From positions 1 through 64,000 of IMG/VR virus record IMGVR_UViG_3300042691_040117: 64,000 bases of DNA. One strand, given 5' to 3'. The translations under genes and the position numbers were made by a program. This DNA comes from a virus. The first letter of the stretch is position 1. Each line of letters starts with the position of its first letter. The notes under the pieces were generated by a model. The model saw only the letters and a program-made list of their open reading frames with translations, did not search any database and was not told the DNA's origin. Shown in pieces: positions 1 through 64,000 of this stretch.

Positions 1-436
1 GAACTTTAAGAAAATGATGTCCTTTTGCATAATGAGTAAAGTTCTCTGTTTTGACTCTACCACTGGGTCCTGATCCGTACTCACCCACGAATACATCTGC
101 CTCAAATCTTCTCTCATAAGGAAGAAACTCAAAGTCTGGATGTTCTCTCATCATAGGAATTTCACCCACACCTACCTGAAATCTAGATGTATTTCTTACT
201 TCCCAGTACTGCTTCACAGCACTAATACCATTAGGGAATGTAGATGCATCGAGATCTTCATCGACAACACAATGTAAATGTGCCTTAATCTTATTTAAAG
301 AAGAAGGTTTGCGTACCGAAGTTGGTAACACAAACCTGATGTCATCTGCAATTTCTGCGGTCTTATTCAAAAACTTAATGGCAAGATTACCTCCAACACC
401 GTACGGAGGATTTCCAATACCTATAGTGAATCTCAT
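1..436 (-). CDS. Adenine-specific DNA methyltransferase (3' part beyond window)
   Basis: The first 145 residues of a minus-strand gene whose C-terminus lies left of the window. The start begins MRFTIGIGNPPYG. NPPY is the catalytic motif IV of N6-adenine (and some N4-cytosine) amino-methyltransferases, which flip the target base and methylate it with S-adenosylmethionine. The start is fixed by an in-frame stop at 440-442 just upstream of the ATG (434-436). The motif sits unusually close to the N-terminus, so the SAM-binding FxGxG motif either follows it (a permuted arrangement) or is absent. Likely role: protection of phage DNA or epigenetic marking. The family call rests on NPPY and the following GG-N region only; target specificity cannot be read. 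Confidence 0.7.
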   Translation of the reverse strand, partial: MRFTIGIGNPPYGVGGNLAIKFLNKTAEIADDIRFVLPTSVRKPSSLNKIKAHLHCVVDEDLDASTFPNGISAVKQYWEVRNTSRFQVGVGEIPMMREHPDFEFLPYERRFEADVFVGEYGSGPSGRVKTENFTHYAKGHHFLKV

Positions 437-476
437 ACCTTATCTTTAACGACCACAAAGGTATTCTAGTGGTATT

Positions 477-764
477 TTAGGATTCTGTCAAGTCCTCTTC
501 TTCTTGAGGTTCTTGGGGATAAGGACTAGGACCTAAAAGAGTTTCATTCCAAGACTCTTTCAGATTATCAACAGTCTTAATTCTTGAGGAAAGTTTAGTT
601 GCATCTCGAAGTTTTTTCTTTTTATTGACAATGCTAGAAGTATCTTTTCCTTCTTCAAGACTTCTAATAAAATCTTTATCGAGATCTTCTAGAATTGGTT
701 TTCTAGCCTCTCTAATCTTTTCTTTATGTAATTCTTTTGCTTTATCTAAATTAACATTAAACAT
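477..764 (-). CDS. Small tail-fibre-assembly-like protein (95 aa)
   Basis: A charged, probably helical protein starting MFNVNLDKAKELHKEKIR and ending in an acidic, proline-rich tail. The lysine/arginine-rich helix with ARKPILEDLDKDF resembles the C-terminal segment found in many phage tail fibre assembly chaperones and tail accessory proteins (a pattern match from memory, not a search). The start at 764 is preferred over a possible start at 785 because its ATG overlaps the upstream gene's stop as TAATG, the coupling used widely in this window. It lies directly downstream of two giant fibre genes, which suits a fibre chaperone or connector. Function is inferred. Confidence 0.6.
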   Translation of the reverse strand: MFNVNLDKAKELHKEKIREARKPILEDLDKDFIRSLEEGKDTSSIVNKKKKLRDATKLSSRIKTVDNLKESWNETLLGPSPYPQEPQEEEDLTES

Positions 765-1024
765 TAGGTATTTTCCTCCAACCATTCTTGATAATTCATA
801 CCATAACCATCTGGTTCTCCCAAAGATTCTAAATCTAATTCCCAGGCATCAAAAAATGTTTGATCCTGGGGCAAATCTTCTTTATTGGAAATCCAAAATG
901 GTTTTCCTTCGGGAACATCCCTCTCTGCTATTTGGTAAATGGATAATTTATCCAACATAGATGCTGCAATATATCCAATTGCAACACCACCATTACTATT
1001 TTCAGTTATAATAACTTTTTCCAT
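764..1024 (-). CDS. Conserved hypothetical protein (86 aa)
   Basis: An acidic 86-residue protein (begins MEKVIITENSNGG) with an N-terminal beta-rich stretch and a C-terminus rich in D, E and W. No recognised domain. It follows the 729-aa fibre gene by 12 nt, and a late-promoter match (GATAAATA) lies just upstream. It is coupled to the next small gene by a TAATG overlap. Its position in the fibre cluster suggests a tail-associated or chaperone role. That is inference from context only. Confidence 0.65.
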   Translation of the reverse strand: MEKVIITENSNGGVAIGYIAASMLDKLSIYQIAERDVPEGKPFWISNKEDLPQDQTFFDAWELDLESLGEPDGYGMNYQEWLEENT

Positions 1025-1033
1025 TTTTATTTT

Positions 1034-1041
1034 TATTTATC
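1034..1041 (-). promoter_or_regulatory. T4-type late promoter candidate (GATAAATA)
   Basis: Read on the minus strand this is GATAAATA, one base from the T4 late -10 element TATAAATA. It overlaps the stop codon of the 729-aa fibre gene and lies about 10 nt before the start of the 86-aa gene. T4 late promoters have only a -10 element, recognised by gp55 with the gp33 co-activator. Confidence 0.45.
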
Positions 1042-3226
1042 TGATGAGGGAAACCATGATTGTTTCAGCGTCAGTAGTATTAGCATTTGTATTTCTAATT
1101 AAAAATGTTATACTTGAAAGGTTTCGCTGCAGGTCCTCTACCACTCTTGGCTCGTTTGATGGACTACCAACAGCAGTAATATGAACGACATAATTCGTAT
1201 CTTCGGCAGGACCATCGAAATTAACTGTATAATCACCAGTTCCATTTTTAAATACTGTGCTTACACCATATTCTGCTCTGATAGTAGCATTGGTGCCATT
1301 AGCCCCGTCACCAACAAAATTGACCCAAAGAGCTGACCCTGCGGTTGCCCATTGAGATCCATTGTACCATGTCATTCTGTGTGTAGTTGAGTTATAAACT
1401 ACCCCTCCTTCTGGAATAGTCACTAGACCAGCAACTTCGGATGTAGTTAAAACTGGTGGAATAAAAGTTGTTCTTTCTGAAGGATCTCCAAAAACATGCG
1501 CCCTAGATAAGTCTATAGCTCCTCTAGGTAAAGCAGTATTAATTCCAATTATTCCAGATCCAGGAAGTATAATTGCACCTGCACCATAAAATCTGAGAGC
1601 ACCGTTGGTTATTTGGAGAAGACCATTTTCTTCAGTACCACTAGGGTAAATGGAAGTTGATCCTATTCCAACTGCCTGAGTAAAGATAGATTGACCATAA
1701 ACACCTAACTCTATATCAGAAGATACGGTATTTGTTGATATTCCAAGATTTCCAAGTAATGCACTCTTACCTCTAGCATCAAAAAATGCTGTCGGATTAT
1801 TATTATCAATTCCAATTTTATTGGTTATATTTAAATTGTAAACTGTGGTTATTCCAACGTTCGAACTTAAATTAGTATTATATAAAATTGGAGTTCCGGT
1901 AAGAGATCCTAACGTTGCTTTTGCTAATCCAGTTCCAAATGTAATTGTTCCTGGTGTTGAGAAATTACCCCCAACAAAAGAATTTCCAGTTACTGTAGAA
2001 GTTCCAACAACATGTAAAGTATCAATTGGATCTGTTCTTCCAATTCCAAGCTTACCTGCATAGGTCAGGGTCATCAATTCATTATTAGTTTGACCGTAGA
2101 TCCAGTTAAAGTTGGCAGTTCCAACTCCAGAAGATCCTGCATGTAAAATATTATTAAATGCGCCAAGACCTCGATTAATTAAATCAAAAGTTCCTCTAGT
2201 ATTTCCATATCGAAGTAGTCCAGTACTATTTCCGATGCCAACCGATTGACCTATAGAAATTCTAGATTCATTATTATCACTTACAACTTCTAATGTGGTA
2301 ATTGATCTTTTACGAATTTGAAAATCAACATTCGGAACCGAAGTACCTATACCAACACGACCACCAGATACATATAATTCAGTGCCACCCACACCTATAA
2401 TAAGGGAACCTGCTGATATATTAGAACTCGCAGATACACTAGTTGCTGTGACTGAACCGACTGCAATATTTGGAGTTCCTGTTAAACCAGATGCTAATGA
2501 TGCTGTCCCAGTTACATTACCAATTATATTGCCAGTTACATTACCAGTTACATTACCAGTTACATTACCAGTTACATTACCAGAAAAACCGGATGATGCA
2601 GTGATAATTCCACTTACACTAATATTCGATGGTAATCTATCATTATTGAGAACCGGAAGATATGTATTACTTATTGTTCCGGAGGAGATGTTACTAGCAT
2701 TTAATCCTGTAATACCAATACCAGATCCACTAAATTGCCCTGCTGTTACAATTCCAGTAGCTCTTATGCTTCCAGTTGAATTAAATCCAACACCACTTTG
2801 AGTACTGGGATTTCCTCCAACCTGGAGAGTGAATCTTGGATCATTTGTTGCGACTCCAACATTTCCTCTAGAATATATGCTGGTAAAACCTAACCCAACG
2901 TCAATATCAACCCATTGTGAAGTTGGAAGGTTAGATAGAGTTGCACCATTCCCATAAAATGCAGTTGCGGTGATAATTCCACTATCACCCGAAATATAAA
3001 TGTTATTTCCAGATCTTATTTTTGCTGAAGTGGTAATTCCAGTTATGAATGCATTATAAGCAGTAACTAAACCGGCAATTCTGACATTGCAAGGATTTCC
3101 TACAATATCTAATTTTTCGGTCGGAATCGTGGTTCCAATACCAACTAAAGAACCACGAACGACAAAAACTTCATTATCAACTTGAACGCCTTCTCTAAAA
3201 CTAAAAGATTTTCTAATATTTGACAT
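1037..3226 (-). CDS. Tail fibre / adhesin-like virion protein with GNVT repeats (729 aa)
   Basis: A beta-rich, glycine/serine/threonine/asparagine-rich protein. Repeating VGIGT-type segments (LVGIGTTIP, RVGIGTSVP) are typical of triple-beta fibre shafts in cyanophages. Residues about 215-240 are a run of GNVT tetrapeptides coded by a 12-bp DNA repeat. The last ~110 residues (from WYNGSQW to VSLIR) form a globular C-terminal domain with the pattern NGTGDYTVNFDG, seen at the tips of many phage tail proteins and thus probably receptor-binding. There is no enzymatic motif. It lies just downstream of the S74 fibre, with a late promoter before it. Tail location is inferred from composition and neighbours. 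Confidence 0.75.
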   Translation of the reverse strand: MSNIRKSFSFREGVQVDNEVFVVRGSLVGIGTTIPTEKLDIVGNPCNVRIAGLVTAYNAFITGITTSAKIRSGNNIYISGDSGIITATAFYGNGATLSNLPTSQWVDIDVGLGFTSIYSRGNVGVATNDPRFTLQVGGNPSTQSGVGFNSTGSIRATGIVTAGQFSGSGIGITGLNASNISSGTISNTYLPVLNNDRLPSNISVSGIITASSGFSGNVTGNVTGNVTGNVTGNIIGNVTGTASLASGLTGTPNIAVGSVTATSVSASSNISAGSLIIGVGGTELYVSGGRVGIGTSVPNVDFQIRKRSITTLEVVSDNNESRISIGQSVGIGNSTGLLRYGNTRGTFDLINRGLGAFNNILHAGSSGVGTANFNWIYGQTNNELMTLTYAGKLGIGRTDPIDTLHVVGTSTVTGNSFVGGNFSTPGTITFGTGLAKATLGSLTGTPILYNTNLSSNVGITTVYNLNITNKIGIDNNNPTAFFDARGKSALLGNLGISTNTVSSDIELGVYGQSIFTQAVGIGSTSIYPSGTEENGLLQITNGALRFYGAGAIILPGSGIIGINTALPRGAIDLSRAHVFGDPSERTTFIPPVLTTSEVAGLVTIPEGGVVYNSTTHRMTWYNGSQWATAGSALWVNFVGDGANGTNATIRAEYGVSTVFKNGTGDYTVNFDGPAEDTNYVVHITAVGSPSNEPRVVEDLQRNLSSITFLIRNTNANTTDAETIMVSLIR
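2509..2580 (-). repeat. 12-bp tandem repeat coding GNVT units
   Basis: Six consecutive 12-bp units, whose minus-strand reading is a GNVT tetrapeptide. The last four in plus-strand order (2533-2580) are identical (cagttacattac), the first is identical, and the second is diverged (caattatattgc). The unit length is a multiple of three, so gain or loss of units keeps the frame. Confidence 0.9.
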
Positions 3227-3245
3227 CTTAGTTTTCTAATATTAG

Positions 3246-6200
3246 TTATTTATTGTTCAATTTATTCTCTAAACTTTCAACTTTCTGTGAAAGTTCTTTG
3301 ATTGCTTCAACAAGAAGTGGAACTAGTTTTTCATAATGAACAGCAAGGTATCCATTTTCTCTTGTTGTAACTGCTTCCGGAAGAACTTCAAGAATCTCTT
3401 GTGCAATCACACCAACATCAGTTCCTTCTTTACCAGATTGCTCATTCCATGAATAAGTATTGCCACTGATAGAAAGAACTTTAGCAAGCGGATCATCAAT
3501 TGGTTTGATATTATCCTTCAGTCTTTGGTCAGAAGTATAGAATGCAATAATATCTCCGGTGACTCTTAAATCTCCATTAACTGTTAAGATTCCATCTACA
3601 GTTGCACTTGCATTTGCAAGAGTTAAGATATCATTATATGTTCCGCCAGAATCTTTGTTGAAAAATACGGTTGTTCCACTATTTGTGGTGTTAAATATTC
3701 CAAAAATTCCATCACTACCACCATCACTTCCAAGATCACCATCTACCATTCCACTTGTACTAATATTGAGCGCAGTAACAGTTGCAACTCCAGTAACATT
3801 TAAGTTATTATTAACAGTAAATGCTTGGGGCGATGAACCTACAGTAAATTCTCCATTAATGGAAGCATTTCCATTAACAGTCATGTTGCCAGTAACGATT
3901 GCATTACCACCAACATTTAAATTCTTCTCAACACCTATTCCACCTTCCGTAACGATAGAACCAGTATCTTTGTTAATGGACTGTTCTTGATTAACAACCT
4001 TCAGCAGTGCATTAACTGATAGGGTATCATTAAACTTTATTTCATTGTTAAAGGTTACTGGACCATCAAATTGCGAAAGAACAGTTGAGGAATTACCGCC
4101 TTCTACAAGTAATCTTTCCTTTACTCTAACTTCATCAAAGATTACACTTGTTCTTGATGGATCCTCTGCAGTAACTGTAGGGACAGGAATATCAAATGTT
4201 TTTTGTGTACCGGATGAAGCCGAATATTTTGTATTTCCAATGAAGAAGTCTCCATCAGAGTTCATTCCCGTATATACTACTGTGCCACCGGATCTCTCTT
4301 GCGCCTGCGATAAATAATCCTCTCTTTCAGTAATGGTTTTAACTTGAAGTTGAGGAAGACCAGTTGAGTAGTTTCCAGGTCCATATCCAAGATATTCAAA
4401 TGTATGCCCAGATGCACGAGAAATTGATGGTCTTCTAAATTCAATTGGAAGAACTTTAATTTTTCTAATCAGTGATCCTGAAGTGTGATCTTGAGTTCTA
4501 GTTCCAAGAACACCACGAATAACATTGAGCTCATTACCACTTCCTCCAGTTAATCCATTTCTGGAAACCCTCATGATTTCACTGTCAACCAAAATGTAAG
4601 ATCCAAGAGGGAATCTTGACATTACATTAACTTGAGAATTTAATAAAGAAACTTGGAAGGAAGTATCGTTTGTAATGTCCTCATCAAGTCTTAAGATTTG
4701 ATTATCATAGAAATGAACGTTTCTTATTGAAATGTTTTCATCTGTTCTATCTGATACTGCATCATTAGATGAGAATGCATGTTTTAAAATAAATGCAGCA
4801 CTTGATAGAGAATTATTTGTAATCGCAGAGAAAGAAGTATTGCTTACTTTTTCTTTGACCAAGAAATCTCCTAAGTTAGATCCGGTAGAATCTGTAACTC
4901 TAAATCTATTTCCCGCTAATAATCCATGAGGCAAACTGGTTGCAATAGTTGCAATTCCTACACTAGAATTATATACAGTTGACAGCACGTTTGCCGATGG
5001 ACCAGTATTCAATACATATTGGTTAGGTAATGGTTTTGGATCAAAATTAGTAATAGCAAAGGCAACTTGGGTTTTGGAAGGAATAGAAACAATTTTATAA
5101 TAACCGTCCGATGTATTACCCAATCCGGTTACTTGAATTGCATTGCCTACACAACTGGAAATTCCACTATTAGTAACACTTACTGATGCATTTACAGATC
5201 CTCCTACAACACCAGTATCAAAATACAATGTAAATGATCCACTATATCCAGATCCACCGGACATTATTTCAGCAGAAGTGACTTGGTTTCCAGAAACAAC
5301 AACTTTTGCAGTTGCACCTCTCCAATCTGTTAAACCGACATCATTGAACAATTTAACTGCATAGTAAGTTCCATTTGTTTTCCCACTTCCACCAGTTAAG
5401 GATGAGTAAGTTGCAATTCCATTAAATCCGTGCTCTCTTTCAAATGTAAGTGTTGCGGTTCCTAAAGTTGTCGAAGTGAATGTTGTTGAAACTCCAGTAA
5501 TCTTTACTCCAGCGCCAAAAGTTGGAACAAATGAATCAATTGTTTCTCTTGTGATACTTCTCTGAAGTTCATTCGTTATAACATCTCCAAGTGGGCTTCT
5601 TTTTGCAAATGTGGATGCAGCTCTTGGGTTTTCAACTAAATTATCTTTATCTAATTGTGGATACAGATCTACAATATTTTGACTATATTTAAAGTCTGTA
5701 AATTCCGTTGGAATTGCATTTTCAAAGTTTAATGCTGCAATTTGATAGACACCATCCTGTACTCCAAAAATGTAGGGAGTAAGCGTGTCATTTCTGTAGA
5801 TGTAGTAGTTGTTTTGAACATCATTTCTTTCAAATCTAGGAAGATTTGTAGTTCTAATGGTTGTAATACCGGTAAATGTTCCTGGAACATGAACTATACC
5901 AAAAACATCTTCATATCCAGATCCATATTTAAAAACTTTATCACTTACAATCTCGGTGACTCTGAATGTTCCATTATATCCTAGGTTGTCTTGTCCACTT
6001 GGGTTCTGGTCGCTAGTGACATTTTTAACAACAATAACGTCATTTACCCTTAAATTATGTGGTGTTTCGGAAATTACAGAAAGTGCTGTTCCAACAATAG
6101 AGCACTTATTGATGATTTTTAAATTCTTGTTATAATTATAATCTGAAGCAGTAATAGTTGTGTTAGAAGCATACCCATCACTTCCAATTCCTGTACTACT

Positions 6201-8672
6201 AGATTCTTGAATAATAAAACTATTCGTGGGATCTTTCGCATTAATTGAGTTTTGTGGTACAACAACTCTTAATTTGTATAATTTATCTTCAAGTGATCTT
6301 GGATCTTCAATTCTCTTGATATAAGTAACGTTAGTTCTCTCTCCCAATACACCAACACCTTGAGCAACAAGTTCAGTGTAGATATCATTTGCAGTTGTTG
6401 AGTGAATATACCATTGGGAGTTGACACTATCGTATTGTACTGGAGAACCTAACTCACCACTTGTCTTATCAGAAACACGACTTAAAATTTTAATACTTGT
6501 TCCACCATAGATGTTTATTGCAATTCCAGCATCGGCATTTGTTTTAGATGCTGCGATTTTAATCTGGTTTGCTCCTAATCCAGATGTAATTGCATAATAA
6601 ACAATATGAGGTTCAATATTTTCAGGGAGATCTCCGGTTTCACTTACAATTCTAATTTTCTCACCATTTTGTAGTCCATGTCCTACTGATAAAGTTAGAA
6701 TATTGGTTGTGGGACCAGAAGACACCGTATATTCTTTTTCAGATATTACAGATCCTCTGGCAATGTTTCCGAATGCACCTACAAAACTATCAACCATGCA
6801 AATGGATGCCGTCTTTATGGTTGCCCCAGTAGAGTTTAGGTATAGCTTTTCATCTCTCTTTGCACCAATTCTATATCCTTGAATAATAACAGGCGGGGGA
6901 TCATCCTTCGCTGTTAATCCATAGAGATACAAATGACTGGATATTCCAACGTTGATTGTTTTTTGAACATCCAAAGAAATCCAATCAATATCAGTTTCGG
7001 ATCTAGTTACTGCCTTCGGTGCAACAATTGATGTTACATATGCATTGTTATCTTTTTCAAATGCATTTTTCTTGAATCCCTCTGCTACTAATGATATTTG
7101 TCCAAAGTTTGAGTTGGAGTTTGTGATTGAAGCGTCTCCACCACTTTGAACATCAAAGTGACGATTAAATCCAATTGCAAAAACAGAAACAACCTGGATA
7201 AAGGCATCATTCGATATCTTAATGTGACTTGTTTCCCATCCTTTTCTGTAAATGGCATTCGAATCTAAATGATAAACTTTAGATGCATTTAACGCCGAAG
7301 AGTTTTTAGATAGATCAGTTCCTGTTTGTTTAGTAATGGTAATCCCATCATAAACTCTAGAGGTTGGATCGTATTTTACAAATGATCTATCATCTTTCTG
7401 AAGTGAAACTCCAGTAAACTGGGCAACAACCATACTCTTAAATCCAGTTGCCTTGTTACCGTCCGAATGCATTCCATTCATACCCCAGACAGAACGTAGG
7501 GAGCAATTGAATACGTATGGTGAAGCACCAGTAACTGTATCTGTTTCTACAGTTACAGTTTGAGTGCTTGATGAGGATGGAGATGCTGGTAAGTTATCTC
7601 TAAATGCAGAAAGTAGATAGGTAAATTCAGTTTCACTGATTACAGTTTGAACTTTGGTAGAAATATTATAGTCTTCAACTGCGACTCCTCTAATTTTAAT
7701 CGGAGTTCCGGCATTTAAATTATGTTCTGTAGTAGTTGTAACTGTAACTATAACTGTTGGAACAAATCCATCTCCGGATTTAATAGAGCTAATGACGATT
7801 GGATCATTTGCAAATGCACCAACAATCTCATATTCAGGTCTTCGTGCAGAGAATCCAAGTGGCGCATCTCCAATAGGATTATCTGGATATTTTTGATCTA
7901 TATCTCTTCCTGATTCTAAATTAAATGCATTTGATAATTTACTATAATACATGTTCAGATCACTGATCTGATATCCAGAAGGAATATTTACTCCATCAGC
8001 ATATTCAAAGCAAGTTAATTTATGGTGAGAAAAAGTTGGTTTGGACTGGTTATTTGTGGAGAAGTCAATATCATCAGTATAAACAACACCAGTTTCATCT
8101 GCATCAAAGAAAGATAACTGCCAAAAATAACATGCACCAGTAATTCTGAATATTGCTGTTTTTCCTACAGCAGAATCTGTGGGATTCGGAACATATTTTG
8201 CACGTACCTTAGTCTTTCTTAAATCTAATCCTACAATTGAAGTACCTCTAGGTACAACAACTCCACCGTAGATACTATTGAATTTATAGAGAATATTATC
8301 TTCTTGCGTTATGTCAAAGTTAGATTCTAAAGTAAGAGAAAGAGTATCGACAGCAGCAGTTTCTTCTCCTGTTGGTGCTACTGCTCTTGCCTGATTTGAA
8401 ACTTCTTTGATGGCATATCCTGGTCTATTATCAATAATATATTCTCCTGGGAAAAGAAGAATAGTTGTTTTTTCAGTAAGATCGTTGTCATTACCTCTTA
8501 AATAGGAAAATCTTGCCGATTCTAACAGTGCTCTTTGAACAGTTTTAAAAGGTTTTGTTAGTGAATTGCCTTGATTAGTAATCGCATCCGTTGCATCAAG
8601 GTCATTTGGATTGACGTAAAGAATACGTCCCTCTGTATTCTTTATAAAATTCTCTAATTTATTAAGAGGCAT
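3246..8672 (-). CDS. Giant tail fibre with C-terminal S74 intramolecular chaperone (1808 aa)
   Basis: The N-terminus carries a pectate-lyase/glycan-fibre-like region (ILYVNPNDLDATDA, then LFPGEYIIDN and a SIVGLD-type beta-helix pattern). A very long beta-rich body follows, then a shaft with repeating NVGGNAIVTGNMTVNGN units at about residues 1590-1650. The last ~100 residues are a peptidase S74 domain: TSDQRLKDNIKPI with the Ser/Lys catalytic pair, then TDVGVIAQEILEVLPEAV, then a coiled-coil tail (LVEAIKELSQKVESLENK). In characterised S74 proteins this domain trimerises the fibre and then cuts itself off at the serine. The gene probably encodes the main host-recognition fibre. The start is supported by a late promoter at 8705-8712. 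Confidence 0.85.
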   Translation of the reverse strand: MPLNKLENFIKNTEGRILYVNPNDLDATDAITNQGNSLTKPFKTVQRALLESARFSYLRGNDNDLTEKTTILLFPGEYIIDNRPGYAIKEVSNQARAVAPTGEETAAVDTLSLTLESNFDITQEDNILYKFNSIYGGVVVPRGTSIVGLDLRKTKVRAKYVPNPTDSAVGKTAIFRITGACYFWQLSFFDADETGVVYTDDIDFSTNNQSKPTFSHHKLTCFEYADGVNIPSGYQISDLNMYYSKLSNAFNLESGRDIDQKYPDNPIGDAPLGFSARRPEYEIVGAFANDPIVISSIKSGDGFVPTVIVTVTTTTEHNLNAGTPIKIRGVAVEDYNISTKVQTVISETEFTYLLSAFRDNLPASPSSSSTQTVTVETDTVTGASPYVFNCSLRSVWGMNGMHSDGNKATGFKSMVVAQFTGVSLQKDDRSFVKYDPTSRVYDGITITKQTGTDLSKNSSALNASKVYHLDSNAIYRKGWETSHIKISNDAFIQVVSVFAIGFNRHFDVQSGGDASITNSNSNFGQISLVAEGFKKNAFEKDNNAYVTSIVAPKAVTRSETDIDWISLDVQKTINVGISSHLYLYGLTAKDDPPPVIIQGYRIGAKRDEKLYLNSTGATIKTASICMVDSFVGAFGNIARGSVISEKEYTVSSGPTTNILTLSVGHGLQNGEKIRIVSETGDLPENIEPHIVYYAITSGLGANQIKIAASKTNADAGIAINIYGGTSIKILSRVSDKTSGELGSPVQYDSVNSQWYIHSTTANDIYTELVAQGVGVLGERTNVTYIKRIEDPRSLEDKLYKLRVVVPQNSINAKDPTNSFIIQESSSTGIGSDGYASNTTITASDYNYNKNLKIINKCSIVGTALSVISETPHNLRVNDVIVVKNVTSDQNPSGQDNLGYNGTFRVTEIVSDKVFKYGSGYEDVFGIVHVPGTFTGITTIRTTNLPRFERNDVQNNYYIYRNDTLTPYIFGVQDGVYQIAALNFENAIPTEFTDFKYSQNIVDLYPQLDKDNLVENPRAASTFAKRSPLGDVITNELQRSITRETIDSFVPTFGAGVKITGVSTTFTSTTLGTATLTFEREHGFNGIATYSSLTGGSGKTNGTYYAVKLFNDVGLTDWRGATAKVVVSGNQVTSAEIMSGGSGYSGSFTLYFDTGVVGGSVNASVSVTNSGISSCVGNAIQVTGLGNTSDGYYKIVSIPSKTQVAFAITNFDPKPLPNQYVLNTGPSANVLSTVYNSSVGIATIATSLPHGLLAGNRFRVTDSTGSNLGDFLVKEKVSNTSFSAITNNSLSSAAFILKHAFSSNDAVSDRTDENISIRNVHFYDNQILRLDEDITNDTSFQVSLLNSQVNVMSRFPLGSYILVDSEIMRVSRNGLTGGSGNELNVIRGVLGTRTQDHTSGSLIRKIKVLPIEFRRPSISRASGHTFEYLGYGPGNYSTGLPQLQVKTITEREDYLSQAQERSGGTVVYTGMNSDGDFFIGNTKYSASSGTQKTFDIPVPTVTAEDPSRTSVIFDEVRVKERLLVEGGNSSTVLSQFDGPVTFNNEIKFNDTLSVNALLKVVNQEQSINKDTGSIVTEGGIGVEKNLNVGGNAIVTGNMTVNGNASINGEFTVGSSPQAFTVNNNLNVTGVATVTALNISTSGMVDGDLGSDGGSDGIFGIFNTTNSGTTVFFNKDSGGTYNDILTLANASATVDGILTVNGDLRVTGDIIAFYTSDQRLKDNIKPIDDPLAKVLSISGNTYSWNEQSGKEGTDVGVIAQEILEVLPEAVTTRENGYLAVHYEKLVPLLVEAIKELSQKVESLENKLNNK
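3247..3254 (-). promoter_or_regulatory. T4-type late promoter candidate (AATAAATA)
   Basis: The minus-strand octamer AATAAATA lies 21 nt upstream of the ATG of the 729-aa fibre gene and overlaps the end of the 1808-aa gene. Position and spacing fit a T4-like late promoter. Confidence 0.5.
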
Positions 8673-8704
8673 TTGACTATATTTTCAGAAATATTCCTAT
8701 GGTT

Positions 8705-8712
8705 TATTTATG
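8705..8712 (-). promoter_or_regulatory. T4-type late promoter candidate (CATAAATA)
   Basis: CATAAATA on the minus strand, 33 nt upstream of the 1808-aa fibre start and overlapping the end of the neighbouring 108-aa gene. Confidence 0.45.
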
Positions 8713-9034
8713 ATGTCAAATCTTCGCCACCATAGTCAAATTCTAATTCATCAGGTAAATCTTCAGGGTTTTCTAACTCAACTGGAAAGAAACAAGGATG
8801 CGCTTCCTCATCTATAAGATAGAAAGAATTTTTATATAAATCTTCTGGATCAAATGTTCTATACTTATCCGCTTCTTTACAAAGATCTATATCATATAAG
8901 TGTCCATCAGGCAGTTCATCAAAAGTGAAGGGTATTTCATTAATAAAATACATCTTCACAATCATACTGCCATTATTGTACCAGCAGTATGCGTGAGTGA
9001 TTTTGTATTTAAAAGACATAGGAGAAATTCCCAT
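8708..9034 (-). CDS. Hypothetical acidic protein (up to 108 aa)
   Basis: An acidic protein containing TFDELPDGHLYDIDLCKEAD and a C-terminus rich in D and E; no family recognised. Two starts are possible: MGISPMSF at 9034 or MSFKYK at 9019. The AATAAATA late element at 9042-9049 would start transcription at about 9035-9036, making the first ATG nearly leaderless, so the start at 9019 deserves equal weight. It sits between the S74 fibre and the tRNA-Leu, and could also be read through from the early promoter at 9151-9179. Confidence 0.6.
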   Translation of the reverse strand: MGISPMSFKYKITHAYCWYNNGSMIVKMYFINEIPFTFDELPDGHLYDIDLCKEADKYRTFDPEDLYKNSFYLIDEEAHPCFFPVELENPEDLPDELEFDYGGEDLTS

Positions 9035-9041
9035 ATCTTTT

Positions 9042-9049
9042 TATTTATT
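9042..9049 (-). promoter_or_regulatory. T4-type late promoter candidate (AATAAATA)
   Basis: AATAAATA on the minus strand, in the gap between the tRNA-Leu 3' end and the 108-aa gene. It could give late expression of that gene independent of the tRNA transcript. Confidence 0.45.
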
Positions 9050-9054
9050 TTAAG

Positions 9055-9138
9055 TAGGAGATGGGAGACTTGAACTCCCACGGGCATACGCCCAACAGAT
9101 TTTAAGTCTGGTGTGTCTACCGATTCCACCAATCTCCC
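9055..9138 (-). tRNA. tRNA-Leu (anticodon UAA)
   Basis: An 84-nt cloverleaf with a long variable arm, as expected for class II Leu tRNA. The acceptor GGGAGAU pairs with AUCUCCU (G-U at the first pair) and the discriminator is A. The anticodon loop is CUUAAAA. The T arm is GGGAG-UUCAAGU-CUCCC. No CCA is encoded. It reads UUA, a codon favoured by AT-rich phage genes. A near-consensus promoter sits immediately upstream. Confidence 0.93.
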
Positions 9139-9150
9139 TTGTATAGGACC

Positions 9151-9179
9151 ATTATAACTCAAAGAGTTGTATTGGTCAA
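9151..9179 (-). promoter_or_regulatory. Sigma70 promoter (TTGACC-17-TATAAT) for tRNA-Leu
   Basis: On the minus strand, TTGACC (9174-9179) and TATAAT (9151-9156) are separated by exactly 17 bp. The predicted start at about 9144 lies six nt before the tRNA-Leu 5' end. This is an early-type promoter used by host RNA polymerase. Confidence 0.85.
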
Positions 9180-9180
9180 G

Positions 9181-9253
9181 TGCTCCTTGCGTGGATCGAA
9201 CACGCCTCAGGCGAATTATGAGTTCGCTGCATTCACCAGATTGCTAAAGGAGC
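9181..9253 (-). tRNA. tRNA with CAU anticodon (Met, or lysidine-type Ile)
   Basis: A 73-nt cloverleaf: acceptor GCUCCUU/AAGGAGC with discriminator A, anticodon arm GCGAA-CUCAUAA-UUCGC, T arm GCGUG-UUCGAUC-CACGC. CAU is used by elongator Met, initiator Met and Ile-2 (after lysidine modification at C34). Identity elements were not resolved here, so Met is the default and Ile-2 remains possible. Confidence 0.9.
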
Positions 9254-9255
9254 AA

Positions 9256-9345
9256 CGGAAGTGGTTGGATTCGAACCAACGGATGCCCTTAAAGAACATC
9301 GGCGGATTAGCAATCCACTGCATTAGACCTCTCTGCCACACTTCC
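9256..9345 (-). tRNA. tRNA-Ser (anticodon GCU)
   Basis: A 90-nt class II tRNA with a long variable arm. The acceptor GGAAGUG pairs perfectly with CACUUCC, and the discriminator is G as in Ser tRNAs. The anticodon loop UUGCUAA gives GCU, which reads AGC and AGU. The T arm is GUUGG-UUCGAAU-CCAAC. It lies 2 nt from the CAU tRNA, so they are probably cut from one transcript. Confidence 0.93.
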
Positions 9346-9348
9346 ATA

Positions 9349-9420
9349 TAGGAGTACTGGGAGTTGAACCCAGACTAACCCGTTATAAGCAGGCCGCTCT
9401 GACCATTAAGCTATACTCCC
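9349..9420 (-). tRNA. tRNA-Ile (anticodon UAU)
   Basis: A 72-nt cloverleaf: acceptor GGGAGUA/UACUCCU with discriminator A, T arm CUGGG-UUCAACU-CCCAG, anticodon loop CUUAUAA, giving UAU (codon AUA). AUA is rare in many hosts but common in AT-rich phage genes. In most bacteria AUA is read by a lysidine-modified CAU tRNA, so a true UAU tRNA is notable. The anticodon stem has one terminal G-U pair. Confidence 0.85.
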
Positions 9421-9434
9421 ATAAAGCCAAATCT

Positions 9435-9463
9435 ATTATAGAGGATTTGGAACTCTTTGTCAA
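9435..9463 (-). promoter_or_regulatory. Consensus sigma70 promoter (TTGACA-17-TATAAT) for the tRNA cluster
   Basis: On the minus strand, TTGACA (9458-9463) and TATAAT (9435-9440) match both consensus hexamers with a 17-bp spacer. The predicted start at about 9428 lies eight nt before tRNA-Ile. The -35 box overlaps the stop codon of the Phd-like gene. Confidence 0.9.
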
Positions 9464-9633
9464 GGTGCTTCGTTGTTAAACTCGGTGTGTATTCGTATAA
9501 GATCGTCGTCTGCAGGAATCATTACTGCCGCTCTTCCGTCTTCACCGACAATTCCTATGTGCTCACCATTTTCGACTCTTTCAAGGAGTTCGTCAAATTG
9601 TTGTTGAAATTGTTCCACGGTAAAAACTTCCAT
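9460..9633 (-). CDS. Phd/YefM-like small protein (57 aa)
   Basis: A small acidic protein starting MEVFTVEQFQQQFDELLERVENGE, followed by HIGIVGEDGRAAVMIPADDDL. This matches the fold pattern of the N-terminal DNA-binding half of Phd/YefM antitoxins: an early strand, a helix with an ELLxRVExGE motif, then a GxxxAVMIP-type beta hairpin. No toxin gene lies beside it. Orphan proteins like this occur in cyanophages and may act as DNA-binding regulators, or neutralise a host toxin. Function is inferred from the pattern. Confidence 0.65.
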   Translation of the reverse strand: MEVFTVEQFQQQFDELLERVENGEHIGIVGEDGRAAVMIPADDDLIRIHTEFNNEAP

Positions 9634-9654
9634 TTTTGTCTTGTATTTAGTTTA

Positions 9655-9840
9655 TCAAAAGGGTTTGGAATACACCAGAGTATCTTCATCAAGTTTAGAA
9701 CGAACAACTTCAAGAACGTTCATAAACTGATTTACACTTTCACATTCCACAACTCGCTCTCCACCTTGATCAGAGTACAGGTAGAACTTACGTGCCAGTG
9801 TGTCAACAACACAGCGGGTTAGTACTTCTTCGGCAGGCAT
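9655..9840 (-). CDS. Small conserved hypothetical protein (61 aa)
   Basis: A short protein beginning MPAEEVLTRCVVDTLARKFYLYSDQGGER, followed by a helix with MNVLEVVRSKLDEDT. It looks like a small beta-alpha fold. No domain is recognised. It is the first gene behind the consensus promoter at 9867-9895 and precedes the Phd-like gene, so it is probably expressed early. A role in host takeover is inference only. Confidence 0.65.
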   Translation of the reverse strand: MPAEEVLTRCVVDTLARKFYLYSDQGGERVVECESVNQFMNVLEVVRSKLDEDTLVYSKPF

Positions 9841-9866
9841 CAGGCGTTTCGTTTGATTACCTAGGT

Positions 9867-9895
9867 ATTATAGGGCATCTGGACCGGCGTGTCAA
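9867..9895 (-). promoter_or_regulatory. Consensus sigma70 promoter (TTGACA-17-TATAAT)
   Basis: TTGACA (9890-9895) and TATAAT (9867-9872) on the minus strand with a 17-bp spacer: a full consensus match. It lies 27 nt upstream of the 61-aa gene, in the only gap between the tail operon and the tRNA island, and would drive the early mini-operon (61-aa gene, Phd-like gene, tRNAs). Confidence 0.9.
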
Positions 9896-9901
9896 GGGGT
9901 T

Positions 9902-10786
9902 TTATCCAAGGGAGTTGATTGAATTTATTGATGCAGATATTGTGGATTGCCTTTGTGATATAGATCCATCACGACAATTAAATCCCCATCTTCTTACCTC
10001 ATGTGATGATTTTTCAGTCTTAACAGAATTTAAATCTGTAAAATTAATCGTATCCCTTTGCGTTCGAAGTGCGTCTATTTCATTGACCAGTGTTGTTATT
10101 GTATTGTAATATGTGGTACAAATGGGTGGAGTTGACAATCCTACATCAATTTCCTTATAAGATGAAGATACTGTAGATCCATTATTGTTAGAAACAGTAG
10201 TCTGATATCCATTTCCCACATTTGAGTTTGATAAAGTCTGGTTTACTATTGGGAGAAATGAATTTGCTGAATAATTCTCTACATTCGAATATACACTAAT
10301 AGTTGCAGTATCTTGCCTTACTGTTAATCCTGCCCCAATTGCAATCCCAGTGCCATTTACATCAGCAGCATTAACTATTAAAGGAAATACAAGTGGATCA
10401 AGTGGATTAAATCCAAATTGAATCATTGAACATCCAGCAGAAACCGCAGATGCTATTGTAGAAACAATAAGACTTTTTTTAGAATCAATTTGATCATTAA
10501 GATCTTTTATTTGTTGATCTAACGGTATAGCTACATTTTTCAATTGAGATATTAATAGATCTCTATTAGAAGATTCTGTTTCTATAATCGTGCTCGGCAA
10601 CTCATTTGGATTTTTACTTTCATATTCAACTTTAGTCCAAGTTGAATCATCATTTTGAGTAAATTGTGCATTGGTTATATTTTCATCAGGTGTAATTAAA
10701 TTATCTGGATCTGAATTATACTTTGAAATGTAGTCATATTCAGACGTCAACAGTTTAATTGCACCTTGCCCAGAATTATCAGCCAT
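9902..10786 (-). CDS. Hypothetical virion-associated protein (294 aa)
   Basis: N-terminal half: an acidic, polar stretch, then a helix (LISQLKNVAIPLDQQIKDLNDQIDSK) of coiled-coil character. Middle: a hydrophobic, alanine-rich segment at about residues 105-155. C-terminal half: asparagine/serine-rich, then a second coiled coil (TLVNEIDALRTQRDTINFTDLN). No family is recognised. It is the last gene of the tail operon with its own late-promoter match at 10809-10816, so a structural or assembly role is likely by context. Confidence 0.6.
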   Translation of the reverse strand: MADNSGQGAIKLLTSEYDYISKYNSDPDNLITPDENITNAQFTQNDDSTWTKVEYESKNPNELPSTIIETESSNRDLLISQLKNVAIPLDQQIKDLNDQIDSKKSLIVSTIASAVSAGCSMIQFGFNPLDPLVFPLIVNAADVNGTGIAIGAGLTVRQDTATISVYSNVENYSANSFLPIVNQTLSNSNVGNGYQTTVSNNNGSTVSSSYKEIDVGLSTPPICTTYYNTITTLVNEIDALRTQRDTINFTDLNSVKTEKSSHEVRRWGFNCRDGSISQRQSTISASINSINSLG

Positions 10787-10808
10787 AATATTTTAATCTT
10801 TGTTGGAA

Positions 10809-10816
10809 TATTTATC
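10809..10816 (-). promoter_or_regulatory. T4-type late promoter candidate (GATAAATA)
   Basis: GATAAATA on the minus strand, 23 nt before the 294-aa gene and overlapping the end of the oxygenase gene upstream. Confidence 0.45.
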
Positions 10817-11493
10817 TACAGTTCCAACCATTGAGATGGGTGAGTTGATCCTTGATGATAGTTTGGATGATCTTCTTTTAGAGTTATGCGAATATCTCCA
10901 GGTATTACAATACGCTCATCTCTTCTTTCAGTAAATTTTTGAGTAAAGTGATAAGTATTACTTGGAAACAGAATAACTGTTCCTTCAGTTGGAGTGATAG
11001 TATAATAATTACAATTATATCGATTAAATCCTAATAGAGTATTTCTTTTTTCTGCGGTTTCGAACAGTCCACCGGCAACTTCATTTCTATTTGCTCTTTG
11101 ACTAATACAAAATTTATCTGAAGTCTCATTAGTTTTCAAATAATAAACAAAACTAATATTAGATTCATTATGATAATGTGGAGTAATAGAAGGTGTAGTA
11201 TCGTCTAAATGACACCCAACCCATGCCTTAATAATATGATAACTTAATAAAGTATGGTCAACATTCAAATGCTCCATATATTCGTCGAGATTCTTTTTCA
11301 ATGAATTGAAAAAAGGTTTATATCTTTTTTGATGATGAACGAATATTTTTCCAGAAAACTCTGGACTTTCATTTTCATAACCATTAAACCAATAATCTCG
11401 TAAAGAATCTAAATTGTTTCTTTTAAATTCTTCATGCCCTTCTAAGGCACCTTGATAGACTACAAGGGGAAATATTTCATGAACTTTATTCAC
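10816..11493 (-). CDS. 2-oxoglutarate/Fe(II) oxygenase, TIGR02466-like (225 aa)
   Basis: A double-stranded beta-helix dioxygenase of the type common in cyanophages. N-terminus FPLVVYQGALEGHEEF; metal-site region TPHYHNESNISFVYYLK; a distal histidine in LFPSNTYHFTQKF; and an arginine-containing strand (ERIVIPGDIRITL) that would bind the 2-oxoglutarate carboxylate. The family couples decarboxylation of 2-oxoglutarate to hydroxylation of a substrate, often a prolyl or similar side chain. It sits inside the tail hub operon, 4-nt overlapped with the 288-aa virion gene. The substrate may therefore be a virion protein (inference). Confidence 0.8.
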   Translation of the reverse strand: MNKVHEIFPLVVYQGALEGHEEFKRNNLDSLRDYWFNGYENESPEFSGKIFVHHQKRYKPFFNSLKKNLDEYMEHLNVDHTLLSYHIIKAWVGCHLDDTTPSITPHYHNESNISFVYYLKTNETSDKFCISQRANRNEVAGGLFETAEKRNTLLGFNRYNCNYYTITPTEGTVILFPSNTYHFTQKFTERRDERIVIPGDIRITLKEDHPNYHQGSTHPSQWLEL

Positions 11494-12356
11494 GTAAAGC
11501 TTTTGCCATTAATTACATATTCTCTATTATCGCCCGGATAGTCCGCTGGTGTCAAGCCCTTATATTCTGGAATATTTTTAGAAGTATCTTTTCTCTCTGC
11601 AAATACCATATAATTACAATTAATTGCGGCACCAGAATTATTTTTAATAATAATCTTAGTACCCCATTCAATTTTTTCTACAAATAATTCCTGATAATAT
11701 CCGACTGGAGTTAAAGATACTCCAATTGTTTCAACATCAACTAAATTTCTCCAATATTCCGGAAGTTCAATTACATTACCATCTTTTAATTTTCCTCTCA
11801 GATATACTTCTGCAGATGGACCTTCTACACAAATATATCTGAGACGGTGATCTGCTTTTGAAGGATGAGGAATATCAAATCCTTTTTTAGAATCCCAGAA
11901 TGCTGCAGCAACATCCCAATTTCTTCCGTTTAAATTTAAAGCCAGAGCAGAAGTAATATTTACGTTAAGACCAGTTACATTAAAACTACCTGCTGCAGTT
12001 GCATATAAGTTAGAACCAGAAGTTAATGTGATACTACCAGAAGTAATATCTGTGGTTGCAGTTCCACAATAAAAATTAGTTCCTGTTAAGTTTGTAGATC
12101 CAATGACATTATGCACTCCTACAGTTGTCCATATCCCAATAGCAGTACTATTTCCATCTGCTCTAAATGCAAAAGGATACAGACCCTGTCCTGCTGCTAA
12201 AGATGCCTGCCCAAAAGCAACAATTGACCCAGCTCCATAATGACCCATATGAGAAGATATTGTTCCTGGTATCCAAAATCCTTTAGGTATATTCAGTCCC
12301 TCACCCAAAATACTCGTAACTGCAAGACCAAAAAAGTCCATTGGTGAATTTGCCAT
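11490..12356 (-). CDS. Virion protein with conserved fibre-type C-terminal domain (288 aa)
   Basis: The N-terminus has a hydrophobic MANSPMDFFGLAVTSILGEG stretch. The middle is beta-rich with TSGSITLTSGSNLYATAAGS repeats (needle-like). The C-terminal ~130 residues contain HPSKADHRLRYICVEGPSAEVYLRG, then a LPEYWRNLVD and VSLTPVGYYQELFV pattern. That domain is shared by many marine phage tail fibres and spikes, where it probably trimerises or caps the shaft. It lies in the hub/spike operon downstream of a spike-like gene and overlaps the oxygenase gene by 4 nt. Specific location in the tail is inferred. Confidence 0.65.
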   Translation of the reverse strand: MANSPMDFFGLAVTSILGEGLNIPKGFWIPGTISSHMGHYGAGSIVAFGQASLAAGQGLYPFAFRADGNSTAIGIWTTVGVHNVIGSTNLTGTNFYCGTATTDITSGSITLTSGSNLYATAAGSFNVTGLNVNITSALALNLNGRNWDVAAAFWDSKKGFDIPHPSKADHRLRYICVEGPSAEVYLRGKLKDGNVIELPEYWRNLVDVETIGVSLTPVGYYQELFVEKIEWGTKIIIKNNSGAAINCNYMVFAERKDTSKNIPEYKGLTPADYPGDNREYVINGKSFT

Positions 12357-12358
12357 AA

Positions 12359-12928
12359 TTACTTACACGATTCTAAAATACCTTGAATTAAATCTGAAAC
12401 TGGACCAGGTAGAAATGGAAGGCTACTTAAAGGAGATCCATAACTCATTTCACCTAACATTTTAATCATATGATTGGAAGCAATATCAACTCCAGCCTGA
12501 CCACTTAAACATAATTTTGTTCCGGAAATAACAATATTATCACCGGTTGCTAATGTAATTTGACCATTTGCAGAAACCTGAAAAGTTCCATTATTTTTTG
12601 GTCCATTTGTCTCTATGAAAATATTTTTTGCCTTTAATTTAATATTTCCATTCACAGAAGTTATACAAATATCTCCGTTTCTTGCAACTATGGACTTTGC
12701 AATATTTTCCTTTTGTGATCCATCTAGTTGATCTCCACATATTTCATCAAATCTTTGTGGGACGCGAATTGTGGTATTTCCATTCTCATTGGAATGCTCA
12801 ATGTATCCACCCTTGGTCACTAAAGTAAATTCAGAACCTTCATCAGGTTTGTTATTTGCTCCACCTGGACCAAAAAACATTACTCCATGTGGATTATTAG
12901 TAACTGTATATTCTGGTACTCTACTCAT
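12359..12928 (-). CDS. Putative baseplate spike-like protein (189 aa)
   Basis: From about residue 80 the protein shows short alternating beta repeats: GDICITSVNGNIKLKAKNIFI, then GQITLATGDNIVISGTKLCL. These resemble the intertwined beta-helix of the T4 gp5 C-terminal needle and VgrG spikes. The N-terminal 70 residues may form a connector (NNPHGVMFFGPGG). No enzymatic motif. It lies two genes from the gp5-like OB-domain gene, so needle and OB module may be separate chains here. Call based on repeat pattern and context. Confidence 0.5.
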   Translation of the reverse strand: MSRVPEYTVTNNPHGVMFFGPGGANNKPDEGSEFTLVTKGGYIEHSNENGNTTIRVPQRFDEICGDQLDGSQKENIAKSIVARNGDICITSVNGNIKLKAKNIFIETNGPKNNGTFQVSANGQITLATGDNIVISGTKLCLSGQAGVDIASNHMIKMLGEMSYGSPLSSLPFLPGPVSDLIQGILESCK

Positions 12929-14592
12929 TTTTTAACACAATCAATTACACGAATTAAGTTTTCAGATTTAAAGTTTCTGGCAGATTGAGAGTTAAATTGT
13001 TCGACCTTATTAACTCTGGTGAAGTTTAAAATTGGACGTATCCTTGCACCGGATCCTGTATTACTATTTATGGTAATTTCTGGAATCTGATTTAAATCGC
13101 ATGGAATATTACTTATATCAATTGCAACAATCTGCCCCTGGGAAGTTAATTTTATACTAGCTTCGAGATTTGGTACATCAGGATTAATTGTAACCGTATC
13201 GTTAATAGTATACCCAATTCCTGTACCTATAATCTCAAATTTGGTTAAGCATCCTACATACTCTCGAACTTCAACTTTTACAGGTTCCTCTGGAGTTACT
13301 TCTCCATCACCACCACCGTCAGCGCCACCGTCAGCGCCTCCAGCGCCAGTATCATTTATAGTTGGATTTCCATACTCATCAAGTCCATCCGGAGAAGTTA
13401 AATAACCACCACCAGGATTTACAATTACAATGCTTTCAACTTGTCCAGACTCATTAATAACCGAATATGCAGAGGCATAATTTCCATTATCACAACTATC
13501 AGAAAATGTAACAAATGGTGGTGAAGTGTACCCCTCTCCACCATAAATTAGGTCAACCCCAACAACTTGCCCAATACTATTCACAATTGCATTTCCTACG
13601 GCACCTATACCTCCACCACCAAATATTTCCACATTTGGAAGACCACATGCATAAGGATCTGTATTACAATTTAGTGGACCTGCATAAGTGTTAGAATCCT
13701 CGCCAAAAAATTGTGCAAGGGCATCGTCAGCCCCCTGAACAATAGAACTGGAATTTGGAACAGATGCAAAATTATTAAAATTATCTATTTCTGATCGAGT
13801 AGGACCTCCCCATGGTCCTTGCTTAAAGGATTTAACCTCTGGACAATTTGGTTTTTGGCATAGAAAAGCTTCAAATCCTAAAATAAAATCAATTGCCTCA
13901 AAAATTGATCCTGCAATTTGAGCTACTCCTCCCAGAACATCATTAATACTATCTAAAACCGGTTGAATTTCATTATCTATTACTGTTGCAATATTGTTGA
14001 TAAGAGCATTCGTAAACCCTTCTACTGCACAAAAAACTGGATTTAAAATTTCTTGAACAAATGCATAAAGAAAATCAACAACTAAATCAACTAACCCATC
14101 AATAATTTTATCAAATGCACATAAAATTTGCTTTATAACTTCATCAATAACTAGATCTTTGAAAACTTTAGCTATTGTTGGGAGAAGATATTCTATAACT
14201 ATTTGAATTAATTCTCTAATCTTCTTCATTAACCAATTTCTAGCTCTTTGAATTAGTATTTTTAAAATTGATGCAATAATATCGGCAGTTTGACTGATTA
14301 AATTAGTAATATTTTGAATTTTATTAATAGTTCCGAATACATATAATTCACCATATTTTTGAATTCCTTTAAGTGCAGTAAAGAAATTCAAAAGAGCCGT
14401 ATCAATTTGAGCTAGAGTACCTTTTCCACAAGTATCAGGTAAATCTATTTTTAAATCTGTTAGGTATGATAGAGTGGCAAATGCTTCCGTACCAAGAAAT
14501 GTCTCAGAATCTGGAGCATTGGAAAAATTCCAAGATATATCAGATTGTTGATTGGTGCCATCAAATGGAATTACTGGAATTTTTGTTGCCAT
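12925..14592 (-). CDS. Large virion structural protein of the tail hub operon (555 aa)
   Basis: Residues about 80-290 are predominantly helical and amphipathic (isoleucine/leucine-rich; IIASILKILIQRARNWLMKKIREL). A beta-rich C-terminal half follows, with two glycine-rich YGGEGYTSPP / NPGGGYLTSP repeats, an acidic glycine stretch near residue 415, and a YTINDTVTINP segment. The YxSPP/YxxSP repeats recur in cyanophage virion proteins. No T4 homologue is recognised. A perfect late promoter (TATAAATA) lies just upstream, pointing to late, abundant expression. Candidate baseplate or hub-associated protein. Confidence 0.6.
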   Translation of the reverse strand: MATKIPVIPFDGTNQQSDISWNFSNAPDSETFLGTEAFATLSYLTDLKIDLPDTCGKGTLAQIDTALLNFFTALKGIQKYGELYVFGTINKIQNITNLISQTADIIASILKILIQRARNWLMKKIRELIQIVIEYLLPTIAKVFKDLVIDEVIKQILCAFDKIIDGLVDLVVDFLYAFVQEILNPVFCAVEGFTNALINNIATVIDNEIQPVLDSINDVLGGVAQIAGSIFEAIDFILGFEAFLCQKPNCPEVKSFKQGPWGGPTRSEIDNFNNFASVPNSSSIVQGADDALAQFFGEDSNTYAGPLNCNTDPYACGLPNVEIFGGGGIGAVGNAIVNSIGQVVGVDLIYGGEGYTSPPFVTFSDSCDNGNYASAYSVINESGQVESIVIVNPGGGYLTSPDGLDEYGNPTINDTGAGGADGGADGGGDGEVTPEEPVKVEVREYVGCLTKFEIIGTGIGYTINDTVTINPDVPNLEASIKLTSQGQIVAIDISNIPCDLNQIPEITINSNTGSGARIRPILNFTRVNKVEQFNSQSARNFKSENLIRVIDCVKK

Positions 14593-14607
14593 TTTTTAAT
14601 AATATTA

Positions 14608-15126
14608 TTAACTGTTATTTATATTGAGCTTTATACCCTTGGCTGCTTCCCAATCTCCTATAGGAATTTCAGATCCAACAGAACTAGTTGGTTTTGCTCC
14701 AGATTTTGTTTGATGAAATGCAGCTTCTACTCCAGAAGTATATTTGCTAACAGTTTTGAAATATGTACTTCCGTCTTTACTTTCGTTTAATCCACGTTCA
14801 TCAGTATTTCTTGAAAGAACATGAGTAATGACTGGAACTTGATTTCCTTCATCTAAAAAAAATCCTATCACCCATTCTCCTGCATATATGCCAGTGGACC
14901 CTCCACTATAATTTCCTTGACTCGTTGGTTTTGCAATAATTGCCCATGGTAAATTTTCATCAGTAACCTCACCAACATCATGAATTCCTGGAATTCTAAC
15001 TTTAACTCTACTAGACCATGCCTCTTTTATCCAATCTGCATTTTTAGAATGCTCATTTTGATCTGGAGGAACCTGACCAATGAACCATCGATATGAAAGA
15101 CCAGCAAATCCTACATTTGCAGACAT
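14608..15126 (-). CDS. 5: Baseplate hub, gp5-like OB-fold protein (172 aa)
   Basis: The N-terminal part has YRWFIGQVPPDQNEHSK followed by RVKVRIPGIHD and LPWAIIAKP. This is the pattern of the T4 gp5 / VgrG OB-fold domain that joins the hub to the spike. It is followed by GEWVIGFFLDEGNQVPVITHVLSRN, another OB-fold hallmark. At 172 aa it is far shorter than T4 gp5 (575 aa): neither the lysozyme domain nor the C-terminal needle is present. A needle-like protein is coded two genes downstream and peptidoglycan hydrolase domains are in the 674-aa protein upstream, so the gp5 functions may be split between genes. Confidence 0.75.
   Translation of the reverse strand: MSANVGFAGLSYRWFIGQVPPDQNEHSKNADWIKEAWSSRVKVRIPGIHDVGEVTDENLPWAIIAKPTSQGNYSGGSTGIYAGEWVIGFFLDEGNQVPVITHVLSRNTDERGLNESKDGSTYFKTVSKYTSGVEAAFHQTKSGAKPTSSVGSEIPIGDWEAAKGIKLNINNS
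14616..14623 (-). promoter_or_regulatory. T4 late promoter (perfect TATAAATA)
   Basis: An exact TATAAATA octamer on the minus strand, 23 nt upstream of the 555-aa gene and inside the 3' end of the gp5-like gene. One of two exact matches in this window in the right place for a promoter. Confidence 0.7.
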
Positions 15127-15132
15127 TATTGA

Positions 15133-16410
15133 TTAACCTGCTTTACTAGTATATAGACCATATGTATCACGAACAAGAGTTAATGAAGTGAACGATCTTT
15201 TGGGTGTAAAATCGTGACATAAATTCAATATTAAGTAGTTTCCACTTTGAGTTGGATCTGCATATCCTTGTTCTTTTGATCCTTGGGTTATCATTTCAAA
15301 CTCACAACGAATGACATCTCCAGCACGAAGATTAGGATTGCATGGAACAGTTATAGAAATAATTTGAGTAAATAAAAGATTATATCTTGTACTTGATGTT
15401 GCTTGATATTCTTTTGGATCATTATTAATTTCACCTGCAGCAGTTTTTTCCAAAGTTCCAATATCCACAATATGATAATGAGTTCTTGTGAAACTATTTT
15501 CTGTCGGAATATCTACATCCTTTCCTAGAGAACTTTTTAGACCATCTTTACCCAATTCAGTTATAATTTCAGCATACTCTAAAGTCCGTGGATCAAAAAA
15601 GAGATTTCTGCTAAGATAAACTCCAGATTTAAGAGCATTAATTACATTTTGATTTTTTTGAATTGAAACTGAAGCCATTTTATAATCATTAGAATCATTA
15701 TCTATTGAAGATTCGAGACCATCATTACGGTAGTAAACAGATTTTGGTGCCGTCGAGATTAATTTATCGATTGCTTTGTATTTAAATCCATCTTGTGTTT
15801 CATAAAAGAAGAATCCTGACAATCCTTCGGATGGGATTGTTTTTGGTCCAAGAGAGCATATAATTTCAAATGGATTACGACTGTTTCCTATAAAATTATA
15901 AGAATTTTTAACTTCATCTACATCAACTTTATCTGAAGAAACTTCTAGATAATCCGATAAAATTTTCTTTACAGTATTTCCAATATTTCCTCTATACTTT
16001 GCAAAAACAGTTGCTTCTTGATTTTTAATGGCAGATTCGGAAACTAAATCTAAAGTTACAATTTGCCTAGTTCCTTGATCTGCACCTGGAGGAGATACTC
16101 CATTTACCAGTAAAGGATTTGTTGTAAAATCTAACGTTCCTAATTTTGATTGTATTTTAAATTTTATCTTTTCTGCCCCTGTGATGGGTAATCCATTATA
16201 TACTGTCGTAATTCTCTCCTGGGGATCATATTTTGAATCAGCCTTTATTGATCCTCCAGTATCAACAAACGACATCGATGCTGTAATATTCGGAGACAGT
16301 AAACTTTCATAATAAGAAAACTTAACCGTTGCTGGTCTCAAATCAACAGTTTTCCCATCTTTGTCGATGGTCATTATTTCGTAAATAGAGGGTGAAGATG
16401 CATTTGCCAT
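15133..16410 (-). CDS. 27: Baseplate hub protein, gp27-like (425 aa)
   Basis: Begins with SIYEIMTIDKDGKTVDLRPATVKFSYYES, then a TASMSFVDTGG segment that looks like the first tube-like barrel of T4 gp27. The middle includes a NSYNFIGNSRNPFEIICSL region seen in cyanophage hub proteins. The C-terminal barrel ends in PNLRAGDVIRCEFEM and SGNYLILNLCHDF, typical of gp27/gpD-type hub proteins. Length (425) is close to T4 gp27 (391). It is next to the gp5-like gene, as hub partners usually are. The assignment rests on pattern and gene order rather than strong identity. Confidence 0.7.
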   Translation of the reverse strand: MANASSPSIYEIMTIDKDGKTVDLRPATVKFSYYESLLSPNITASMSFVDTGGSIKADSKYDPQERITTVYNGLPITGAEKIKFKIQSKLGTLDFTTNPLLVNGVSPPGADQGTRQIVTLDLVSESAIKNQEATVFAKYRGNIGNTVKKILSDYLEVSSDKVDVDEVKNSYNFIGNSRNPFEIICSLGPKTIPSEGLSGFFFYETQDGFKYKAIDKLISTAPKSVYYRNDGLESSIDNDSNDYKMASVSIQKNQNVINALKSGVYLSRNLFFDPRTLEYAEIITELGKDGLKSSLGKDVDIPTENSFTRTHYHIVDIGTLEKTAAGEINNDPKEYQATSSTRYNLLFTQIISITVPCNPNLRAGDVIRCEFEMITQGSKEQGYADPTQSGNYLILNLCHDFTPKRSFTSLTLVRDTYGLYTSKAG

Positions 16411-16415
16411 TTAAT

Positions 16416-18440
16416 TTATACTCTCCAAAGTTCAGATAATGAAGGTGATGATGGTGCTTGTACTATAGTTTTTTGTGGGACGGGAAATTGCATTGGAAAA
16501 GGAACGGCAACTTCTTCCTTTTGATTTATCATATAAACTACAGTCCTAGTATCTTGACCACCATCAGGTATATTTAATGAAGTTTTTTGTGGCGGCGGAG
16601 GTAATACTGGTGTCGGTGGTGGTTTTGCTGGTTGTTGCCCAGATTTAACAACCTCAATTTTGGCAGAACCGGAAGGAATAACACCAGTCCCCTTCATTCC
16701 AAGTGCTTCAGCAGCAGCATTACTTAAATCAACAACCCTACCTGATATGTATGGACCACGATCCTTAACTGGAACAACGATTGACTTTCCTTTCCAAGTA
16801 ATTCTTAATAGGGTTCCAAATGGTAATGATTTATGTGCAGCCAAGAAGCTTTCTGGAGTATATTTTGTTCCATCGGCAGTTTTGTTTCCATAAAATCCAG
16901 GTCCGTACCAACTGATTTCTCCACTTAAAGATCCTGTAGGAGTAACTTTTGAGGGATCAATTTTAGCAGTTGGTTTAGTTTTTGCATCTTTTTCTTTTTG
17001 TTTTTTCTCCAACTCTTTCATTTTTTCTGGATTTGCTGGACCAGCACTTAAATGCCCAAGCAAATATGAATTATTTTGAGAATCTTTTATGATTACAACA
17101 TTTCCATAACCAGCATTTTCACCAGAATCATAAGTAGAGAATTTTAATCCACCTGTTAATTGAATTGGAGTTCCTGATGGAATTTCATAATCAAATCCTC
17201 TATGGTCTCTCCCAGCACCTATTCCATCTCCCATTTTCCATTTATTTAATGATTTTCCACCAACGATGATATTGCTTAAAACTTCAGTTGGTATAGATCC
17301 ACCAGCACCCCCATATCCATTACCAGTTTCAATATGAATATGTGGACCAGTGGATCTTCCAGTACTTCCAACAAAACCAATTATTTCCTTCCCCGGTATA
17401 AATGAACTACTATAGTCATCACCAAAATCTCCAGGACTTTGGGGTGATCTAGTAATCTGTTTTTTATCATCATCTTTATCATCAAATAAAGATGGCATAG
17501 ACTTGATATTAATTGCTAATTCTTCAAATTTTTTATTATTTTCTTCATCTATTTTTGAAATGGCATCAAAATTATCGGTGGTTGTTTTAAAGACTTCAAA
17601 ATAATTGACTGATTGCCTTGCTGCCTTTGCCCTTCCAGTTTCACCTTGAGTGAAAGTTTGTGATTTTATTTTTGCGGAAGATACTTTTCCACTTTGTACT
17701 TGAGTTCCTCTAGTAACCTCCCCACCTTTGGCATATCCTTTTGGTTTAGGAGCTTGTGGATTAGAAAATGTAGGTGATTGCGGTTTTACTTGAGTTGCCG
17801 GATTAGCATATCTTCCATATCCAGAAGTATTTTGAAAATTTGTTTGTGATGGTGTAGATCTAGGTTGTGAATTTTGTTGACTTGGTTTTTTACCAAGATC
17901 CGACATAAAACCAAGTAATGATACGTCCATTGACCCTACCATTACATTTAAATTTTGAATTTCTCTTGTAATATTATCTCTTTGTTTAATTATTTGTTGT
18001 TGAGTTGCTCCGGCAAATGCTGAAAATCCGTTTACTAAATTAATAATACCAAATATTCCATCACCTATAACTTTAAATAAAAATTTAACCCCGTCAATTA
18101 TCCATTTATTGTCGGAGAAAAACTTTTGCAATCTTTCGATAATTGTTGGTAGATTGTTTATCAAAATACCCAATAATATCGTTCCGGCAAAATTCATTAT
18201 CTTATCAAAAAGACTCATTGGTCCTGATAAAATACTTGATGTAATTTTATTAATTCCCGTTCTTATTGCCGATGTTTCTATTTTTTTCTCTTTTTGTTTG
18301 GATTCTTCCTGTTTCTGTTGATTGAATATTATCCTTCTTTTTTGCAATCGCAAAGATCTAGATTCAGAGTTCTTTCTGATAAGAAAACTGTTAATATTAC
18401 TAACGTTTAATTTTAATTGCTTCGTTTGTGCTACAATCAT
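16416..18440 (-). CDS. Tail protein with permuted M23 peptidase and RlpA-like domain (674 aa)
   Basis: Domains in order: basic coiled region (1-60); hydrophobic tape-measure-like segment (about 65-140); low-complexity linker (190-280); an M23 zinc endopeptidase whose C-terminal motif (GSTGRSTGPHIHIE, about 360-370) comes before its N-terminal motif (HRGFDY, about 411-416) and the GHLS motif (about 463); then a double-psi beta barrel of RlpA type (about 500-600) with SWYGPGFYG, AAHKSLPFGT and KDRGPY. All four M23 metal/catalytic residues are present but in permuted order. M23 enzymes cut peptide cross-links; RlpA barrels cut glycan strands. Proposed role: local peptidoglycan opening during DNA injection. 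A proline-rich C-terminus follows. Its N-terminal region resembles that of the next gene. Confidence 0.75.
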   Translation of the reverse strand: MIVAQTKQLKLNVSNINSFLIRKNSESRSLRLQKRRIIFNQQKQEESKQKEKKIETSAIRTGINKITSSILSGPMSLFDKIMNFAGTILLGILINNLPTIIERLQKFFSDNKWIIDGVKFLFKVIGDGIFGIINLVNGFSAFAGATQQQIIKQRDNITREIQNLNVMVGSMDVSLLGFMSDLGKKPSQQNSQPRSTPSQTNFQNTSGYGRYANPATQVKPQSPTFSNPQAPKPKGYAKGGEVTRGTQVQSGKVSSAKIKSQTFTQGETGRAKAARQSVNYFEVFKTTTDNFDAISKIDEENNKKFEELAINIKSMPSLFDDKDDDKKQITRSPQSPGDFGDDYSSSFIPGKEIIGFVGSTGRSTGPHIHIETGNGYGGAGGSIPTEVLSNIIVGGKSLNKWKMGDGIGAGRDHRGFDYEIPSGTPIQLTGGLKFSTYDSGENAGYGNVVIIKDSQNNSYLLGHLSAGPANPEKMKELEKKQKEKDAKTKPTAKIDPSKVTPTGSLSGEISWYGPGFYGNKTADGTKYTPESFLAAHKSLPFGTLLRITWKGKSIVVPVKDRGPYISGRVVDLSNAAAEALGMKGTGVIPSGSAKIEVVKSGQQPAKPPPTPVLPPPPQKTSLNIPDGGQDTRTVVYMINQKEEVAVPFPMQFPVPQKTIVQAPSSPSLSELWRV

Positions 18441-18443
18441 TTC

Positions 18444-20324
18444 TTATACAAAAATTCCGTATAAAGATGGTGTTAGTATCATGTAAGGATTTGATGAATT
18501 TGATGATGGTATTGATGGAACGTATGATGCTGGTGCTTGTGGTATGTTAATTTTTGGTATTGCTGCCTTTTTAGTTGGAAGATTTATTGGTACTATTACT
18601 GGAGATGAATTTGATGATGATTTAGTAATTTGCTGTATAGAAGACGATCTAATTGGAAGTGGTACTATATTTACATTATTTTGAACGGGACTTATATTTA
18701 CGTTGGGGATTTTTTGAATTATATTATCATACATTTGACCACCTTTTTGACGACCAACCTGTCCACCTACCCATCCACCCCCAGGAATTCCGGTTGATTT
18801 GCCTTGTTGAGTTCCAATAACTTGACCTGCCGCTTCAAATAATGGTCTTCCAAATCCACCACCAGACGCAGATTTCTTTAAATTTTTCTTTTGTTTTTTC
18901 TGCTCAAATGTCTTATTCAAATCTTCAAGAATAGTCGAAAATCTTTCAGAATTGCTTTGCTGTAAGGATGTGACTTCCAATAATTTTGTTACAGCCTCTC
19001 TAAAGTAATTCCACAATCTCCCAGCATTCTCATTAATATCACTTAAAAGCGGTCTAAACAATTTAGATGCTGCTGTACGAATAACATACTCGCCAGGAGC
19101 AAGCATTGCAGGAACACTATCAACTGTTCCACTACCAGATCCACCGACACTTCCACCTTGAGAAAATGAGGGAATAATAGAACATTTGGAGCATTTTTTA
19201 GGTGATATATCATTAATTAATCCACCTCTAGATGCTTTTTTAACTTGAGGATAATTTGGTAAAGTTTGCCCAAGAGCTGGTGAAGACACCATGGGCAATA
19301 CTATTTGTCGAATTGCTTCAATAATAGCCCCCCAGATTGCTGGAGAAAGACCTGGGGGATTGGGTTGATACTGTGGTTGTGGATTTAAATTTGGTGACGT
19401 CGGTGCCGGTGCTGGAGTAGTTTTAGGTACTGCAGGAATATTGAGAGGTGCTCCGGCCGGACCAACTAAAGGAGGTAATGGTAATGGAACTACACCTTTG
19501 GCAATACCTTCTATAGTACCATAAACTTTTGGATTGGACCTCATATAATATGAGAGAACATTCGCAAATTCAGGTGCATTCTTTAAGCATTTTAAGATTG
19601 CGGAGCAATCCATTGGTCCTGCACCACCAGAAAGCTTTCCTTTTCCTTTTAATAAATCAATAGCACCTTTAATTCTTTTAACAACACCAATTACACCAAG
19701 CAATCCCCCCAATAATTTTCCAGCTATTAATGTTCCTACTATCCACTTCCAATGATCTGCTAAAAATTGAAAAAATACCTTTACTTTTTCCTGGTTTTCT
19801 TTTTTAGATAACCAATTTAAGGCAGTATTGACAGCCAGTCCGGTTAGAATTGTTTTAAAAAATTCAATAATCTTTTGAAACAAACTTTTAGCTGGAGTTA
19901 AAACCTTATCTACTTGTCTGAAAAGACCTTTCCCTATACTCTGAACACTTTCTAGTGCTGCTTCTTTATTATAGGCAGCCTTTCTAAATTTTTGTTTCTT
20001 TACTTCTCCTATTTGCCTTCTATCTTCTGCAATTCTTGTCGAAAAATCAATCGCCAATTGGTTCTGTATTTCTACAAGAACTCTATTTGTTTCTATTAGT
20101 GATTCATTTAAACTTTTAATTACGCCTAAAGATAAATTATCAGCATTCAATTGCTCAGAAATTATATTCGGAGATTGAATATTCTGTTTTCTAAATCCGA
20201 ATGTAGATTTTTTTACTTGTAAAGGCTTAGAAAAAGAAGTCCTCCCCGCTAATGGGGAAGATATATTTTTTCTACTTAATTTTGGTACTGATGGTGCCCT
20301 ATAGATTGGATAATTATAATCCAC
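18444..20324 (-). CDS. Putative tape-measure-like tail protein (626 aa)
   Basis: N-terminus basic and polar, then a long helix (residues 55-115). A hydrophobic region at about 140-225 includes ILTGLAVNTALNWL and GTLIAGKLLGGLLGVIGVV. The middle is proline-rich. VPAMLAPGEYVIRTAASKL near residue 410 is a motif typical of tail tape-measure proteins. The C-terminus is low-complexity. Length is similar to T4 gp29 (590 aa), and the position between gp26 and hub genes matches the T4 26-51-27-28-29 neighbourhood, though the order is not the same. Likely tail-lumen or hub protein. It shares an N-terminal module with the 674-aa neighbour. Confidence 0.6.
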   Translation of the reverse strand: MDYNYPIYRAPSVPKLSRKNISSPLAGRTSFSKPLQVKKSTFGFRKQNIQSPNIISEQLNADNLSLGVIKSLNESLIETNRVLVEIQNQLAIDFSTRIAEDRRQIGEVKKQKFRKAAYNKEAALESVQSIGKGLFRQVDKVLTPAKSLFQKIIEFFKTILTGLAVNTALNWLSKKENQEKVKVFFQFLADHWKWIVGTLIAGKLLGGLLGVIGVVKRIKGAIDLLKGKGKLSGGAGPMDCSAILKCLKNAPEFANVLSYYMRSNPKVYGTIEGIAKGVVPLPLPPLVGPAGAPLNIPAVPKTTPAPAPTSPNLNPQPQYQPNPPGLSPAIWGAIIEAIRQIVLPMVSSPALGQTLPNYPQVKKASRGGLINDISPKKCSKCSIIPSFSQGGSVGGSGSGTVDSVPAMLAPGEYVIRTAASKLFRPLLSDINENAGRLWNYFREAVTKLLEVTSLQQSNSERFSTILEDLNKTFEQKKQKKNLKKSASGGGFGRPLFEAAGQVIGTQQGKSTGIPGGGWVGGQVGRQKGGQMYDNIIQKIPNVNISPVQNNVNIVPLPIRSSSIQQITKSSSNSSPVIVPINLPTKKAAIPKINIPQAPASYVPSIPSSNSSNPYMILTPSLYGIFV

Positions 20325-20490
20325 GAGGTTGTTGCTTTAGGTTCTCTTCTTCGATATAATTTTTCAATAAACCAATATACACTTCCCTTTCCCAAGGAAT
20401 CATATTTTCAAGCTCAGTCAAAGAATATTTATGATGCTGAATTAACTGAAAATTAGTTTGATAGTATGACTCAAGGTTAGTATGAGCCAT
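20314..20490 (-). CDS. Small tail assembly protein (58 aa), gp51 position
   Basis: A small protein containing YYQTNFQLIQHHKYSLTELE followed by MIPWEREVYIGLL and an acidic helix. The NMIPWERE(I/V)Y motif recurs in small proteins downstream of gp26 homologues in T4-like phages. It begins 2 nt past the gp26 stop and its end overlaps the next start by 11 nt, so it is translationally coupled. The position is that of T4 gp51, a hub assembly catalyst, but 58 aa is much shorter than gp51 (249 aa). The functional name is therefore not assigned. Confidence 0.65.
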   Translation of the reverse strand: MAHTNLESYYQTNFQLIQHHKYSLTELENMIPWEREVYIGLLKNYIEEENLKQQPRGL

Positions 20491-20492
20491 AC

Positions 20493-21215
20493 CTAACTGA
20501 AAAAACTTGCAAGACCCTCCAGAACAACTTCACTTTGGACATCAGTCTTTGGATTTTTTACCTTTACAGTATGGGAAAGTTTGGGCATTGTTGTAAAGAA
20601 ATTTTCAATTTCTTTAAATTGCTTTGTATTTAATTGTTCGATAAATTCATCAAGTTCTTTTTTGGTACAGTCCGAAGCACTCCAAGATTCTTCCTGATCA
20701 TATATTGTATCAATACATGAAGTGATCATTGACAATGATTTATTAACATCATTATTAGTTTCATTAACTTCAAAATTACTTTCTACAAATTCGTTTAGTG
20801 ACGGATATTTCAATTTCATGGACAAATTATCATCCAACTTTATGACATTTTTATGTTCTTCTGATCTTTGAACTTTGATATCGTCAATATTAATTTCAAC
20901 GCTGACAATTGTCTCTTCATCATCTGGGCAAGTAACATTTACTTCTATTGTTTCCCCGACAGATTTAGATCTAACATTTAAAAACAAATATTCAATATCA
21001 AAAGTTGATAATTCAGCGACATTAACTCCTTTTGATAAAATACAATCATTTAAAATTTGGACAACGGCACCAGAAATATCTTTGATATTCTCGGATTCGA
21101 GTGCCATAATCAGAATTTTTTCTTCTCTAACTAAAAATGGACGATATTTAATTTTTTTCCCTGTTGAAGGCAATTCCAACTCATAAGTCGGTGTAGAAAT
21201 CTTTGGTAAAGGCAT
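20493..21215 (-). CDS. 26: Baseplate hub assembly protein gp26
   Basis: Begins MPLPKISTPTYELELPSTGKK, then IKYRPFLVREEKILIMALES. This N-terminus is characteristic of the T4 gp26 baseplate family (Pfam T4_baseplate). The middle contains NCDDEE-type acidic loops, and the C-terminus is helical with EFIEQLNTKQFKEIENFF. At 240 aa it is close to the usual length (T4 gp26 is 208 aa). In T4, gp26 works with gp51, gp28, gp29 and gp27 to build the hub. It is preceded by an AATAAATA late element. A confident family assignment. Confidence 0.85.
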   Translation of the reverse strand: MPLPKISTPTYELELPSTGKKIKYRPFLVREEKILIMALESENIKDISGAVVQILNDCILSKGVNVAELSTFDIEYLFLNVRSKSVGETIEVNVTCPDDEETIVSVEINIDDIKVQRSEEHKNVIKLDDNLSMKLKYPSLNEFVESNFEVNETNNDVNKSLSMITSCIDTIYDQEESWSASDCTKKELDEFIEQLNTKQFKEIENFFTTMPKLSHTVKVKNPKTDVQSEVVLEGLASFFS

Positions 21216-21242
21216 AATGACCTATAGAAACTTCAGTGCTAT

Positions 21243-21250
21243 TATTTATT
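21243..21250 (-). promoter_or_regulatory. T4-type late promoter candidate (AATAAATA)
   Basis: AATAAATA on the minus strand, 27 nt upstream of gp26, overlapping the end of the gp54-like gene. Confidence 0.5.
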
Positions 21251-22049
21251 AGACCACATTGGGGTATAGAACACCATTTAATCCAGGTATTCCTGTTCCA
21301 AATGGAAGAGTTTGTCCTTCTATATCTTGTATTACTGGAAGATCCGATACGGGAGAAGGAGATGGCGATTTCTTTACTATATCCAGACCCGCAACTGTAT
21401 TATTCTTAACAACGTATCTGTCATAATTAAAGGTCACAGTGATTTTTAATAAATCTGCAGGTCCATAGGAAACTGGAATAGATGTAATTCCTTTGGGAAA
21501 TGCATTAACAAACTGATAATCTAATGTAAATGATTCCTCTATACTTCCTAAAGTTCTTTCAAATTTAGTAATAGATAAATTATTAATTTTATAACTATCT
21601 GGATATTGAAATCTTCTAAAATATCCTTTATTAAAACCACCATTTTCTACTTGTGCTGCCCCGGCCCCAGAAATAAAATCCATCCACCCCTCAAAAAATC
21701 TTAAAATTTTATAATCAGTATCAACATAAAAAGTAAAATCTATATCAGTAAATAGGCGACTGTGTGCAAATTCTTGTGGAACTCCTATAAAATTATCCTT
21801 CACTTCTGCCGTTGCAAAAGTACTACTTGGTAAATTTGCATCAGCACATAAAATTCCAACATTACGACTAATCCAATCCTCTGTAAGAGTTGAATCTGCA
21901 TATTTTAACAAATGATCCATTAAGTCAGAATCACCATCCACTGTTCCCATTCCATTAAATCCGACAAGATAATAATTTGTTAGTGACAGTTCTCCAAAAT
22001 AAGTTTTGGCAACCTCCATACTAATGGGTTGTGGTGTTGTAACTGACAT
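21249..22049 (-). CDS. 54: Baseplate tail-tube initiator, gp54-like (266 aa)
   Basis: A tube-fold protein. It has SLTNYYLVGFNGM near the start, an ANLPSSTFATAEVKDNFIGVPQEFAH segment, and SRLFTDIDFTFYVDTDYKILRFFEGWMDFI. All of these belong to the T4 gp19/gp48/gp54 tube family as found in cyanophages. The C-terminal FTLDYQFVNAFPKGITSIPVSYG segment is also typical. T4 gp54 starts polymerisation of the tail tube on the baseplate. The partner gp48 is coded divergently at 24050. gp54 versus a second tube-like protein cannot be fully separated by eye. A weaker CTAAATA element lies at 22074-22080. Confidence 0.75.
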   Translation of the reverse strand: MSVTTPQPISMEVAKTYFGELSLTNYYLVGFNGMGTVDGDSDLMDHLLKYADSTLTEDWISRNVGILCADANLPSSTFATAEVKDNFIGVPQEFAHSRLFTDIDFTFYVDTDYKILRFFEGWMDFISGAGAAQVENGGFNKGYFRRFQYPDSYKINNLSITKFERTLGSIEESFTLDYQFVNAFPKGITSIPVSYGPADLLKITVTFNYDRYVVKNNTVAGLDIVKKSPSPSPVSDLPVIQDIEGQTLPFGTGIPGLNGVLYPNVV

Positions 22050-22080
22050 CTAAATATTTTAGGATATTTGTGGTATTTAG

Positions 22081-22088
22081 TATAAATA
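22081..22088 (+). promoter_or_regulatory. T4 late promoter (perfect TATAAATA) for the plus-strand block
   Basis: An exact TATAAATA on the plus strand, 29 nt before the first plus-strand gene. It sits in the 68-bp divergent gap between gp54-like and the plus-strand block and is probably the main late promoter of that block. Confidence 0.75.
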
Positions 22089-22117
22089 CTTTGGGAATGT
22101 AACTTTATGGTGAGATT

Positions 22118-22546
22118 ATGAAATATGACACAACAAGAATAAGTAAAATTTTAAACATAGGTAATATTGGAATAATTGATATTAATTTAAGTGAAGATGA
22201 AAAGTGGGACTGTTATAGTGATGATGTTACTGATAGAAGAAAAAATGCGGTCTCTTTATATTGGAAAAATTTAAAGAATGATGAAAAAGTTGAAAGATTA
22301 AAAAATCATGGAATGACTGGGAAAAAACATAAACCCCAAACCATTGAAAAAATGCATAAATCATCTATTAATACACAAAAACCCCATTTGCATAAAGGTG
22401 GAATATTAATAAACGAAAAGGGAAATATTATTCAATTTTCATGTTTAAGTCATTTTTGTAAAGAACATAAATTAAGTAGTGGACATGTTTGTGAACTTCT
22501 CCAAGGTAAAAGAAAATCTGTAAAAGGTTGGAAAAATGTCATATAA
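22118..22546 (+). CDS. Homing-endonuclease-like DNA-binding ORF without visible nuclease (142 aa)
   Basis: The C-terminal ~55 residues run GGILINEKGNIIQF, SCLSHFCKEHKLSSGHVCELLQGKR and KGWKNV. This resembles the NUMOD/helix-turn-helix DNA-binding modules at the C-termini of phage HNH and GIY-YIG homing endonucleases. Before it lies a basic linker (HGMTGKKHKPQTIEKMHKSS), as found between catalytic and DNA-binding parts (NUMOD3-like). The N-terminal 60 residues show no HNH, GIY-YIG or PD-(D/E)XK motif. It could be a decayed homing endonuclease or a regulator. It is the first gene of the plus block and overlaps gp4 by 11 nt. Confidence 0.65.
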   Translation: MKYDTTRISKILNIGNIGIIDINLSEDEKWDCYSDDVTDRRKNAVSLYWKNLKNDEKVERLKNHGMTGKKHKPQTIEKMHKSSINTQKPHLHKGGILINEKGNIIQFSCLSHFCKEHKLSSGHVCELLQGKRKSVKGWKNVI

Positions 22547-22973
22547 AGGAAGATATCAACCAAAAAATCCACAAAAATATAGGGGTGATGTAAATAATAT
22601 AATCTATAGATCTTTATGGGAAAGAAAATTTCTAGTTTATTGTGACACTAATGAAAATGTTCTTGAATATGCTAGTGAGGAAATAGCATTACCATATCGC
22701 TCACCAATAGATAACCGTATTCATAGGTACTTTCCAGATTTTTATATCAAAGTCAAAGAGCAAACAGGTCAAATTAAAAAATACATTATTGAAATTAAAC
22801 CTAAAAAACAAACAATAGAACCCAAAGTTCAAAAAAGAAAAACAAAGTCATACATCTATGAAGTAGTCGAATATGCCAAAAATCAGGCAAAGTGGAAGGC
22901 AGCGGAAGAATTTTGTAAAGATAGGATGTGGGAGTTTAAAGTTCTAACAGAAGACGAATTAGGTATTAAGTAA
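22536..22973 (+). CDS. 4: Head completion protein gp4 (145 aa)
   Basis: Begins MSYKGRYQPKNPQKYRGDVNNIIYRSLWERKFLVYCD. This N-terminus is shared by T4 gp4 (gp50/65) and resembles the TnsA-like endonuclease fold. RYFPDFYIKVKE...YIIEIKPKKQ gives the D...ExK pattern of a PD-(D/E)XK nuclease. In T4, gp4 completes heads before tail joining, and processed DNA ends are likely involved. Length (145) matches T4 gp4 (150). It overlaps the preceding ORF by 11 nt and ends in TAATG coupled to the next gene. Confidence 0.85.
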   Translation: MSYKGRYQPKNPQKYRGDVNNIIYRSLWERKFLVYCDTNENVLEYASEEIALPYRSPIDNRIHRYFPDFYIKVKEQTGQIKKYIIEIKPKKQTIEPKVQKRKTKSYIYEVVEYAKNQAKWKAAEEFCKDRMWEFKVLTEDELGIK

Positions 22974-23368
22974 TGCCAAGAAAAACCATCAGAGATAGGA
23001 GCAATCCCACTGATACAAATAGAAGACTAAATCGTGTTCGTCATATTGTAGATAATATAATTGGAACCGAAGATCCGGACGATATAATGCAGTCCATTCT
23101 AGAATCCTTAAAAGACACTGTATTAATTCCTGATGTAGGTAAGTATTATACATTCGTATATGCTCCCAAAACTTCAAGTATTACTTATGATGCTCACCCT
23201 CTTGTTGGAGTCACAAATATATACTCATGGGGATTTAAAGGTGTAAATTTTCACTGGAATCGAGTACGTCAATATAGTTGGGAAGAAATAGTAGGATCAT
23301 TACATATAGTTAATTCTTCCGAACTTAAAGATCTAAAAGCACTACCTTTTGCTAAAATAATAAAATGA
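22973..23368 (+). CDS. Conserved phage protein, probable virion assembly (131 aa)
   Basis: N-terminus basic (MPRKTIRDRSNPTDTNRRLNRVR), followed by a PGKYYTFVYAPKT-like strand (here VGKYYTFVYAPKT), then DAHPLVGVTNIYSWGFKGVNFHW. The DxxPLVxVTxIxxWGFxGxNFHW motif is widespread in small proteins of T4-like and other large tailed phages, next to neck and baseplate genes. No catalytic residues are recognised. It starts with a 1-nt TAATG overlap after gp4, and its stop overlaps the next ATG (ATGA). Called a virion assembly protein from context only. Confidence 0.65.
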   Translation: MPRKTIRDRSNPTDTNRRLNRVRHIVDNIIGTEDPDDIMQSILESLKDTVLIPDVGKYYTFVYAPKTSSITYDAHPLVGVTNIYSWGFKGVNFHWNRVRQYSWEEIVGSLHIVNSSELKDLKALPFAKIIK

Positions 23369-24039
23369 ATAAAATGAATCGTTTTTTCACTCTTGATGAA
23401 ATTAATCCAAATCTAAAACTTTTAGAGGAAAGATTTGATGAAATACATGAAGAATTTATGGCAAATAAAAATAATTTATTTGCCATAACCTGGGGAGCAG
23501 AAGTTGGATATTATGTTCAAAATGCGGCAGAGCGTGTTGGTAAACAAAGTTCCTCTGTATATAAAGGTTGGCAGGTTGCTCCTCTATATGGAACTATGAA
23601 TGATATACTTTCAATAAATTCTGATATGAATCATTACAAACATCTGATTCAGGTTGATGATGATTTGCTAAAGGTTAAACATAATGTATCGATGTTGCCA
23701 ATTCTCACAAAAACTTTGTTAGAAGCAGGAGTAAGAAAAAGAGTTGGAATTACTATTCTTGAAGCAAAAAAAGAAATTGCATGGCACTCCGACCCAGATC
23801 CAGAAAAACCGGGATTAGCAATTATTAGAGGTTTATGGGGGTTAGATGTTCCGGAAGAGGAAGGAAAGGAGTCTTTTATATATTTAAATAATAATACCCA
23901 AAAAGTAAAATTTAAAAACAATGAGTATGTTTTATTTTGGGGGAGAACAAACCATAGAGTAAAAAATAATTTATCAAGTTCTAGATATATGATATGTTTT
24001 GACCATGAGGTTCCTTATAAAAAGCTTCTAAATACTTAG
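23365..24039 (+). CDS. Aspartyl/asparaginyl beta-hydroxylase-like oxygenase (224 aa)
   Basis: The central part has RVGITILEAKKEIAWHSDPDPEKPGLAIIRGLWGLD, giving the H-x-D-type metal motif and substrate-side arginines of the AspH family. The C-terminal GRTNHRVKNNLSSSRYMICFDHE supplies the distal histidine and the 2-oxoglutarate-binding arginine. The family hydroxylates Asp or Asn residues of proteins using Fe(II) and 2-oxoglutarate. A start at 23374 (MNRFF) is also possible. It lies between gp4 and gp48, so it is co-expressed with virion genes and may modify them (inference). Confidence 0.78.
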   Translation: MNKMNRFFTLDEINPNLKLLEERFDEIHEEFMANKNNLFAITWGAEVGYYVQNAAERVGKQSSSVYKGWQVAPLYGTMNDILSINSDMNHYKHLIQVDDDLLKVKHNVSMLPILTKTLLEAGVRKRVGITILEAKKEIAWHSDPDPEKPGLAIIRGLWGLDVPEEEGKESFIYLNNNTQKVKFKNNEYVLFWGRTNHRVKNNLSSSRYMICFDHEVPYKKLLNT

Positions 24040-24049
24040 AAAAGGATAA

Positions 24050-24979
24050 ATGGCAAACGATACTTCATATGAAATATTAAGATATCCATATGAGATTATT
24101 GGAGACAAGACTGATTATTTACAAATAGCAGTTGTTGATTTAAAGCCTAATGGACTAGTTAATGAAGGAGCATCTCAAAGAAATGCGGTTGTTTCTACTG
24201 CGTTTAGTGCAGGAACAAATCTTAGTCCAAAAACTGCCTATACAAATCCACAATTTATAATACTCCCAATGCCATCAAACATTCAAGATGGTAATAGTGT
24301 TGGGTATTCTGATGATAGTTTGAATGGATTTGCTGCTGCTGCATTGGGTACAATAACAAGAGGACTTGATGAAAGTGCTCAAGGAGCGGATATTACTTCA
24401 GCCTTAGGTGATTTCTTTTCTAAAGGAAATAAAGCTCTAAATGATGTTGTCACAGATCCTAGGGCAAGACAAGCAATAAATCGGTATTTTGCATCAGAAG
24501 CAGTAAATATATTTGGCGCAAATGTCACCCCACAGCAATTATTATCAAGAGAAACCGGTCAAATATTTAACCCAAATATGGAACTTCTCTTTAATAATGT
24601 AACATTAAGAAATTTCAAATTTTCTTTTAAAATGACTCCAAGAAATTCAACAGAAGCAGAAGAAATCAAACAAATAATTAGAGTCTTTAAGAGAAATATG
24701 GCACCCAATTATCAAGATAGTAAATTTTTAAAACCACCCAAGAGCTTTGAATTGGCATTTAAAACTGGGGGAGGTAATCATAAATTTTTAAATCGCTTCA
24801 AGCAATGCTTCCTGACGGATATGGCAGTTAATTATACTGCAGAAAACGTTTATGCTACATACAAAGATGGAACTCCAGTATCCATGATCATGGATTTATC
24901 ATTTAAAGAGATTGAACCAGTGTATCAGCAGGATTATGCTGATACAAATGAAGAAGGAAAACTAGGAGTAGGATTCTAA
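24050..24979 (+). CDS. 48: Baseplate tail-tube cap gp48 (309 aa)
   Basis: Starts with ILRYPYEIIGDKTDYLQIAVVD, the N-terminus of cyanophage gp48. The middle is helical. The C-terminal half has LLFNNVTLRNFKFSFKMTPRNSTEAEEIKQIIRVFKRNM, the conserved tube-fold core of gp48 homologues. In T4, gp48 caps the baseplate centre and carries gp54 and the tube. Length is close to T4 gp48 (364 aa). Preceded by a weak TCTAAATA (24027-24034) and a GGAT ribosome site. It abuts gp53. Confidence 0.85.
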   Translation: MANDTSYEILRYPYEIIGDKTDYLQIAVVDLKPNGLVNEGASQRNAVVSTAFSAGTNLSPKTAYTNPQFIILPMPSNIQDGNSVGYSDDSLNGFAAAALGTITRGLDESAQGADITSALGDFFSKGNKALNDVVTDPRARQAINRYFASEAVNIFGANVTPQQLLSRETGQIFNPNMELLFNNVTLRNFKFSFKMTPRNSTEAEEIKQIIRVFKRNMAPNYQDSKFLKPPKSFELAFKTGGGNHKFLNRFKQCFLTDMAVNYTAENVYATYKDGTPVSMIMDLSFKEIEPVYQQDYADTNEEGKLGVGF

Positions 24980-24980
24980 A

Positions 24981-25640
24981 ATGGGATACTTCAGAGAACT
25001 TCCTAACGTAGAATATCAATCATTTTTATCAGATAAATCTTCTTCTCAAGATTATCTGCTAGTAAAGAATCTTTTTAGAAGAGCGAAAATTCGTGATGAT
25101 CTTCAAAATATTTTTACACTTTTTAACAAGTACGAGATTCAAGAAGGTGCAAGACCAGAACTTGTAGCAGAAGAATTGTATGGTGATGCTAATTTAGATT
25201 GGGTTGTTTTAATATCTGCAGGAATTACAAATGTTCGCAATGAATGGCCATTATCAAACGCGGATCTTTACAGATATGTCCAAAGTAAGTACGGGGACGA
25301 AGTTCTAAATTCAGTGAGATTTTATGAAAGTGAAGAGGTACGAGATTCTAAAAACAATTTAATTTTTCCAGCAGGAGAAATTGTAGATGAAGATTTTGAA
25401 GTTTCATATTTTGACGAGAATTTAAATAACGTTATTACAAAAACTCCCGGAATTGCAATTACTAATTACGAATATGAAACTAGATTAAATAGTGAAAAAA
25501 GTTTAATTTATATTTTAAGAAATGAATATATTCAACAATTCCTGAATGATAGTCGAGAAATTATGCTTTACACTAAATCTTCTCAATATATTAATGATCG
25601 ATTAATTAAAACAGAAAATACAAATTCAACTCTGGCATAA
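24981..25640 (+). CDS. 53: Baseplate wedge protein gp53 (219 aa)
   Basis: Contains the hallmark N-terminal pattern MGYFRELPNVEYQSFL, then DLQNIFTLFNKYEIQEGARPELVAEELYG and LDWVVLISAGITNVRNEWPL. This is the LysM-like wedge domain shared with T4 gp53. T4 gp53 (196 aa) clamps neighbouring wedges during baseplate assembly. It is the last gene of the plus-strand block, converging on gp32, with a hairpin in the 64-nt gap. Confidence 0.88.
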   Translation: MGYFRELPNVEYQSFLSDKSSSQDYLLVKNLFRRAKIRDDLQNIFTLFNKYEIQEGARPELVAEELYGDANLDWVVLISAGITNVRNEWPLSNADLYRYVQSKYGDEVLNSVRFYESEEVRDSKNNLIFPAGEIVDEDFEVSYFDENLNNVITKTPGIAITNYEYETRLNSEKSLIYILRNEYIQQFLNDSREIMLYTKSSQYINDRLIKTENTNSTLA

Positions 25641-25662
25641 TTTTACAGATTAGAGTTTTGCC

Positions 25663-25686
25663 AGAAAGCCGCCGAAGCAGCTTTCT
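25663..25686. terminator. Hairpin between convergent gp53 and gp32
   Basis: AGAAAGC (25663-25669) pairs with GCTTTCT (25680-25686) across a 10-nt loop, in the 64-nt gap between two convergent genes. A short T-rich tail follows on the plus side only weakly (ATAACGGCGTTT). It may be a weak bidirectional terminator or an RNA-stability hairpin. Confidence 0.4.
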
Positions 25687-25704
25687 ATAACGGCGTTTAT
25701 TTAA

Positions 25705-26625
25705 TCACTCTTCAGCAAGACGGGCAAAGTAAGAGAGTGTATCATCTTCATCTTCATCATCAGAAGAAACAGATTTTGAAGGTTTGAGATTATTGAGTTC
25801 GCTACGCAGGTCTTCAGTCAGAGAAGGGGCAGTTCCACGATAATCATCTTCATCTTCAACTTCAGCGTCCTGAACCTTAGAAGAACCTTTCAGACCAAGA
25901 GTATAATCAAGGCGCTTTTTGAGATCTTCATAGGACTTATATTCGGCAGGACTCATAAACTCCTGGAGAGAATACTGCTTCTTCCAGATTGCTTCCATTG
26001 CATCATCATCGTCCAGTAGAGCACTCTGAGAGGCAAATTCACTGGAATCATAGTTACGATAACCAGCAACGTTCTTTGCCTTCAGTTTGAAATTAGCACC
26101 TTTCCAGAAGTCAAACGGATCGATAGGAGTCTCATCTTCAAACTCGGGTTGCATTGCTTCGGTGAGTTTGTCAAAAATTTTCTTACCATACTTGAAGAGG
26201 AAAACCTTACCCTCATTCTCAGGGTTAGTAGGGTCCTTTACAACATAGATATTGCTCATATAAGTCAGTTTGCGCTTTTGCTTACGTGCAACTTCCTTAT
26301 TAGCATCGATGCCAGAGTTCCAAAGACCGGAGTTGTGCTCACACACAGGACACTTTTGATTCAGTGTAGTCAGGCAGTTATCAATCAACCAACCACCAGG
26401 ACCCTGGAAAGCGTGAGAATAGACTTTAACGAATGGCAGGTCTTCACCATCAGGAGCAGGCAGGAAACGAATGACGGCATACCCATTGCCACTTTTATCA
26501 ACGTCAAGTTTCCAAAGACGGTCATCAGAAGAATTACCAGAATTATTCATTTTTTCGACTTCTTTCACCAGTTTATCGGTGAGAGAGCCAAGTTTAGATT
26601 GTTTTTTAAGGTCGGCAAAACCCAT
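25705..26625 (-). CDS. 32: Single-stranded DNA-binding protein gp32 (306 aa)
   Basis: N-terminal basic oligomerisation segment (MGFADLKKQSKLGSLTDKLVKE), like the LAST motif region of T4 gp32. OB-fold core with SGNGYAVIRFLPAPDGEDLPFVKVYSHAF. A zinc-binding set with CPVCEH at about residue 97. DFWKGANFKLKAKNVAGYRNYDSSEF closes the core. The C-terminus is strongly acidic (about 255-306, ending in DEDEDDTLSYFARLAEE), as in T4, where it recruits replication partners. Length matches T4 gp32 (301 aa). A strong early promoter lies upstream. A confident assignment. Confidence 0.95.
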   Translation of the reverse strand: MGFADLKKQSKLGSLTDKLVKEVEKMNNSGNSSDDRLWKLDVDKSGNGYAVIRFLPAPDGEDLPFVKVYSHAFQGPGGWLIDNCLTTLNQKCPVCEHNSGLWNSGIDANKEVARKQKRKLTYMSNIYVVKDPTNPENEGKVFLFKYGKKIFDKLTEAMQPEFEDETPIDPFDFWKGANFKLKAKNVAGYRNYDSSEFASQSALLDDDDAMEAIWKKQYSLQEFMSPAEYKSYEDLKKRLDYTLGLKGSSKVQDAEVEDEDDYRGTAPSLTEDLRSELNNLKPSKSVSSDDEDEDDTLSYFARLAEE

Positions 26626-26668
26626 TTTAGATACCTCGGATAGTTTGGATTCGTGTGATTACTTGGAT

Positions 26669-26697
26669 ATTATAGCAAAAAAGCACTCATCAGTCAA
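26669..26697 (-). promoter_or_regulatory. Sigma70 promoter for gp32 (TTGACT-17-TATAAT, extended -10)
   Basis: TTGACT (26692-26697) and TATAAT (26669-26674) on the minus strand, with a 17-bp spacer and a TGC directly before TATAAT (extended -10). It gives gp32 its own promoter; the -35 overlaps the stop of the upstream gene. Confidence 0.9.
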
Positions 26698-27019
26698 GAT
26701 ACTTTTTGAGCGACTCAATGGTTTTTGTCATACTACTGAAAAGAATGCTCATATCAGTCTCTGGGGGAAATCCCATCAGAGCAACGGACTTTCTCAAATT
26801 CTCTTTCATTTCAACCGCTTGTGGGTCGTTTGAAAGAGAAAGTCTGGTGTACATAATACGCTGCTTTTCGAGCAATTCACTCAGTTTATCAATATGTTCC
26901 AGCTTCTCTTCACGGGGCATCAAACCAAAAGACAAAATACTTCCGTAGATGTCTTCTTGCAATTGATTAATTTCTTTTAGTTCATCCTGAATAATATCAG
27001 AATCAAAAAAACTACTCAT
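26690..27019 (-). CDS. DUF1825-like cyanobacterial/cyanophage protein (109 aa)
   Basis: A helical protein beginning MSSFFDSDIIQDELKEINQLQEDIYGSI, with MPREEKLEHIDKLSELLEKQRIMYTRLSLSNDP and PPETDMSILFSSMTKTIESLK. It follows the pattern of cyanobacterial DUF1825 proteins (FFDSEIVQxEA...REGKxxFIExMxxLMExxRxFxxRxxLS). The host protein has no firm function that I know of. Placed between gp59 and gp32, it may take part in replication. The homology suggests host origin. Confidence 0.7.
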   Translation of the reverse strand: MSSFFDSDIIQDELKEINQLQEDIYGSILSFGLMPREEKLEHIDKLSELLEKQRIMYTRLSLSNDPQAVEMKENLRKSVALMGFPPETDMSILFSSMTKTIESLKKYLD

Positions 27020-27599
27020 TTATAATGTCCCGTAAAAGTTTTTTGTACTGGAATATATCAATATGTATAAAAGGTTTATATTTCTTTATTTTCATACTTA
27101 CGGTTTCCCACACCGGGTCCAGAAGTTTTTTATCAAACTCACTAATATATGAGAATATTGTATCATAAATTACCATTATTTCAGGTGCCAATTCACTTTT
27201 TAGAAATGTTTTGAGAAGAATTGGATGACCTTTCGAGCAGTCGAAGACATTCTCTAATTTTGTCCGAGAGAACAATTCTGTTGATTGCTCCTTGAATAAG
27301 TAAGTCAGACTCTGCTGCCTTTTCATCCATTCTTGGTAGTTTCTTTCGCCAGAATTGATAATTTCGCCAATCCATAAATTACTCGTATTGTCTGCTGCCA
27401 CGAAGTTTGATACAAGGAAGTCTACTATTTCTTTGTCATCATACTTTCTTGAAGATTTCTCGAACCAATATTTGTCTTTTCTTTTATTAAATGATGTGAG
27501 TGTTGCTCTTGTCTTTTTATATTTAAAGTAATCATATTTGGGATTAGAAAAGTGGTTCTTAATACCCAAATATGCCTGATAAGTTTCAAAGGGTGACAT
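27012..27599 (-). CDS. 59: Loader of gp41 helicase, gp59 (195 aa)
   Basis: The pattern matches T4 gp59 along its length: MSPFETYQAYLGIKNHFSNPKYDYFKYKKTR, then KRKDKYWFEKSSRKYDDKEIVDFLVSNFVA (compare T4 QKRRDKYFFQKLSEKYKLKELALIFISNLVA), and WVGEI-type WIGEIIN. gp59 is a helical protein that binds forked DNA and gp32 and loads the replicative helicase. T4 gp59 is 217 aa. It lies beside gp32 and gp33 as in T4 and overlaps the neighbouring starts by 1-8 nt. Confidence 0.88.
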   Translation of the reverse strand: MSPFETYQAYLGIKNHFSNPKYDYFKYKKTRATLTSFNKRKDKYWFEKSSRKYDDKEIVDFLVSNFVAADNTSNLWIGEIINSGERNYQEWMKRQQSLTYLFKEQSTELFSRTKLENVFDCSKGHPILLKTFLKSELAPEIMVIYDTIFSYISEFDKKLLDPVWETVSMKIKKYKPFIHIDIFQYKKLLRDIINE

Positions 27600-27859
27600 C
27601 AGATAGGCAATTTAGCTTTAGAGGTTCTCTTCATAAAGTTAAGATTAATCGCATCATACTTTAATCTTTCTTTAAGAGGTTTAGAAACTAGTTTGGTGAT
27701 AGACTCAACATCAATACCATTAATTTCACAATAATGACAAATGGCATCAATATAGTTACAGTTTTCTTCCGTAACTATTTTTTCTATTTCTATGGCAAAC
27801 TTGGAGGGTGTAAGAAACTTATTCTCGATTGCCTGCTCTAATTCTTTATTTGGTTCCAT
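27599..27859 (-). CDS. 33: Late-promoter transcription co-activator gp33 (86 aa)
   Basis: Starting at MEPNKELEQAIENK, the protein has KFAIEIEKIVTEENCNYIDAICHYCEINGIDVESITKLV. This follows the T4 gp33 pattern (EKMVEEFGMSYLEATTAFLEENSIPETQFAKFI). In T4, gp33 bridges RNA polymerase, the clamp gp45 and gp55 at late promoters. The start at 27859 is preferred over a possible one at 27964 because the longer form would overlap the nuclease gene by over 100 nt; here the overlap is 14 nt. The location between gp59 and the nuclease gene supports the call. Confidence 0.75.
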   Translation of the reverse strand: MEPNKELEQAIENKFLTPSKFAIEIEKIVTEENCNYIDAICHYCEINGIDVESITKLVSKPLKERLKYDAINLNFMKRTSKAKLPI

Positions 27860-28526
27860 AGAGTTCAAGTTTATCTCTAACAAATTTTCTAATATACTCT
27901 GTGAGGAGTTTGATGTACTTTGATTTTTCATATTCTTCATAAATAACGGTTTCTCCATTTTCACAAGACATAATAATTACTAATTTTTTAACTGAAATAC
28001 CAGTTAATTCATATAACATACAACCATATGCCATACACTGAACAAAATAATGTTCAATCCATTCTCTTGGTTTTGGTTTTTTAGAAGTCTTAAAATCGAT
28101 TATTGCTAATTCGCCATCAAATTCGGCAATACAATCTACGGTTCCAGCAATTCCTAGTTGTTTGCTATAAAGAGAACCTTCAAGCGCATGAATATTATTT
28201 ATACGCTTTAGATCTTTCTTCGCAATTTTAAAAAGAAAATCCGCAATCGGCGTAACTGGCGGTAGATCTTGATTTTTAAGATAGTTCTCCACAAGAGAGT
28301 GCATATCTGTGCCACGAGAAGTAGCTGCCTTAGTAATCTTCTCAGCTTCCGCCTCACCAACCTTTTTTCGCCAGTTGATAAAAATTTCACGATTAATATG
28401 ACTAGTAACTGAAGTAATAGAAACTAACTTTAAAAGATCTTCCTCGTCCGGAACTTTATAATATCGAACACCATCTATAGTTTCTCTCTCAAGTTGAGGG
28501 AGATTCAAATCAATATGATTAAACAT
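27846..28526 (-). CDS. PD-(D/E)XK exonuclease, RecB-family-like (226 aa)
   Basis: Shows the Cas4/RecB-type nuclease core: TKAATSRGTDMHSLVENYL near the start (the GT-x-hH motif), KRINNIHALEGSLYSKQLGIAGTVDCIAEFDGELAIIDFKTSK (G-x-V-D and D-F-K, metal and catalytic residues) and WIEHYFVQCMAYGCMLYE. Such proteins degrade or trim DNA ends in phage recombination or replication. It shares a 1-nt overlap with phoH upstream and 14 nt with gp33 downstream. It lacks an iron-sulfur cluster cysteine set. Confidence 0.82.
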   Translation of the reverse strand: MFNHIDLNLPQLERETIDGVRYYKVPDEEDLLKLVSITSVTSHINREIFINWRKKVGEAEAEKITKAATSRGTDMHSLVENYLKNQDLPPVTPIADFLFKIAKKDLKRINNIHALEGSLYSKQLGIAGTVDCIAEFDGELAIIDFKTSKKPKPREWIEHYFVQCMAYGCMLYELTGISVKKLVIIMSCENGETVIYEEYEKSKYIKLLTEYIRKFVRDKLELYGTK

Positions 28527-29278
28527 TAAAAACCCGCGTCCATTTTTGCAATGATGTATTCTTTAACTAATCCAGATCGAACAATATCTTCGACACCAAA
28601 TTCAATTATATCAAAAGATGGCATTTTACGCAATACGGTCATAAAATCAACAATACCATTACGCTCATTTGTTTTCTGAAGGTCACTCTGAGACGCATCT
28701 CCACAGAACATAATCTTTGAGTTCTCACCAACACGAGTGATAATAGAATCTAGTTCGTGATATGACATATTTTGGAACTCATCCACAATAATAATAGAAT
28801 TATCAAGTGTGGTTCCTCTTAAGAATGAGGTGCTCCAGAACTTAATGGTTTCTTGAGACTTAAGATTTCCATAGAGCATCTCAAATTCAACATCATTTGA
28901 AAGTTGGAACATATACTTTACCATATTCTTATAAGGAATCTGGTAAATATCAGACTTATCATCATAAGAACCGGGAAGAAATCCAATTTCTCTTGTGGCA
29001 ACTAATGACCTAACAAGATAGATTTTTTCAAAAGGTGTTTTTTCATCTAAGACTTCACGAAGAGCATTATAAAGAGTGATAAAAGTTTTGCCAGTACCGG
29101 CACACCCGTAGGCAACTAAATGTTTTTGAGCGGCATAAGAATCAAAAAGTTTCTTTTGATTCTCTGTAAGTGGGTCAATATCTACAAGATATTCACCACT
29201 TAAAGGTTTTTTACGCTTTGCTTGACGAGTGGTAATACCAACACCGATTGGTTGTTCTGCTCTTTTTCTTCTTGCCAT
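28526..29278 (-). CDS. phoH: PhoH-like ATPase (250 aa)
   Basis: Has the Walker A YGCAGTGKTFITL and the Walker B IIIVDEFQNM of PhoH. The sensor segment SKIMFCGDASQSD follows. N-terminus basic (MARRKRAEQ). The start at 29278 is preferred over 29320 because it begins 1 nt past the stop of the previous gene. PhoH is common in cyanophages and belongs to the Pho regulon in hosts. Its biochemical role in infection is uncertain (RNA or nucleotide metabolism proposed). The family assignment is certain. Confidence 0.93.
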   Translation of the reverse strand: MARRKRAEQPIGVGITTRQAKRKKPLSGEYLVDIDPLTENQKKLFDSYAAQKHLVAYGCAGTGKTFITLYNALREVLDEKTPFEKIYLVRSLVATREIGFLPGSYDDKSDIYQIPYKNMVKYMFQLSNDVEFEMLYGNLKSQETIKFWSTSFLRGTTLDNSIIIVDEFQNMSYHELDSIITRVGENSKIMFCGDASQSDLQKTNERNGIVDFMTVLRKMPSFDIIEFGVEDIVRSGLVKEYIIAKMDAGF

Positions 29279-29279
29279 T

Positions 29280-29522
29280 TTAGATTTTTTTAATGTTTGA
29301 ACCGGGCATTTTGGCAGCACGACCTAATACGTCGTTCCATCCTGGATTTCTACTGATAAGTTTGTCTTTCCATTCACCAACCTCCCCAGGAGAAGCAGAT
29401 CCTTGTGACCAATCTCTTTTCCATTCTGGATTATCATTGTACCATTGAGTAATATCATGAACACTCATTTCAAGTACTTTAGTTTCACCAGTTTCTTTAT
29501 GAATAATTGGATAAATCGCCAT
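29280..29522 (-). CDS. Conserved cyanophage hypothetical protein (80 aa)
   Basis: Begins MAIYPIIHKETGETKVLEMSVHDITQWYNDNPEWKRDWSQGS and ends KPGWN-type NPGWNDVLGRAAKMPGS. The arrangement (MxxYPxxxxxTGExKxLxMSxxxxxQWxxDNPxWxRDWS) occurs beside phoH and thyX in cyanophages. It resembles the N-terminal part of FmdB-like regulatory proteins, but the zinc-ribbon CxxC pairs are missing. Function unknown. Likely translated together with PhoH. Confidence 0.7.
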   Translation of the reverse strand: MAIYPIIHKETGETKVLEMSVHDITQWYNDNPEWKRDWSQGSASPGEVGEWKDKLISRNPGWNDVLGRAAKMPGSNIKKI

Positions 29523-29547
29523 AAGTTACAAATTCAAGATATTTTAT

Positions 29548-30183
29548 TTAGACCCACTCCAGAGCCTGTGAGACTGAAGGAAATTGTTCTTTAAAGACCT
29601 CCTTACATGCAAGTGCAACATCCATGTGCTCCTTTTGAGTCCCGTTTGCAGAACGAAGGTTGATGTAGTGTACCCAACTACGGCAAGAACCCGTCATATA
29701 GATGCGTGTAGGCGTTGCCAAGGGCAGTACAAACCTTGCACACTCCTTTGCCACCCCTGCCTCTAGAAGGCGCTTGTAGAGGGCATTGGCGGCAATGAAA
29801 TGCTCGGAGATTTCACCCTGCAATTTGAGTTTTACATAATCAGAAATGTCATCAATCGAATTCTGACGATTTTTCGTATCTTGGCGGCGAAGTTCAGGAA
29901 TGGGAATATGTTCTACCAATAGGTTGGCATCAGCATAACGCTGCGAAAACTCTTGAAAGGTAAAAGATCTATGCCTCAAAATTTGAGCTGCTATACCACG
30001 GTTAGTCTCAACTTCAAGAGTCATGTGAGCCTGCTCAAACACAGACCAGTGATTATGTTTAATACAATACTTCAGAAGACCAGAATAATTGTCATTTTCT
30101 TGATTGTTTGGATTAGAAACTCTGGCAACATATGCCATTGTTTTTTCTGCATCCGGAGTTACGCTAATAAGTTTTACTGTCAT
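29548..30183 (-). CDS. thyX: Flavin-dependent thymidylate synthase ThyX (211 aa)
   Basis: Carries the ThyX signature RHRSFTFQEFSQRY (RHRxxSxxxxSxR-like), the HWSVFEQAHMTLEVET segment and the terminal GSCRSWVHYINLRSANGTQKEHMDVA block. ThyX makes dTMP from dUMP using FAD and methylene-tetrahydrofolate, supplying thymidine for phage DNA. Length matches the family (about 210-230 aa). The start shares ATGA with the stop of the 56-aa gene before it. Confidence 0.95.
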   Translation of the reverse strand: MTVKLISVTPDAEKTMAYVARVSNPNNQENDNYSGLLKYCIKHNHWSVFEQAHMTLEVETNRGIAAQILRHRSFTFQEFSQRYADANLLVEHIPIPELRRQDTKNRQNSIDDISDYVKLKLQGEISEHFIAANALYKRLLEAGVAKECARFVLPLATPTRIYMTGSCRSWVHYINLRSANGTQKEHMDVALACKEVFKEQFPSVSQALEWV

Positions 30184-30350
30184 TTTGTTCCAAATCCTTT
30201 TGATGTTTTTGCTTCTAGTTCTGCGAGTTCTTGCTTAACAACTCGCAATTGTTCTTTCATCTCTTTTAATTTTTCATCTGAATATAGATGTTCTTGTTTA
30301 ATCAATCTATTCAGCAATTTAACAAGTTGTCTTGCTCTAGTAGTTCTCAT
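30180..30350 (-). CDS. Small basic helical protein (56 aa)
   Basis: Starts MRTTRARQLVKLLNRLIKQEHLYSDE, then KLKEMKEQLRVVKQELAELEAK, and ends KGFGTK. Strongly basic and helical, with a coiled-coil-like repeat. It overlaps thyX by 4 nt (ATGA) and the oxygenase before it by 4 nt. The pattern recurs beside cyanophage thyX in my memory of the group. No function is assigned. Confidence 0.7.
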   Translation of the reverse strand: MRTTRARQLVKLLNRLIKQEHLYSDEKLKEMKEQLRVVKQELAELEAKTSKGFGTK

Positions 30351-30982
30351 TTTAAGTATTGATCCATTCTGGTTAAAACATCATCCCAAAGAAGCCTATT
30401 TCCACATTTATCAAATAATCCTATCGTAACGACAAATCTTTTCTCATTAGTAGGATTATAGGAACTATGAAGAGGACCTGTGTTTGCTAAACTTGCTTGT
30501 CCAATTTCTGCTTCATAAACCATTGTAGCATCTTTTTCAAAAGACATTAGTACCTTTTGACTATAATGACAATCTATATCGTCTCCCAAAACATCTTTTC
30601 CGGGAACTCCCTTTACCTCTTCCATATTTTCCATAATATAGTTCTCCATTCCTGGAACCAATTGAAAAGAATTTTCAGAAGTCCACCATCTCATGGTGCT
30701 TCCTTTGGCACCGAATTGGTAAATAATCTTTGCCCAGTCATCACCCAAACCATTATCAGAGTGAATAATTCCAGAACTATTTGGAGGAGTGTAGAATACT
30801 TCTATCCAATCACTACTCATGCCTAAACGATCTAGAAATCTGGCAATTTTAAGATTGCCAAGGTCATCCAAAGATAAATTTTTATGAAATTCATGCCATT
30901 GAAATCCATCAGTTTTCCACTGTGAAAAATCTATTCTTGGAATATAATTTGGAATATTTAAATACCTATGAAATTTATTCAT
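30347..30982 (-). CDS. Cupin-like 2OG/Fe(II) oxygenase family protein, copy 2 (211 aa)
   Basis: N-terminus NKFHRYLNIPNYIPRIDF. The HxD motif sits in SGIIHSDNGLGDDW, followed by KIIYQFGAKGSTMRWWTSEN. The distal histidine is in NTGPLHSSYN and the arginine in KRFVVTIGLF. It is paralogous to the adjacent gene (same RWWxS / LLYEA-type layout). Start at 30982 (MNKFHRY) is chosen over 31141 because it overlaps the upstream gene by 8 nt only and matches the paralog's N-terminus. The substrate is unknown. Confidence 0.72.
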   Translation of the reverse strand: MNKFHRYLNIPNYIPRIDFSQWKTDGFQWHEFHKNLSLDDLGNLKIARFLDRLGMSSDWIEVFYTPPNSSGIIHSDNGLGDDWAKIIYQFGAKGSTMRWWTSENSFQLVPGMENYIMENMEEVKGVPGKDVLGDDIDCHYSQKVLMSFEKDATMVYEAEIGQASLANTGPLHSSYNPTNEKRFVVTIGLFDKCGNRLLWDDVLTRMDQYLK

Positions 30983-31562
30983 TGACAATATAATCTTTAA
31001 AAATTTGCATTCCTTCGTTCCAATGAACCATACCAGATGTATTTCTATCTCTTGATGATTTCCTTGGATTCCATGGAACGAAGCATAATGTCCACCTTGG
31101 ATATGGAGTTGGATTATTAGTACCGTGAAGAATACCAACATTCACTAAACTAGGAACATTTGTATTTGCTTCATATAAAAGTGTACAGTCCTCTTCCTTT
31201 GCCCATAAATTGTGATGATATGCATCAGTATTTTTAATGCCACCATCGATGACTTTCTCTTCAACAATGTCTGATTTCCACCATTGAATTACACCCTCTT
31301 CTGGACCCCAAGTTACGTTAAGTTTAACGTGATTAGTATAAGTTCCATGATCGGTATGAATTGGAACTTTTCCATATGGAGGAGTATAAAAACACTCTTT
31401 ACGAGCACAAATTAACCCAAATTGACCAAAAAACTTATCAATATCAGGATACTTTAATTCATTTAAAATATGATGTTTGACAATTTCTCCATGTTCTTCA
31501 AACATTTTTGGAGGTTCAATTTGAAAGGGTAAATTGAGATATCTATGATATGTATTATCCAT
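30975..31562 (-). CDS. Cupin-like 2OG/Fe(II) oxygenase family protein, copy 1 (195 aa)
   Basis: Starts MDNTYHRYLNLPFQIEPP. The metal motif lies in VPIHTDHGTYTNHVKLNVTWG, followed by GVIQWWKSD, then TLLYEANTNVPSLVNVGILHGTNNP with the distal histidine, and an arginine in RWTLCFVPW. Together these suggest a small beta-barrel Fe(II) enzyme. A start at 31577 is also possible. It is a tandem paralog of the next gene and overlaps the 49-aa ORF upstream by 8 nt. Likely the same duplication seen in other cyanophages. Confidence 0.72.
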   Translation of the reverse strand: MDNTYHRYLNLPFQIEPPKMFEEHGEIVKHHILNELKYPDIDKFFGQFGLICARKECFYTPPYGKVPIHTDHGTYTNHVKLNVTWGPEEGVIQWWKSDIVEEKVIDGGIKNTDAYHHNLWAKEEDCTLLYEANTNVPSLVNVGILHGTNNPTPYPRWTLCFVPWNPRKSSRDRNTSGMVHWNEGMQIFKDYIVNE

Positions 31563-31704
31563 AGAAAACCTCATCATAATCCATATCTTCTGGTTTTATT
31601 TCAGAAATCTTATGGGGTAGATCATCGGACAAAACTTCTACCTTTAAGCTGTCTAAAAGCAATTCCATATTTCTGATAATTAATTTTATTTTTTCTTTGT
31701 CCAT
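31555..31704 (-). CDS. Small hypothetical protein (49 aa)
   Basis: Begins MDKEKIKLIIRNMELLLDSLKVE, then acidic, ending DMDYDEVFYG. It overlaps the following oxygenase by 8 nt. An amphipathic N-terminal helix is visible. No recognised domain. The reading frame is open over the full length and the coupling supports it as real. Confidence 0.6.
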   Translation of the reverse strand: MDKEKIKLIIRNMELLLDSLKVEVLSDDLPHKISEIKPEDMDYDEVFYG

Positions 31705-31733
31705 ACTCAAAATAAAGTTACTAATATTTTATA

Positions 31734-31761
31734 CAAAAAAAGGGGGGAAGTCAATCCCCCC
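31734..31761 (-). terminator. Rho-independent terminator (minus strand)
   Basis: On the minus strand, GGGGGGA (31761-31755) and TCCCCCC (31748-31742) pair over a 6-nt loop, and a run of T follows (31741-31735). A strong intrinsic terminator that ends the riboswitch mini-operon before the oxygenase genes. Confidence 0.9.
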
Positions 31762-31770
31762 TAAGTTCAT

Positions 31771-31857
31771 TTACTTATAAAGCCACTGAATGTACATTGA
31801 TAAAAGAATAGTCAATAGAGCGATTCCGGCACTCGTTGTGACTATGAACTGTGCCAT
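31771..31857 (-). CDS. Tiny single-span membrane peptide (28 aa)
   Basis: MAQFIVTTSAGIALLTILL followed by SMYIQWLYK. About 20 hydrophobic residues form one membrane span, with aromatic and lysine residues at the C-terminus. It resembles small photosystem or cytochrome subunits only in length and shape; I do not recognise a family. It begins with a TAATG overlap after the 37-aa ORF and ends 10 nt before the terminator. It is therefore controlled by the same riboswitch. Confidence 0.7.
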   Translation of the reverse strand: MAQFIVTTSAGIALLTILLSMYIQWLYK

Positions 31858-31970
31858 TACTTTGCTCCGATTAGTTGCGCTAATTGTGCCTGATGACGAC
31901 GTTCTTCTTTTTGTTTTTGTTCTTTAATTAGTTGCAGAAAATTAAGTTTTTTCATTGCTACTTGTGACAT
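31857..31970 (-). CDS. Riboswitch-linked small peptide (37 aa)
   Basis: MSQVAMKKLNFLQLIKEQ followed by a basic helix (KQKEERRHQAQLAQLIGAK). A perfect ribosome binding site (AAGGAGG) lies 6 nt before the ATG. It is the first coding sequence after the glutamine-II riboswitch and fits the short ORF expected downstream of the Downstream-peptide RNA. A role in nitrogen control of the host is plausible but not shown. Confidence 0.75.
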   Translation of the reverse strand: MSQVAMKKLNFLQLIKEQKQKEERRHQAQLAQLIGAK

Positions 31971-32002
31971 TAGGTTCCTCCTTAATGGTTTAGGTTAAAG
32001 AG

Positions 32003-32103
32003 CGTTCCTTCAGTCGGCTTTTGCGTTCTCTATTCGCAAATAGAGAATGAACGATCCGTTCCGAGTCGGCTTACTTCCGTCTGGATACTCCAGATGAACG
32101 TTA
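32003..32103 (-). ncRNA. Glutamine-II riboswitch (Downstream-peptide / glnA RNA motif)
   Basis: Minus-strand sequence: CGTTCA, a 5-bp hairpin (TCTGG/CCAGA at 32094-32080), then the hallmark ACGGAAGTA, then CTGAAGGAACGC closing P1 against CGTTC. These match the conserved pieces of the cyanobacterial glnA and Downstream-peptide RNAs, which bind glutamine. Between them is an inserted 9-bp hairpin (32026-32047) and a repeat of AGCCGACT. The predicted RNA start (about 32103) is just at the 5' edge of the aptamer, and the ribosome site of the 37-aa ORF follows. Identification is from memory of the consensus, not from a covariance search. Confidence 0.85.
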
Positions 32104-32110
32104 GAGATAT

Positions 32111-32139
32111 ATTATATCCCTTTCATCTTATATAGTCAA
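32111..32139 (-). promoter_or_regulatory. Sigma70 promoter for the riboswitch operon (TTGACT-17-TATAAT)
   Basis: TTGACT (32134-32139) and TATAAT (32111-32116) on the minus strand with a 17-bp spacer. The expected start, about 32103, places +1 at the first base of the riboswitch. Same layout as the gp32 and tRNA promoters. Confidence 0.92.
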
Positions 32140-32184
32140 GTTTTTTTGTATAAAATGTTACAATTTTTAAAGCCTTAAGAGACA

Positions 32185-32216
32185 AAAAAATACCCGGAAA
32201 TTTTTCCGGGTATTTG
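32185..32216 (-). terminator. Rho-independent terminator after the 129-aa gene
   Basis: An inverted repeat of at least 12 bp, AAATACCCGGAAA / TTTCCGGGTATTT (32188-32200 / 32203-32215), followed on the minus strand by a run of T. It separates the genes to its right from the riboswitch operon, so the latter relies on its own promoter. Confidence 0.88.
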
Positions 32217-32221
32217 GGTAA

Positions 32222-32611
32222 TCACTTTCTCTTTTTAGTTTTAGGTGCCTGAATTCCCCAAATCCTAGGGTTTATTCTTCCGTAACCAAAATCAATACTC
32301 CTAATTACTAGTCCAAGATTATCATAGTACATATCAAAAATATTAACTCTCTTCGATGCTCTAGTTAAATCATAGCAAACTTTATCATTATAAAAATAAG
32401 TTACAATATAAGCGTCATTGGGAACTTGGATGTCCTTTGCCTCTTCTAAAGTACAATTTTGTTTTAAAATCTCGCATCCATAACGAGATTTAAAAGTTTC
32501 TTTTTCTTGTGGTGACCAAGTTTCTAAACTTTTTTCTCTATCGGACGCCTTTTCATTTTCCATTGGCATCTTTTCTTTTATTAATTTATTTTCCAAAATT
32601 ACATTCTCCAA
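32222..32611 (-). CDS. Hypothetical protein (129 aa)
   Basis: The N-terminus is polar and helical with several methionines, so the exact start is uncertain (32611, 32569 or 32563). The core has YGCEILKQNCTLEEAKDIQVPNDAYIVTYFYNDKVCYDLTRASK, and the C-terminus is basic (APKTKKRK). No family is recognised. It is the last gene before the strong terminator at 32185-32216. Confidence 0.6.
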   Translation of the reverse strand: MENVILENKLIKEKMPMENEKASDREKSLETWSPQEKETFKSRYGCEILKQNCTLEEAKDIQVPNDAYIVTYFYNDKVCYDLTRASKRVNIFDMYYDNLGLVIRSIDFGYGRINPRIWGIQAPKTKKRK

Positions 32612-32621
32612 TAATAATCAA

Positions 32622-33203
32622 TTAACTTCTATTACCCCAGTTAATATCAGGATAAGCACTACTCACAAGATCTTTTGTAATTTTATATTTTGATTGCAGA
32701 TTCTTATCCTTAACAAGGCAAAGAATTTCGGCTTCAAGTGGATGAAGTCCTTGAAGAACATTAATAAACATTGTTTCTCTACGAAGAGAACTCAATCCAT
32801 CATTACCACCCTTTACAAAGTTATAAAATCTTTGATATTCTTTTCTAATAGAAGACTTTCCCTGATCAGATGCTCCTAAAGAAGAAGAATTTAATTCTGT
32901 CATCTTATTTACAGCATCACTAATTTTTCCACTTATGGTTCCACTGAAAGAATTTTGTTCACCTACGCTGGCATAGGGAACTTCACCTTCGGGAAGCATC
33001 GAAATTACAGATTCATCAAAATTCCAAATAAAAAGGGATTTTAATGATGGATGCTCAAACTTTTTCAATGCCTCAATTTTTCTGGCATTTGTCCTTTGTT
33101 TAGATACCACTGCCAAAACTTCAAAAGTAAATGGATTTGTTGGTAAATCTTCAATAGGAGATTCAGTTTTTTTAGTCTTCGTCTTCGCTGTCGTCGTAGT
33201 CAT
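32622..33203 (-). CDS. DUF6433-like phage protein (193 aa)
   Basis: Starts MTTTTAKTKTKKTESPIEDL. The core reads RKIEALKKFEHPSLKSLFIWNFDESVISMLPEGEVPY, followed by RKEYQRFYNFVKGGNDGLSSLRRETMFINVLQGLHPLEAEIL and a VKDKNL-x-Y motif. This follows the DUF6433 layout seen in T4-like phages of cyanobacteria and others, where it is near replication or structural genes. No known function. The start at 33203 is preferred over 33227 because the shorter form still overlaps the TM gene by 32 nt. Confidence 0.7.
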   Translation of the reverse strand: MTTTTAKTKTKKTESPIEDLPTNPFTFEVLAVVSKQRTNARKIEALKKFEHPSLKSLFIWNFDESVISMLPEGEVPYASVGEQNSFSGTISGKISDAVNKMTELNSSSLGASDQGKSSIRKEYQRFYNFVKGGNDGLSSLRRETMFINVLQGLHPLEAEILCLVKDKNLQSKYKITKDLVSSAYPDINWGNRS

Positions 33204-33396
33204 AATCGTTTTCAAACCTAAATGCAATTACTTCGTCAGGAATAACATTCCCATTTGTATCAAAAAATTCAGGATGTAGCTGAGGACCTTCCTGATAGTT
33301 CATCATGTATTCTCTAGCAACCCAACCTCCCATTATTCCTACTATAAAAAAAAGAAAAACTAATATTGAGCCAAAAACTAAACTAGTTGCTAACAT
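33172..33396 (-). CDS. Small single-span membrane protein (74 aa)
   Basis: N-terminal membrane segment LVFGSILVFLFFIVGIMGGWVAREY at residues 5-29, then a polar domain with YQEGPQLHPEFFDTNGNVIPDEVIAFRFE and an acidic tail. The ribosome binding site (AGGAG) is 6-7 nt upstream of the ATG. The pattern is common in cyanophages as an unnamed small membrane protein. Possible roles are membrane anchoring or signalling, not known. Confidence 0.75.
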   Translation of the reverse strand: MLATSLVFGSILVFLFFIVGIMGGWVAREYMMNYQEGPQLHPEFFDTNGNVIPDEVIAFRFENDYDYDDSEDED

Positions 33397-33589
33397 TTTT
33401 TTCTCCTGGAGAATAACTTTTTTTCCTAAACGTTAAGGAAAATTCAAAATAAATGGTTACTTCCCTTTGAAGAAAGATGACCAGTTTTTCATAAATAATG
33501 TGAAAATTTTTAGGTTGCCTTTTTTTTCCTCCATTAAGAAAAATTTCAACACCACGATTAACGTGATTACTTTTATTTATGCTGCTCAT
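33383..33589 (-). CDS. Possible small protein (68 aa), uncertain
   Basis: An open frame that begins with a TAATG overlap behind glutaredoxin and ends 14 nt inside the next gene. The sequence is basic (GGKKRQPKNFHIIYEKL, then FRKKSYSPGEKN) with no recognised domain. A late-promoter-like CATAAATA lies inside its first codons (33574-33581), which would favour a shorter product. A second, 25-codon frame starting at 33534 (MEEKKGNLKIF) is the alternative. Its coding status is uncertain. Confidence 0.4.
   Translation of the reverse strand: MSSINKSNHVNRGVEIFLNGGKKRQPKNFHIIYEKLVIFLQREVTIYFEFSLTFRKKSYSPGEKNVSN
33574..33581 (-). promoter_or_regulatory. Late promoter candidate (CATAAATA) before the small membrane protein
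   Basis: CATAAATA on the minus strand, 178 nt upstream of the 74-aa membrane gene and just inside the doubtful 68-aa frame. It may drive the membrane protein and the genes after it late in infection. Confidence 0.35.
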
Positions 33590-33825
33590 TAAACAATATT
33601 ATTTTCTTTAAGATACTTGATCGTATCCGTACACCCTCCCAACTTTTTATCATCACAAATAACTTGTGGAAAAGTTGAATTATTACCAAATTCAGAATAA
33701 AATTCTTCTTTCGTAAAATGAGTATCTAAAGTATACACTATAAATCTCAAATTTGTCAACTCGAAAACTTTTTTAATCTTTTCGCAGTAAGGGCATCCCT
33801 CTTTAGAATAAATTGTAAAATTCAT
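33589..33825 (-). CDS. Glutaredoxin (78 aa)
   Basis: Contains the active-site motif GCPYCEKIKK, and the TFPQVICDDKKLGGCTDTIKYL segment with the cis-Pro (T-F-P) and GG motifs that bind glutathione. A minimal glutaredoxin (T4 NrdC-like in size). In T4-like phages it acts as an electron donor for ribonucleotide reductase. It starts 4 nt after the glycosyltransferase stop and is TAATG-coupled to the next frame. Confidence 0.92.
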   Translation of the reverse strand: MNFTIYSKEGCPYCEKIKKVFELTNLRFIVYTLDTHFTKEEFYSEFGNNSTFPQVICDDKKLGGCTDTIKYLKENNIV

Positions 33826-33829
33826 AGTT

Positions 33830-34636
33830 TTAAAATCCTAAATGTTTATCTCTAACAAAATTTAAATCATAAAAAGTATAACTTAAAGGAAGATCCTTTA
33901 GAGCTTGATTATTAAATGGAATATCATAAGTAACTGTTTCTCTATTAGGACCCCAAGATCCCGCAGTATCGTGCCAATTTGATCCCCATTTGTGGTACAT
34001 GTAGTATTCATTTTGAAGTCGACTGTGATCCAATTTTTCTCGCAATGAAGGGTCAATTCTCCAAGTTTGAGATCCTGTTGTATCGTAAGTGTTTTCTCCT
34101 TCTCCATGAAAATAAGAAAGACCTGCGCTGATTGTTTTAATATCAGCATTACTACATCGAATATAATAATCAACGTCTTCAACATAAGCTGGATAACAAT
34201 TCTCATCAAACAGTCCAACTTTTTGAACAACCCAATCTTTCAATAAAAAAAGATCATAAGACATCGATGAATTTGCAAAAACAATTCCAGTTTCCGGATC
34301 TTCGGCATTCTCAATAAAACTTTTTAAAAATCCAGAAGTAAAAGAAACATCATTATTTACAATCATCCAATAAGGAGCATTCATGTAGCATTTAATTATT
34401 AAATTCCATGCTCCAGAAACTCCTATATTTGCAGGAAGATGACAAACTTTAATATTTTTAATATAGTAATAGTTTATCTTGCAAAGATTATCTAATTCTT
34501 CTGTTAGTTCTCCCCTACCATTATTATTAATGATGATTAAATTATCAACTGGATAATCAATACTAGAAACTAATCTCTGTATCCATTTGAATCCATTAAC
34601 AATAGGAACTCCAATTACAGGTATAGAATCTAACAT
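33830..34636 (-). CDS. Family 2-like glycosyltransferase (268 aa)
   Basis: A GT-A fold: SIPVIGVPIVNGFKWIQRLVSSIDYPVDNLIIINNNG, then GVSGAWNLIIKCY, and YWMIVNNDVSFTSGFLKSF where NND takes the place of the metal-binding DxD. ENCYPAYVEDVDYYIRCSNA carries the ED acid motif. It probably transfers one sugar from a nucleotide donor. The acceptor is not known. It overlaps the 1070-aa multi-transferase by 7 nt and begins the glycan cluster at its downstream end. Confidence 0.82.
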   Translation of the reverse strand: MLDSIPVIGVPIVNGFKWIQRLVSSIDYPVDNLIIINNNGRGELTEELDNLCKINYYYIKNIKVCHLPANIGVSGAWNLIIKCYMNAPYWMIVNNDVSFTSGFLKSFIENAEDPETGIVFANSSMSYDLFLLKDWVVQKVGLFDENCYPAYVEDVDYYIRCSNADIKTISAGLSYFHGEGENTYDTTGSQTWRIDPSLREKLDHSRLQNEYYMYHKWGSNWHDTAGSWGPNRETVTYDIPFNNQALKDLPLSYTFYDLNFVRDKHLGF

Positions 34637-37600
34637 TTTTGGTCGTTCTTCTTAATTCTGTCTAGATTATCCTTAACTGATTTTCTATAATCTTCAGTCA
34701 TCTCATAATTATCTAGAAGATCTTTAAAAATTGCTCTAGTCTGGTCTCCTTTACCCCACCAGTATCCAGATATGGCCTTCTCGAATAACAATCCACACTT
34801 ACCAGGATATTCAACTTCACTTATCAAAGGTTGAACATCGAAATCACAGATGTCAAGTGCCAAAGAAGCATACTTATAGGAATCATTCCACTGCTGTCTT
34901 CTTTCATGAAATCTTGCAAGTAAAAAGTATGCTTCCGGACGTTTCGGCATTAGGCACAATGCTTGCTGTAGGAGAGAAACTGCAGTGCCATCACGAGTTC
35001 CTTGTCTATCATATGAATGATGAGATTTTATCAGTGCTTCATATGCAAGATTATCATCCTCTGCTCTTTCTGCACACCTTAAAAAGTATGTAAGTGAAGG
35101 TGCAGTATGTCCTTCTTTTTCATACCATAAACCAAGATCAAAATTTCTTTCCGGATTTTCAGTATCAAGAGAGAACTTTGTTAGAAGTTCTTCTATGTCA
35201 GTTTGATTAATTTCCTGATCTTTTTTCTTTGGATTGGGAACTCTTGGAATTAAAGTTTTTGGAATCTTTTTAGAAACTTCAGATCCAACGGGCAATAAAA
35301 ACTTCTTAACTTTAGGAAGATCAAAAATAGCCTGAGGTAAATCTTCTAGAGGATATGGTTTCATAATATAATCATTCATGCCCGATGGGCAAATTTGACC
35401 CTCAACATGCTCATAATTAAGCATAAAATCTTTCATTTCATCACTGGAATAGTTCTTGTGATTGAGGAAATCAAAATTCCAATCAGCATGGCAGAATGAT
35501 TTTGCTTTATTTAATCTATTTTCATTCGACCCCATCCAACTAAAGTGCCATCCAAGATCAGTCATTCTTCTTCCATGCTCATATGATCCTCCAGGAGTCC
35601 ATCCACCTTCACTATAAGGCCATACAATGGGGAAGGGATTAAATTCATCAGCGCGGATGTATGTGAATCCTATTTTTTCTGCTTGTTTCTTCATACAAAC
35701 AAACAAAGAGTACCTCCATTCTCTGGGTTCGCCAGTTTCTATGTGGTATGATCTCATATCAGCACGACCTTCAAGATGTACCAAATCAACCTTATAGATG
35801 TTGTTTGGATGTGTCCTTGCCAGTTCATGTAACATAGAAATATGTTGAGGATCTAGTATTTCGTCGCAATCGGATACAATAAACATTGTATCGTCATCGA
35901 AATCATTAGTCTTTAAACATCTTGCAAGAGCATTTCTATGAACCTTCTCTCTAGATTGTTTTGTTGCTTCTTGACTCCACTTCTTTTCATATGGAGTAGC
36001 TCCACCCAATGCAGACTCAGAAAGATCAACTTCAATGACCTCGATAATATCTTCAGGAAGTCCCAATTCCTTTATAGTATTCTTAAGAGTGTATTCTTTT
36101 GGTATTCCACTATGAGTATAGTTTGCATCCGCAATAACAAACTTATCAACATAATCCTTAAGGATGTTAATCCTTAATTCTAATAGTTCTTTCTCGTTGA
36201 AGTAAATAAAACAATCTACTACATTTTTTTTAGAATTTTCTAATACTTCCGTTACTTGACCAGACATAAGTTCTTCTATAGTTACATGTTTACCATTGTT
36301 TTTCCACCAATTATGTACATACTCGGAAGCATAAACATGATTCGGTTTTTGCCCATCTTCTAATTCAAGATCATTCACATCTGTGGTTGGAACTTCCACA
36401 TTTTCAACAAACATAGGAAATGTATACACCCTACCCACGCCAGTGAATAAAATGTTTTCTCCAATCGGCATTACATCCTGGTCCTTAAGTTCAAGATGGA
36501 ATGTATCACCAATACAATAACTATCGATTAGTTTTTTGGCATACTCACGGGTCATTATGTAAGCAGTTTCAGACCAGTCATCCCACTTTCGATCTCTGAA
36601 ATAGACTCCATCAAAGTCACCACGAATTGCCATTAACTGAACACATTCACAATCTTCTGGAAGTCTTTCAATAAACTCTTCCCACTTAAAGTTCCAATAA
36701 TCTACAGTCTTAAGACTTAAATCATCCTCACAGAAGAATGCATAATCAGAACTACTTGTTTCATACCAGTGCTTAATTGCTTTCAGGTGCGAAACAATAC
36801 AACCCTGTGTTGGACCAGTGAGTTGATAAAGATACTTTCCAGTAACTTTATCATTAGAATCAGCATAGCGTTTGGAAATCATGGCAGTAGGAGTAATTCC
36901 ATACCTACCAAACTCATCTTCGATTAACTTCTGCCTATCAACACAGTCTTCTAGAGTTACATAGTAAACTGGAGGAAAATTTTCTAAATTATTCATTTCA
37001 GTAGCAATATACTTTTGTGGGGTTAGTTGTTTAATATTCCATTTAGTTTTTTGTTGAACATAATATTCAGTAACTTTAGAAAAATACTTTTTATTATGTT
37101 GGATGTGATACTGTGCTATTGCATATTCTAATTGATATTTTAAAGTATCACCACTATATTGGGATGAAAGATTTCTTTCATATTGGGAGAACATATCTTC
37201 ATTTTCTCCCCTAAAGTGCTCAAATCTTTTAGAATCTGGATGAGGTATATGAATTAAATTGTGGTCGTATACAAGTTTATTATGCTTTAATCCCATCAAC
37301 TCCAAACGCATCTGGAGTTCTTCATCTTCATATCCATAAAACTCACCTAAATCTTCATTATATCCTCCAACCTTTTCAAAGTTTTCCCGTGTAATATGAA
37401 GAAGACCAATCAAAGATTTGAAGTATGCATTATGAACATTGGCATACATCATAATATCATCAAAATTCATCTCATAGACATTATCATTTAGATATTCTAT
37501 TTTACGAGCACCAGATTGAAAACAAGTTTCATCTATCTTATATGATTCAAAGAAATTATAATATGGATTAATGATATAGTCAATATCAAACTTCATGATC

Positions 37601-37842
37601 GAGTCTCCAGTTGCAAGACTCGCAGCCAAATTTAAAGGTTGTGGTTGATTAAAAAATGTTTTATTAGGAACTGTTACTACCTTAATTCTAGAGTCGAGTT
37701 CTGTTAAATAATCTAATGATTCATCAGAACTCCAATCGACAATAATAATTTCTTTGATCTCATCAAAATTCAACCAGGATTGAAGAGATACTTTTAGAGT
37801 TTTATTTCTGTTTTTACATGCACAAATTAATGAAACGTTCAT
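34630..37842 (-). CDS. Three-domain glycosyltransferase with TPR tail (1070 aa)
   Basis: Domains in order: residues 1-290, a GT2-type transferase (CACKNRNKTLKVSL, FDIDYII, EFYGYEDEELQMRL); about 295-500, a GT25-like domain (YYVTLEDCVDRQKLIEDEF, GCIVSHLKAIKHWYE, FFCEDDL); about 510-860, a GT17-like domain (VVDCFIYFNEKELLELRI, IVSDCDEILDP, WHFSWMGSNE); about 885-1065, TPR-like helices (ALCLMPKRPEAYFLLARFHER). Three transferases in one chain suggest ordered assembly of a short oligosaccharide, with the TPR tail as a docking site. Each motif block is visible; the linkages made are not. It overlaps its neighbours by 4-7 nt. Confidence 0.85.
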   Translation of the reverse strand: MNVSLICACKNRNKTLKVSLQSWLNFDEIKEIIIVDWSSDESLDYLTELDSRIKVVTVPNKTFFNQPQPLNLAASLATGDSIMKFDIDYIINPYYNFFESYKIDETCFQSGARKIEYLNDNVYEMNFDDIMMYANVHNAYFKSLIGLLHITRENFEKVGGYNEDLGEFYGYEDEELQMRLELMGLKHNKLVYDHNLIHIPHPDSKRFEHFRGENEDMFSQYERNLSSQYSGDTLKYQLEYAIAQYHIQHNKKYFSKVTEYYVQQKTKWNIKQLTPQKYIATEMNNLENFPPVYYVTLEDCVDRQKLIEDEFGRYGITPTAMISKRYADSNDKVTGKYLYQLTGPTQGCIVSHLKAIKHWYETSSSDYAFFCEDDLSLKTVDYWNFKWEEFIERLPEDCECVQLMAIRGDFDGVYFRDRKWDDWSETAYIMTREYAKKLIDSYCIGDTFHLELKDQDVMPIGENILFTGVGRVYTFPMFVENVEVPTTDVNDLELEDGQKPNHVYASEYVHNWWKNNGKHVTIEELMSGQVTEVLENSKKNVVDCFIYFNEKELLELRINILKDYVDKFVIADANYTHSGIPKEYTLKNTIKELGLPEDIIEVIEVDLSESALGGATPYEKKWSQEATKQSREKVHRNALARCLKTNDFDDDTMFIVSDCDEILDPQHISMLHELARTHPNNIYKVDLVHLEGRADMRSYHIETGEPREWRYSLFVCMKKQAEKIGFTYIRADEFNPFPIVWPYSEGGWTPGGSYEHGRRMTDLGWHFSWMGSNENRLNKAKSFCHADWNFDFLNHKNYSSDEMKDFMLNYEHVEGQICPSGMNDYIMKPYPLEDLPQAIFDLPKVKKFLLPVGSEVSKKIPKTLIPRVPNPKKKDQEINQTDIEELLTKFSLDTENPERNFDLGLWYEKEGHTAPSLTYFLRCAERAEDDNLAYEALIKSHHSYDRQGTRDGTAVSLLQQALCLMPKRPEAYFLLARFHERRQQWNDSYKYASLALDICDFDVQPLISEVEYPGKCGLLFEKAISGYWWGKGDQTRAIFKDLLDNYEMTEDYRKSVKDNLDRIKKNDQKC

Positions 37843-38309
37843 TTGATCCTCCCAACATAATCACTACAGATTCCAAAACAGTTATAAACTTTTAGATCTG
37901 ATAAAGTATCTATATCCATATTCCACTCGGGCATTACAATTACAGATCTGGGTGTATAAGATTTTCCAGGATAAGTCCAAATATATTTTTTACTAGTTAA
38001 AGTATAATCGTCTTCTTGATGCCAAAAGTAATTAAACCCACTAGTACCATAAGAAAATTCATAAAGAGCTTCAATATTCTTACAATGAATCCAAAGAAAA
38101 TCTTTGTATTTTGACAACCAAAACCAATCAATAACATATTGAGGTTCATCATGTCCAAGATATAATTTTTTATCAAAAGTATCATACCTAATATCAATTT
38201 CAACATTAAATCCCTCCAACATTGCCTTTTCAATGTATTCAGGTCTGTTCTCTTCTAATGGATTCGAACCGTCAATATTACCCCGGTGTGAAATCAGTTT
38301 CATTTTCAA
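37839..38309 (-). CDS. GDPD-like phosphodiesterase domain protein (156 aa)
   Basis: Starts ISHRGNIDGSNPLEENRPEYIEKAML, continues FNVEIDIRYDT and LYLGHDEPQY. These give the HRG, ExD and HD residues that bind metal and substrate in glycerophosphodiester phosphodiesterases. At 156 aa it is shorter than typical members (about 240 aa), but such short versions recur in marine polysaccharide clusters. The start could be 38309 or 38303. It overlaps the methyltransferase gene by 32 nt. Substrate unknown, possibly a glycerophosphate in a surface glycan. Confidence 0.72.
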   Translation of the reverse strand: MKMKLISHRGNIDGSNPLEENRPEYIEKAMLEGFNVEIDIRYDTFDKKLYLGHDEPQYVIDWFWLSKYKDFLWIHCKNIEALYEFSYGTSGFNYFWHQEDDYTLTSKKYIWTYPGKSYTPRSVIVMPEWNMDIDTLSDLKVYNCFGICSDYVGRIK

Positions 38310-38937
38310 TTACCCAAAAACGACGAGCATGACCATCTGCAACTTTACTGTCCCTATCTTCCCAATCATAGTGATGAGCACCACCATTCAATCTACTATT
38401 ACAATGTTTTACAAATTTACAGTTGCTTTCTTTTAAAATATTTTCAACATAAGATGTTGATGGGGCACCACCCTTATTCGATAAAGATTGATCATTCCCC
38501 GATTCAGATCTAAAAAATATTTCAGATTCGAAAGAGTCATGAACAACAGTTTCAAAGAACATAAGATTGCAATTATTAATACAATTAATGAGATGCTCCT
38601 TATGATAATTTTCAAGATGATAGTACAAACCAAAGTTAATTATTACATCATACTTTCCAAAAATCCACTCTGGAGTGTCCAAATCACGACATTCAACTTT
38701 CAATAAAGGATAGTCATTTTTAATTATAGATACATTTTCAGATCTTCCTTCAATAGAAGTTACATCAGATTCTAAAACTTCTGCAAAGTAGTTACCAATG
38801 TATCCATTAAATGATCCTAACTCAAGAATCTTTTTACCTTTAAAAAAGTCTGGAGAATGTAAACTTAATATAAATTCTATCCGATTGTGCTGCCATTCGG
38901 AATGATAAGTCGATGGCTTTGAATTAGTTTCTTTCAT
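38278..38937 (-). CDS. Class I SAM-dependent methyltransferase (219 aa)
   Basis: SAM-binding motif I KKILELGSFNGYIGNYFAE, motif II VTSIEGRSENV, motif IV KYDVIINFGLYYHLENY. The C-terminal half (GGAPSTSYVENIL, RRFWVIENE) resembles methyltransferases of sugar clusters. It probably methylates a sugar or a nucleotide-sugar. It overlaps both neighbours (14 nt and 32 nt). Confidence 0.82.
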   Translation of the reverse strand: MKETNSKPSTYHSEWQHNRIEFILSLHSPDFFKGKKILELGSFNGYIGNYFAEVLESDVTSIEGRSENVSIIKNDYPLLKVECRDLDTPEWIFGKYDVIINFGLYYHLENYHKEHLINCINNCNLMFFETVVHDSFESEIFFRSESGNDQSLSNKGGAPSTSYVENILKESNCKFVKHCNSRLNGGAHHYDWEDRDSKVADGHARRFWVIENETDFTPG

Positions 38938-40297
38938 AGTTACTTAAGAAGTATTTTAAATCTTCGGGAGTTCCAAGACCCCACATTTTTTGAATTTCTT
39001 TTACCCTAATCTTCTTTCCGGATTGAATTGCCTCATTAAAAACAGGGCAAACATAGAACTCATTATTAGTCCTAATATCCTTTTCAATCATCTGCTCTGC
39101 ATATTTAACATAGTCAGATCCTTTCTTCCAGAAATAGATTCCGACAGTTGCATTATCACTGATTGGTTTCTTCTCTGCCACCTCTGAAACAAATCCATCA
39201 TCACCAATCTTTGCATAAGACCATTTAGGATGTGTTGCCTTAAAGGTGACAATACCACCATCAATACCGTCAGCATTGAATGCATAGAGGCATTCATTAC
39301 TGTTCCACTCTACAAACTGGTCAGAGTTTGCCATTATCAATGGTGCATCATTATTAATGAACTCCTTGGCAAGGAGGGTTGTACAGGCAGCACCTTCAGT
39401 TATTCCATCAACCTGAACAATATTGCAATTAGGCGCAATCAGATTTAGTAGGTATTGAAGACTATATTTTTCGTAGTGTTCTTTTTGAACAATAAAAGTA
39501 TAGTTTGCTTCAATGTTCAAATTTTCAACCACAACTTGAATCATTGGTTTACCATCAACTTCAATCAATGGTTTAGGAAATGTGTATCCAGCACTGGCAA
39601 ATCTACTGCCAGCACCTGCCATAGGAATAAGGACATTCATTTTATCAGATTTCCAAGGAACAATAGTTAATTTTTTAGCGGCAAAGATTTTAAAAGTCTT
39701 ATTGATTTTTTCTTGAGTTAGGTCATGTCTATTTTCAATTGCAATTAGGTGAGCACAACTATCGATTGCACCTTGCCTGCCGATATGACTATCTTCAAAG
39801 ATGACAGTATCTTTTGGAAGTGCATTACAAGCAGTCATACATTTCCAATACATTTCTGGAAATGGTTTATTTCTTACAACATCTTCATTACTTACATAGT
39901 AATCAACAAATTCCAATACTCCTAATTTGAGTAAAACTAATTTAACAGTATTGCGAATACTGTTACTTGCAACTGCAACTTGATATCCTCTCTGCTTTAG
40001 TTGCTGAAAATAGTGCATCAACTCATAATCATTTTCTAGATCAGAAAAAATTTCAAGAGTTGCTTTCTGTTTATCCTGCCAGATTTGTTGATGCTTTTCT
40101 ACAGGTAGACTCTTCTTTTCAGTAAGTATAGCAAGCTTTCTTGAAGTGGGAAGACCGTCATAAACGCTTAGATGTTCTTCAATACCAATTACATATTCAT
40201 TTCCAACGTTTCTTAATGCAGTATTCAGTGCATCATAATGCATCTCCCTACTATCAATAAGAACTCCATCAAGATCAAAAATTACTAATTTATTCAC
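38924..40297 (-). CDS. HAD phosphatase - nucleotidyltransferase fusion (457 aa)
   Basis: Residues 1-215: HAD-superfamily phosphatase (VIFDLDGVLIDSREMHYDAL, VASNSIRNTVKLVL, VIFEDSHIGRQGA). Residues about 224-455: sugar-nucleotidyltransferase with MNVLIPMAGAGSRFASAGYTFPKPLIEV (G-x-G-x-R and the PKP lysine), IMANSDQFVEW (donor D) and MWGLGTPEDL at the end. Such fusions both dephosphorylate and activate a sugar phosphate, as in heptose or hexose activation. It is probably the donor-supplying enzyme of this cluster. Ends overlapped by the methyltransferase gene. Confidence 0.88.
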   Translation of the reverse strand: MNKLVIFDLDGVLIDSREMHYDALNTALRNVGNEYVIGIEEHLSVYDGLPTSRKLAILTEKKSLPVEKHQQIWQDKQKATLEIFSDLENDYELMHYFQQLKQRGYQVAVASNSIRNTVKLVLLKLGVLEFVDYYVSNEDVVRNKPFPEMYWKCMTACNALPKDTVIFEDSHIGRQGAIDSCAHLIAIENRHDLTQEKINKTFKIFAAKKLTIVPWKSDKMNVLIPMAGAGSRFASAGYTFPKPLIEVDGKPMIQVVVENLNIEANYTFIVQKEHYEKYSLQYLLNLIAPNCNIVQVDGITEGAACTTLLAKEFINNDAPLIMANSDQFVEWNSNECLYAFNADGIDGGIVTFKATHPKWSYAKIGDDGFVSEVAEKKPISDNATVGIYFWKKGSDYVKYAEQMIEKDIRTNNEFYVCPVFNEAIQSGKKIRVKEIQKMWGLGTPEDLKYFLSNYERN

Positions 40298-40324
40298 GTT
40301 TTAAATTCCTCTCATTTATGTATG

Positions 40325-41227
40325 CTAAAAAAATCTGCTCACTAATTTTTTAGTTGTTAAATTCTTTTTAGTATAAGAAAACAGATATTCATTATAGTCT
40401 TCATAATCAGAGGGAATTTGCCCTTTCCATGAATATTTGTTTGTTTCTAGTACCATATACTTGGGAAAATCTGTAAGAATTGTTCCGGGACAATTTTCTA
40501 GATCATAAAAATATGGAATGGTTCTGTTTGCAAGAATCTCATAGTGCCTCATACAATCCCATCCCATTTTCTTACATGTAAATCCATAAAAAGCACTGGC
40601 ATACGCATCATAATATTCTTTCTCATTATCAAATGTATATTTTTTTGGATCACTATGAAAACCTGGAATTGGACTTTTGATTTTTGATGGAAAAATTTCT
40701 TCTTTTTTTGTCGAAGTTGTTCTTAATATACCTTCAGGTATGGCAAAAGAGATTGGATTCCCATACACATAATCAGTTAATTCTCTTTTCCAAACAATAC
40801 CATACTGATCTAGATTATATTCTTGTGAAAAATGAGTAATATCATCAGATCCATCAACGAAATGAACTTTTGATCTAGGATAATGAGATCTAACTTCATC
40901 GAGATAATCTAAACATTGCCTATCACAGATCATAAAATGCGTATAGACGCATCCATAAATGATCACATCATAAAATTTTGATCTTATCTTATCAATTATA
41001 ACATGAGGAGGATCAATCTGAGGTTTGTGATTCATTCTCCCATAAAGAGTAAATCCCCTACCATATAGACCGCGAAGTTCTTGTCCGGATTGTTCCTCAT
41101 AATCACTCATCATGTATCCAGGATAATGAGTTTCATATACATCAACGCCCGAATCAATTAATCCATGATAAATGCAGTCGGCAAGGTATTCATTATATGA
41201 AAATGAAAAAACAAATAGTACTTTCAC
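40325..41227 (-). CDS. Putative glycosyltransferase of unassigned family (300 aa)
   Basis: Rossmann-like N-terminus MKVLFVFSFSYNEYLADCIYHGLIDSG. The middle has SKVHFVDGSDDITHFSQEYN. The C-terminal half has GFTCKKMGWDCMRHYEILANRTIPYFYDLENCPGTIL, resembling the donor site of GT-B exostosin-like enzymes, which often carry an EILA motif with an essential glutamate. It overlaps the next gene by 4 nt. The family is not certain; its location in the cluster supports a glycan role. Confidence 0.6.
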   Translation of the reverse strand: MKVLFVFSFSYNEYLADCIYHGLIDSGVDVYETHYPGYMMSDYEEQSGQELRGLYGRGFTLYGRMNHKPQIDPPHVIIDKIRSKFYDVIIYGCVYTHFMICDRQCLDYLDEVRSHYPRSKVHFVDGSDDITHFSQEYNLDQYGIVWKRELTDYVYGNPISFAIPEGILRTTSTKKEEIFPSKIKSPIPGFHSDPKKYTFDNEKEYYDAYASAFYGFTCKKMGWDCMRHYEILANRTIPYFYDLENCPGTILTDFPKYMVLETNKYSWKGQIPSDYEDYNEYLFSYTKKNLTTKKLVSRFF

Positions 41228-41898
41228 AAATCTCCCCCATTAATATAGATTTGAAATTCAAATCTTTGAGTAGAAACACCATTCCTAGATAGATAATCTC
41301 TTAAAAATCTTTCTGGGTTGTAAGATCCATCTTGCAATTTATCAATCTTATTAAAAAGATTTGAATAGATGTTCATCTGTTTGGAAGGGCCGATTGCAAA
41401 TTGATCGTTTACCCCAGCCCAATCTTTTCCCAATGGAATTTGAACCTCATTTATATTTTCATCGAGGATTAAATCTTTATCACGGAAATCACTATCAAAT
41501 CTCATACGAATAACTTTATCAAATAAAATTTTATTTTTTCTCTCATACTTACGTTTGAGTTGATTGGATTTAAAAATAGAATAGTACATACTCATAACAC
41601 CAATATCAGCTCTACCTTCAAATGAAAATTCTAAATTTTCATACATAAATTTAAATTTTTTTCTTTTAATGTTATAGTTTTCTATTAAGATATCATCTGC
41701 ATTATACTCTGAAAGAATATTTAAGTCAACTAGACCAGAACTTCCACTAAAACTATCTGAATGATAGTCCACATTACTTTTGATTTTCCAAGTATGAATA
41801 AAAACTTTTAGATAATCATTGGGATAAATTCTTTTAAGGCTTTCTAAAGATTTTTCAGGATGTTTAATTGCTCCAGATAAACAAACTGCTACTTTCAT
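41224..41898 (-). CDS. Glycan-cluster protein, tandem paralog A (224 aa)
   Basis: MKVAVCLSGAIKHPEKSLESLKRIYPNDYLKVFIHTWKIKSN start; DKVIRMRFDSDFRDKDLIL with a DSD triplet that could bind metal; DWAGVNDQFAIGPSKQM; NPERFLRDYLSRNGVS. The layout suggests a GT-A fold glycosyltransferase of the type seen in marine LPS clusters. The next gene is a clear copy with the same motifs (SGAIK, RMRFDSDF, GVNDQFA). Start supported by AATAAATA at 41922-41929. Function inferred. Confidence 0.7.
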   Translation of the reverse strand: MKVAVCLSGAIKHPEKSLESLKRIYPNDYLKVFIHTWKIKSNVDYHSDSFSGSSGLVDLNILSEYNADDILIENYNIKRKKFKFMYENLEFSFEGRADIGVMSMYYSIFKSNQLKRKYERKNKILFDKVIRMRFDSDFRDKDLILDENINEVQIPLGKDWAGVNDQFAIGPSKQMNIYSNLFNKIDKLQDGSYNPERFLRDYLSRNGVSTQRFEFQIYINGGDL

Positions 41899-41913
41899 TA
41901 CCTAAAACTTTTA

Positions 41914-42591
41914 TTATCCATTATTTATTGCAACGTCAAAATCAAACCTATGCACTCCTTTGTTTTTAAGAGGATTTCTATCAAAGTAGGTTATCAATAA
42001 TCTTTCTGGATTATATTCCATATCTTTAAGATCCTCAAGTTTATTGAAAACATTACAGTAATGATCCATATCTTCCGAAGGACCCACAGCGAACTGATCA
42101 TTAATTCCGGCATAATCATTTCCGGATGGGATCTGAATGCAGTCTGGACTTTCATTTAATATTAAATCTTTATCTTTAAAATCACTATCGAATCTCATAC
42201 GAACAACTCTATCAAAAATCATATTGTTTTTGATTTCATATGAAATTTTTAATTGATTACTTTTAAAGAGTGTATAATACATACTGATAAGTCCAACATC
42301 TTTTCTATGAGATTCTTTAAACTGTAAAGTATCAAACATATCCTGAAAGATATGTCTCTTTTCAGTGTAATTTTCTATTAAAATATCTTCATATTGATAC
42401 TCTGATAAGACATCGATTCCAGAAAGACCCATTTTTCCACTGAAACTATCTCTACCATATTCTTTAATGTTTTCAATTTCCCAAGTGTGAATAAAGACTT
42501 TTATAAAATCATTAGGATAAATCTTTTTAATACTTGCCAAAGATTTTTCAGGATATTTAATTGCTCCAGATAAACAAACTGCTATTTTCAT
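41914..42591 (-). CDS. Glycan-cluster protein, tandem paralog B (225 aa)
   Basis: Aligned by eye with the following gene along its length: MKIAVCLSGAIKYPEKSLASIKKIYPNDFIKVFIHTWE, DSFSGKMGLSGID, RMRFDSDFKDKDLIL, GNDYAGINDQFAVGPS, NPERLLITYFDRNP. Differences are scattered, so the duplication is not recent. Same inferred role: a GT-A-type transferase or a related donor-site protein. It overlaps the FkbM gene by one nt. Confidence 0.7.
   Translation of the reverse strand: MKIAVCLSGAIKYPEKSLASIKKIYPNDFIKVFIHTWEIENIKEYGRDSFSGKMGLSGIDVLSEYQYEDILIENYTEKRHIFQDMFDTLQFKESHRKDVGLISMYYTLFKSNQLKISYEIKNNMIFDRVVRMRFDSDFKDKDLILNESPDCIQIPSGNDYAGINDQFAVGPSEDMDHYCNVFNKLEDLKDMEYNPERLLITYFDRNPLKNKGVHRFDFDVAINNG
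41922..41929 (-). promoter_or_regulatory. T4-type late promoter candidate (AATAAATA) inside the glycan cluster
   Basis: AATAAATA on the minus strand, 24 nt before the start of tandem paralog A and within the last codons of paralog B. It suggests late expression of at least part of the glycan cluster. Confidence 0.45.
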
Positions 42592-43202
42592 TATCGTGAG
42601 AATATAACGTTTACTTCATTATCAAAACTATCATTACTTTGAACTTCATTAATTTGAAATCCATTGGTCTTCAAAAAATCAACCACAGAATCTAAATCAT
42701 TATCAACATCTTTGTATAAACTATTCTGTTTTACGCATTCTATTTTACCAGAATTTAAAAATCCAATGTATTCACCAAAAGATTTTAAAACTTTCAAATC
42801 ATTTCCTTGAGTATCACAATGAAGATAATCAATTTTAGCAATGTGCGCTTCCTTTATAAAGGTATCCATTCTGATTATATCAACATCTATCTTTTGAGTT
42901 ACTTCAAAATCTTGTCTACCAGGCCAAGTTTGATCTAGATTATCAGAAAACTCATAAAGAGAACTACATCCAAACAATGAACCATCTGTCAAAGATGGGT
43001 CTTGTTTGGCAATATTAAAAGATGCAGTTCCATCAAAATCAGAAACTGCCTTTTGGATTATAAAATAATTTATTGATTGTAAAGGCAACAAATAAGTCTC
43101 AACCAATTGTGGGATTGGTTCAAATGCATATATTATATTTGTTTCCGAAATATATTCTTTGGTAGATTCTCCAGTATTTGCACCAACATCAAAAATTATC
43201 AT
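42591..43202 (-). CDS. FkbM-family methyltransferase (203 aa)
   Basis: MIIFDVGANTGESTKEYISET (motif I), IIYAFEPIPQLVETYL (motif II), KIDVDIIRMDTFIKEAHIAKIDYLHCDTQGNDLKVLKS (the characteristic LKxDTQGxDLxVL segment). The family O-methylates sugars and natural products. It overlaps both neighbours by 1-4 nt. Likely methylation of a sugar in the glycan. Confidence 0.9.
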   Translation of the reverse strand: MIIFDVGANTGESTKEYISETNIIYAFEPIPQLVETYLLPLQSINYFIIQKAVSDFDGTASFNIAKQDPSLTDGSLFGCSSLYEFSDNLDQTWPGRQDFEVTQKIDVDIIRMDTFIKEAHIAKIDYLHCDTQGNDLKVLKSFGEYIGFLNSGKIECVKQNSLYKDVDNDLDSVVDFLKTNGFQINEVQSNDSFDNEVNVIFSR

Positions 43203-44188
43203 GGTTCAAAAATAAATCTTTTAACAAATTCTTGCGGTACTCGAAGAAGAAAAGCAGCATTGTCCTGATAACCAAACGTAATTAGATAATCATCTTTATA
43301 TGCAGTCATTCCAACTGCGAATTCTATCTCACCATTTAAGAAAGAAAACTGCTTGGAAACTTTAACAATATCCCAATCATCATCCCAAACAACAAATCGG
43401 TGACGATATACTCCATCCTTTCTATCTTGCTCACTTCTAGTCAAATACGTTTCATGATTAAGACAAAATCTATGCTCATCATCTAAAGGAATAACTTGAG
43501 ATCCTCCACGAAGATCTATGCAATTAAGATTTCTCCATCCTGTTAATTTATATTGTTCTGTTGTGCCATCATTAATATTAAACTTAACGATTTCTGTCCC
43601 ATTAGTCCACTTGATAAAATGGAATGGCATGTCAACAATAGGCATCCAATTCTTTTCACAATAGGATCCTCCATTAACATCATGACCTGGAATAGGAATT
43701 CGATATTGACTAATTTCTTTTACGCCATCTTCTGTAATTTCAATTTCAGACAGTTCCATTCTTCCAGTACCGATAGTGTCCAGATCTCTACGGACACCAC
43801 AGATATATAATTTACCATCCCAACGAACAATCCTACAGTCCTCTAGACCAACAAACTCCCAAAGCTCTTTGTCAGGGAATTTTGAAGTATCAATATGATG
43901 ATATCTCTTAATTCTCATATTTTCATCCATTTCGCACATAATATTTTTAGTGCGAAGACGACAATCGTTCTCTGGGTGAATATAAACTAGGGGACCCCAG
44001 TGATGTTCAAACTTCTTCTTTTCGGAATGATATAGAGTATAGTTAATATTTCTGAGATTGACCAAGATCTTGTCACCATCCAGATATATCGATGGATTAG
44101 TTAGAGCAGGACCTTTCAACTCTTTTGATGGAATGACTAATGGATGAATACTACCACCATTTTCTATGGCAAGCTTTACAAAATTCAT
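43199..44188 (-). CDS. GH130-like five-bladed propeller protein (329 aa)
   Basis: Contains LTNPSIYLDGDKILVNLRNINYTLYHSE, LEDCRIVRWDGKLYICGVRRDLDTI, CEKNWMPIVDMPFHFIKWTN, CIDLRGGSQVIPLDDEHRFCLNHE and HRFVVWDDDWDIVKVSKQFSFL. The repeating blades and the GLEDCR / KNW / RGGSQ motifs resemble the GH130 and DUF377 family of mannoside phosphorylase-like propellers. It may bind or cut a mannose-type glycan, or act in synthesis. Whether the catalytic acid is present cannot be decided by eye. A late element lies upstream (44218-44225). Confidence 0.65.
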   Translation of the reverse strand: MNFVKLAIENGGSIHPLVIPSKELKGPALTNPSIYLDGDKILVNLRNINYTLYHSEKKKFEHHWGPLVYIHPENDCRLRTKNIMCEMDENMRIKRYHHIDTSKFPDKELWEFVGLEDCRIVRWDGKLYICGVRRDLDTIGTGRMELSEIEITEDGVKEISQYRIPIPGHDVNGGSYCEKNWMPIVDMPFHFIKWTNGTEIVKFNINDGTTEQYKLTGWRNLNCIDLRGGSQVIPLDDEHRFCLNHETYLTRSEQDRKDGVYRHRFVVWDDDWDIVKVSKQFSFLNGEIEFAVGMTAYKDDYLITFGYQDNAAFLLRVPQEFVKRFIFEP

Positions 44189-44217
44189 ATGAATTATTAA
44201 AAAGGTTTCATTGTGGA

Positions 44218-44240
44218 TATTTATTAGTTATATTATAGCA
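44218..44240 (-). promoter_or_regulatory. Possible dual promoter: late AATAAATA (44218-44225) and extended -10 TGCTATAAT (44232-44240)
   Basis: In the 62-nt gap before the GH130-like gene lie a late octamer AATAAATA and, 6 nt further upstream on the minus strand, TGCTATAAT (TGn extended -10). No good -35 box was found for the latter (best TTCTGA at a 17-bp spacing). It suggests both early and late entry points to the glycan cluster. Confidence 0.5.
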
Positions 44241-44250
44241 TGTTTTTTAA

Positions 44251-44619
44251 TCAATCAGAAGTCGCATAACATTTGATTTCTTTATAATCGGAGTTAGTTA
44301 ACTCATTTATTTTTCTTTTTATTTCAGACCTTTCATCATTGGTAATATAAACACTACGAGCAAGTTCAATAAACTCTTCGTCAAATCTTTGTTCTTTCTC
44401 CAATTTTCTCAACCTGTCTTCTATTTTCCAAAGTTTCTCATTCACCACTTTTAATCTCACTTCATATTCTAAAGTATATTGAGTAAGAGTACTTTTAATT
44501 AAATTTAACTCTTCCAATTCTTTTTGAACATATTCATCATCGGTAAAAAGAGATTTGATTTGGAGAATAGAAATTTTATCTAATAACTCTCCCACAGAAA
44601 CCGGTATTACAATTTTCAT
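44251..44619 (-). CDS. DUF6165-like coiled-coil protein (122 aa)
   Basis: Begins MKIVIPVSVGELLDKISILQIK (the VSVGELLDKI-type signature of DUF6165), then a coiled-coil helix region (KELEELNLIKSTLTQ, EKLWKIEDRLRKLEKEQ). It occurs in marine glycan clusters beside glycosyltransferases, function unknown. It overlaps the next gene by 4 nt and is the last gene before the promoter gap. Confidence 0.75.
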   Translation of the reverse strand: MKIVIPVSVGELLDKISILQIKSLFTDDEYVQKELEELNLIKSTLTQYTLEYEVRLKVVNEKLWKIEDRLRKLEKEQRFDEEFIELARSVYITNDERSEIKRKINELTNSDYKEIKCYATSD

Positions 44620-45386
44620 AATACTTCTAGTACTTTGCTTTTAATTTTTTGAATTCTATTTTCCCACCAATTTAAGATTGATGTATTGTTCATACCATAT
44701 TCTAACATGGATTGACACTTTTTCACTGCCTCGCCCCAAGTTTCCGCAAATACCCAAGGAGGATTTTCTTCGTACATAAAGGTGCATTCTATTTCTTCCT
44801 TTGAACCAACTACAACAGGAATGGCACCATTCATAGATGCCTCATAAAGGCGAAAGCAATCTAATGAAGAGTTACCACGACCACAAGGAACAAAGATAGA
44901 CTTGGAATATATCTTACACATCAAATCTTTTGGTGCGGATCTTCCAACAAAGTTTTTTGAAATTTTATGAAACTCATTTAACATTTCTTGTCTATCATTT
45001 TTAATTTCTCCAAGAAAAGACCAATTCAAAACCTTACTTTCATTAAAAACTTTACACCCATTCGTACATCCAAGAGGAATATGAATTGTATTCGAAGTAT
45101 AAGTATACTGTGGATGATGATATTGTCTCAAGAATAAATCACAATAATTACCTAACTGATTAAATTGTTGTAGGTCTTCTACAATCAACTCATCAGAAAG
45201 GCAAATTATAATCCTTGGTTTTAATTTTTCAACTATTGATAAAATCTCATTAAATGAATGTGCTCTAGAGGCAAAGATTAAAACCTCACCACGTTCATTT
45301 AAGTTATGGGAAACTTCTCCTTTTGGTAAAATTTCTTTCAGTAAAAAATCAGATTCCCATAAACCTTTTTCAAGGGCAATCCTCAT
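44616..45386 (-). CDS. Exostosin-like glycosyltransferase (256 aa)
   Basis: Carries RGEVLIFASRAHSFNEIL, a middle region with LRQYHHPQY and IHIPLGCTNG, and the C-terminal donor-site motif IFVPCGRGNSSLDCFRLYEASMNGAIPVVV. This is the exostosin/GT47-like (RXYLT1-like) pattern with glutamate in RLYEA. Likely inverting transferase for a sugar such as xylose or glucuronate; the donor is not determined. Overlaps of 4 nt on both sides show tight coupling. Confidence 0.78.
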   Translation of the reverse strand: MRIALEKGLWESDFLLKEILPKGEVSHNLNERGEVLIFASRAHSFNEILSIVEKLKPRIIICLSDELIVEDLQQFNQLGNYCDLFLRQYHHPQYTYTSNTIHIPLGCTNGCKVFNESKVLNWSFLGEIKNDRQEMLNEFHKISKNFVGRSAPKDLMCKIYSKSIFVPCGRGNSSLDCFRLYEASMNGAIPVVVGSKEEIECTFMYEENPPWVFAETWGEAVKKCQSMLEYGMNNTSILNWWENRIQKIKSKVLEVL

Positions 45387-48088
45387 AGATTAAATGTATT
45401 TTTGATCATCTCAATTAGTTTCTCATTTTTAGAAACAACACCCAGACCATAGCAGTGTGTAAAAGTACATTTGGGAAGATCAATTTCATCAAAGAATTTC
45501 TTCACACCATACTCATTACCATTTAAATTTTCAATACAAGTATCATGAAGTAGAATAACTCCATCATCATTTAAAAACTTAGTCCAGGTTTCAAAATCTT
45601 TCTTTACATCCTCATAATGATGACTACCATCAATGTGAAGAATATCAATTTGTTTATCCCAAGTTTTTGCCACTTCGTTGAAGTCACCATTAATGAACTC
45701 CAAATTATCTTGAAGATGTAACTTCTCTCTCTTCATGGATACAAATGGATATGCCTCCTTCTGTCCAACAAAATCATCCCCACTAAAGTTATCGATACCA
45801 TAAACCTTTCCGATTCTAGGAATGGCAAAGGAGAAGGTAGAAAATCCATAATCAACACCAAGATCAACAATTACTTCGGGGTTAAGATACTTAACAATCC
45901 ATTCGGCAAATTGACGATGCCCAATCCATGCTGTTGCTGGAGTATCATCAAGATTGGTAAGGAATAACTTATCAATTGCATCGGTTCTTTCTTTTAAATT
46001 TAAAGTTTCTTGAGCAAAAGCAGAAGCAAACACTATGATGTTTGGATTTTGTGTAAGTTTTCCAACCTCTAGTAGATGAATAAATGCTTTACCCATAACT
46101 TCACCTCCAATATTCATTGCCTCACTTACGGCATGGAATGCATAGTTTGCGGCTTTCTGAATTTCTTGGGCATTAATCATAGCAATACTAGTCATAATGA
46201 ATACATCAATTCTTGTCGGATCAAAATATGGTTTTGAAATATTCAGGTATTCTTTTCCAAGTTCAATAGTTTTTTTGAAATTCTTAACTTCAAAATAATG
46301 TTTAAAAATAAACCAAAGAAAATAAGTATTGGAAGGATCTTTTTTAAATTCTCTTTCACAAATTGAAAGATAAAACAATTGCTTATCTATATTATGTGAT
46401 TCTACTTCCTTGGTGATTTTAATTGTTGTCTCAACAGAAACTTCATTTAAATATTTTTCCGTTGGTATAAACATTGGTGTTTCGTGAATTGCATTTGCCC
46501 AGGTATAATTTTTAGTTCTATGGAACCTAACATGTGCATTTTGTCCAGGTTTTGCTTCTTCACCTTCAGTCTTATCATACCTCTCATGTTTAAAGGCAGT
46601 AAATTCTTCAGCAATCACTTCAAGACCATCAACAAATAATTCTGAAATATCCTCATTAAAATCTATAGAGAATGCCCAATCAGTTTCAACATAAGAAAGT
46701 GCTTGATTTCTTGCGACAGAAAAATCAAACTCATCTCTTGTCTGTGGATGTTCATGTACAGTAATACCAGCATCTTTCAAAAGTTGAACTGTATTATCAG
46801 TACTTCCAGTATCAACTACTACAGTATGTGAGAACTTTTTAGAGTTCTCAATAAATTTTTCTACATTTTTTTCTTCGTTTTTACAAATTGCATAAAGAGT
46901 TACGTCCATTTTTTTACCTCCAGTTGATTGTTTAGTATGACACCAGTGCCAAATTTTTTGTGAATATGTATATTCTAAATTTCCATTTAGAAAAAATACG
47001 GTTTTATTTTTAAAGTATTCGTTAACTGCTTGAATGACACCACCCCAACAGGGAGCATAATCATCTCCGGCAATTAATCCACCCGGTTTAAGTTTGGGAT
47101 ACCAAGCAATGATGTCCGCTAAAACATTTTCATAGTCATGTGAAGCATCGATAAAGATAAAATCAATACTCTCATCTTTAAATTTAGATGCCACATCTAA
47201 ACTTGCTCCCTGAATGGGAGTCACAATATTTGATACTCCACACAATGAAGTATATGTCTTAAAAAGTTTTAGTAAAGAAGATGAATGATCTTCGATATCT
47301 TTGATAAGTTCTGTGTGTTCTTCACTACCTTCAAATGTATCGACCGCATAAACCTTTATACTCTTCTGGGACTCTTTAATCAGTTGCCCCAAACAAGAAG
47401 CAGATTTTCCCATCCAAGAACCTATCTCAACAAAGACAGATCCTTCGGGAAAAGTATTTACCGCTAATTTATATGCTAAATCTGAATCAAAAAATCCAGG
47501 TACATCTTTCCAATTCATATGAGTTTTAAAATTTGTGTAATTTTTAGAAGATCTTATTCCATAAAAATATAAATCAAAACTATTGCTATCATATTCAAAA
47601 TGATATTCTGAAAAATAATCTTGAAAATTTATTTTTGAAGTGAAATCTATTTCATTTAAATTTTTATAATAATCCAAAGTTAATAATGATGCTCCAGGAT
47701 CATTATTATGAGTTCCATGCTCTGGTCTTCCTTCAGATGCACAAGTAAAAAAAACTAATCCATCAGTTTTACACAATCTTATCATGTTTTGAAATATGTC
47801 AACCCATTTAGGAGTATGTTCAAAACATTCTGTAGAGCAAACTACATCATAAGATTGATCGGGAGCATTATAACTTTCCCCCGAACAAATAATATCTACA
47901 CAAGGTCCCTTAATAATATCCAAACCAACATAGGTACATTTATTAAAAAAATCTCTAATTGTTCCGTTAAGATACAAACTACCTATTTCTAATACTATTT
48001 TAGTAGTAAAAAAATCTGGAAACTTTGTTTTTATTTTTTTTATAAAATTTCTTTGTTCTAAATGTGCCACTATAGGTACGATTTCCAA
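45383..48088 (-). CDS. Fusion of three methyltransferases and a GT2 transferase (901 aa)
   Basis: Domain 1 (1-200): class I SAM methyltransferase (KIVLEIGSLYLNGTI, SYDVVCSTECFEHTP). Domain 2 (about 205-385): Methyltransf_24-like (VFVEIGSWMGKSASCLGQ, FIFIDASHDYENVLADI, GGLIAGDDYA). Domain 3 (390-620): GT2-type (MDVTLYAICKNEEKNVEKF, VVVDTGSTDNTVQLL, WAFSIDFNEDI); about 600-720, TPR-like helices. Domain 4 (725-901): another Methyltransf_24-like domain (VIVDLGVDYGFSTFSF, IDILHIDGSHHYEDVKKDF, GVILLHDTC). Presumably one chain that extends and methylates a glycan. The domain borders are estimates. Confidence 0.85.
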   Translation of the reverse strand: MEIVPIVAHLEQRNFIKKIKTKFPDFFTTKIVLEIGSLYLNGTIRDFFNKCTYVGLDIIKGPCVDIICSGESYNAPDQSYDVVCSTECFEHTPKWVDIFQNMIRLCKTDGLVFFTCASEGRPEHGTHNNDPGASLLTLDYYKNLNEIDFTSKINFQDYFSEYHFEYDSNSFDLYFYGIRSSKNYTNFKTHMNWKDVPGFFDSDLAYKLAVNTFPEGSVFVEIGSWMGKSASCLGQLIKESQKSIKVYAVDTFEGSEEHTELIKDIEDHSSSLLKLFKTYTSLCGVSNIVTPIQGASLDVASKFKDESIDFIFIDASHDYENVLADIIAWYPKLKPGGLIAGDDYAPCWGGVIQAVNEYFKNKTVFFLNGNLEYTYSQKIWHWCHTKQSTGGKKMDVTLYAICKNEEKNVEKFIENSKKFSHTVVVDTGSTDNTVQLLKDAGITVHEHPQTRDEFDFSVARNQALSYVETDWAFSIDFNEDISELFVDGLEVIAEEFTAFKHERYDKTEGEEAKPGQNAHVRFHRTKNYTWANAIHETPMFIPTEKYLNEVSVETTIKITKEVESHNIDKQLFYLSICEREFKKDPSNTYFLWFIFKHYFEVKNFKKTIELGKEYLNISKPYFDPTRIDVFIMTSIAMINAQEIQKAANYAFHAVSEAMNIGGEVMGKAFIHLLEVGKLTQNPNIIVFASAFAQETLNLKERTDAIDKLFLTNLDDTPATAWIGHRQFAEWIVKYLNPEVIVDLGVDYGFSTFSFAIPRIGKVYGIDNFSGDDFVGQKEAYPFVSMKREKLHLQDNLEFINGDFNEVAKTWDKQIDILHIDGSHHYEDVKKDFETWTKFLNDDGVILLHDTCIENLNGNEYGVKKFFDEIDLPKCTFTHCYGLGVVSKNEKLIEMIKNTFNL

Positions 48089-48768
48089 TCAATGCAGGGT
48101 GATAATAAATTTGATTCGCAGTGTGTTGAATACCCAGGAATACAAGATATTAAATTTCTTCCATTACTATGTAGTTCCAAAAATTTACCATGATCATATG
48201 ATGGTTCATAATTTATTGAGTATTTGATATGAGTCGTTTTGTCTTCTTTTAAAAATTTAAATTTAGTTGCAAAGGTATTAGTTGTGGATGGAACCGGCAT
48301 CCAATGAGATAATTCAGTATGAAGAACCTTGGTCATAAAATCCTTATACATCTCCTGATACTTATCACCATGATCATAAAGAGTTACATACTCAACTGGT
48401 AAGGTAAATCCATCCAAAAGAATTTTATCCCAACCAGAACGATGGACATAATCGTCTTCTACAAAATAAATTACAGTTTCGTCATCAAAGTTTTGGGAAA
48501 GAATATGATTTACTGTTTTAATAAAACTTTGAGATTCTTTTCCACAATCGACCTCATAAACATTGGATTCATTCTTTAGGAATGTATCTTGCCTTTCTCC
48601 ATAATGCTCATCATATACGATTGTATAATCTGTCGTTTCTGGATTCAGGGTGTTCTTAAAATTCTGAAATACTTTTTCTTTATCCCACCATTTTGGTCTT
48701 TGTTTTCCGGGACTTTCTTGAATTTTGGAATAATAACAATGCCTTAAAAATACTTGAATTTTTTTCAT
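48070..48768 (-). CDS. GT-A-fold glycosyltransferase-like protein (232 aa)
   Basis: Starts KKIQVFLRHCYYSKIQESPGKQRPKWW. The middle has DYTIVYDEHYGERQDTFLK and TVIYFVEDDYVHRSGWDKIL, with an EDD metal-binding motif; near the end SHWMPVPSTTNTFATKFKFLKED and STHCESNLLSPCIDW. It resembles small transferases with EDDY-type motifs in marine virus and bacterial glycan clusters. The sugar is not known. It overlaps the 901-aa gene by 19 nt. Confidence 0.72.
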   Translation of the reverse strand: MKKIQVFLRHCYYSKIQESPGKQRPKWWDKEKVFQNFKNTLNPETTDYTIVYDEHYGERQDTFLKNESNVYEVDCGKESQSFIKTVNHILSQNFDDETVIYFVEDDYVHRSGWDKILLDGFTLPVEYVTLYDHGDKYQEMYKDFMTKVLHTELSHWMPVPSTTNTFATKFKFLKEDKTTHIKYSINYEPSYDHGKFLELHSNGRNLISCIPGYSTHCESNLLSPCIDWKSYL

Positions 48769-49370
48769 ACTAAATTACCGGAGATAGAAATTCTAAAATC
48801 ATCACTTGTAGTGAATGGATAAACGCAATGTGATAAGTGTGCCGGGAATAACACTATTCTTCTTTCCCAATCATGATCAACATATAAGGTTTCAAGAGTT
48901 AAATTTCCAAGAATATTTGGATATAAAAATTGAAACGCTGATGCCGCTTTATTTTTTGACTCTTTTACATGAGGAGCATTTAATTCATTCTCCACTTTGT
49001 ATGGAACCTTCAACCAACAAACAAAACTGAATGTTCCTCCATGATGATGAACCGGATTAAACTCATTCTTTTTTTGAAAATTGACCCAAAGATTTCCAGA
49101 TTCAAAATGAAAATCTCCAGTCTTTCTTAAAAAGTTCCAATGTTCACCATAAGACTTACACATCAAATTCATAAATGGTTCAAGATATGGAAGAGACTTT
49201 GGAAGACCAAATTGCTTTTCTATATTTCCGGCAAGTCCATCATTCCATTTTTCATGATTTTTCCAATCAGATTGAATTTCTTCAATCTCATTCATAAGAA
49301 TATCGTAAAGTTCTTCAGGAAGAATACCTGATGTTACACCAGGATTTGGTAGTGGTATGTGATTAAACAT
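48765..49370 (-). CDS. 2OG/Fe(II) oxygenase, TIGR02466-like (201 aa)
   Basis: SGNLWVNFQKKNEFNPVHHHGGTFSFVCWLKVPY carries the HHHGGxxSFVxWLKVPY hallmark of this cyanophage oxygenase group. HLSHCVYPF provides the distal histidine and FRISISGNLV the arginine. Located between two glycosyltransferases, it may hydroxylate a sugar carrier, a sugar or a protein. 8-nt and 4-nt overlaps on each side. Confidence 0.85.
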   Translation of the reverse strand: MFNHIPLPNPGVTSGILPEELYDILMNEIEEIQSDWKNHEKWNDGLAGNIEKQFGLPKSLPYLEPFMNLMCKSYGEHWNFLRKTGDFHFESGNLWVNFQKKNEFNPVHHHGGTFSFVCWLKVPYKVENELNAPHVKESKNKAASAFQFLYPNILGNLTLETLYVDHDWERRIVLFPAHLSHCVYPFTTSDDFRISISGNLV

Positions 49371-50166
49371 AATTTTCTAACTTATCTAAACTGTATTCAT
49401 TCCACCAAGATTTCCAATCAATAAAGAAATCCTTATCCCATTCTGTCTGCATGTGAAGAACTAATGATGGAATAGGTGTAAAGCAGTAATATCCTTTCTC
49501 ATAATAAATCTTACAAACACTGTCCAATTCCATTGTTTCTGATACTTCGCTTGTTCCCATTTTATAAAACAAATCCCAATGTTTTTTTATAATATCAATA
49601 TGTGTCATTAATGTGAATGCTGGATGAATGTTTGTTCTCCAGTATCTATCTTTTGACACTACAATTTGGCAAGGAACTGCAGTATTTTCTGCCTGGTGAT
49701 ACTCTGCAGGTTTATTAAAAGGAAACACACTTGCAGGAGCACTCAGGTTGCAACTGAACTGATTAATTGCATGTATCATTAGTTCAATTGAATTTTGTTG
49801 ATGTAGAAAATCATCCTGAACAAAATACACCCAGTCACTTCCATAGTCTCTTCCGTGCTCATAACAACGAAGTATAGAAGGCATTATACCATAAGTTTCA
49901 AGATGTGTTAAGTTAATTTTAAATTTTGCAGTATCAATAAGTCTCTGAAGAATATCTAGGAACTCTTGATCCGAATGATCATCAAAGATTTGTAATTCTA
50001 TTTCATAATTTGGATATTGTTCTTGTGCATAATTTAAACTATCAATCAAGGAATATACACATCGAGAACAGACTTCTATTTTTGGAGCATTACAATATCT
50101 TACTTGAGAGTCGTCTCTATTTCCTTTTGAATGTGTTTGAAGAACTACTAATAAATGAGATTTCAT
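49363..50166 (-). CDS. Glycosyltransferase, GT2-like (267 aa)
   Basis: LLVVLQTHSKGNRDDSQVRYCNAPK, then IEVCSRCVYSLIDSLNYAQE, ELQIFDDHSDQEFL, and DWVYFVQDDFLHQQNSIELM with a QDD motif in the DxD place. It follows the GT-A pattern. The N-terminus has cysteines (EVCSRCVYS) that might be structural. It is coupled by 4 nt to the sulfotransferase gene before it. Sugar and acceptor unknown. Confidence 0.75.
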   Translation of the reverse strand: MKSHLLVVLQTHSKGNRDDSQVRYCNAPKIEVCSRCVYSLIDSLNYAQEQYPNYEIELQIFDDHSDQEFLDILQRLIDTAKFKINLTHLETYGIMPSILRCYEHGRDYGSDWVYFVQDDFLHQQNSIELMIHAINQFSCNLSAPASVFPFNKPAEYHQAENTAVPCQIVVSKDRYWRTNIHPAFTLMTHIDIIKKHWDLFYKMGTSEVSETMELDSVCKIYYEKGYYCFTPIPSLVLHMQTEWDKDFFIDWKSWWNEYSLDKLENYV

Positions 50167-50945
50167 AAATCAAATTTAGAATAAATTTTTACATTTTCCT
50201 CTCCTATGACATCAATAGGATTTTGAGAAATTTTAGAAAGATTTGGTCTTATATCGTGAAGACCAAGAAGACCCCACTGATCATCTTTCTGTTCTCCGCA
50301 GGCATTTTCAATATTGTTAAATGTATTTGTATGAGAAGGAACTTCTAAAAACTCATAGATTTTATTGAGTTCTTCTTCTGGATTTTCTACAAGACTATTA
50401 TATTCAACCAAATGGACCCAATCTGGATATTTATTGAGTCCATAAATCATACTCTCATAAGAAGGAGAAACATAATATCTCCAAATATATTCGGCACGAT
50501 TATTATTTGTGATTGGTAAATTATCTTTTCTTAAATGATTATCAATAAAATTTTCTTTATGATCTGTTCTTTCAATCAATGAAATATAAGATGTGAGAAC
50601 TTCTGGAATAGAACGATATGTTGCTACAATCTTTGGTTTATTGGAAAGAAATATCTGAACTGTATCAAGGTTCTTTCCCCAAAATCTATGTTTATCTAGG
50701 ATTGTTGATTTTGGAATATGATTATAAAAGTTAGCAAGAACTGCTTTATAAACATTATAAGAGATTTTCTTGCGATCAAAAGTAAATTGAATATCAAGTC
50801 TATTGAATGATTTTTCAATATCAGTTACAACATCACCCAAAGGAGAAGTTGGTGATACATAAATGTCTGGATGTTGATTTAAAAGTGATCCAAGTAAAGT
50901 AGATCCACTTCTCGGAAGACCTCCAAGAAAATACAATGTTCTCAT
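50163..50945 (-). CDS. Sulfotransferase (260 aa)
   Basis: LYFLGGLPRSGSTLLGSLLNQHPD is the 5'-phosphosulfate (PAPS) binding loop. KPKIVATYRSIPEVLTSYISL carries the 3'-phosphate arginine/serine motif. The rest fits a compact sulfotransferase. It would place sulfate from PAPS on a sugar or tyrosine. No PAPS-making genes are in the window, so the donor would come from the host. It precedes the glycosyltransferase with a 4-nt overlap. Confidence 0.9.
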   Translation of the reverse strand: MRTLYFLGGLPRSGSTLLGSLLNQHPDIYVSPTSPLGDVVTDIEKSFNRLDIQFTFDRKKISYNVYKAVLANFYNHIPKSTILDKHRFWGKNLDTVQIFLSNKPKIVATYRSIPEVLTSYISLIERTDHKENFIDNHLRKDNLPITNNNRAEYIWRYYVSPSYESMIYGLNKYPDWVHLVEYNSLVENPEEELNKIYEFLEVPSHTNTFNNIENACGEQKDDQWGLLGLHDIRPNLSKISQNPIDVIGEENVKIYSKFDL

Positions 50946-50967
50946 ATTTTATTGCTTTTTATTATAT

Positions 50968-50976
50968 ATTATAGCA
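50968..50976 (-). promoter_or_regulatory. Extended -10 promoter candidate (TGCTATAAT)
   Basis: TGCTATAAT on the minus strand, 22 nt upstream of the sulfotransferase start, in the 41-nt gap after the RCC1 gene. No -35 box is seen at 15-19 bp. The same TGCTATAAT word occurs before gp32 and the GH130-like gene. Confidence 0.5.
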
Positions 50977-50986
50977 CAAATTGTGA

Positions 50987-53900
50987 TTAATTTTTTGCAA
51001 TTGCTGCTACAAGGCGACTTCCAGAACTGACTTGTTCCCAGTTAGTACCTCCGGCAAATGTTGTAACTGGAGTTGATCTATTAGTAGTAGTAGCATTTCC
51101 AAGTTGTAAAAAGGCATTATCTCCCCAAGTCCATAGAGTTCCATCAGTCTTAATTGCTGCTGTACTATTTCTATTAGCACTGACTTGTCTCCAATTAGTT
51201 CCTCCGGCAAATGTAGTTACTGGGGTGTAACTATTACTATTGATCGTACCATTAGTTCCAAGTTGCCCCTCACTTTCATAACCCCAGGTCCATAAAGTTC
51301 CATCGGTCTTGGTTGCTGCTGAATGTAAATCTCCAGCACTGACATATCTCCAATTAGTTCCTCCAGCAAATGTGGTGACCGGAGTTGATATAGTTACATT
51401 AAACCCAGAAGAAACACTACCGTAAACAAATCCCCAAGTCCATAAAGTTCCATCGGTCTTGATTGCAGTTGTATGATCACCTCCAACACTGACTTGTTTC
51501 CAATTGGTTCCTCCGGTAAATGTTGTGACTGGAGTAGATACGCTACCTGATATAGTTGCATTTCCAAGTTTTCCAAAATCTCTCGGACCCCAAATCCACA
51601 GAGTTCCATCAGTCTTAATTGCTGCAGTATGAGCATTTTTAGCACTCACTTGCTTCCAGTTAGTTCCACCAGCAAAGGTGGTAACTGGAGTAGATCTAAT
51701 ACCTGTCGTAATTCCATTTCCAAGAACCCCAGATTGTCCATTACCCCAAGTCCATAAAGTTCCATCGGTTTTTATCGCTGCTATGTGAGATAAATTTCCA
51801 ACACTAACTTGCTTCCAATTAGTTCCTCCAGCAAATGTAGTTACTGGAGTTGATCTATTAATCGTATCTCTAGTTCCAAGAACTCCATTAAATCCTCTTC
51901 CCCAAGTCCATAGAGTTCCATCTATCTTGATTGCTGCTACATGTTCTCTCCCAGAACTTATTTGTCTCCAATTAGATCCTCCAGCAAATGTGGTGACTGG
52001 AGTGGATCTATCACCCGATACATCATTATTTCCAAGTTGTCCAAGTTGCCCATAACCCCAAGTAAATAAACTAAACAAATCCGGTAGATTATAAGTAGGA
52101 TCAACGCTTTCTATGGCACAAACACGATATCCTCCAGAAGAACCAACGGACTTCCAATTACTTCCACCCAAAAATGTTGTAACCGGAGTGGATGCATAAG
52201 TAATGCCTGCTTGAGCAAATTGATATCCAGTGCCCAATTGGTCTTGTGTATCACTTCCCCAAGTCCAAAGAGTTCCGTTGGTTTTAACTGCTGCCATGTG
52301 ATATCCACCACAACTCACTTGTTTCCAAGTTGCTCCTCCGGCAAAGGTGGTGATCGGAGTGGATACATAAAGTTCAATATCGGGAGCACTAGAAAGAGGT
52401 GCCTTTGCATTTCCAAGTATTCCATAATACCCATTACCCCAAGTCCATAGGGTTCCATCATTTTTAATTGCTGCCATCATATTTACGGTGTAATATCCAC
52501 CAGCACTGACTTGTTTCCAGTCTGTTCCTCCGGCAAAGGTGGTGATTGGTTCGGCACTACTCTGATATAATTTAGAAGTTCCAAGTTGAGCTTGCCCATT
52601 AGCTCCCCAAGTCCATAAAGTTCCATCGGTTTTGACTGCTGCAGAGGAATGATATGAGCAAGATACTTGTTTCCAGTTAGTGTCTCCTCCTACTTTTCTC
52701 GGAATATCATTAATTTGAACATAAAATGTATCTCCAAGTTGACCATATCGAGCATATCCCCAAGTATACAATTGATTATTATTGTTCAAAGCTGTCGTAT
52801 GAGAATTTCCAGCAATGACTTGTGTCCAGTTGTTACCACCGGCAAATGTTGTGATTGGAGTGGATGCGGAAAAATACTCGGTAGGGGTGTCAAAATCTAG
52901 AAATCCATTAGCATTTCCAAGTTCTCCTGTTTCACCAATGCCCCAAGTCCATAGAGTACCATCGGTTTTGATTGCCGCAGTATGTCTATTTCCGGCACTC
53001 ACTTGTTTCCAATTGGTTCCACCAGCAAAGGTGGTGACTGGAGTGGAACTATTACCCCCATCAGTATTTCCAAGGGTTCCAATTGGACCACCACCCCAAA
53101 TCCAAAGAGTTCCGTCAGTTTTAATTGCTGCTGTATGATAACCACCAGAACTCACTTGTTTCCAATTGGTTCCACCAGCAAAGGTGGTGACTGGAGTGGA
53201 ACTATTTGCTACTGCTGCATTTCCGAGTCCTCCAAATAAACTACGACCCCAAGCCCATAAGGTTCCATCAGTTTTGATTGCTGTGGTATGAGCACCACCA
53301 GTACTTACTTGCTTCCAATTAGTTCCTCCTGCAAATGTGGTGATTGGAGTTGATATATTACCTGTTGTTACTCCATTTCCAAGTCGCCCATTAGTTCCAT
53401 TACCCCAAGTCCATAAGGTTCCGTCAGTTTTGATTGCTGCCATAGTCGAACCTCCACCACTTACCTGTTTCCAGTTGGTTCCTCCGGCAAATGTTGTAAT
53501 AGGAGTTGATATACTAATTGTTGTAACTGCATTTCCAAGTTGACCAGAACTTCCAAAACCCCAAGTCCATAAGGTTCCATCGGTTTTAATTGCTGCCTTA
53601 TAATCTCCACTACCACTTACTTGTTTCCAATTGGTCCCTCCAGCAAAGGTGGTGATTGGAGTGGTTACAAAATTTTGCCCAGAAGTTGCTGTAGCACCAT
53701 TTCCAAGTTTTCCTACATTTGCTTCACCCCAAGTCCATAGGGTTCCATCAGTCTTGATTGCTGCCGTATGATTATTTCCAGCACTTAAGGTATAAAGATC
53801 TTCAGGATTAGTTGTTGGAGTATCTGCCCAGTTAGTTCCTCCGGCAAATGTTGTCTGTGGGGTGGATCTAATAGGTGTATAAGTTGGTCCTGTACCTAAT

Positions 53901-54484
53901 TGACCAAAATAAGCATACCCCCAAGACCACAAAGTTCCATCGGTTTTAATTGCCGAAGAATACGAATATCCGGCAGCAATTGACTTCCAATTAGTTCCTC
54001 CAACAAAAGTAGTGATTGGAGTAGATGAATTAACCCTACCATATACTCCAAGTTGTCCCTGATCATTTTGCCCCCAGGTCCATAAAGTCCCATCAATTTT
54101 AATAGCTACTGTATGAGTGCATCCACCTTCTACTTGTTTCCAATCAGTTCCTCCAGAAAATGTAGTTACTGGAGTATCTCTAATGGTTGTTGATGCATTT
54201 CCAAGTTGCCCATCACGATTATATCCCCAAGTCCATAGGGTTCCATCGGTTTTGACTGCTACTGTATGAAGACCTCCGGTACTTACTTGTTTCCAATTAC
54301 TACCACCAACAAATGTAGTAGTCGGAGTACTTACAAAAGAAGGACCAGTATAATTTCCAAGAGCTCCTGCTACGCCCCTACCCCAGTTCCACAAATTTCC
54401 TTGACGAAACGGATCTGCCTTAACAAAAACATCATCAAAACTATATCTAAGACCGTCTTGTGTAAAGTTATAAAATGTTGGCAT
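50987..54484 (-). CDS. Giant RCC1-repeat protein, 21 blades (1165 aa)
   Basis: A tandem array of blades of about 55 aa with the consensus [16 protein letters not shown] followed by [15 protein letters not shown] and a GQLGN. Counting the LWxWG cores gives 21 units, divisible into three seven-bladed RCC1 propellers. The N-terminus ([32 protein letters not shown]) begins with a short cap of unique sequence that probably anchors the protein. No catalytic residues are seen. In eukaryotes RCC1 propellers bind proteins or carbohydrate-like surfaces; here a virion adhesin or baseplate-linked fibre is most likely. Flanks the glycan cluster. The DNA repeats are highly similar. Confidence 0.85.
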
Positions 54485-54500
54485 TGGAGTGGGAATATTT

Positions 54501-54860
54501 TTACTTGGAAATAACTATTGGAGTATTCATTTTCTCACTCCAATTTTTTAACCATTCTACCATTTCGTTACTTATTTCTTTATTATTTATCGGAAGAACC
54601 TTTAGATACTGACCATTTTCATTTTGTTCTACGGAAATTAATACATTGCACTTATCAGGTCTCATTTCTTCGGGAAGTAAATATTGACTCCAGGCGCACT
54701 GATAATTTCTACAAACCTCTGGTCGTGCCTTATGAACTCCACACTTACCTTCTTCTAAAAATTTACATGATTTTCCACATCCAAATTCCCATCCAAAAGC
54801 ATCACCAACTAACCAAGAACAACAAGCAGTACATTCACCACAAGACCTAAATTTAGACAT
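54501..54860 (-). CDS. YkgJ-family cysteine cluster protein (119 aa)
   Basis: [19 protein letters not shown], then [30 protein letters not shown]: the CxxCxxCC signature and later cysteines of the YkgJ/UPF0153 zinc/iron-binding family. In several T4-like cyanophages a similar gene sits beside tail or glycan genes. Function unknown; a metal-dependent modifying or redox role is proposed for the family. It overlaps the following gene by 8 nt. Confidence 0.85.
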
Positions 54861-55503
54861 AATCTACCTCTCTATAAAAGTATTGATATGGTTCATAATC
54901 TTCTGGTTGATATAAAGATTTCATGTTTCCATCTCCAGTCCCAATCCAGAATTCTCTATCTAATCTAAAATTAGAATTCAAAAAAGTATTGTCTAGAGTA
55001 TTTACATAGGAAGCGTTTGCCCACCAAAAGTTTCCGACAAAATGCTTTGTCCCTGCCTTCTCCCAAGATTGTCTTCCATCACTCCAAGTAGTTGGTCCTA
55101 AAATCTTAAGATTACTTCCAACGGCATCATGATTATCTAACTGCTCAACACACTCTTTCCACTTATCAATCACAAAGTATTCCATCATTAATCTCCAACT
55201 CTCACCATTCATACTTTGGTGGGTCAATCCCTTCATATGAAAATAAAGAACTTTATAGTCTGGATTTTCTTTACAAAAATCTCTTAAAGACATCAAAGTT
55301 TCAGTTTCCTCTTTCCAATTTGTATTAACTTTTACAATTGTTTTTTCCGGAACATTAAACATCTCCTGCTCACCATTCACACCAAAGTGAATATGAGATG
55401 CTTCTTTAATCAATCCCGAAGTATAAAGTCTATGAACTTGGGATTGATACATAAAAGCAGCAAACCCAATTTGAGAAATGTGATAAAAAATTGCTAGTTT
55501 CAT
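54853..55503 (-). CDS. Probable glycosyltransferase-like protein (216 aa)
   Basis: MKLAIFYHISQIGFAAFMYQSQVHRLYTSGLIKEA start; VLYFHMKGLTHQSMNGESWRLMMEYFVIDKWKE in the middle; HFVGNFWWANASYVNTLDN at the end. The FHMKGLTH...NFWWANASYV pattern is found in proteins of bacterial and viral glycan clusters. No clear DxD. It is coupled by 4 nt to the next gene. Confidence 0.6.
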   Translation of the reverse strand: MKLAIFYHISQIGFAAFMYQSQVHRLYTSGLIKEASHIHFGVNGEQEMFNVPEKTIVKVNTNWKEETETLMSLRDFCKENPDYKVLYFHMKGLTHQSMNGESWRLMMEYFVIDKWKECVEQLDNHDAVGSNLKILGPTTWSDGRQSWEKAGTKHFVGNFWWANASYVNTLDNTFLNSNFRLDREFWIGTGDGNMKSLYQPEDYEPYQYFYREVDYV

Positions 55504-56279
55504 ATGTTATATTGAACTCCTTCCATTCCTTTAATAACACTTAATCCTAAATTAGGAATAGTTATCATGTTTTTCTTATTTAAAAATCTGTACAAAGAAT
55601 GTTCTATGTCCGTTCCTGCAGTATATTGCATCATTCGTTCCAAATACAAAAATGACTTTTCAAGAGACTCTATAATTTCATTAAATAACATTCTATCAAA
55701 AGACCATAACCCGGTCACCATCATTCCTTTAGCACCATAAAGATAGGCATAAACATTTTCTAATTCTTTCTCATCAAAATTTTCTTGCTCTTCAGTTAGA
55801 TAATCATATTTTTTAATTACATAATAATTTTCTAAAAATTTACTTTGATAATCTTGAATATCAAAATCATCATTAAGTAAATATCTTCCGGTCAATTTAA
55901 AAACTCTTTGACTATCATTAAATAAATTATGCTGCCGAATGAAGTAAAGAGTATTCAATAATCCTCTTGTTTCCAATAAGGATTTTCCATAAGTAATGTA
56001 CTTTGAGTCTTTTTGAATATTCGCATAAAGTGCTTTCAGACCTGGTTCATCATAAAACTCTAGAAACAAATCACACTCCTTTCTTAAGATTTCTTTGTGC
56101 CTTTCTTCTATAGATGTAGAAGAACACTCAAACAAAATAATATAAGAGTTGGGTACTTTTTCTCTAACTGACTTAATTGTTTCCAGTGTTTGTTCAAATC
56201 TTTGCTCTTCACTATAAGCACTAAACTTATCCTCTTGAAAATGCTTAAGTGCAGAACCGACTAAAAATAAAAACTTCAT
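55500..56279 (-). CDS. Hypothetical glycan-cluster protein (259 aa)
   Basis: Starts MKFLFLVGSALKHFQEDKFSAYSEEQRF, then SYIILFECSSTSIEERHKEILRKECDLFLEFYDEPGLK. Later: RVFKLTGRYLLNDDFDIQDY (a GRYxLxxxF pattern also seen in GT-A-type glycan genes) and YLYGAKGMMVTGLWSFDR. Probably a glycan-modifying protein of the kind found in cyanophage and SAR11 phage clusters. The start at 56279 is chosen over 56303 because it overlaps the previous stop as ATGA. Confidence 0.6.
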   Translation of the reverse strand: MKFLFLVGSALKHFQEDKFSAYSEEQRFEQTLETIKSVREKVPNSYIILFECSSTSIEERHKEILRKECDLFLEFYDEPGLKALYANIQKDSKYITYGKSLLETRGLLNTLYFIRQHNLFNDSQRVFKLTGRYLLNDDFDIQDYQSKFLENYYVIKKYDYLTEEQENFDEKELENVYAYLYGAKGMMVTGLWSFDRMLFNEIIESLEKSFLYLERMMQYTAGTDIEHSLYRFLNKKNMITIPNLGLSVIKGMEGVQYNI

Positions 56280-56998
56280 AGCATACCTCTCTTCCAAGCC
56301 CATAGTTGTTCATCTATTTGTTGTTCTTCACGATAAGAACCCCTTTCAATCTTATCTATCCACATATGAAGAAGGTTGATTTTATCTTCTTCGGAAATAC
56401 AAAAATCGTGATTAAACCAATAGTTCATTTTTCCATCTTTCGGTATTAACTGATGGAATGTTTCTACCTTTAATCCATACTTTGCAATATTACGACTTAC
56501 CAAATAATCATCAAGAATATGACCAGGAGTATAACCAAAGTTCTTTTCTAAATCCATTGGATTGATCTGATCTACAAACTGCTCCGGGTCCTCATGAGGT
56601 TTCCATGCATGTCGAGTCCAATCACTGAATACACATACCCAAGTTGTTGCAGCAATATTTCTATTATCTCTTCTTGCATAGTTATTATGCTTAAATCTAA
56701 AAGGATAATAGTCATATCGATTGAAGATTACACAATCCTTATCAAAGATTTCAGTCAAATCTGGACAGTTTGGATGAACCAGAGCATCAGCATCCAGAAA
56801 AATAGTCCAATCATAGTTTGCTCCAATTTCATATAACTGGAACTTTTCCATATTCGGAGAAAGATGTGGAAACTTTCTCTCATTCATAATCACAAAATCA
56901 GCACCAATCTTTTCTGCATATTTCCTCATATAAGGATATGTAAGATTGGTAATGTCTTTATTGTAATTAATGTCCAGTGTAACGAGTGCTTTCTTCAT
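56276..56998 (-). CDS. GT-A glycosyltransferase, GT34-like (240 aa)
   Basis: LVTLDINYNKDITNLTYPYMRKYAEKIGADFVIMNERKFP, MEKFQLYEIGANYDWTIFLDADALVHP with a DAD metal motif, and WNHD-like FNHDFCI at the end. The layout resembles the galactosyl/mannosyltransferases of the GMA12/MNN10 group. Likely transfers one hexose. It overlaps the oxygenase before it by 32 nt, which suggests strong coupling. Confidence 0.75.
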   Translation of the reverse strand: MKKALVTLDINYNKDITNLTYPYMRKYAEKIGADFVIMNERKFPHLSPNMEKFQLYEIGANYDWTIFLDADALVHPNCPDLTEIFDKDCVIFNRYDYYPFRFKHNNYARRDNRNIAATTWVCVFSDWTRHAWKPHEDPEQFVDQINPMDLEKNFGYTPGHILDDYLVSRNIAKYGLKVETFHQLIPKDGKMNYWFNHDFCISEEDKINLLHMWIDKIERGSYREEQQIDEQLWAWKRGML

Positions 56999-57473
56999 AA
57001 TCTGTATTGAAACTAATAACTATTCTTTGCTCTTTTTCTTCTTCTGTATAATGAACCAAATCACTTGAAAAGATGACCAGTAATCCAGAATAAGGTTTAA
57101 TTGAAGTATCTATATCGGGAAACAATAGCGGAACTGAATTTTCACCAACAGAGACATAAAATGCTCCGCTTAAAATACTTTCTTCACCACCACTATGATT
57201 ATGTGGTTTTAACTTACTTCCAGGTTCCGTAATATTAAACCAACTATTAATAAATTTAAGTTTTGTAATTTTATGCTTTTCACAATATATTCTAACATAC
57301 TTTTTGATAATTTTATTTAAACTTTGCAGTTCAGAGTACATTAAAATTGGCATTCCAAAATTAAAACTGGACTTACCTTTAGTAATTAATCCATGTTCAT
57401 TTGTTTGAGTTGAATATAAAAAATTTTGAATACTTTTAAGATTTAAATAAGAAAGGTCATACTGCTCTATCAT
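56967..57473 (-). CDS. 2OG/Fe(II) oxygenase, TIGR02466-like (168 aa)
   Basis: LKFINSWFNITEPGSKLKPHNHSGGEESILSGAFYVSVG carries the PHNHSGGxxxLSGxFYV version of the family motif. YSGLLVIFSSDLVHYTEEE has the distal histidine, and EQRIVISFNTDY the arginine. This is the third of its kind in the window. Located between a transferase and a GT/TPR gene. 17-nt overlap with the gene before it. Confidence 0.85.
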   Translation of the reverse strand: MIEQYDLSYLNLKSIQNFLYSTQTNEHGLITKGKSSFNFGMPILMYSELQSLNKIIKKYVRIYCEKHKITKLKFINSWFNITEPGSKLKPHNHSGGEESILSGAFYVSVGENSVPLLFPDIDTSIKPYSGLLVIFSSDLVHYTEEEKEQRIVISFNTDYEESTRYTGH

Positions 57474-58803
57474 TTAAAAACTTCTCCAAATCTTTCAAAG
57501 GTTTATCCCATTTTCTTGTTTGCTGTTGTTTGAACATATGAACATTATCTCCGTACCACCAAGATTTATCAGTAGAACTTGTCCAGACATAGTACTCCAT
57601 AATCGGCACAAAGACACAAACTTCTTTTCCTTGTGCTGCTGCAATATGAGCAATAGAAGTACAGGAAGTAATCACCAAATCCATTTGAGATACAAGTGAA
57701 AATGTATCCTCAAAATTACGATCTGGAATATCAAAGGTCTTTACTTGATCTCGATATTGTTCTGGAGGCAATTCATCCGGAAGTTGCAAAGAATATAAAG
57801 ATGCATTTGTTTTGGCGAGAACATCAAACAATCCATCTGCATCTACAGATCGGAAATGTGCCTGCTCAAATCCAGAACCAGAATTCCAGAATGTACCTAT
57901 CTTATAATTTTTATCTTCCTGTAGATATTCATATTGCTTTTCTTTTTCTGGCAGTGGTTGAATATACACACCTCTTCCCAAATCTTCTGCCTTGAGATTA
58001 AGATAATAAGGAAGAGCAAGAGCATAAACCCATTGAGCATCTTTCGGAAACTCTGGTTTATCCCAAACACATACAGTCTCAAAACCATTATAATTGAAGA
58101 GTTTTTGTATGTCTCTTCTTGTGGTTGTCCAGATCGGGTTCATTCCAAGTTCTTTCAGATGCCTCATAAAACGAACGTGCATAATCTCATCACCGGCACC
58201 ACACTGACTATCAATTACAATAGTTTGTCCTGGAGTAATTGTTCCATCCCACTTTGGAAATGGTGGTAGTTCTCTGTTCTTATATGCCTCTACTTCTCCT
58301 GCCTTGAGGAAGTGCTGAAGTCCTGTGTGAATGTCATCCTTGCGGAAATAGTGTCCTGATAAGTTATGATATGCCTTTCTTTCAATCTCTTCTGGTAATT
58401 TATATTTAATAAGATTGAATAGAAGTTTCTCTGCCTTATCTTTTTGGTTAATTGCAGAGTATGAAAAAGTTTCTTCAAGAAGAAGTTCTGTATCTTGAGG
58501 ATTACTTAATTTAATTTTTGAAATTTGTGTTAGTGCCTTATCGGGAAAATTGTTCTGATTATAAGCATTAATCAAATTTTTTGCAATTGTATATTTTTCT
58601 TGTGGAGATTGTGCAAGTTTCAGTGCTTTTTCTGCATAGAAAATAGCATTTGAGAACTCTTTAATCTCAAAGAAAATCTTTGCAACATCATCATATTGTG
58701 AAAAAGTTTCCGCTCTTTTTCCAAATGCCTGAAGAAGTTGAATTGTGAGTTCCTTTTCTTCAAACGAATATAAGGTCTTTGCTACCAACTCAAGTGGGTT
58801 CAT
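57457..58803 (-). CDS. TPR-glycosyltransferase fusion, GT9/GT41-like (448 aa)
   Basis: Residues 1-175: TPR-like helices (KIFFEIKEFSNAIFYAEKALKLAQSP, ALTQISKIKLSNPQDTELL). Residues about 190-445: a GT-B domain with TIVIDSQCGAGDEIMHVRFMRHLKELGMNPIWTT (the glycine-rich donor loop) and FSLVSQMDLVITSCTSIAHIAAAQGKEVCVFVP. This resembles heptosyltransferase-like and SPINDLY/GT41-like proteins. It may glycosylate a protein (as GT41 does) or a lipid-linked glycan. It starts 48 nt after the end of the RCC1 gene. Confidence 0.8.
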   Translation of the reverse strand: MNPLELVAKTLYSFEEKELTIQLLQAFGKRAETFSQYDDVAKIFFEIKEFSNAIFYAEKALKLAQSPQEKYTIAKNLINAYNQNNFPDKALTQISKIKLSNPQDTELLLEETFSYSAINQKDKAEKLLFNLIKYKLPEEIERKAYHNLSGHYFRKDDIHTGLQHFLKAGEVEAYKNRELPPFPKWDGTITPGQTIVIDSQCGAGDEIMHVRFMRHLKELGMNPIWTTTRRDIQKLFNYNGFETVCVWDKPEFPKDAQWVYALALPYYLNLKAEDLGRGVYIQPLPEKEKQYEYLQEDKNYKIGTFWNSGSGFEQAHFRSVDADGLFDVLAKTNASLYSLQLPDELPPEQYRDQVKTFDIPDRNFEDTFSLVSQMDLVITSCTSIAHIAAAQGKEVCVFVPIMEYYVWTSSTDKSWWYGDNVHMFKQQQTRKWDKPLKDLEKFLNDRAV

Positions 58804-58829
58804 AAAGAATATATTTTATATGTTTTAAA

Positions 58830-58851
58830 TATTTATTGGTACATTATAACA
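58830..58851 (-). promoter_or_regulatory. Promoter pair: late AATAAATA (58830-58837) and extended -10 TGTTATAAT (58843-58851)
   Basis: In the 48-nt gap between the second RCC1 gene and the GT41-like gene. AATAAATA lies 27 nt before the ATG of the latter, and TGTTATAAT is 5 nt further upstream. The pairing is the same as at 44218-44240. Confidence 0.5.
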
Positions 58852-61800
58852 CTAAAATTCTTCAGATTTTAGTGCTAGAGTATTACCTGACTCACTAACC
58901 ATTACTTGTTTCCAATTGGTTCCTCCGGCAAAGGTGGTGACTGGAGTATACCTTGTTGAAAAAATATCATTTAATCCAAGTTCAGGACCACCATAACCCC
59001 AAGTCCAAAGAGTTCCGTCGGTTTTGATTGCTGCCGTATAATCATATCCATTACTCACTTGTTTCCAGTTAGTTCCACCGACAAATGTAGTTTTGGGTAT
59101 GGCATTTTCATATATCATAATTTTAGAATATGCGGTTTCCGAAAAACCCCAAATCCAAAGAGTTCCATCTGTCTTGAGTGCTATACTACTACTATTGATA
59201 ATTTTAGTCTGCGACCAATTATTTCCTGCAAATGTAGTTGTTGGAATACTTATTGGATTGCCCCAACTCCATAGAGTTCCATCTGTTTTTATCGCAGATT
59301 TATAGTTTATGGATTTCCAATCAGTTCCACCAGCAAATGTAGTGAGTGGTATGTTTCTTTCATCAATAAAAAGTCCCAATTGAGTATTTGCATTACTACC
59401 AAATAACCATAATTGTTTGTTTACACCATCGTCTTTCAGTGCTACAGTATGATTAGTTCCTCCATCTACTTGCTTCCAATTAGTTCCTCCGGCAAAGGTG
59501 GTGACTGGAGTAGATCTGGTGGTTGTATCATTAGTACCAAGTTGTCCTGAAGTTCCAGTACCCCAAGTCCATAGAGTACCATCGGTCTTGACTGCTGCTG
59601 TATGACCTCTTGAAGCACTTACTTGTTTCCAGTTAGTTCCACCGGCAAAGGTGGTGACTGGAGTGGATCTATCAGTAGTATCATTAGTTCCTAATTTCCC
59701 TTGAATACTTCCATAAACTTGATTTCTACCCCAAGTCCATAAAGTTCCATCGGTCTTGATTGCTGCCGTATAATCATATCCAGCACTTACTTGTCTCCAG
59801 TCGGTTCCTCCTGCAAATGTTGTGACTGGAGATATTACACTAGTATTAGATGTTATTGCATTTCCAAGTCTTCCTCCAATCCCAGTACCCCAAGTCCATA
59901 AAGTTCCATCGGTCTTGATTGCTACAGTATGAGCACCTCCAGCACTTACTTGTTTCCAGTTAATTCCCCCAGCAAATGTGGTGACTGGAGTAGATCTAAA
60001 ACCGAAAGATGCAAAGTTTCCAAGCCTTCCATTGTATGCCGAACCCCAGGTCCATAAGGTTCCATCAGTTTTGATTGCTGCAGTATGTTGATTTCCAGAA
60101 CTTACTTGCTTCCAGTCGGTTCCTCCTGCAAATGTTGTGACTGGAGTTGATTTACTGGTTACATTATTATCATTAGTTCCAAGTTGTCCAGCATTATTGC
60201 TTCCCCATGTCCATAATGTTCCATCGGTTTTGATTGCTGTCATATAATCAAGGTTACCTATAGCACCACTGACTTGTTTCCAATTGGTTCCTCCGGCAAA
60301 GGTGGTGACTGGAGTGCTTATGCCAGGTATGGTGTTTGATGTTGCCGCAGTTCCAAGACCAAATTGCCCATTACCCCAAACCCATAAAGTTCCATCGGTC
60401 TTGATTGCTGAACACATGTTCGAAGATGCTGCTATTGTATAAAGATCTTCTGGATTTGTTGTAGGAGTATCTGCCCAGTTATTTCCTCCGGCAAATGTAG
60501 TAACCGGAGTAGGTCTATAGTCAAGATAAGACCTTGCCAGATCTACGGATGTCTGTCTACCCCAAGTCCACAAGGTTCCATCAGTCTTGAGTGCAATACC
60601 AACTTCAGTATATTTCCAATTGGTCCCACCGGCAAATGTTGTGACTGGAGTGCTTCTATTGGTTCTATCACCAGTTCCAAGCTGTCCACGAGCATTAGAC
60701 CCCCAAGTCCATAAGGTTCCATCAGTTTTGATTGCAGATCCACCACTATCCATATAAACTTGTTTCCAATTTATTCCTCCTGCAAATGTAGTAGCTGGAG
60801 TATGATTATTACCCAACTGCACACCCAATGAACCACTACCAAATACATACAACTGTTTATTCACACCATCATCTCTTAAAGCAAGTGTATGAGATCCACC
60901 AGCACTTACTTGTTTCCAGTTAATTCCCCCAGCAAATGTGGTGACTGGAGTGGATACATTGCTAATAGTATTAGTATTTCCAAGTTGTCCTTTAATTCCA
61001 TTACCCCACACCCATAAGGTTCCATCGGTTTTAACTGCTCCAACATGTCTATCACCAACACTTACTTGTTTCCAGTTGGTTCCTCCGGCAAATGTTGTAA
61101 TGGGCGTTAATTTATATGACTGAAGTGTTGGAGAAAATATTTCACCAGTTCCAAGTTGTCCCTCATTTGTTTGTCCCCATAACCACAAAGTTCCGTCAGT
61201 TTTGACTGCTGCCATACAATTGTACCCAGAACTCACCTGTTTCCAATCGGTTCCTCCTGCAAAGGTGGTGACTGGAGTGGATCTAATTGGAGATGCTCCA
61301 GTATCATTAGTTCCAAGTCTTCCAAAATTTGCAGTACCCCATCCCCATAAAGTTCCATCAGTTTTGATTGCTGCAGTATTATCCTTCCCACAAGTAACTT
61401 GTTTCCAATCTGTCCCACCAGCAAAGGTGGTAATTGGAGTGCTTATCTCATAACCGAAAGTCAACAGTACAGCATTTCCTAATTGCCCAGATCTGCTATT
61501 TCCCCAAGTCCATAAGGTTCCATCGGTCTTGATTGCTGCTGTATGATTATTTCCTGCACTTACTTGTTTCCAATTGGTTCCTCCGGCAAATGTTGTGATA
61601 GGAGTAGATTTAAAGTAGAGTGTTCTTCCTCCAGTTCCACCACTTCTAACAGAAGGAGCATTTCCAAGTTTTCCATAATAAGTATCACCCCAAACCCATA
61701 ATGTTCCATCGGTTTTGATTGCTGCTGTATGACTATCACCAGCACTGACTTGTTTCCAATTTATTCCTCCGGCAAAAGTGGTTGTTGGAATTGATATGTA

Positions 61801-64000
61801 ATTTGCCGTTTCTTCACTCCCAACATCTAAAATTTTATTTTGATTTTCTCCGATTTGAATATCAATTTGATTAGGAACATTTTCATAAAAAGTAATCTCA
61901 TAAACCATATTGGGATTATCAAGATCATCTGATATCATATAAGTTCCTTCACACCTTATTCTATAGGTTCTATTAGGTGCCGTCCCTTCTGGTCCATAAC
62001 ATAATCTATGTACGCTTCCATCAGTAGCAGTTATCATTATTTTGGGAAGTGATGGATTTCCAACACTTAAGCTTAATCCTTGATGACCTTCTCCAAAAGT
62101 TATGAAATGATTTGTTGTTGGACAAACTCTTCTATAAGTCTTTCCATTAAAAGAAATATTAAATGGCAATTCTAAAACCCAAAATCCATCATCATATCCA
62201 CCATAAGGCGGTTGCAGAGTCTCATCTATTGTTAAAGATGCTGGTCCTAATAAATTATTTGCGATAGGAGTTACTGTACCACTGCCACTTGTCGTGGTAA
62301 TTCTTTTCCCAGTATAAGGATCGGAATTAAAGCTGAGAGTTCCTGGCAATCTTCCATTTTCATCACATATTCCATCAACTCCAAGTTGATTATAATTTTT
62401 ATTGATGTATCTTAGTAGTGGGTGTATTTTAGCATAAGAATATCCCCAGGTCCATAAGGTTCCATCGGTCTTGATTGCCACACTATTTGGTCCTGAATAA
62501 TAACTACCAAAAGATCCCCCAGCAGACAGTGTATAAAGATCTTCGGCATTTGTTGTAGGAGTATCTGCCCAGTTATTTCCTCCGGCAAATGTTGTGATTG
62601 GTGTTGATACAATTGCATCAAAATAATTAATAGAATATCTACCAAGTGTCCCATTTAAACTATCACTATTACCCCAAGTCCATAGTGTTCCATCAGTTTT
62701 GACTGCTCCCATAACACCATATCCAACCGAAACTTGTTTCCAGTTGGTTCCACCAGCAAAAGTGGTAACCGGAGTAGATCTAGTTCCAAGACTATTAATT
62801 CCAAGTTCACCATGATAATTTTTACCCCAAACCCATAGAGTTCCATCAGTTTTGACTGCTGCAGAAGTGGCATATGAGGTACTTATTTGCTTCCAATTGG
62901 TTCCCCCGGCAAATGTAGTAGCTGGAGTATTTGCTTGAGCTTCAAGACGCAAAGCATTTCCAAGTTGCCCGTAATTTCCTCCTCCCCATGTCCATAGGGT
63001 TCCATTTTTTTTAATTGCGGCAAAGGAGTTACTGTCTCCATTAAAATTTGTATCTTGAACGGATATTGTATATAAATCTTCCAGATTTATTATTTGAGTA
63101 TCATTCCAATTTTCTCTGGGATTAACTTCAAGTGGAAAGTCTATATTTCCTCTAAATTGTTTACCAATTCCATCAAGTGCTCTACCAAGTTGTCCATAAT
63201 TATTGTTTCCCCACATCCATAAGGTTCCATCAGTTTTGACTGCTGATGTATGATTATATCCAACACTTACTTGTTTCCAATTAGTCCCACCGACAACGGT
63301 GGTAATCGGAGTAAATCTTGCTCTTGGATCTACGGCAATATAACCATAAGTATTATACCCAGAAGATATATTTGGATCTCCCAGTGCTTTATTACGGTTT
63401 GATCCCCAAGTCCATAAGGTTCCATCGGTTTTGACTGCGGATGCATGTATATCACCCATACTCACTTGTTTCCAATTTGTTGCATCGGATTGCAAAACAG
63501 GTACATATAAATTATTAAACATACCCAACTCGCTAGTAGCATTACGACCCCATGTCCACAAGGTTCCATCAGTTTTCATTGCAATTGTATATTCGGAAGC
63601 ATTACTATCAAAACTACTACTCAGAGTATATTGAGGACAAAAAACTTGACTCCAATTAGTTCCTCCGGCAAAAGTAGTAATGGGAGTGCTTACGCTTGCC
63701 TGCCCGTATCCTTGGAAAATACCTGATCCTAATTCTCCATATCCATTAAATCCCCATGTCCACAGAGTACCATCAGTTTTTATTGCTGCAGTATGACGAG
63801 AACCGGCAGCTACTTGTTTCCAGTTAGTTCCACCGGCAAATGTTGTGATAGGGGTGATGGCGGTGTTAAAATTAGTACCATTTCCAAGTTTTCCCGTTAA
63901 ATTATTTCCCCACACCCACAGAGTTCCATCAGTCTTAATTGCTGCAGTATGATAACCCCCGGAAGAAACTTGTCTCCAATTGGTTCCCCCTGCAAATGTT
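58852..64000 (-). CDS. Giant RCC1-repeat protein with inserted beta domain (5' end beyond window; at least 1716 aa)
   Basis: At least 27 RCC1-type blades with the same consensus as the 1165-aa protein ([11 protein letters not shown] / [15 protein letters not shown] / GQLGN), interrupted after the ninth by a ~170-residue unique domain. The frame stays open to the right edge of the window, so the true N-terminus is not here. A start at 63915 would use a GTG in the middle of a blade and is not credible. Some blades carry a [19 protein letters not shown] linker that also occurs in the other RCC1 gene, pointing to a shared origin. Probably a virion adhesin. The largest repeat array in the window. 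Confidence 0.85.
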   Translation of the reverse strand, partial: TFAGGTNWRQVSSGGYHTAAIKTDGTLWVWGNNLTGKLGNGTNFNTAITPITTFAGGTNWKQVAAGSRHTAAIKTDGTLWTWGFNGYGELGSGIFQGYGQASVSTPITTFAGGTNWSQVFCPQYTLSSSFDSNASEYTIAMKTDGTLWTWGRNATSELGMFNNLYVPVLQSDATNWKQVSMGDIHASAVKTDGTLWTWGSNRNKALGDPNISSGYNTYGYIAVDPRARFTPITTVVGGTNWKQVSVGYNHTSAVKTDGTLWMWGNNNYGQLGRALDGIGKQFRGNIDFPLEVNPRENWNDTQIINLEDLYTISVQDTNFNGDSNSFAAIKKNGTLWTWGGGNYGQLGNALRLEAQANTPATTFAGGTNWKQISTSYATSAAVKTDGTLWVWGKNYHGELGINSLGTRSTPVTTFAGGTNWKQVSVGYGVMGAVKTDGTLWTWGNSDSLNGTLGRYSINYFDAIVSTPITTFAGGNNWADTPTTNAEDLYTLSAGGSFGSYYSGPNSVAIKTDGTLWTWGYSYAKIHPLLRYINKNYNQLGVDGICDENGRLPGTLSFNSDPYTGKRITTTSGSGTVTPIANNLLGPASLTIDETLQPPYGGYDDGFWVLELPFNISFNGKTYRRVCPTTNHFITFGEGHQGLSLSVGNPSLPKIMITATDGSVHRLCYGPEGTAPNRTYRIRCEGTYMISDDLDNPNMVYEITFYENVPNQIDIQIGENQNKILDVGSEETANYISIPTTTFAGGINWKQVSAGDSHTAAIKTDGTLWVWGDTYYGKLGNAPSVRSGGTGGRTLYFKSTPITTFAGGTNWKQVSAGNNHTAAIKTDGTLWTWGNSRSGQLGNAVLLTFGYEISTPITTFAGGTDWKQVTCGKDNTAAIKTDGTLWGWGTANFGRLGTNDTGASPIRSTPVTTFAGGTDWKQVSSGYNCMAAVKTDGTLWLWGQTNEGQLGTGEIFSPTLQSYKLTPITTFAGGTNWKQVSVGDRHVGAVKTDGTLWVWGNGIKGQLGNTNTISNVSTPVTTFAGGINWKQVSAGGSHTLALRDDGVNKQLYVFGSGSLGVQLGNNHTPATTFAGGINWKQVYMDSGGSAIKTDGTLWTWGSNARGQLGTGDRTNRSTPVTTFAGGTNWKYTEVGIALKTDGTLWTWGRQTSVDLARSYLDYRPTPVTTFAGGNNWADTPTTNPEDLYTIAASSNMCSAIKTDGTLWVWGNGQFGLGTAATSNTIPGISTPVTTFAGGTNWKQVSGAIGNLDYMTAIKTDGTLWTWGSNNAGQLGTNDNNVTSKSTPVTTFAGGTDWKQVSSGNQHTAAIKTDGTLWTWGSAYNGRLGNFASFGFRSTPVTTFAGGINWKQVSAGGAHTVAIKTDGTLWTWGTGIGGRLGNAITSNTSVISPVTTFAGGTDWRQVSAGYDYTAAIKTDGTLWTWGRNQVYGSIQGKLGTNDTTDRSTPVTTFAGGTNWKQVSASRGHTAAVKTDGTLWTWGTGTSGQLGTNDTTTRSTPVTTFAGGTNWKQVDGGTNHTVALKDDGVNKQLWLFGSNANTQLGLFIDERNIPLTTFAGGTDWKSINYKSAIKTDGTLWSWGNPISIPTTTFAGNNWSQTKIINSSSIALKTDGTLWIWGFSETAYSKIMIYENAIPKTTFVGGTNWKQVSNGYDYTAAIKTDGTLWTWGYGGPELGLNDIFSTRYTPVTTFAGGTNWKQVMVSESGNTLALKSEEF
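61800..62310 (-). other. Inserted non-RCC1 domain (NIDO-like beta domain) in the second RCC1 protein
   Basis: Between blades the chain changes to GPASLTIDETLQPPYGGYDDGFWVLELPFNISFNGKTYRRVC and PTTNHFITFGEGHQGLSL, then SVHRLCYGPEGTAPNRTYRIRCEG. The DDGxxxLxLPFxxxFxGKxYxxVxxxTNxFIxFG pattern resembles nidogen-type (NIDO) and related adhesive beta domains. It may be the receptor-contacting part, displayed on the propeller stack. Similarity judged by eye. Confidence 0.55.

Follow-up and report, generated by a model that had tools for sequence, protein, structure and literature searches.

The window, a stretch of 64,000 nucleotides from a viral record of 70,920 bases, carries on its minus strand a tail module. 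A 674-aa protein, named here P0001, is encoded in this module between the gp26/gp51 positions and gp27, and this position supports the original prediction of a tail protein. The features of the locus are listed below (residue numbers are those of P0001).

12925..14592, minus strand: second part of the gp5-like protein, lysozyme domain not found (phrog_1922, E 1.4e-53; no enzymatic Pfam match)
14608..15126, minus strand: gp5-like OB domain protein, lysozyme domain not found (Gp5_OB 21.7 bits, below cut-off; phrog_1922, E 4.4e-24)
15133..16410, minus strand: gp27-position hub protein (phrog_350, E 4.9e-84)
16416..18440, minus strand: P0001, 674-aa ORF, tail-module protein with permuted M23 domain and RlpA-type barrel, in the slot of P-SSM2 T4-GC14 (gene order kept in relatives)
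16674..16922, minus strand: RlpA-type double-psi beta-barrel of P0001, residues 507-589, with H536 and D560 (DPBB_1, E 1.6e-18; PDB 4avr, E 1.1e-18; A-1(L) hub 8kea, E 6.2e-16)
17043..17219, minus strand: M23 "head" half, from HRGFD (H413, D417) to GHLS (H463), residues 408-466 (PF01551 profile 2-54 at 17043-17207)
17220..17321, minus strand: linker between the former C- and N-termini, residues 374-407, containing a shared GGK.L motif (alignment of 27 sequences)
17322..17393, minus strand: M23 "tail" half, GKEIIGFVGSTGRSTGPHIHIETG with H367 and H369, residues 350-373 (PF01551 profile 66-87 at 17325-17390)
17895..18440, minus strand: N-terminal region of P0001, residues 1-182, predicted helical (full-length AlphaFold2 model, low confidence)
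18444..20324, minus strand: 626-aa protein, partly paralogous to P0001, in the P-SSM2 T4-GC13 slot, with a tape-measure-like VPAMLAPGEYVI segment; relatives sometimes carry a glucosaminidase or a tail lysozyme
20314..20490, minus strand: small ORF of 58 aa at the gp51 position (translation; position as P-SSM2 gp51)
20493..21215, minus strand: gp26-like baseplate hub protein (PF12322, E 5.1e-75)

The same slots are occupied in P-SSM2 by gp26, gp51, T4-GC13, T4-GC14, T4-GC15 and T4-GC16, and P0001 is thus the protein of the GC14 slot; the GC14-slot copy of P-SSM2 itself gave no enzyme match. The block composed of gp26, the 626-aa type, the permuted M23 protein, the gp27-like and the gp5-like proteins was found in approximately 16 contigs, some of them cut by contig ends. 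The 58-aa ORF at 20314-20490 (minus strand) had escaped the ORF cut-off of 80 aa. The paralogy between P0001 and the upstream 626-aa protein concerns residues 35-138 (E 4.6e-5). Tape-measure profiles match the body of this neighbour and, in P0001, solely the M23 motif. Tape measures are long helical proteins that occupy the tube of the tail; the N-terminus of P0001 is helical in the full-length model, which has a low pLDDT of 50 and is uninformative beyond the M23 domain. In S-SKS1, the protein adjoining gp27 (L212:3490-4602, minus strand) has a tail lysozyme followed by HEHIAF and then HGANLAID, resembling M15-type motifs in reversed order; it showed no significant match to the Bellamy copy.

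T4 gp5 is composed of an OB fold, a lysozyme and a beta-helix, whereas the gp5-like ORFs of the window have no Pfam lysozyme match, and neither PF18013 nor PF00959 was detected anywhere in the record. The gp5-like protein of P-SSM2, though annotated as a lysozyme, has no Pfam lysozyme either, nor has gp5 in three relatives where it is longer than in the window (L012, L110 and L114). From these sequences, a gp5-like protein without lysozyme may be the norm in cyanophages. Judged by gp26 and gp27, the isolates closest to this virus are Synechococcus and Prochlorococcus phages; the nearest record is a Kyanoviridae contig from a marine single cell. The closest isolates make a cyanobacterial host likely, in agreement with the cyanobacterial target announced by the original prediction, though short of proof; psbA was not found in the record.

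An M23 domain with its halves in reversed order

The M23 motifs of P0001 succeed one another as GSTGRSTGPHIHIE (358-371), HRGFD (413-417) and GHLS (462-465), the distance between H367 and H413 being 46 residues (about 45 had been announced). The positions characteristic of PF01551 are all present: H413 and D417 in the zinc motif HxxxD, H367 and H369 in the HxH of GxTGxSTGPHxHxE, and H463 in the HL motif. Four key residues were said to be kept; their retention is true, but the catalytic and zinc positions kept are five. The usual linear order HxxxD ... HL ... HxH is replaced by HxH ... HxxxD ... HL. Accordingly arranged, Peptidase_M23 appears in P0001 as two Pfam stretches (E 4.2e-10), the longer of which, 412-466, matches positions 2-54 of the profile. 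When the whole 70,920-base record was searched in six frames, the only M23 matches were 17325-17390 (profile 66-87, E 3.7e-5) and 17043-17207 (profile 2-54, E 1.2e-6). Because reading on the minus strand meets 17325-17390 first, the C-terminal half precedes the N-terminal half. The check for a second, normal M23 domain, which would have spoken against a permutation, detected none in the record.

The domain sequence was then joined to its own copy and rescored with the M23 profile. The single copy of P0001 obtains 44.6 bits in two pieces and the doubled sequence 84.1 bits in one contiguous match (profile 2-87 of 96, E 8e-24), a gain that is, by profile score, far beyond chance. Doubling restores the usual M23 order, and the domain is therefore a permuted variant and not an ordinary member. 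The domain of the relative L012 behaves like that of P0001 (47.0 to 89.8 bits). In a phmmer search of the PDB, the doubled domain aligns contiguously to 6muk/3slu (61.6 bits) and also to LytM, zoocin A, 6smk and lysostaphin; the old loop after HLSAGPANP joins GKEIIGFVG with almost no gap.

The structure prediction that had been proposed as a check on the M23 block gave, with AlphaFold2 and 27 sequences, a single confident domain (pLDDT 86, pTM 0.83), and such a confidence would be unlikely for a model of two unlinked halves. Foldseek retrieved no M23 structure from the PDB with this model; its alignment follows the sequence order, and this result thus neither favours nor excludes the M23 fold. 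Among viral models, Foldseek matched S-TIM5, an internal virion protein of Synechococcus phage P60 and an uncultured tape measure. A frameshift or a broken gene is ruled out by the reading frame, open throughout, and by the retention of all catalytic residues. The M23 order of P0001 is confirmed as real: as predicted, the domain is permuted rather than broken, on the evidence of the doubled-sequence test and of the same order in 21 clusters of relatives.

Distribution and exchange of the permuted domain

Relatives were drawn from scans of viral contigs, genome contigs and a phage collection. The suggested search for homologues with the same order was successful, T4-like cyanophage relatives included: 58 distinct domain sequences were obtained, forming 21 clusters at 80% identity, every one in permuted order. 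A permutation limited to one phage is ruled out by these clusters. The order, the cut site and the linker recur in T4-like cyanophage relatives, in the S-TIM hubs, in Acinetobacter and Moraxella tape measures and in a Leptolyngbya tape-measure gene. H367, H413, D417 and H463 are invariant in the alignment (27/27), and the position of H369 is occupied by His in 24/27 sequences and by Asp in 3/27 (the three Acinetobacter sequences); P0001 and every cyanophage-type relative aligned retain all five positions. HxD replaces HxH in sequences of Acinetobacter, Moraxella and Leptolyngbya (L018, L007 and L127), the last zinc ligand being Asp in three groups. A linker with a GGK.L-like motif is common to the relatives, and P0001 aligns across it, in one piece, to the Acinetobacter tape measures. 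An HMM built from 72 ordinary M23 domains matches the tail before the head in the permuted proteins tested, the matches of P60 and of the truncated L083 being weak. Relatives were absent from the first genome-contig scan, the second yielded an Acinetobacter copy and Leptolyngbya PCC 7375, and a tblastn search of the phage collection with the L012 domain gave no match.

A tree was obtained from the rotated permuted domains and the 72 ordinary ones. All 32 permuted sequences (32/32) lie on one side of a branch with an SH-aLRT value of 97; computed by a fast method from 114 columns, with ordinary sequences taken from a single search, this tree is consistent with one origin of the permuted M23, and no more. 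Residues 450-484 of S-TIM66 (L001), and their equivalents in S-TIM5, S-TIM54 and L017, form a weak M23-like piece upstream of the permuted domain (hmm 67-93, iE 0.0015), possibly a remnant of the duplication behind the permutation. The hub-like proteins of L017 and L083 appear to combine the permuted M23 with an amidase-like segment (AGHADFPSGAPNE..., recognized by eye; baseplate match phrog_30576), to which L017 adds a tail lysozyme. In the podophage P60, the internal virion protein gp33 (L209 4778-7780) displays a weak tail lysozyme (PF18013, below cut-off) and then a possibly degenerate permuted M23 (GPHLD ... GSFGVDF).

The hub-like proteins of S-TIM66 (L001 4402-7458) and S-TIM5 (L206 2453-5446) are near-identical and differ by the permuted M23 domain alone. 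Their flanks are 99.1% and 99.3% identical in DNA, whereas nucleotides 1587-2016 of S-TIM66 show no detectable DNA match to S-TIM5 and about 45% amino-acid identity, both versions being permuted. With flanks about 99% identical around a divergent domain, the permuted M23 is thus a unit of exchange. The partner enzyme is also swapped. Through the end of the M23 domain P0001 and L006 share approximately 56-59% identity, and at the C-terminus 50-54%; between these regions, the RlpA barrel of P0001 is replaced by a phage tail lysozyme. Phage_lysozyme2 partners the permuted M23 in L006, L015, L017, L048 and S-TIM66, and is found in the upstream paralogue of L105. Glucosaminidase is present in L010 itself and in the upstream paralogue of L014 and L108. 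Lysozyme-type phrogs occur in L011, L014 and L108, partners of the relatives including a lambda-type lysozyme, and one follows the permuted M23 in the Leptolyngbya tape measure. No glycan-cutting domain was detectable in the permuted-M23 proteins of L012, L110, L111 and L124 or in the neighbouring proteins tested, so that peptide and glycan cutters commonly, but not obligatorily, come as a pair.

We give about even chances to the reading in which the permuted M23 is a distinct lineage, born once by duplication and trimming, and now an exchangeable cassette among unrelated phage tails, freely combined with glycan-cutting domains. Its carriers would be myophage hubs, GC14 proteins, Acinetobacter and Moraxella tape measures and possibly podophage internal proteins.

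Proposed peptidoglycan-cutting role of P0001

The second domain of P0001 is the predicted RlpA double-psi barrel. DPBB_1 (PF03330) matches it with 67.1 bits for a cut-off of 28.8, and the motifs AAHKSLP (534-540) and KDRGPY (559-564), which contain the conserved H536 and D560, are shared with the RlpA/DPBB_1 lytic transglycosylases (PDB 4avr). RlpA is a free-standing bacterial lipoprotein; in P0001, the barrel is internal and fused to a peptidase, and neither a lipoprotein form nor a Pfam SPOR match was found. This barrel would work like RlpA but is not RlpA. Bacterial RlpA cuts bare glycan, as the original prediction states. That restriction may fail for phage barrels: the barrel domain of the Anabaena phage A-1(L) hub alone lysed EDTA-treated cells (PMC10966104).

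The A-1(L) hub gp15 (PDB 8kea) is, like P0001, a cyanophage tail protein with an RlpA-like barrel and a peptidase domain. It differs from P0001 by its barrel placed first and by its M23 tail motif at 862-882 of 899, thus in ordinary order; moreover, gp15 is a trimeric hub and P0001 a GC14-slot protein. Its barrel ("endoglucanase") and peptidase domains are both lytic for Anabaena cells, and lysis is reduced when conserved residues are mutated (PMC10966104). The virion structural proteins of S-TIM5, S-TIM54 and S-TIM66 (AEZ65701, UYE97289, UYE96869) have the permuted M23 with the same cut site, together with a phage tail lysozyme; unlike P0001, they are hub-like, and their permutation is undescribed in the literature searched. 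The Acinetobacter (R3177-type) and Moraxella tape measures share the permuted order and the linker motif of P0001 (GGKxL, GK.L in Moraxella), but have Asp for the last zinc His and a tape-measure context.

P0001 is, with good probability, a tail-module component bearing two peptidoglycan-cutting domains, the first of which has the M23 zinc endopeptidase fold in a truly circularly permuted form. Its new termini would fall in the loop that runs from the HL motif to the strand preceding GSTG, and some 34-40 residues would connect the old C-terminus to the old N-terminus. Zinc would be bound by H413, D417 and H369, with H367 and H463 as putative catalytic residues. The permuted M23 would cleave peptide crosslinks and the barrel glycan strands, and during tail contraction or DNA ejection both would open the cell wall locally. 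By analogy, the two-activity reading is supported because relatives pair the permuted M23 with glycan cutters and the A-1(L) hub lyses cells, and P0001 most likely opens peptidoglycan during entry. Of the two-activity tail tip enzyme originally proposed, the pairing recurs in relatives and is active in vitro in the A-1(L) hub (PMC10966104), but P0001 may be, instead of a tip enzyme, a protein of tape-measure type. The idea that it replaces a lysozyme missing from gp5 is only partly supported, and not in the form originally given: a Pfam lysozyme is lacking in the gp5-like protein of P-SSM2 too, and several relatives have the permuted M23 with no glycan cutter detected.

It is rather unlikely that P0001 is mainly a tape-measure or central tail protein whose enzymes act only inside the envelope during ejection, or at lysis, and not at the tail tip on entry. 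The upstream 626-aa neighbour matches tape-measure families, and the permuted M23 lies inside annotated or profile-matched tape measures of Acinetobacter phages and Leptolyngbya; the S-TIM relatives, however, carry it in a large virion structural protein, and this alternative is about location more than chemistry, being compatible with the main claim. We consider improbable a permuted domain that is catalytically dead or only binding, docking on peptidoglycan or activating another enzyme as LytM factors do (e.g. EnvC), with the barrel alone cutting. P60 gp33 has apparently lost the histidine of HxxxD and Asp stands at the last zinc ligand in the Acinetobacter, Moraxella and Leptolyngbya types, but the five positions are intact in P0001 and all aligned cyanophage-type relatives, and degenerate LytM factors usually lose them. 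It is very improbable that the halves are what is left of two M23 domains, broken or in tandem, or that they complete one another across the subunits of an oligomer: tail central proteins are often oligomeric and the S-TIM hubs have the extra upstream piece (iE 0.0015), which is also expected if the permutation arose via duplication, but a pTM of 0.83 was reached on one chain, halves and linker are conserved jointly in 21 clusters, S-TIM5 and S-TIM66 exchanged the halves as a single block, and the record has no further M23 piece.

Compared with ordinary M23 domains (PF01551; lysostaphin, LytM, NMB0315/3slu, ShyA), the true permutant of P0001 shares all five active-site positions and the strand sequences, and differs by the reversed halves, the linker of 34-40 residues between the old ends and the position of the new termini, past the HL motif. 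The M23 enzymes rank with the most thoroughly studied peptidases of the cell wall. The open-licence literature searched describes no circular permutant of M23, LytM or lysostaphin, nor one in tape measures, an absence that is not proof; the 2022 review of the family (PMC9662197) contains no word beginning with "permut". Permuted NlpC/P60 proteins (YaeF, LRAT-like) are a natural permutation of a peptidoglycan-peptidase family, but their cysteine-peptidase fold is unrelated to M23 (PMC6403190). The permuted M23 is a conserved module common to many phages and undescribed in the literature searched, within a family itself known. Profile tools return it as fragments or below cut-off, so that annotations of phage tails probably miss part of this activity. 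Natural domain boundaries are marked by the block exchanged between S-TIM5 and S-TIM66 and by the swapped glycan cutters; they can guide the expression of cyanobacterial cell-wall enzymes and help to ask why this way of connecting the termini is favoured in phage tails.

In several Synechococcus phages (L089, L090, L091, L092 and L208), RlpA-like proteins are encoded by small stand-alone genes, in S-PM2 near a putative lysin, which suggests a role in lysis.
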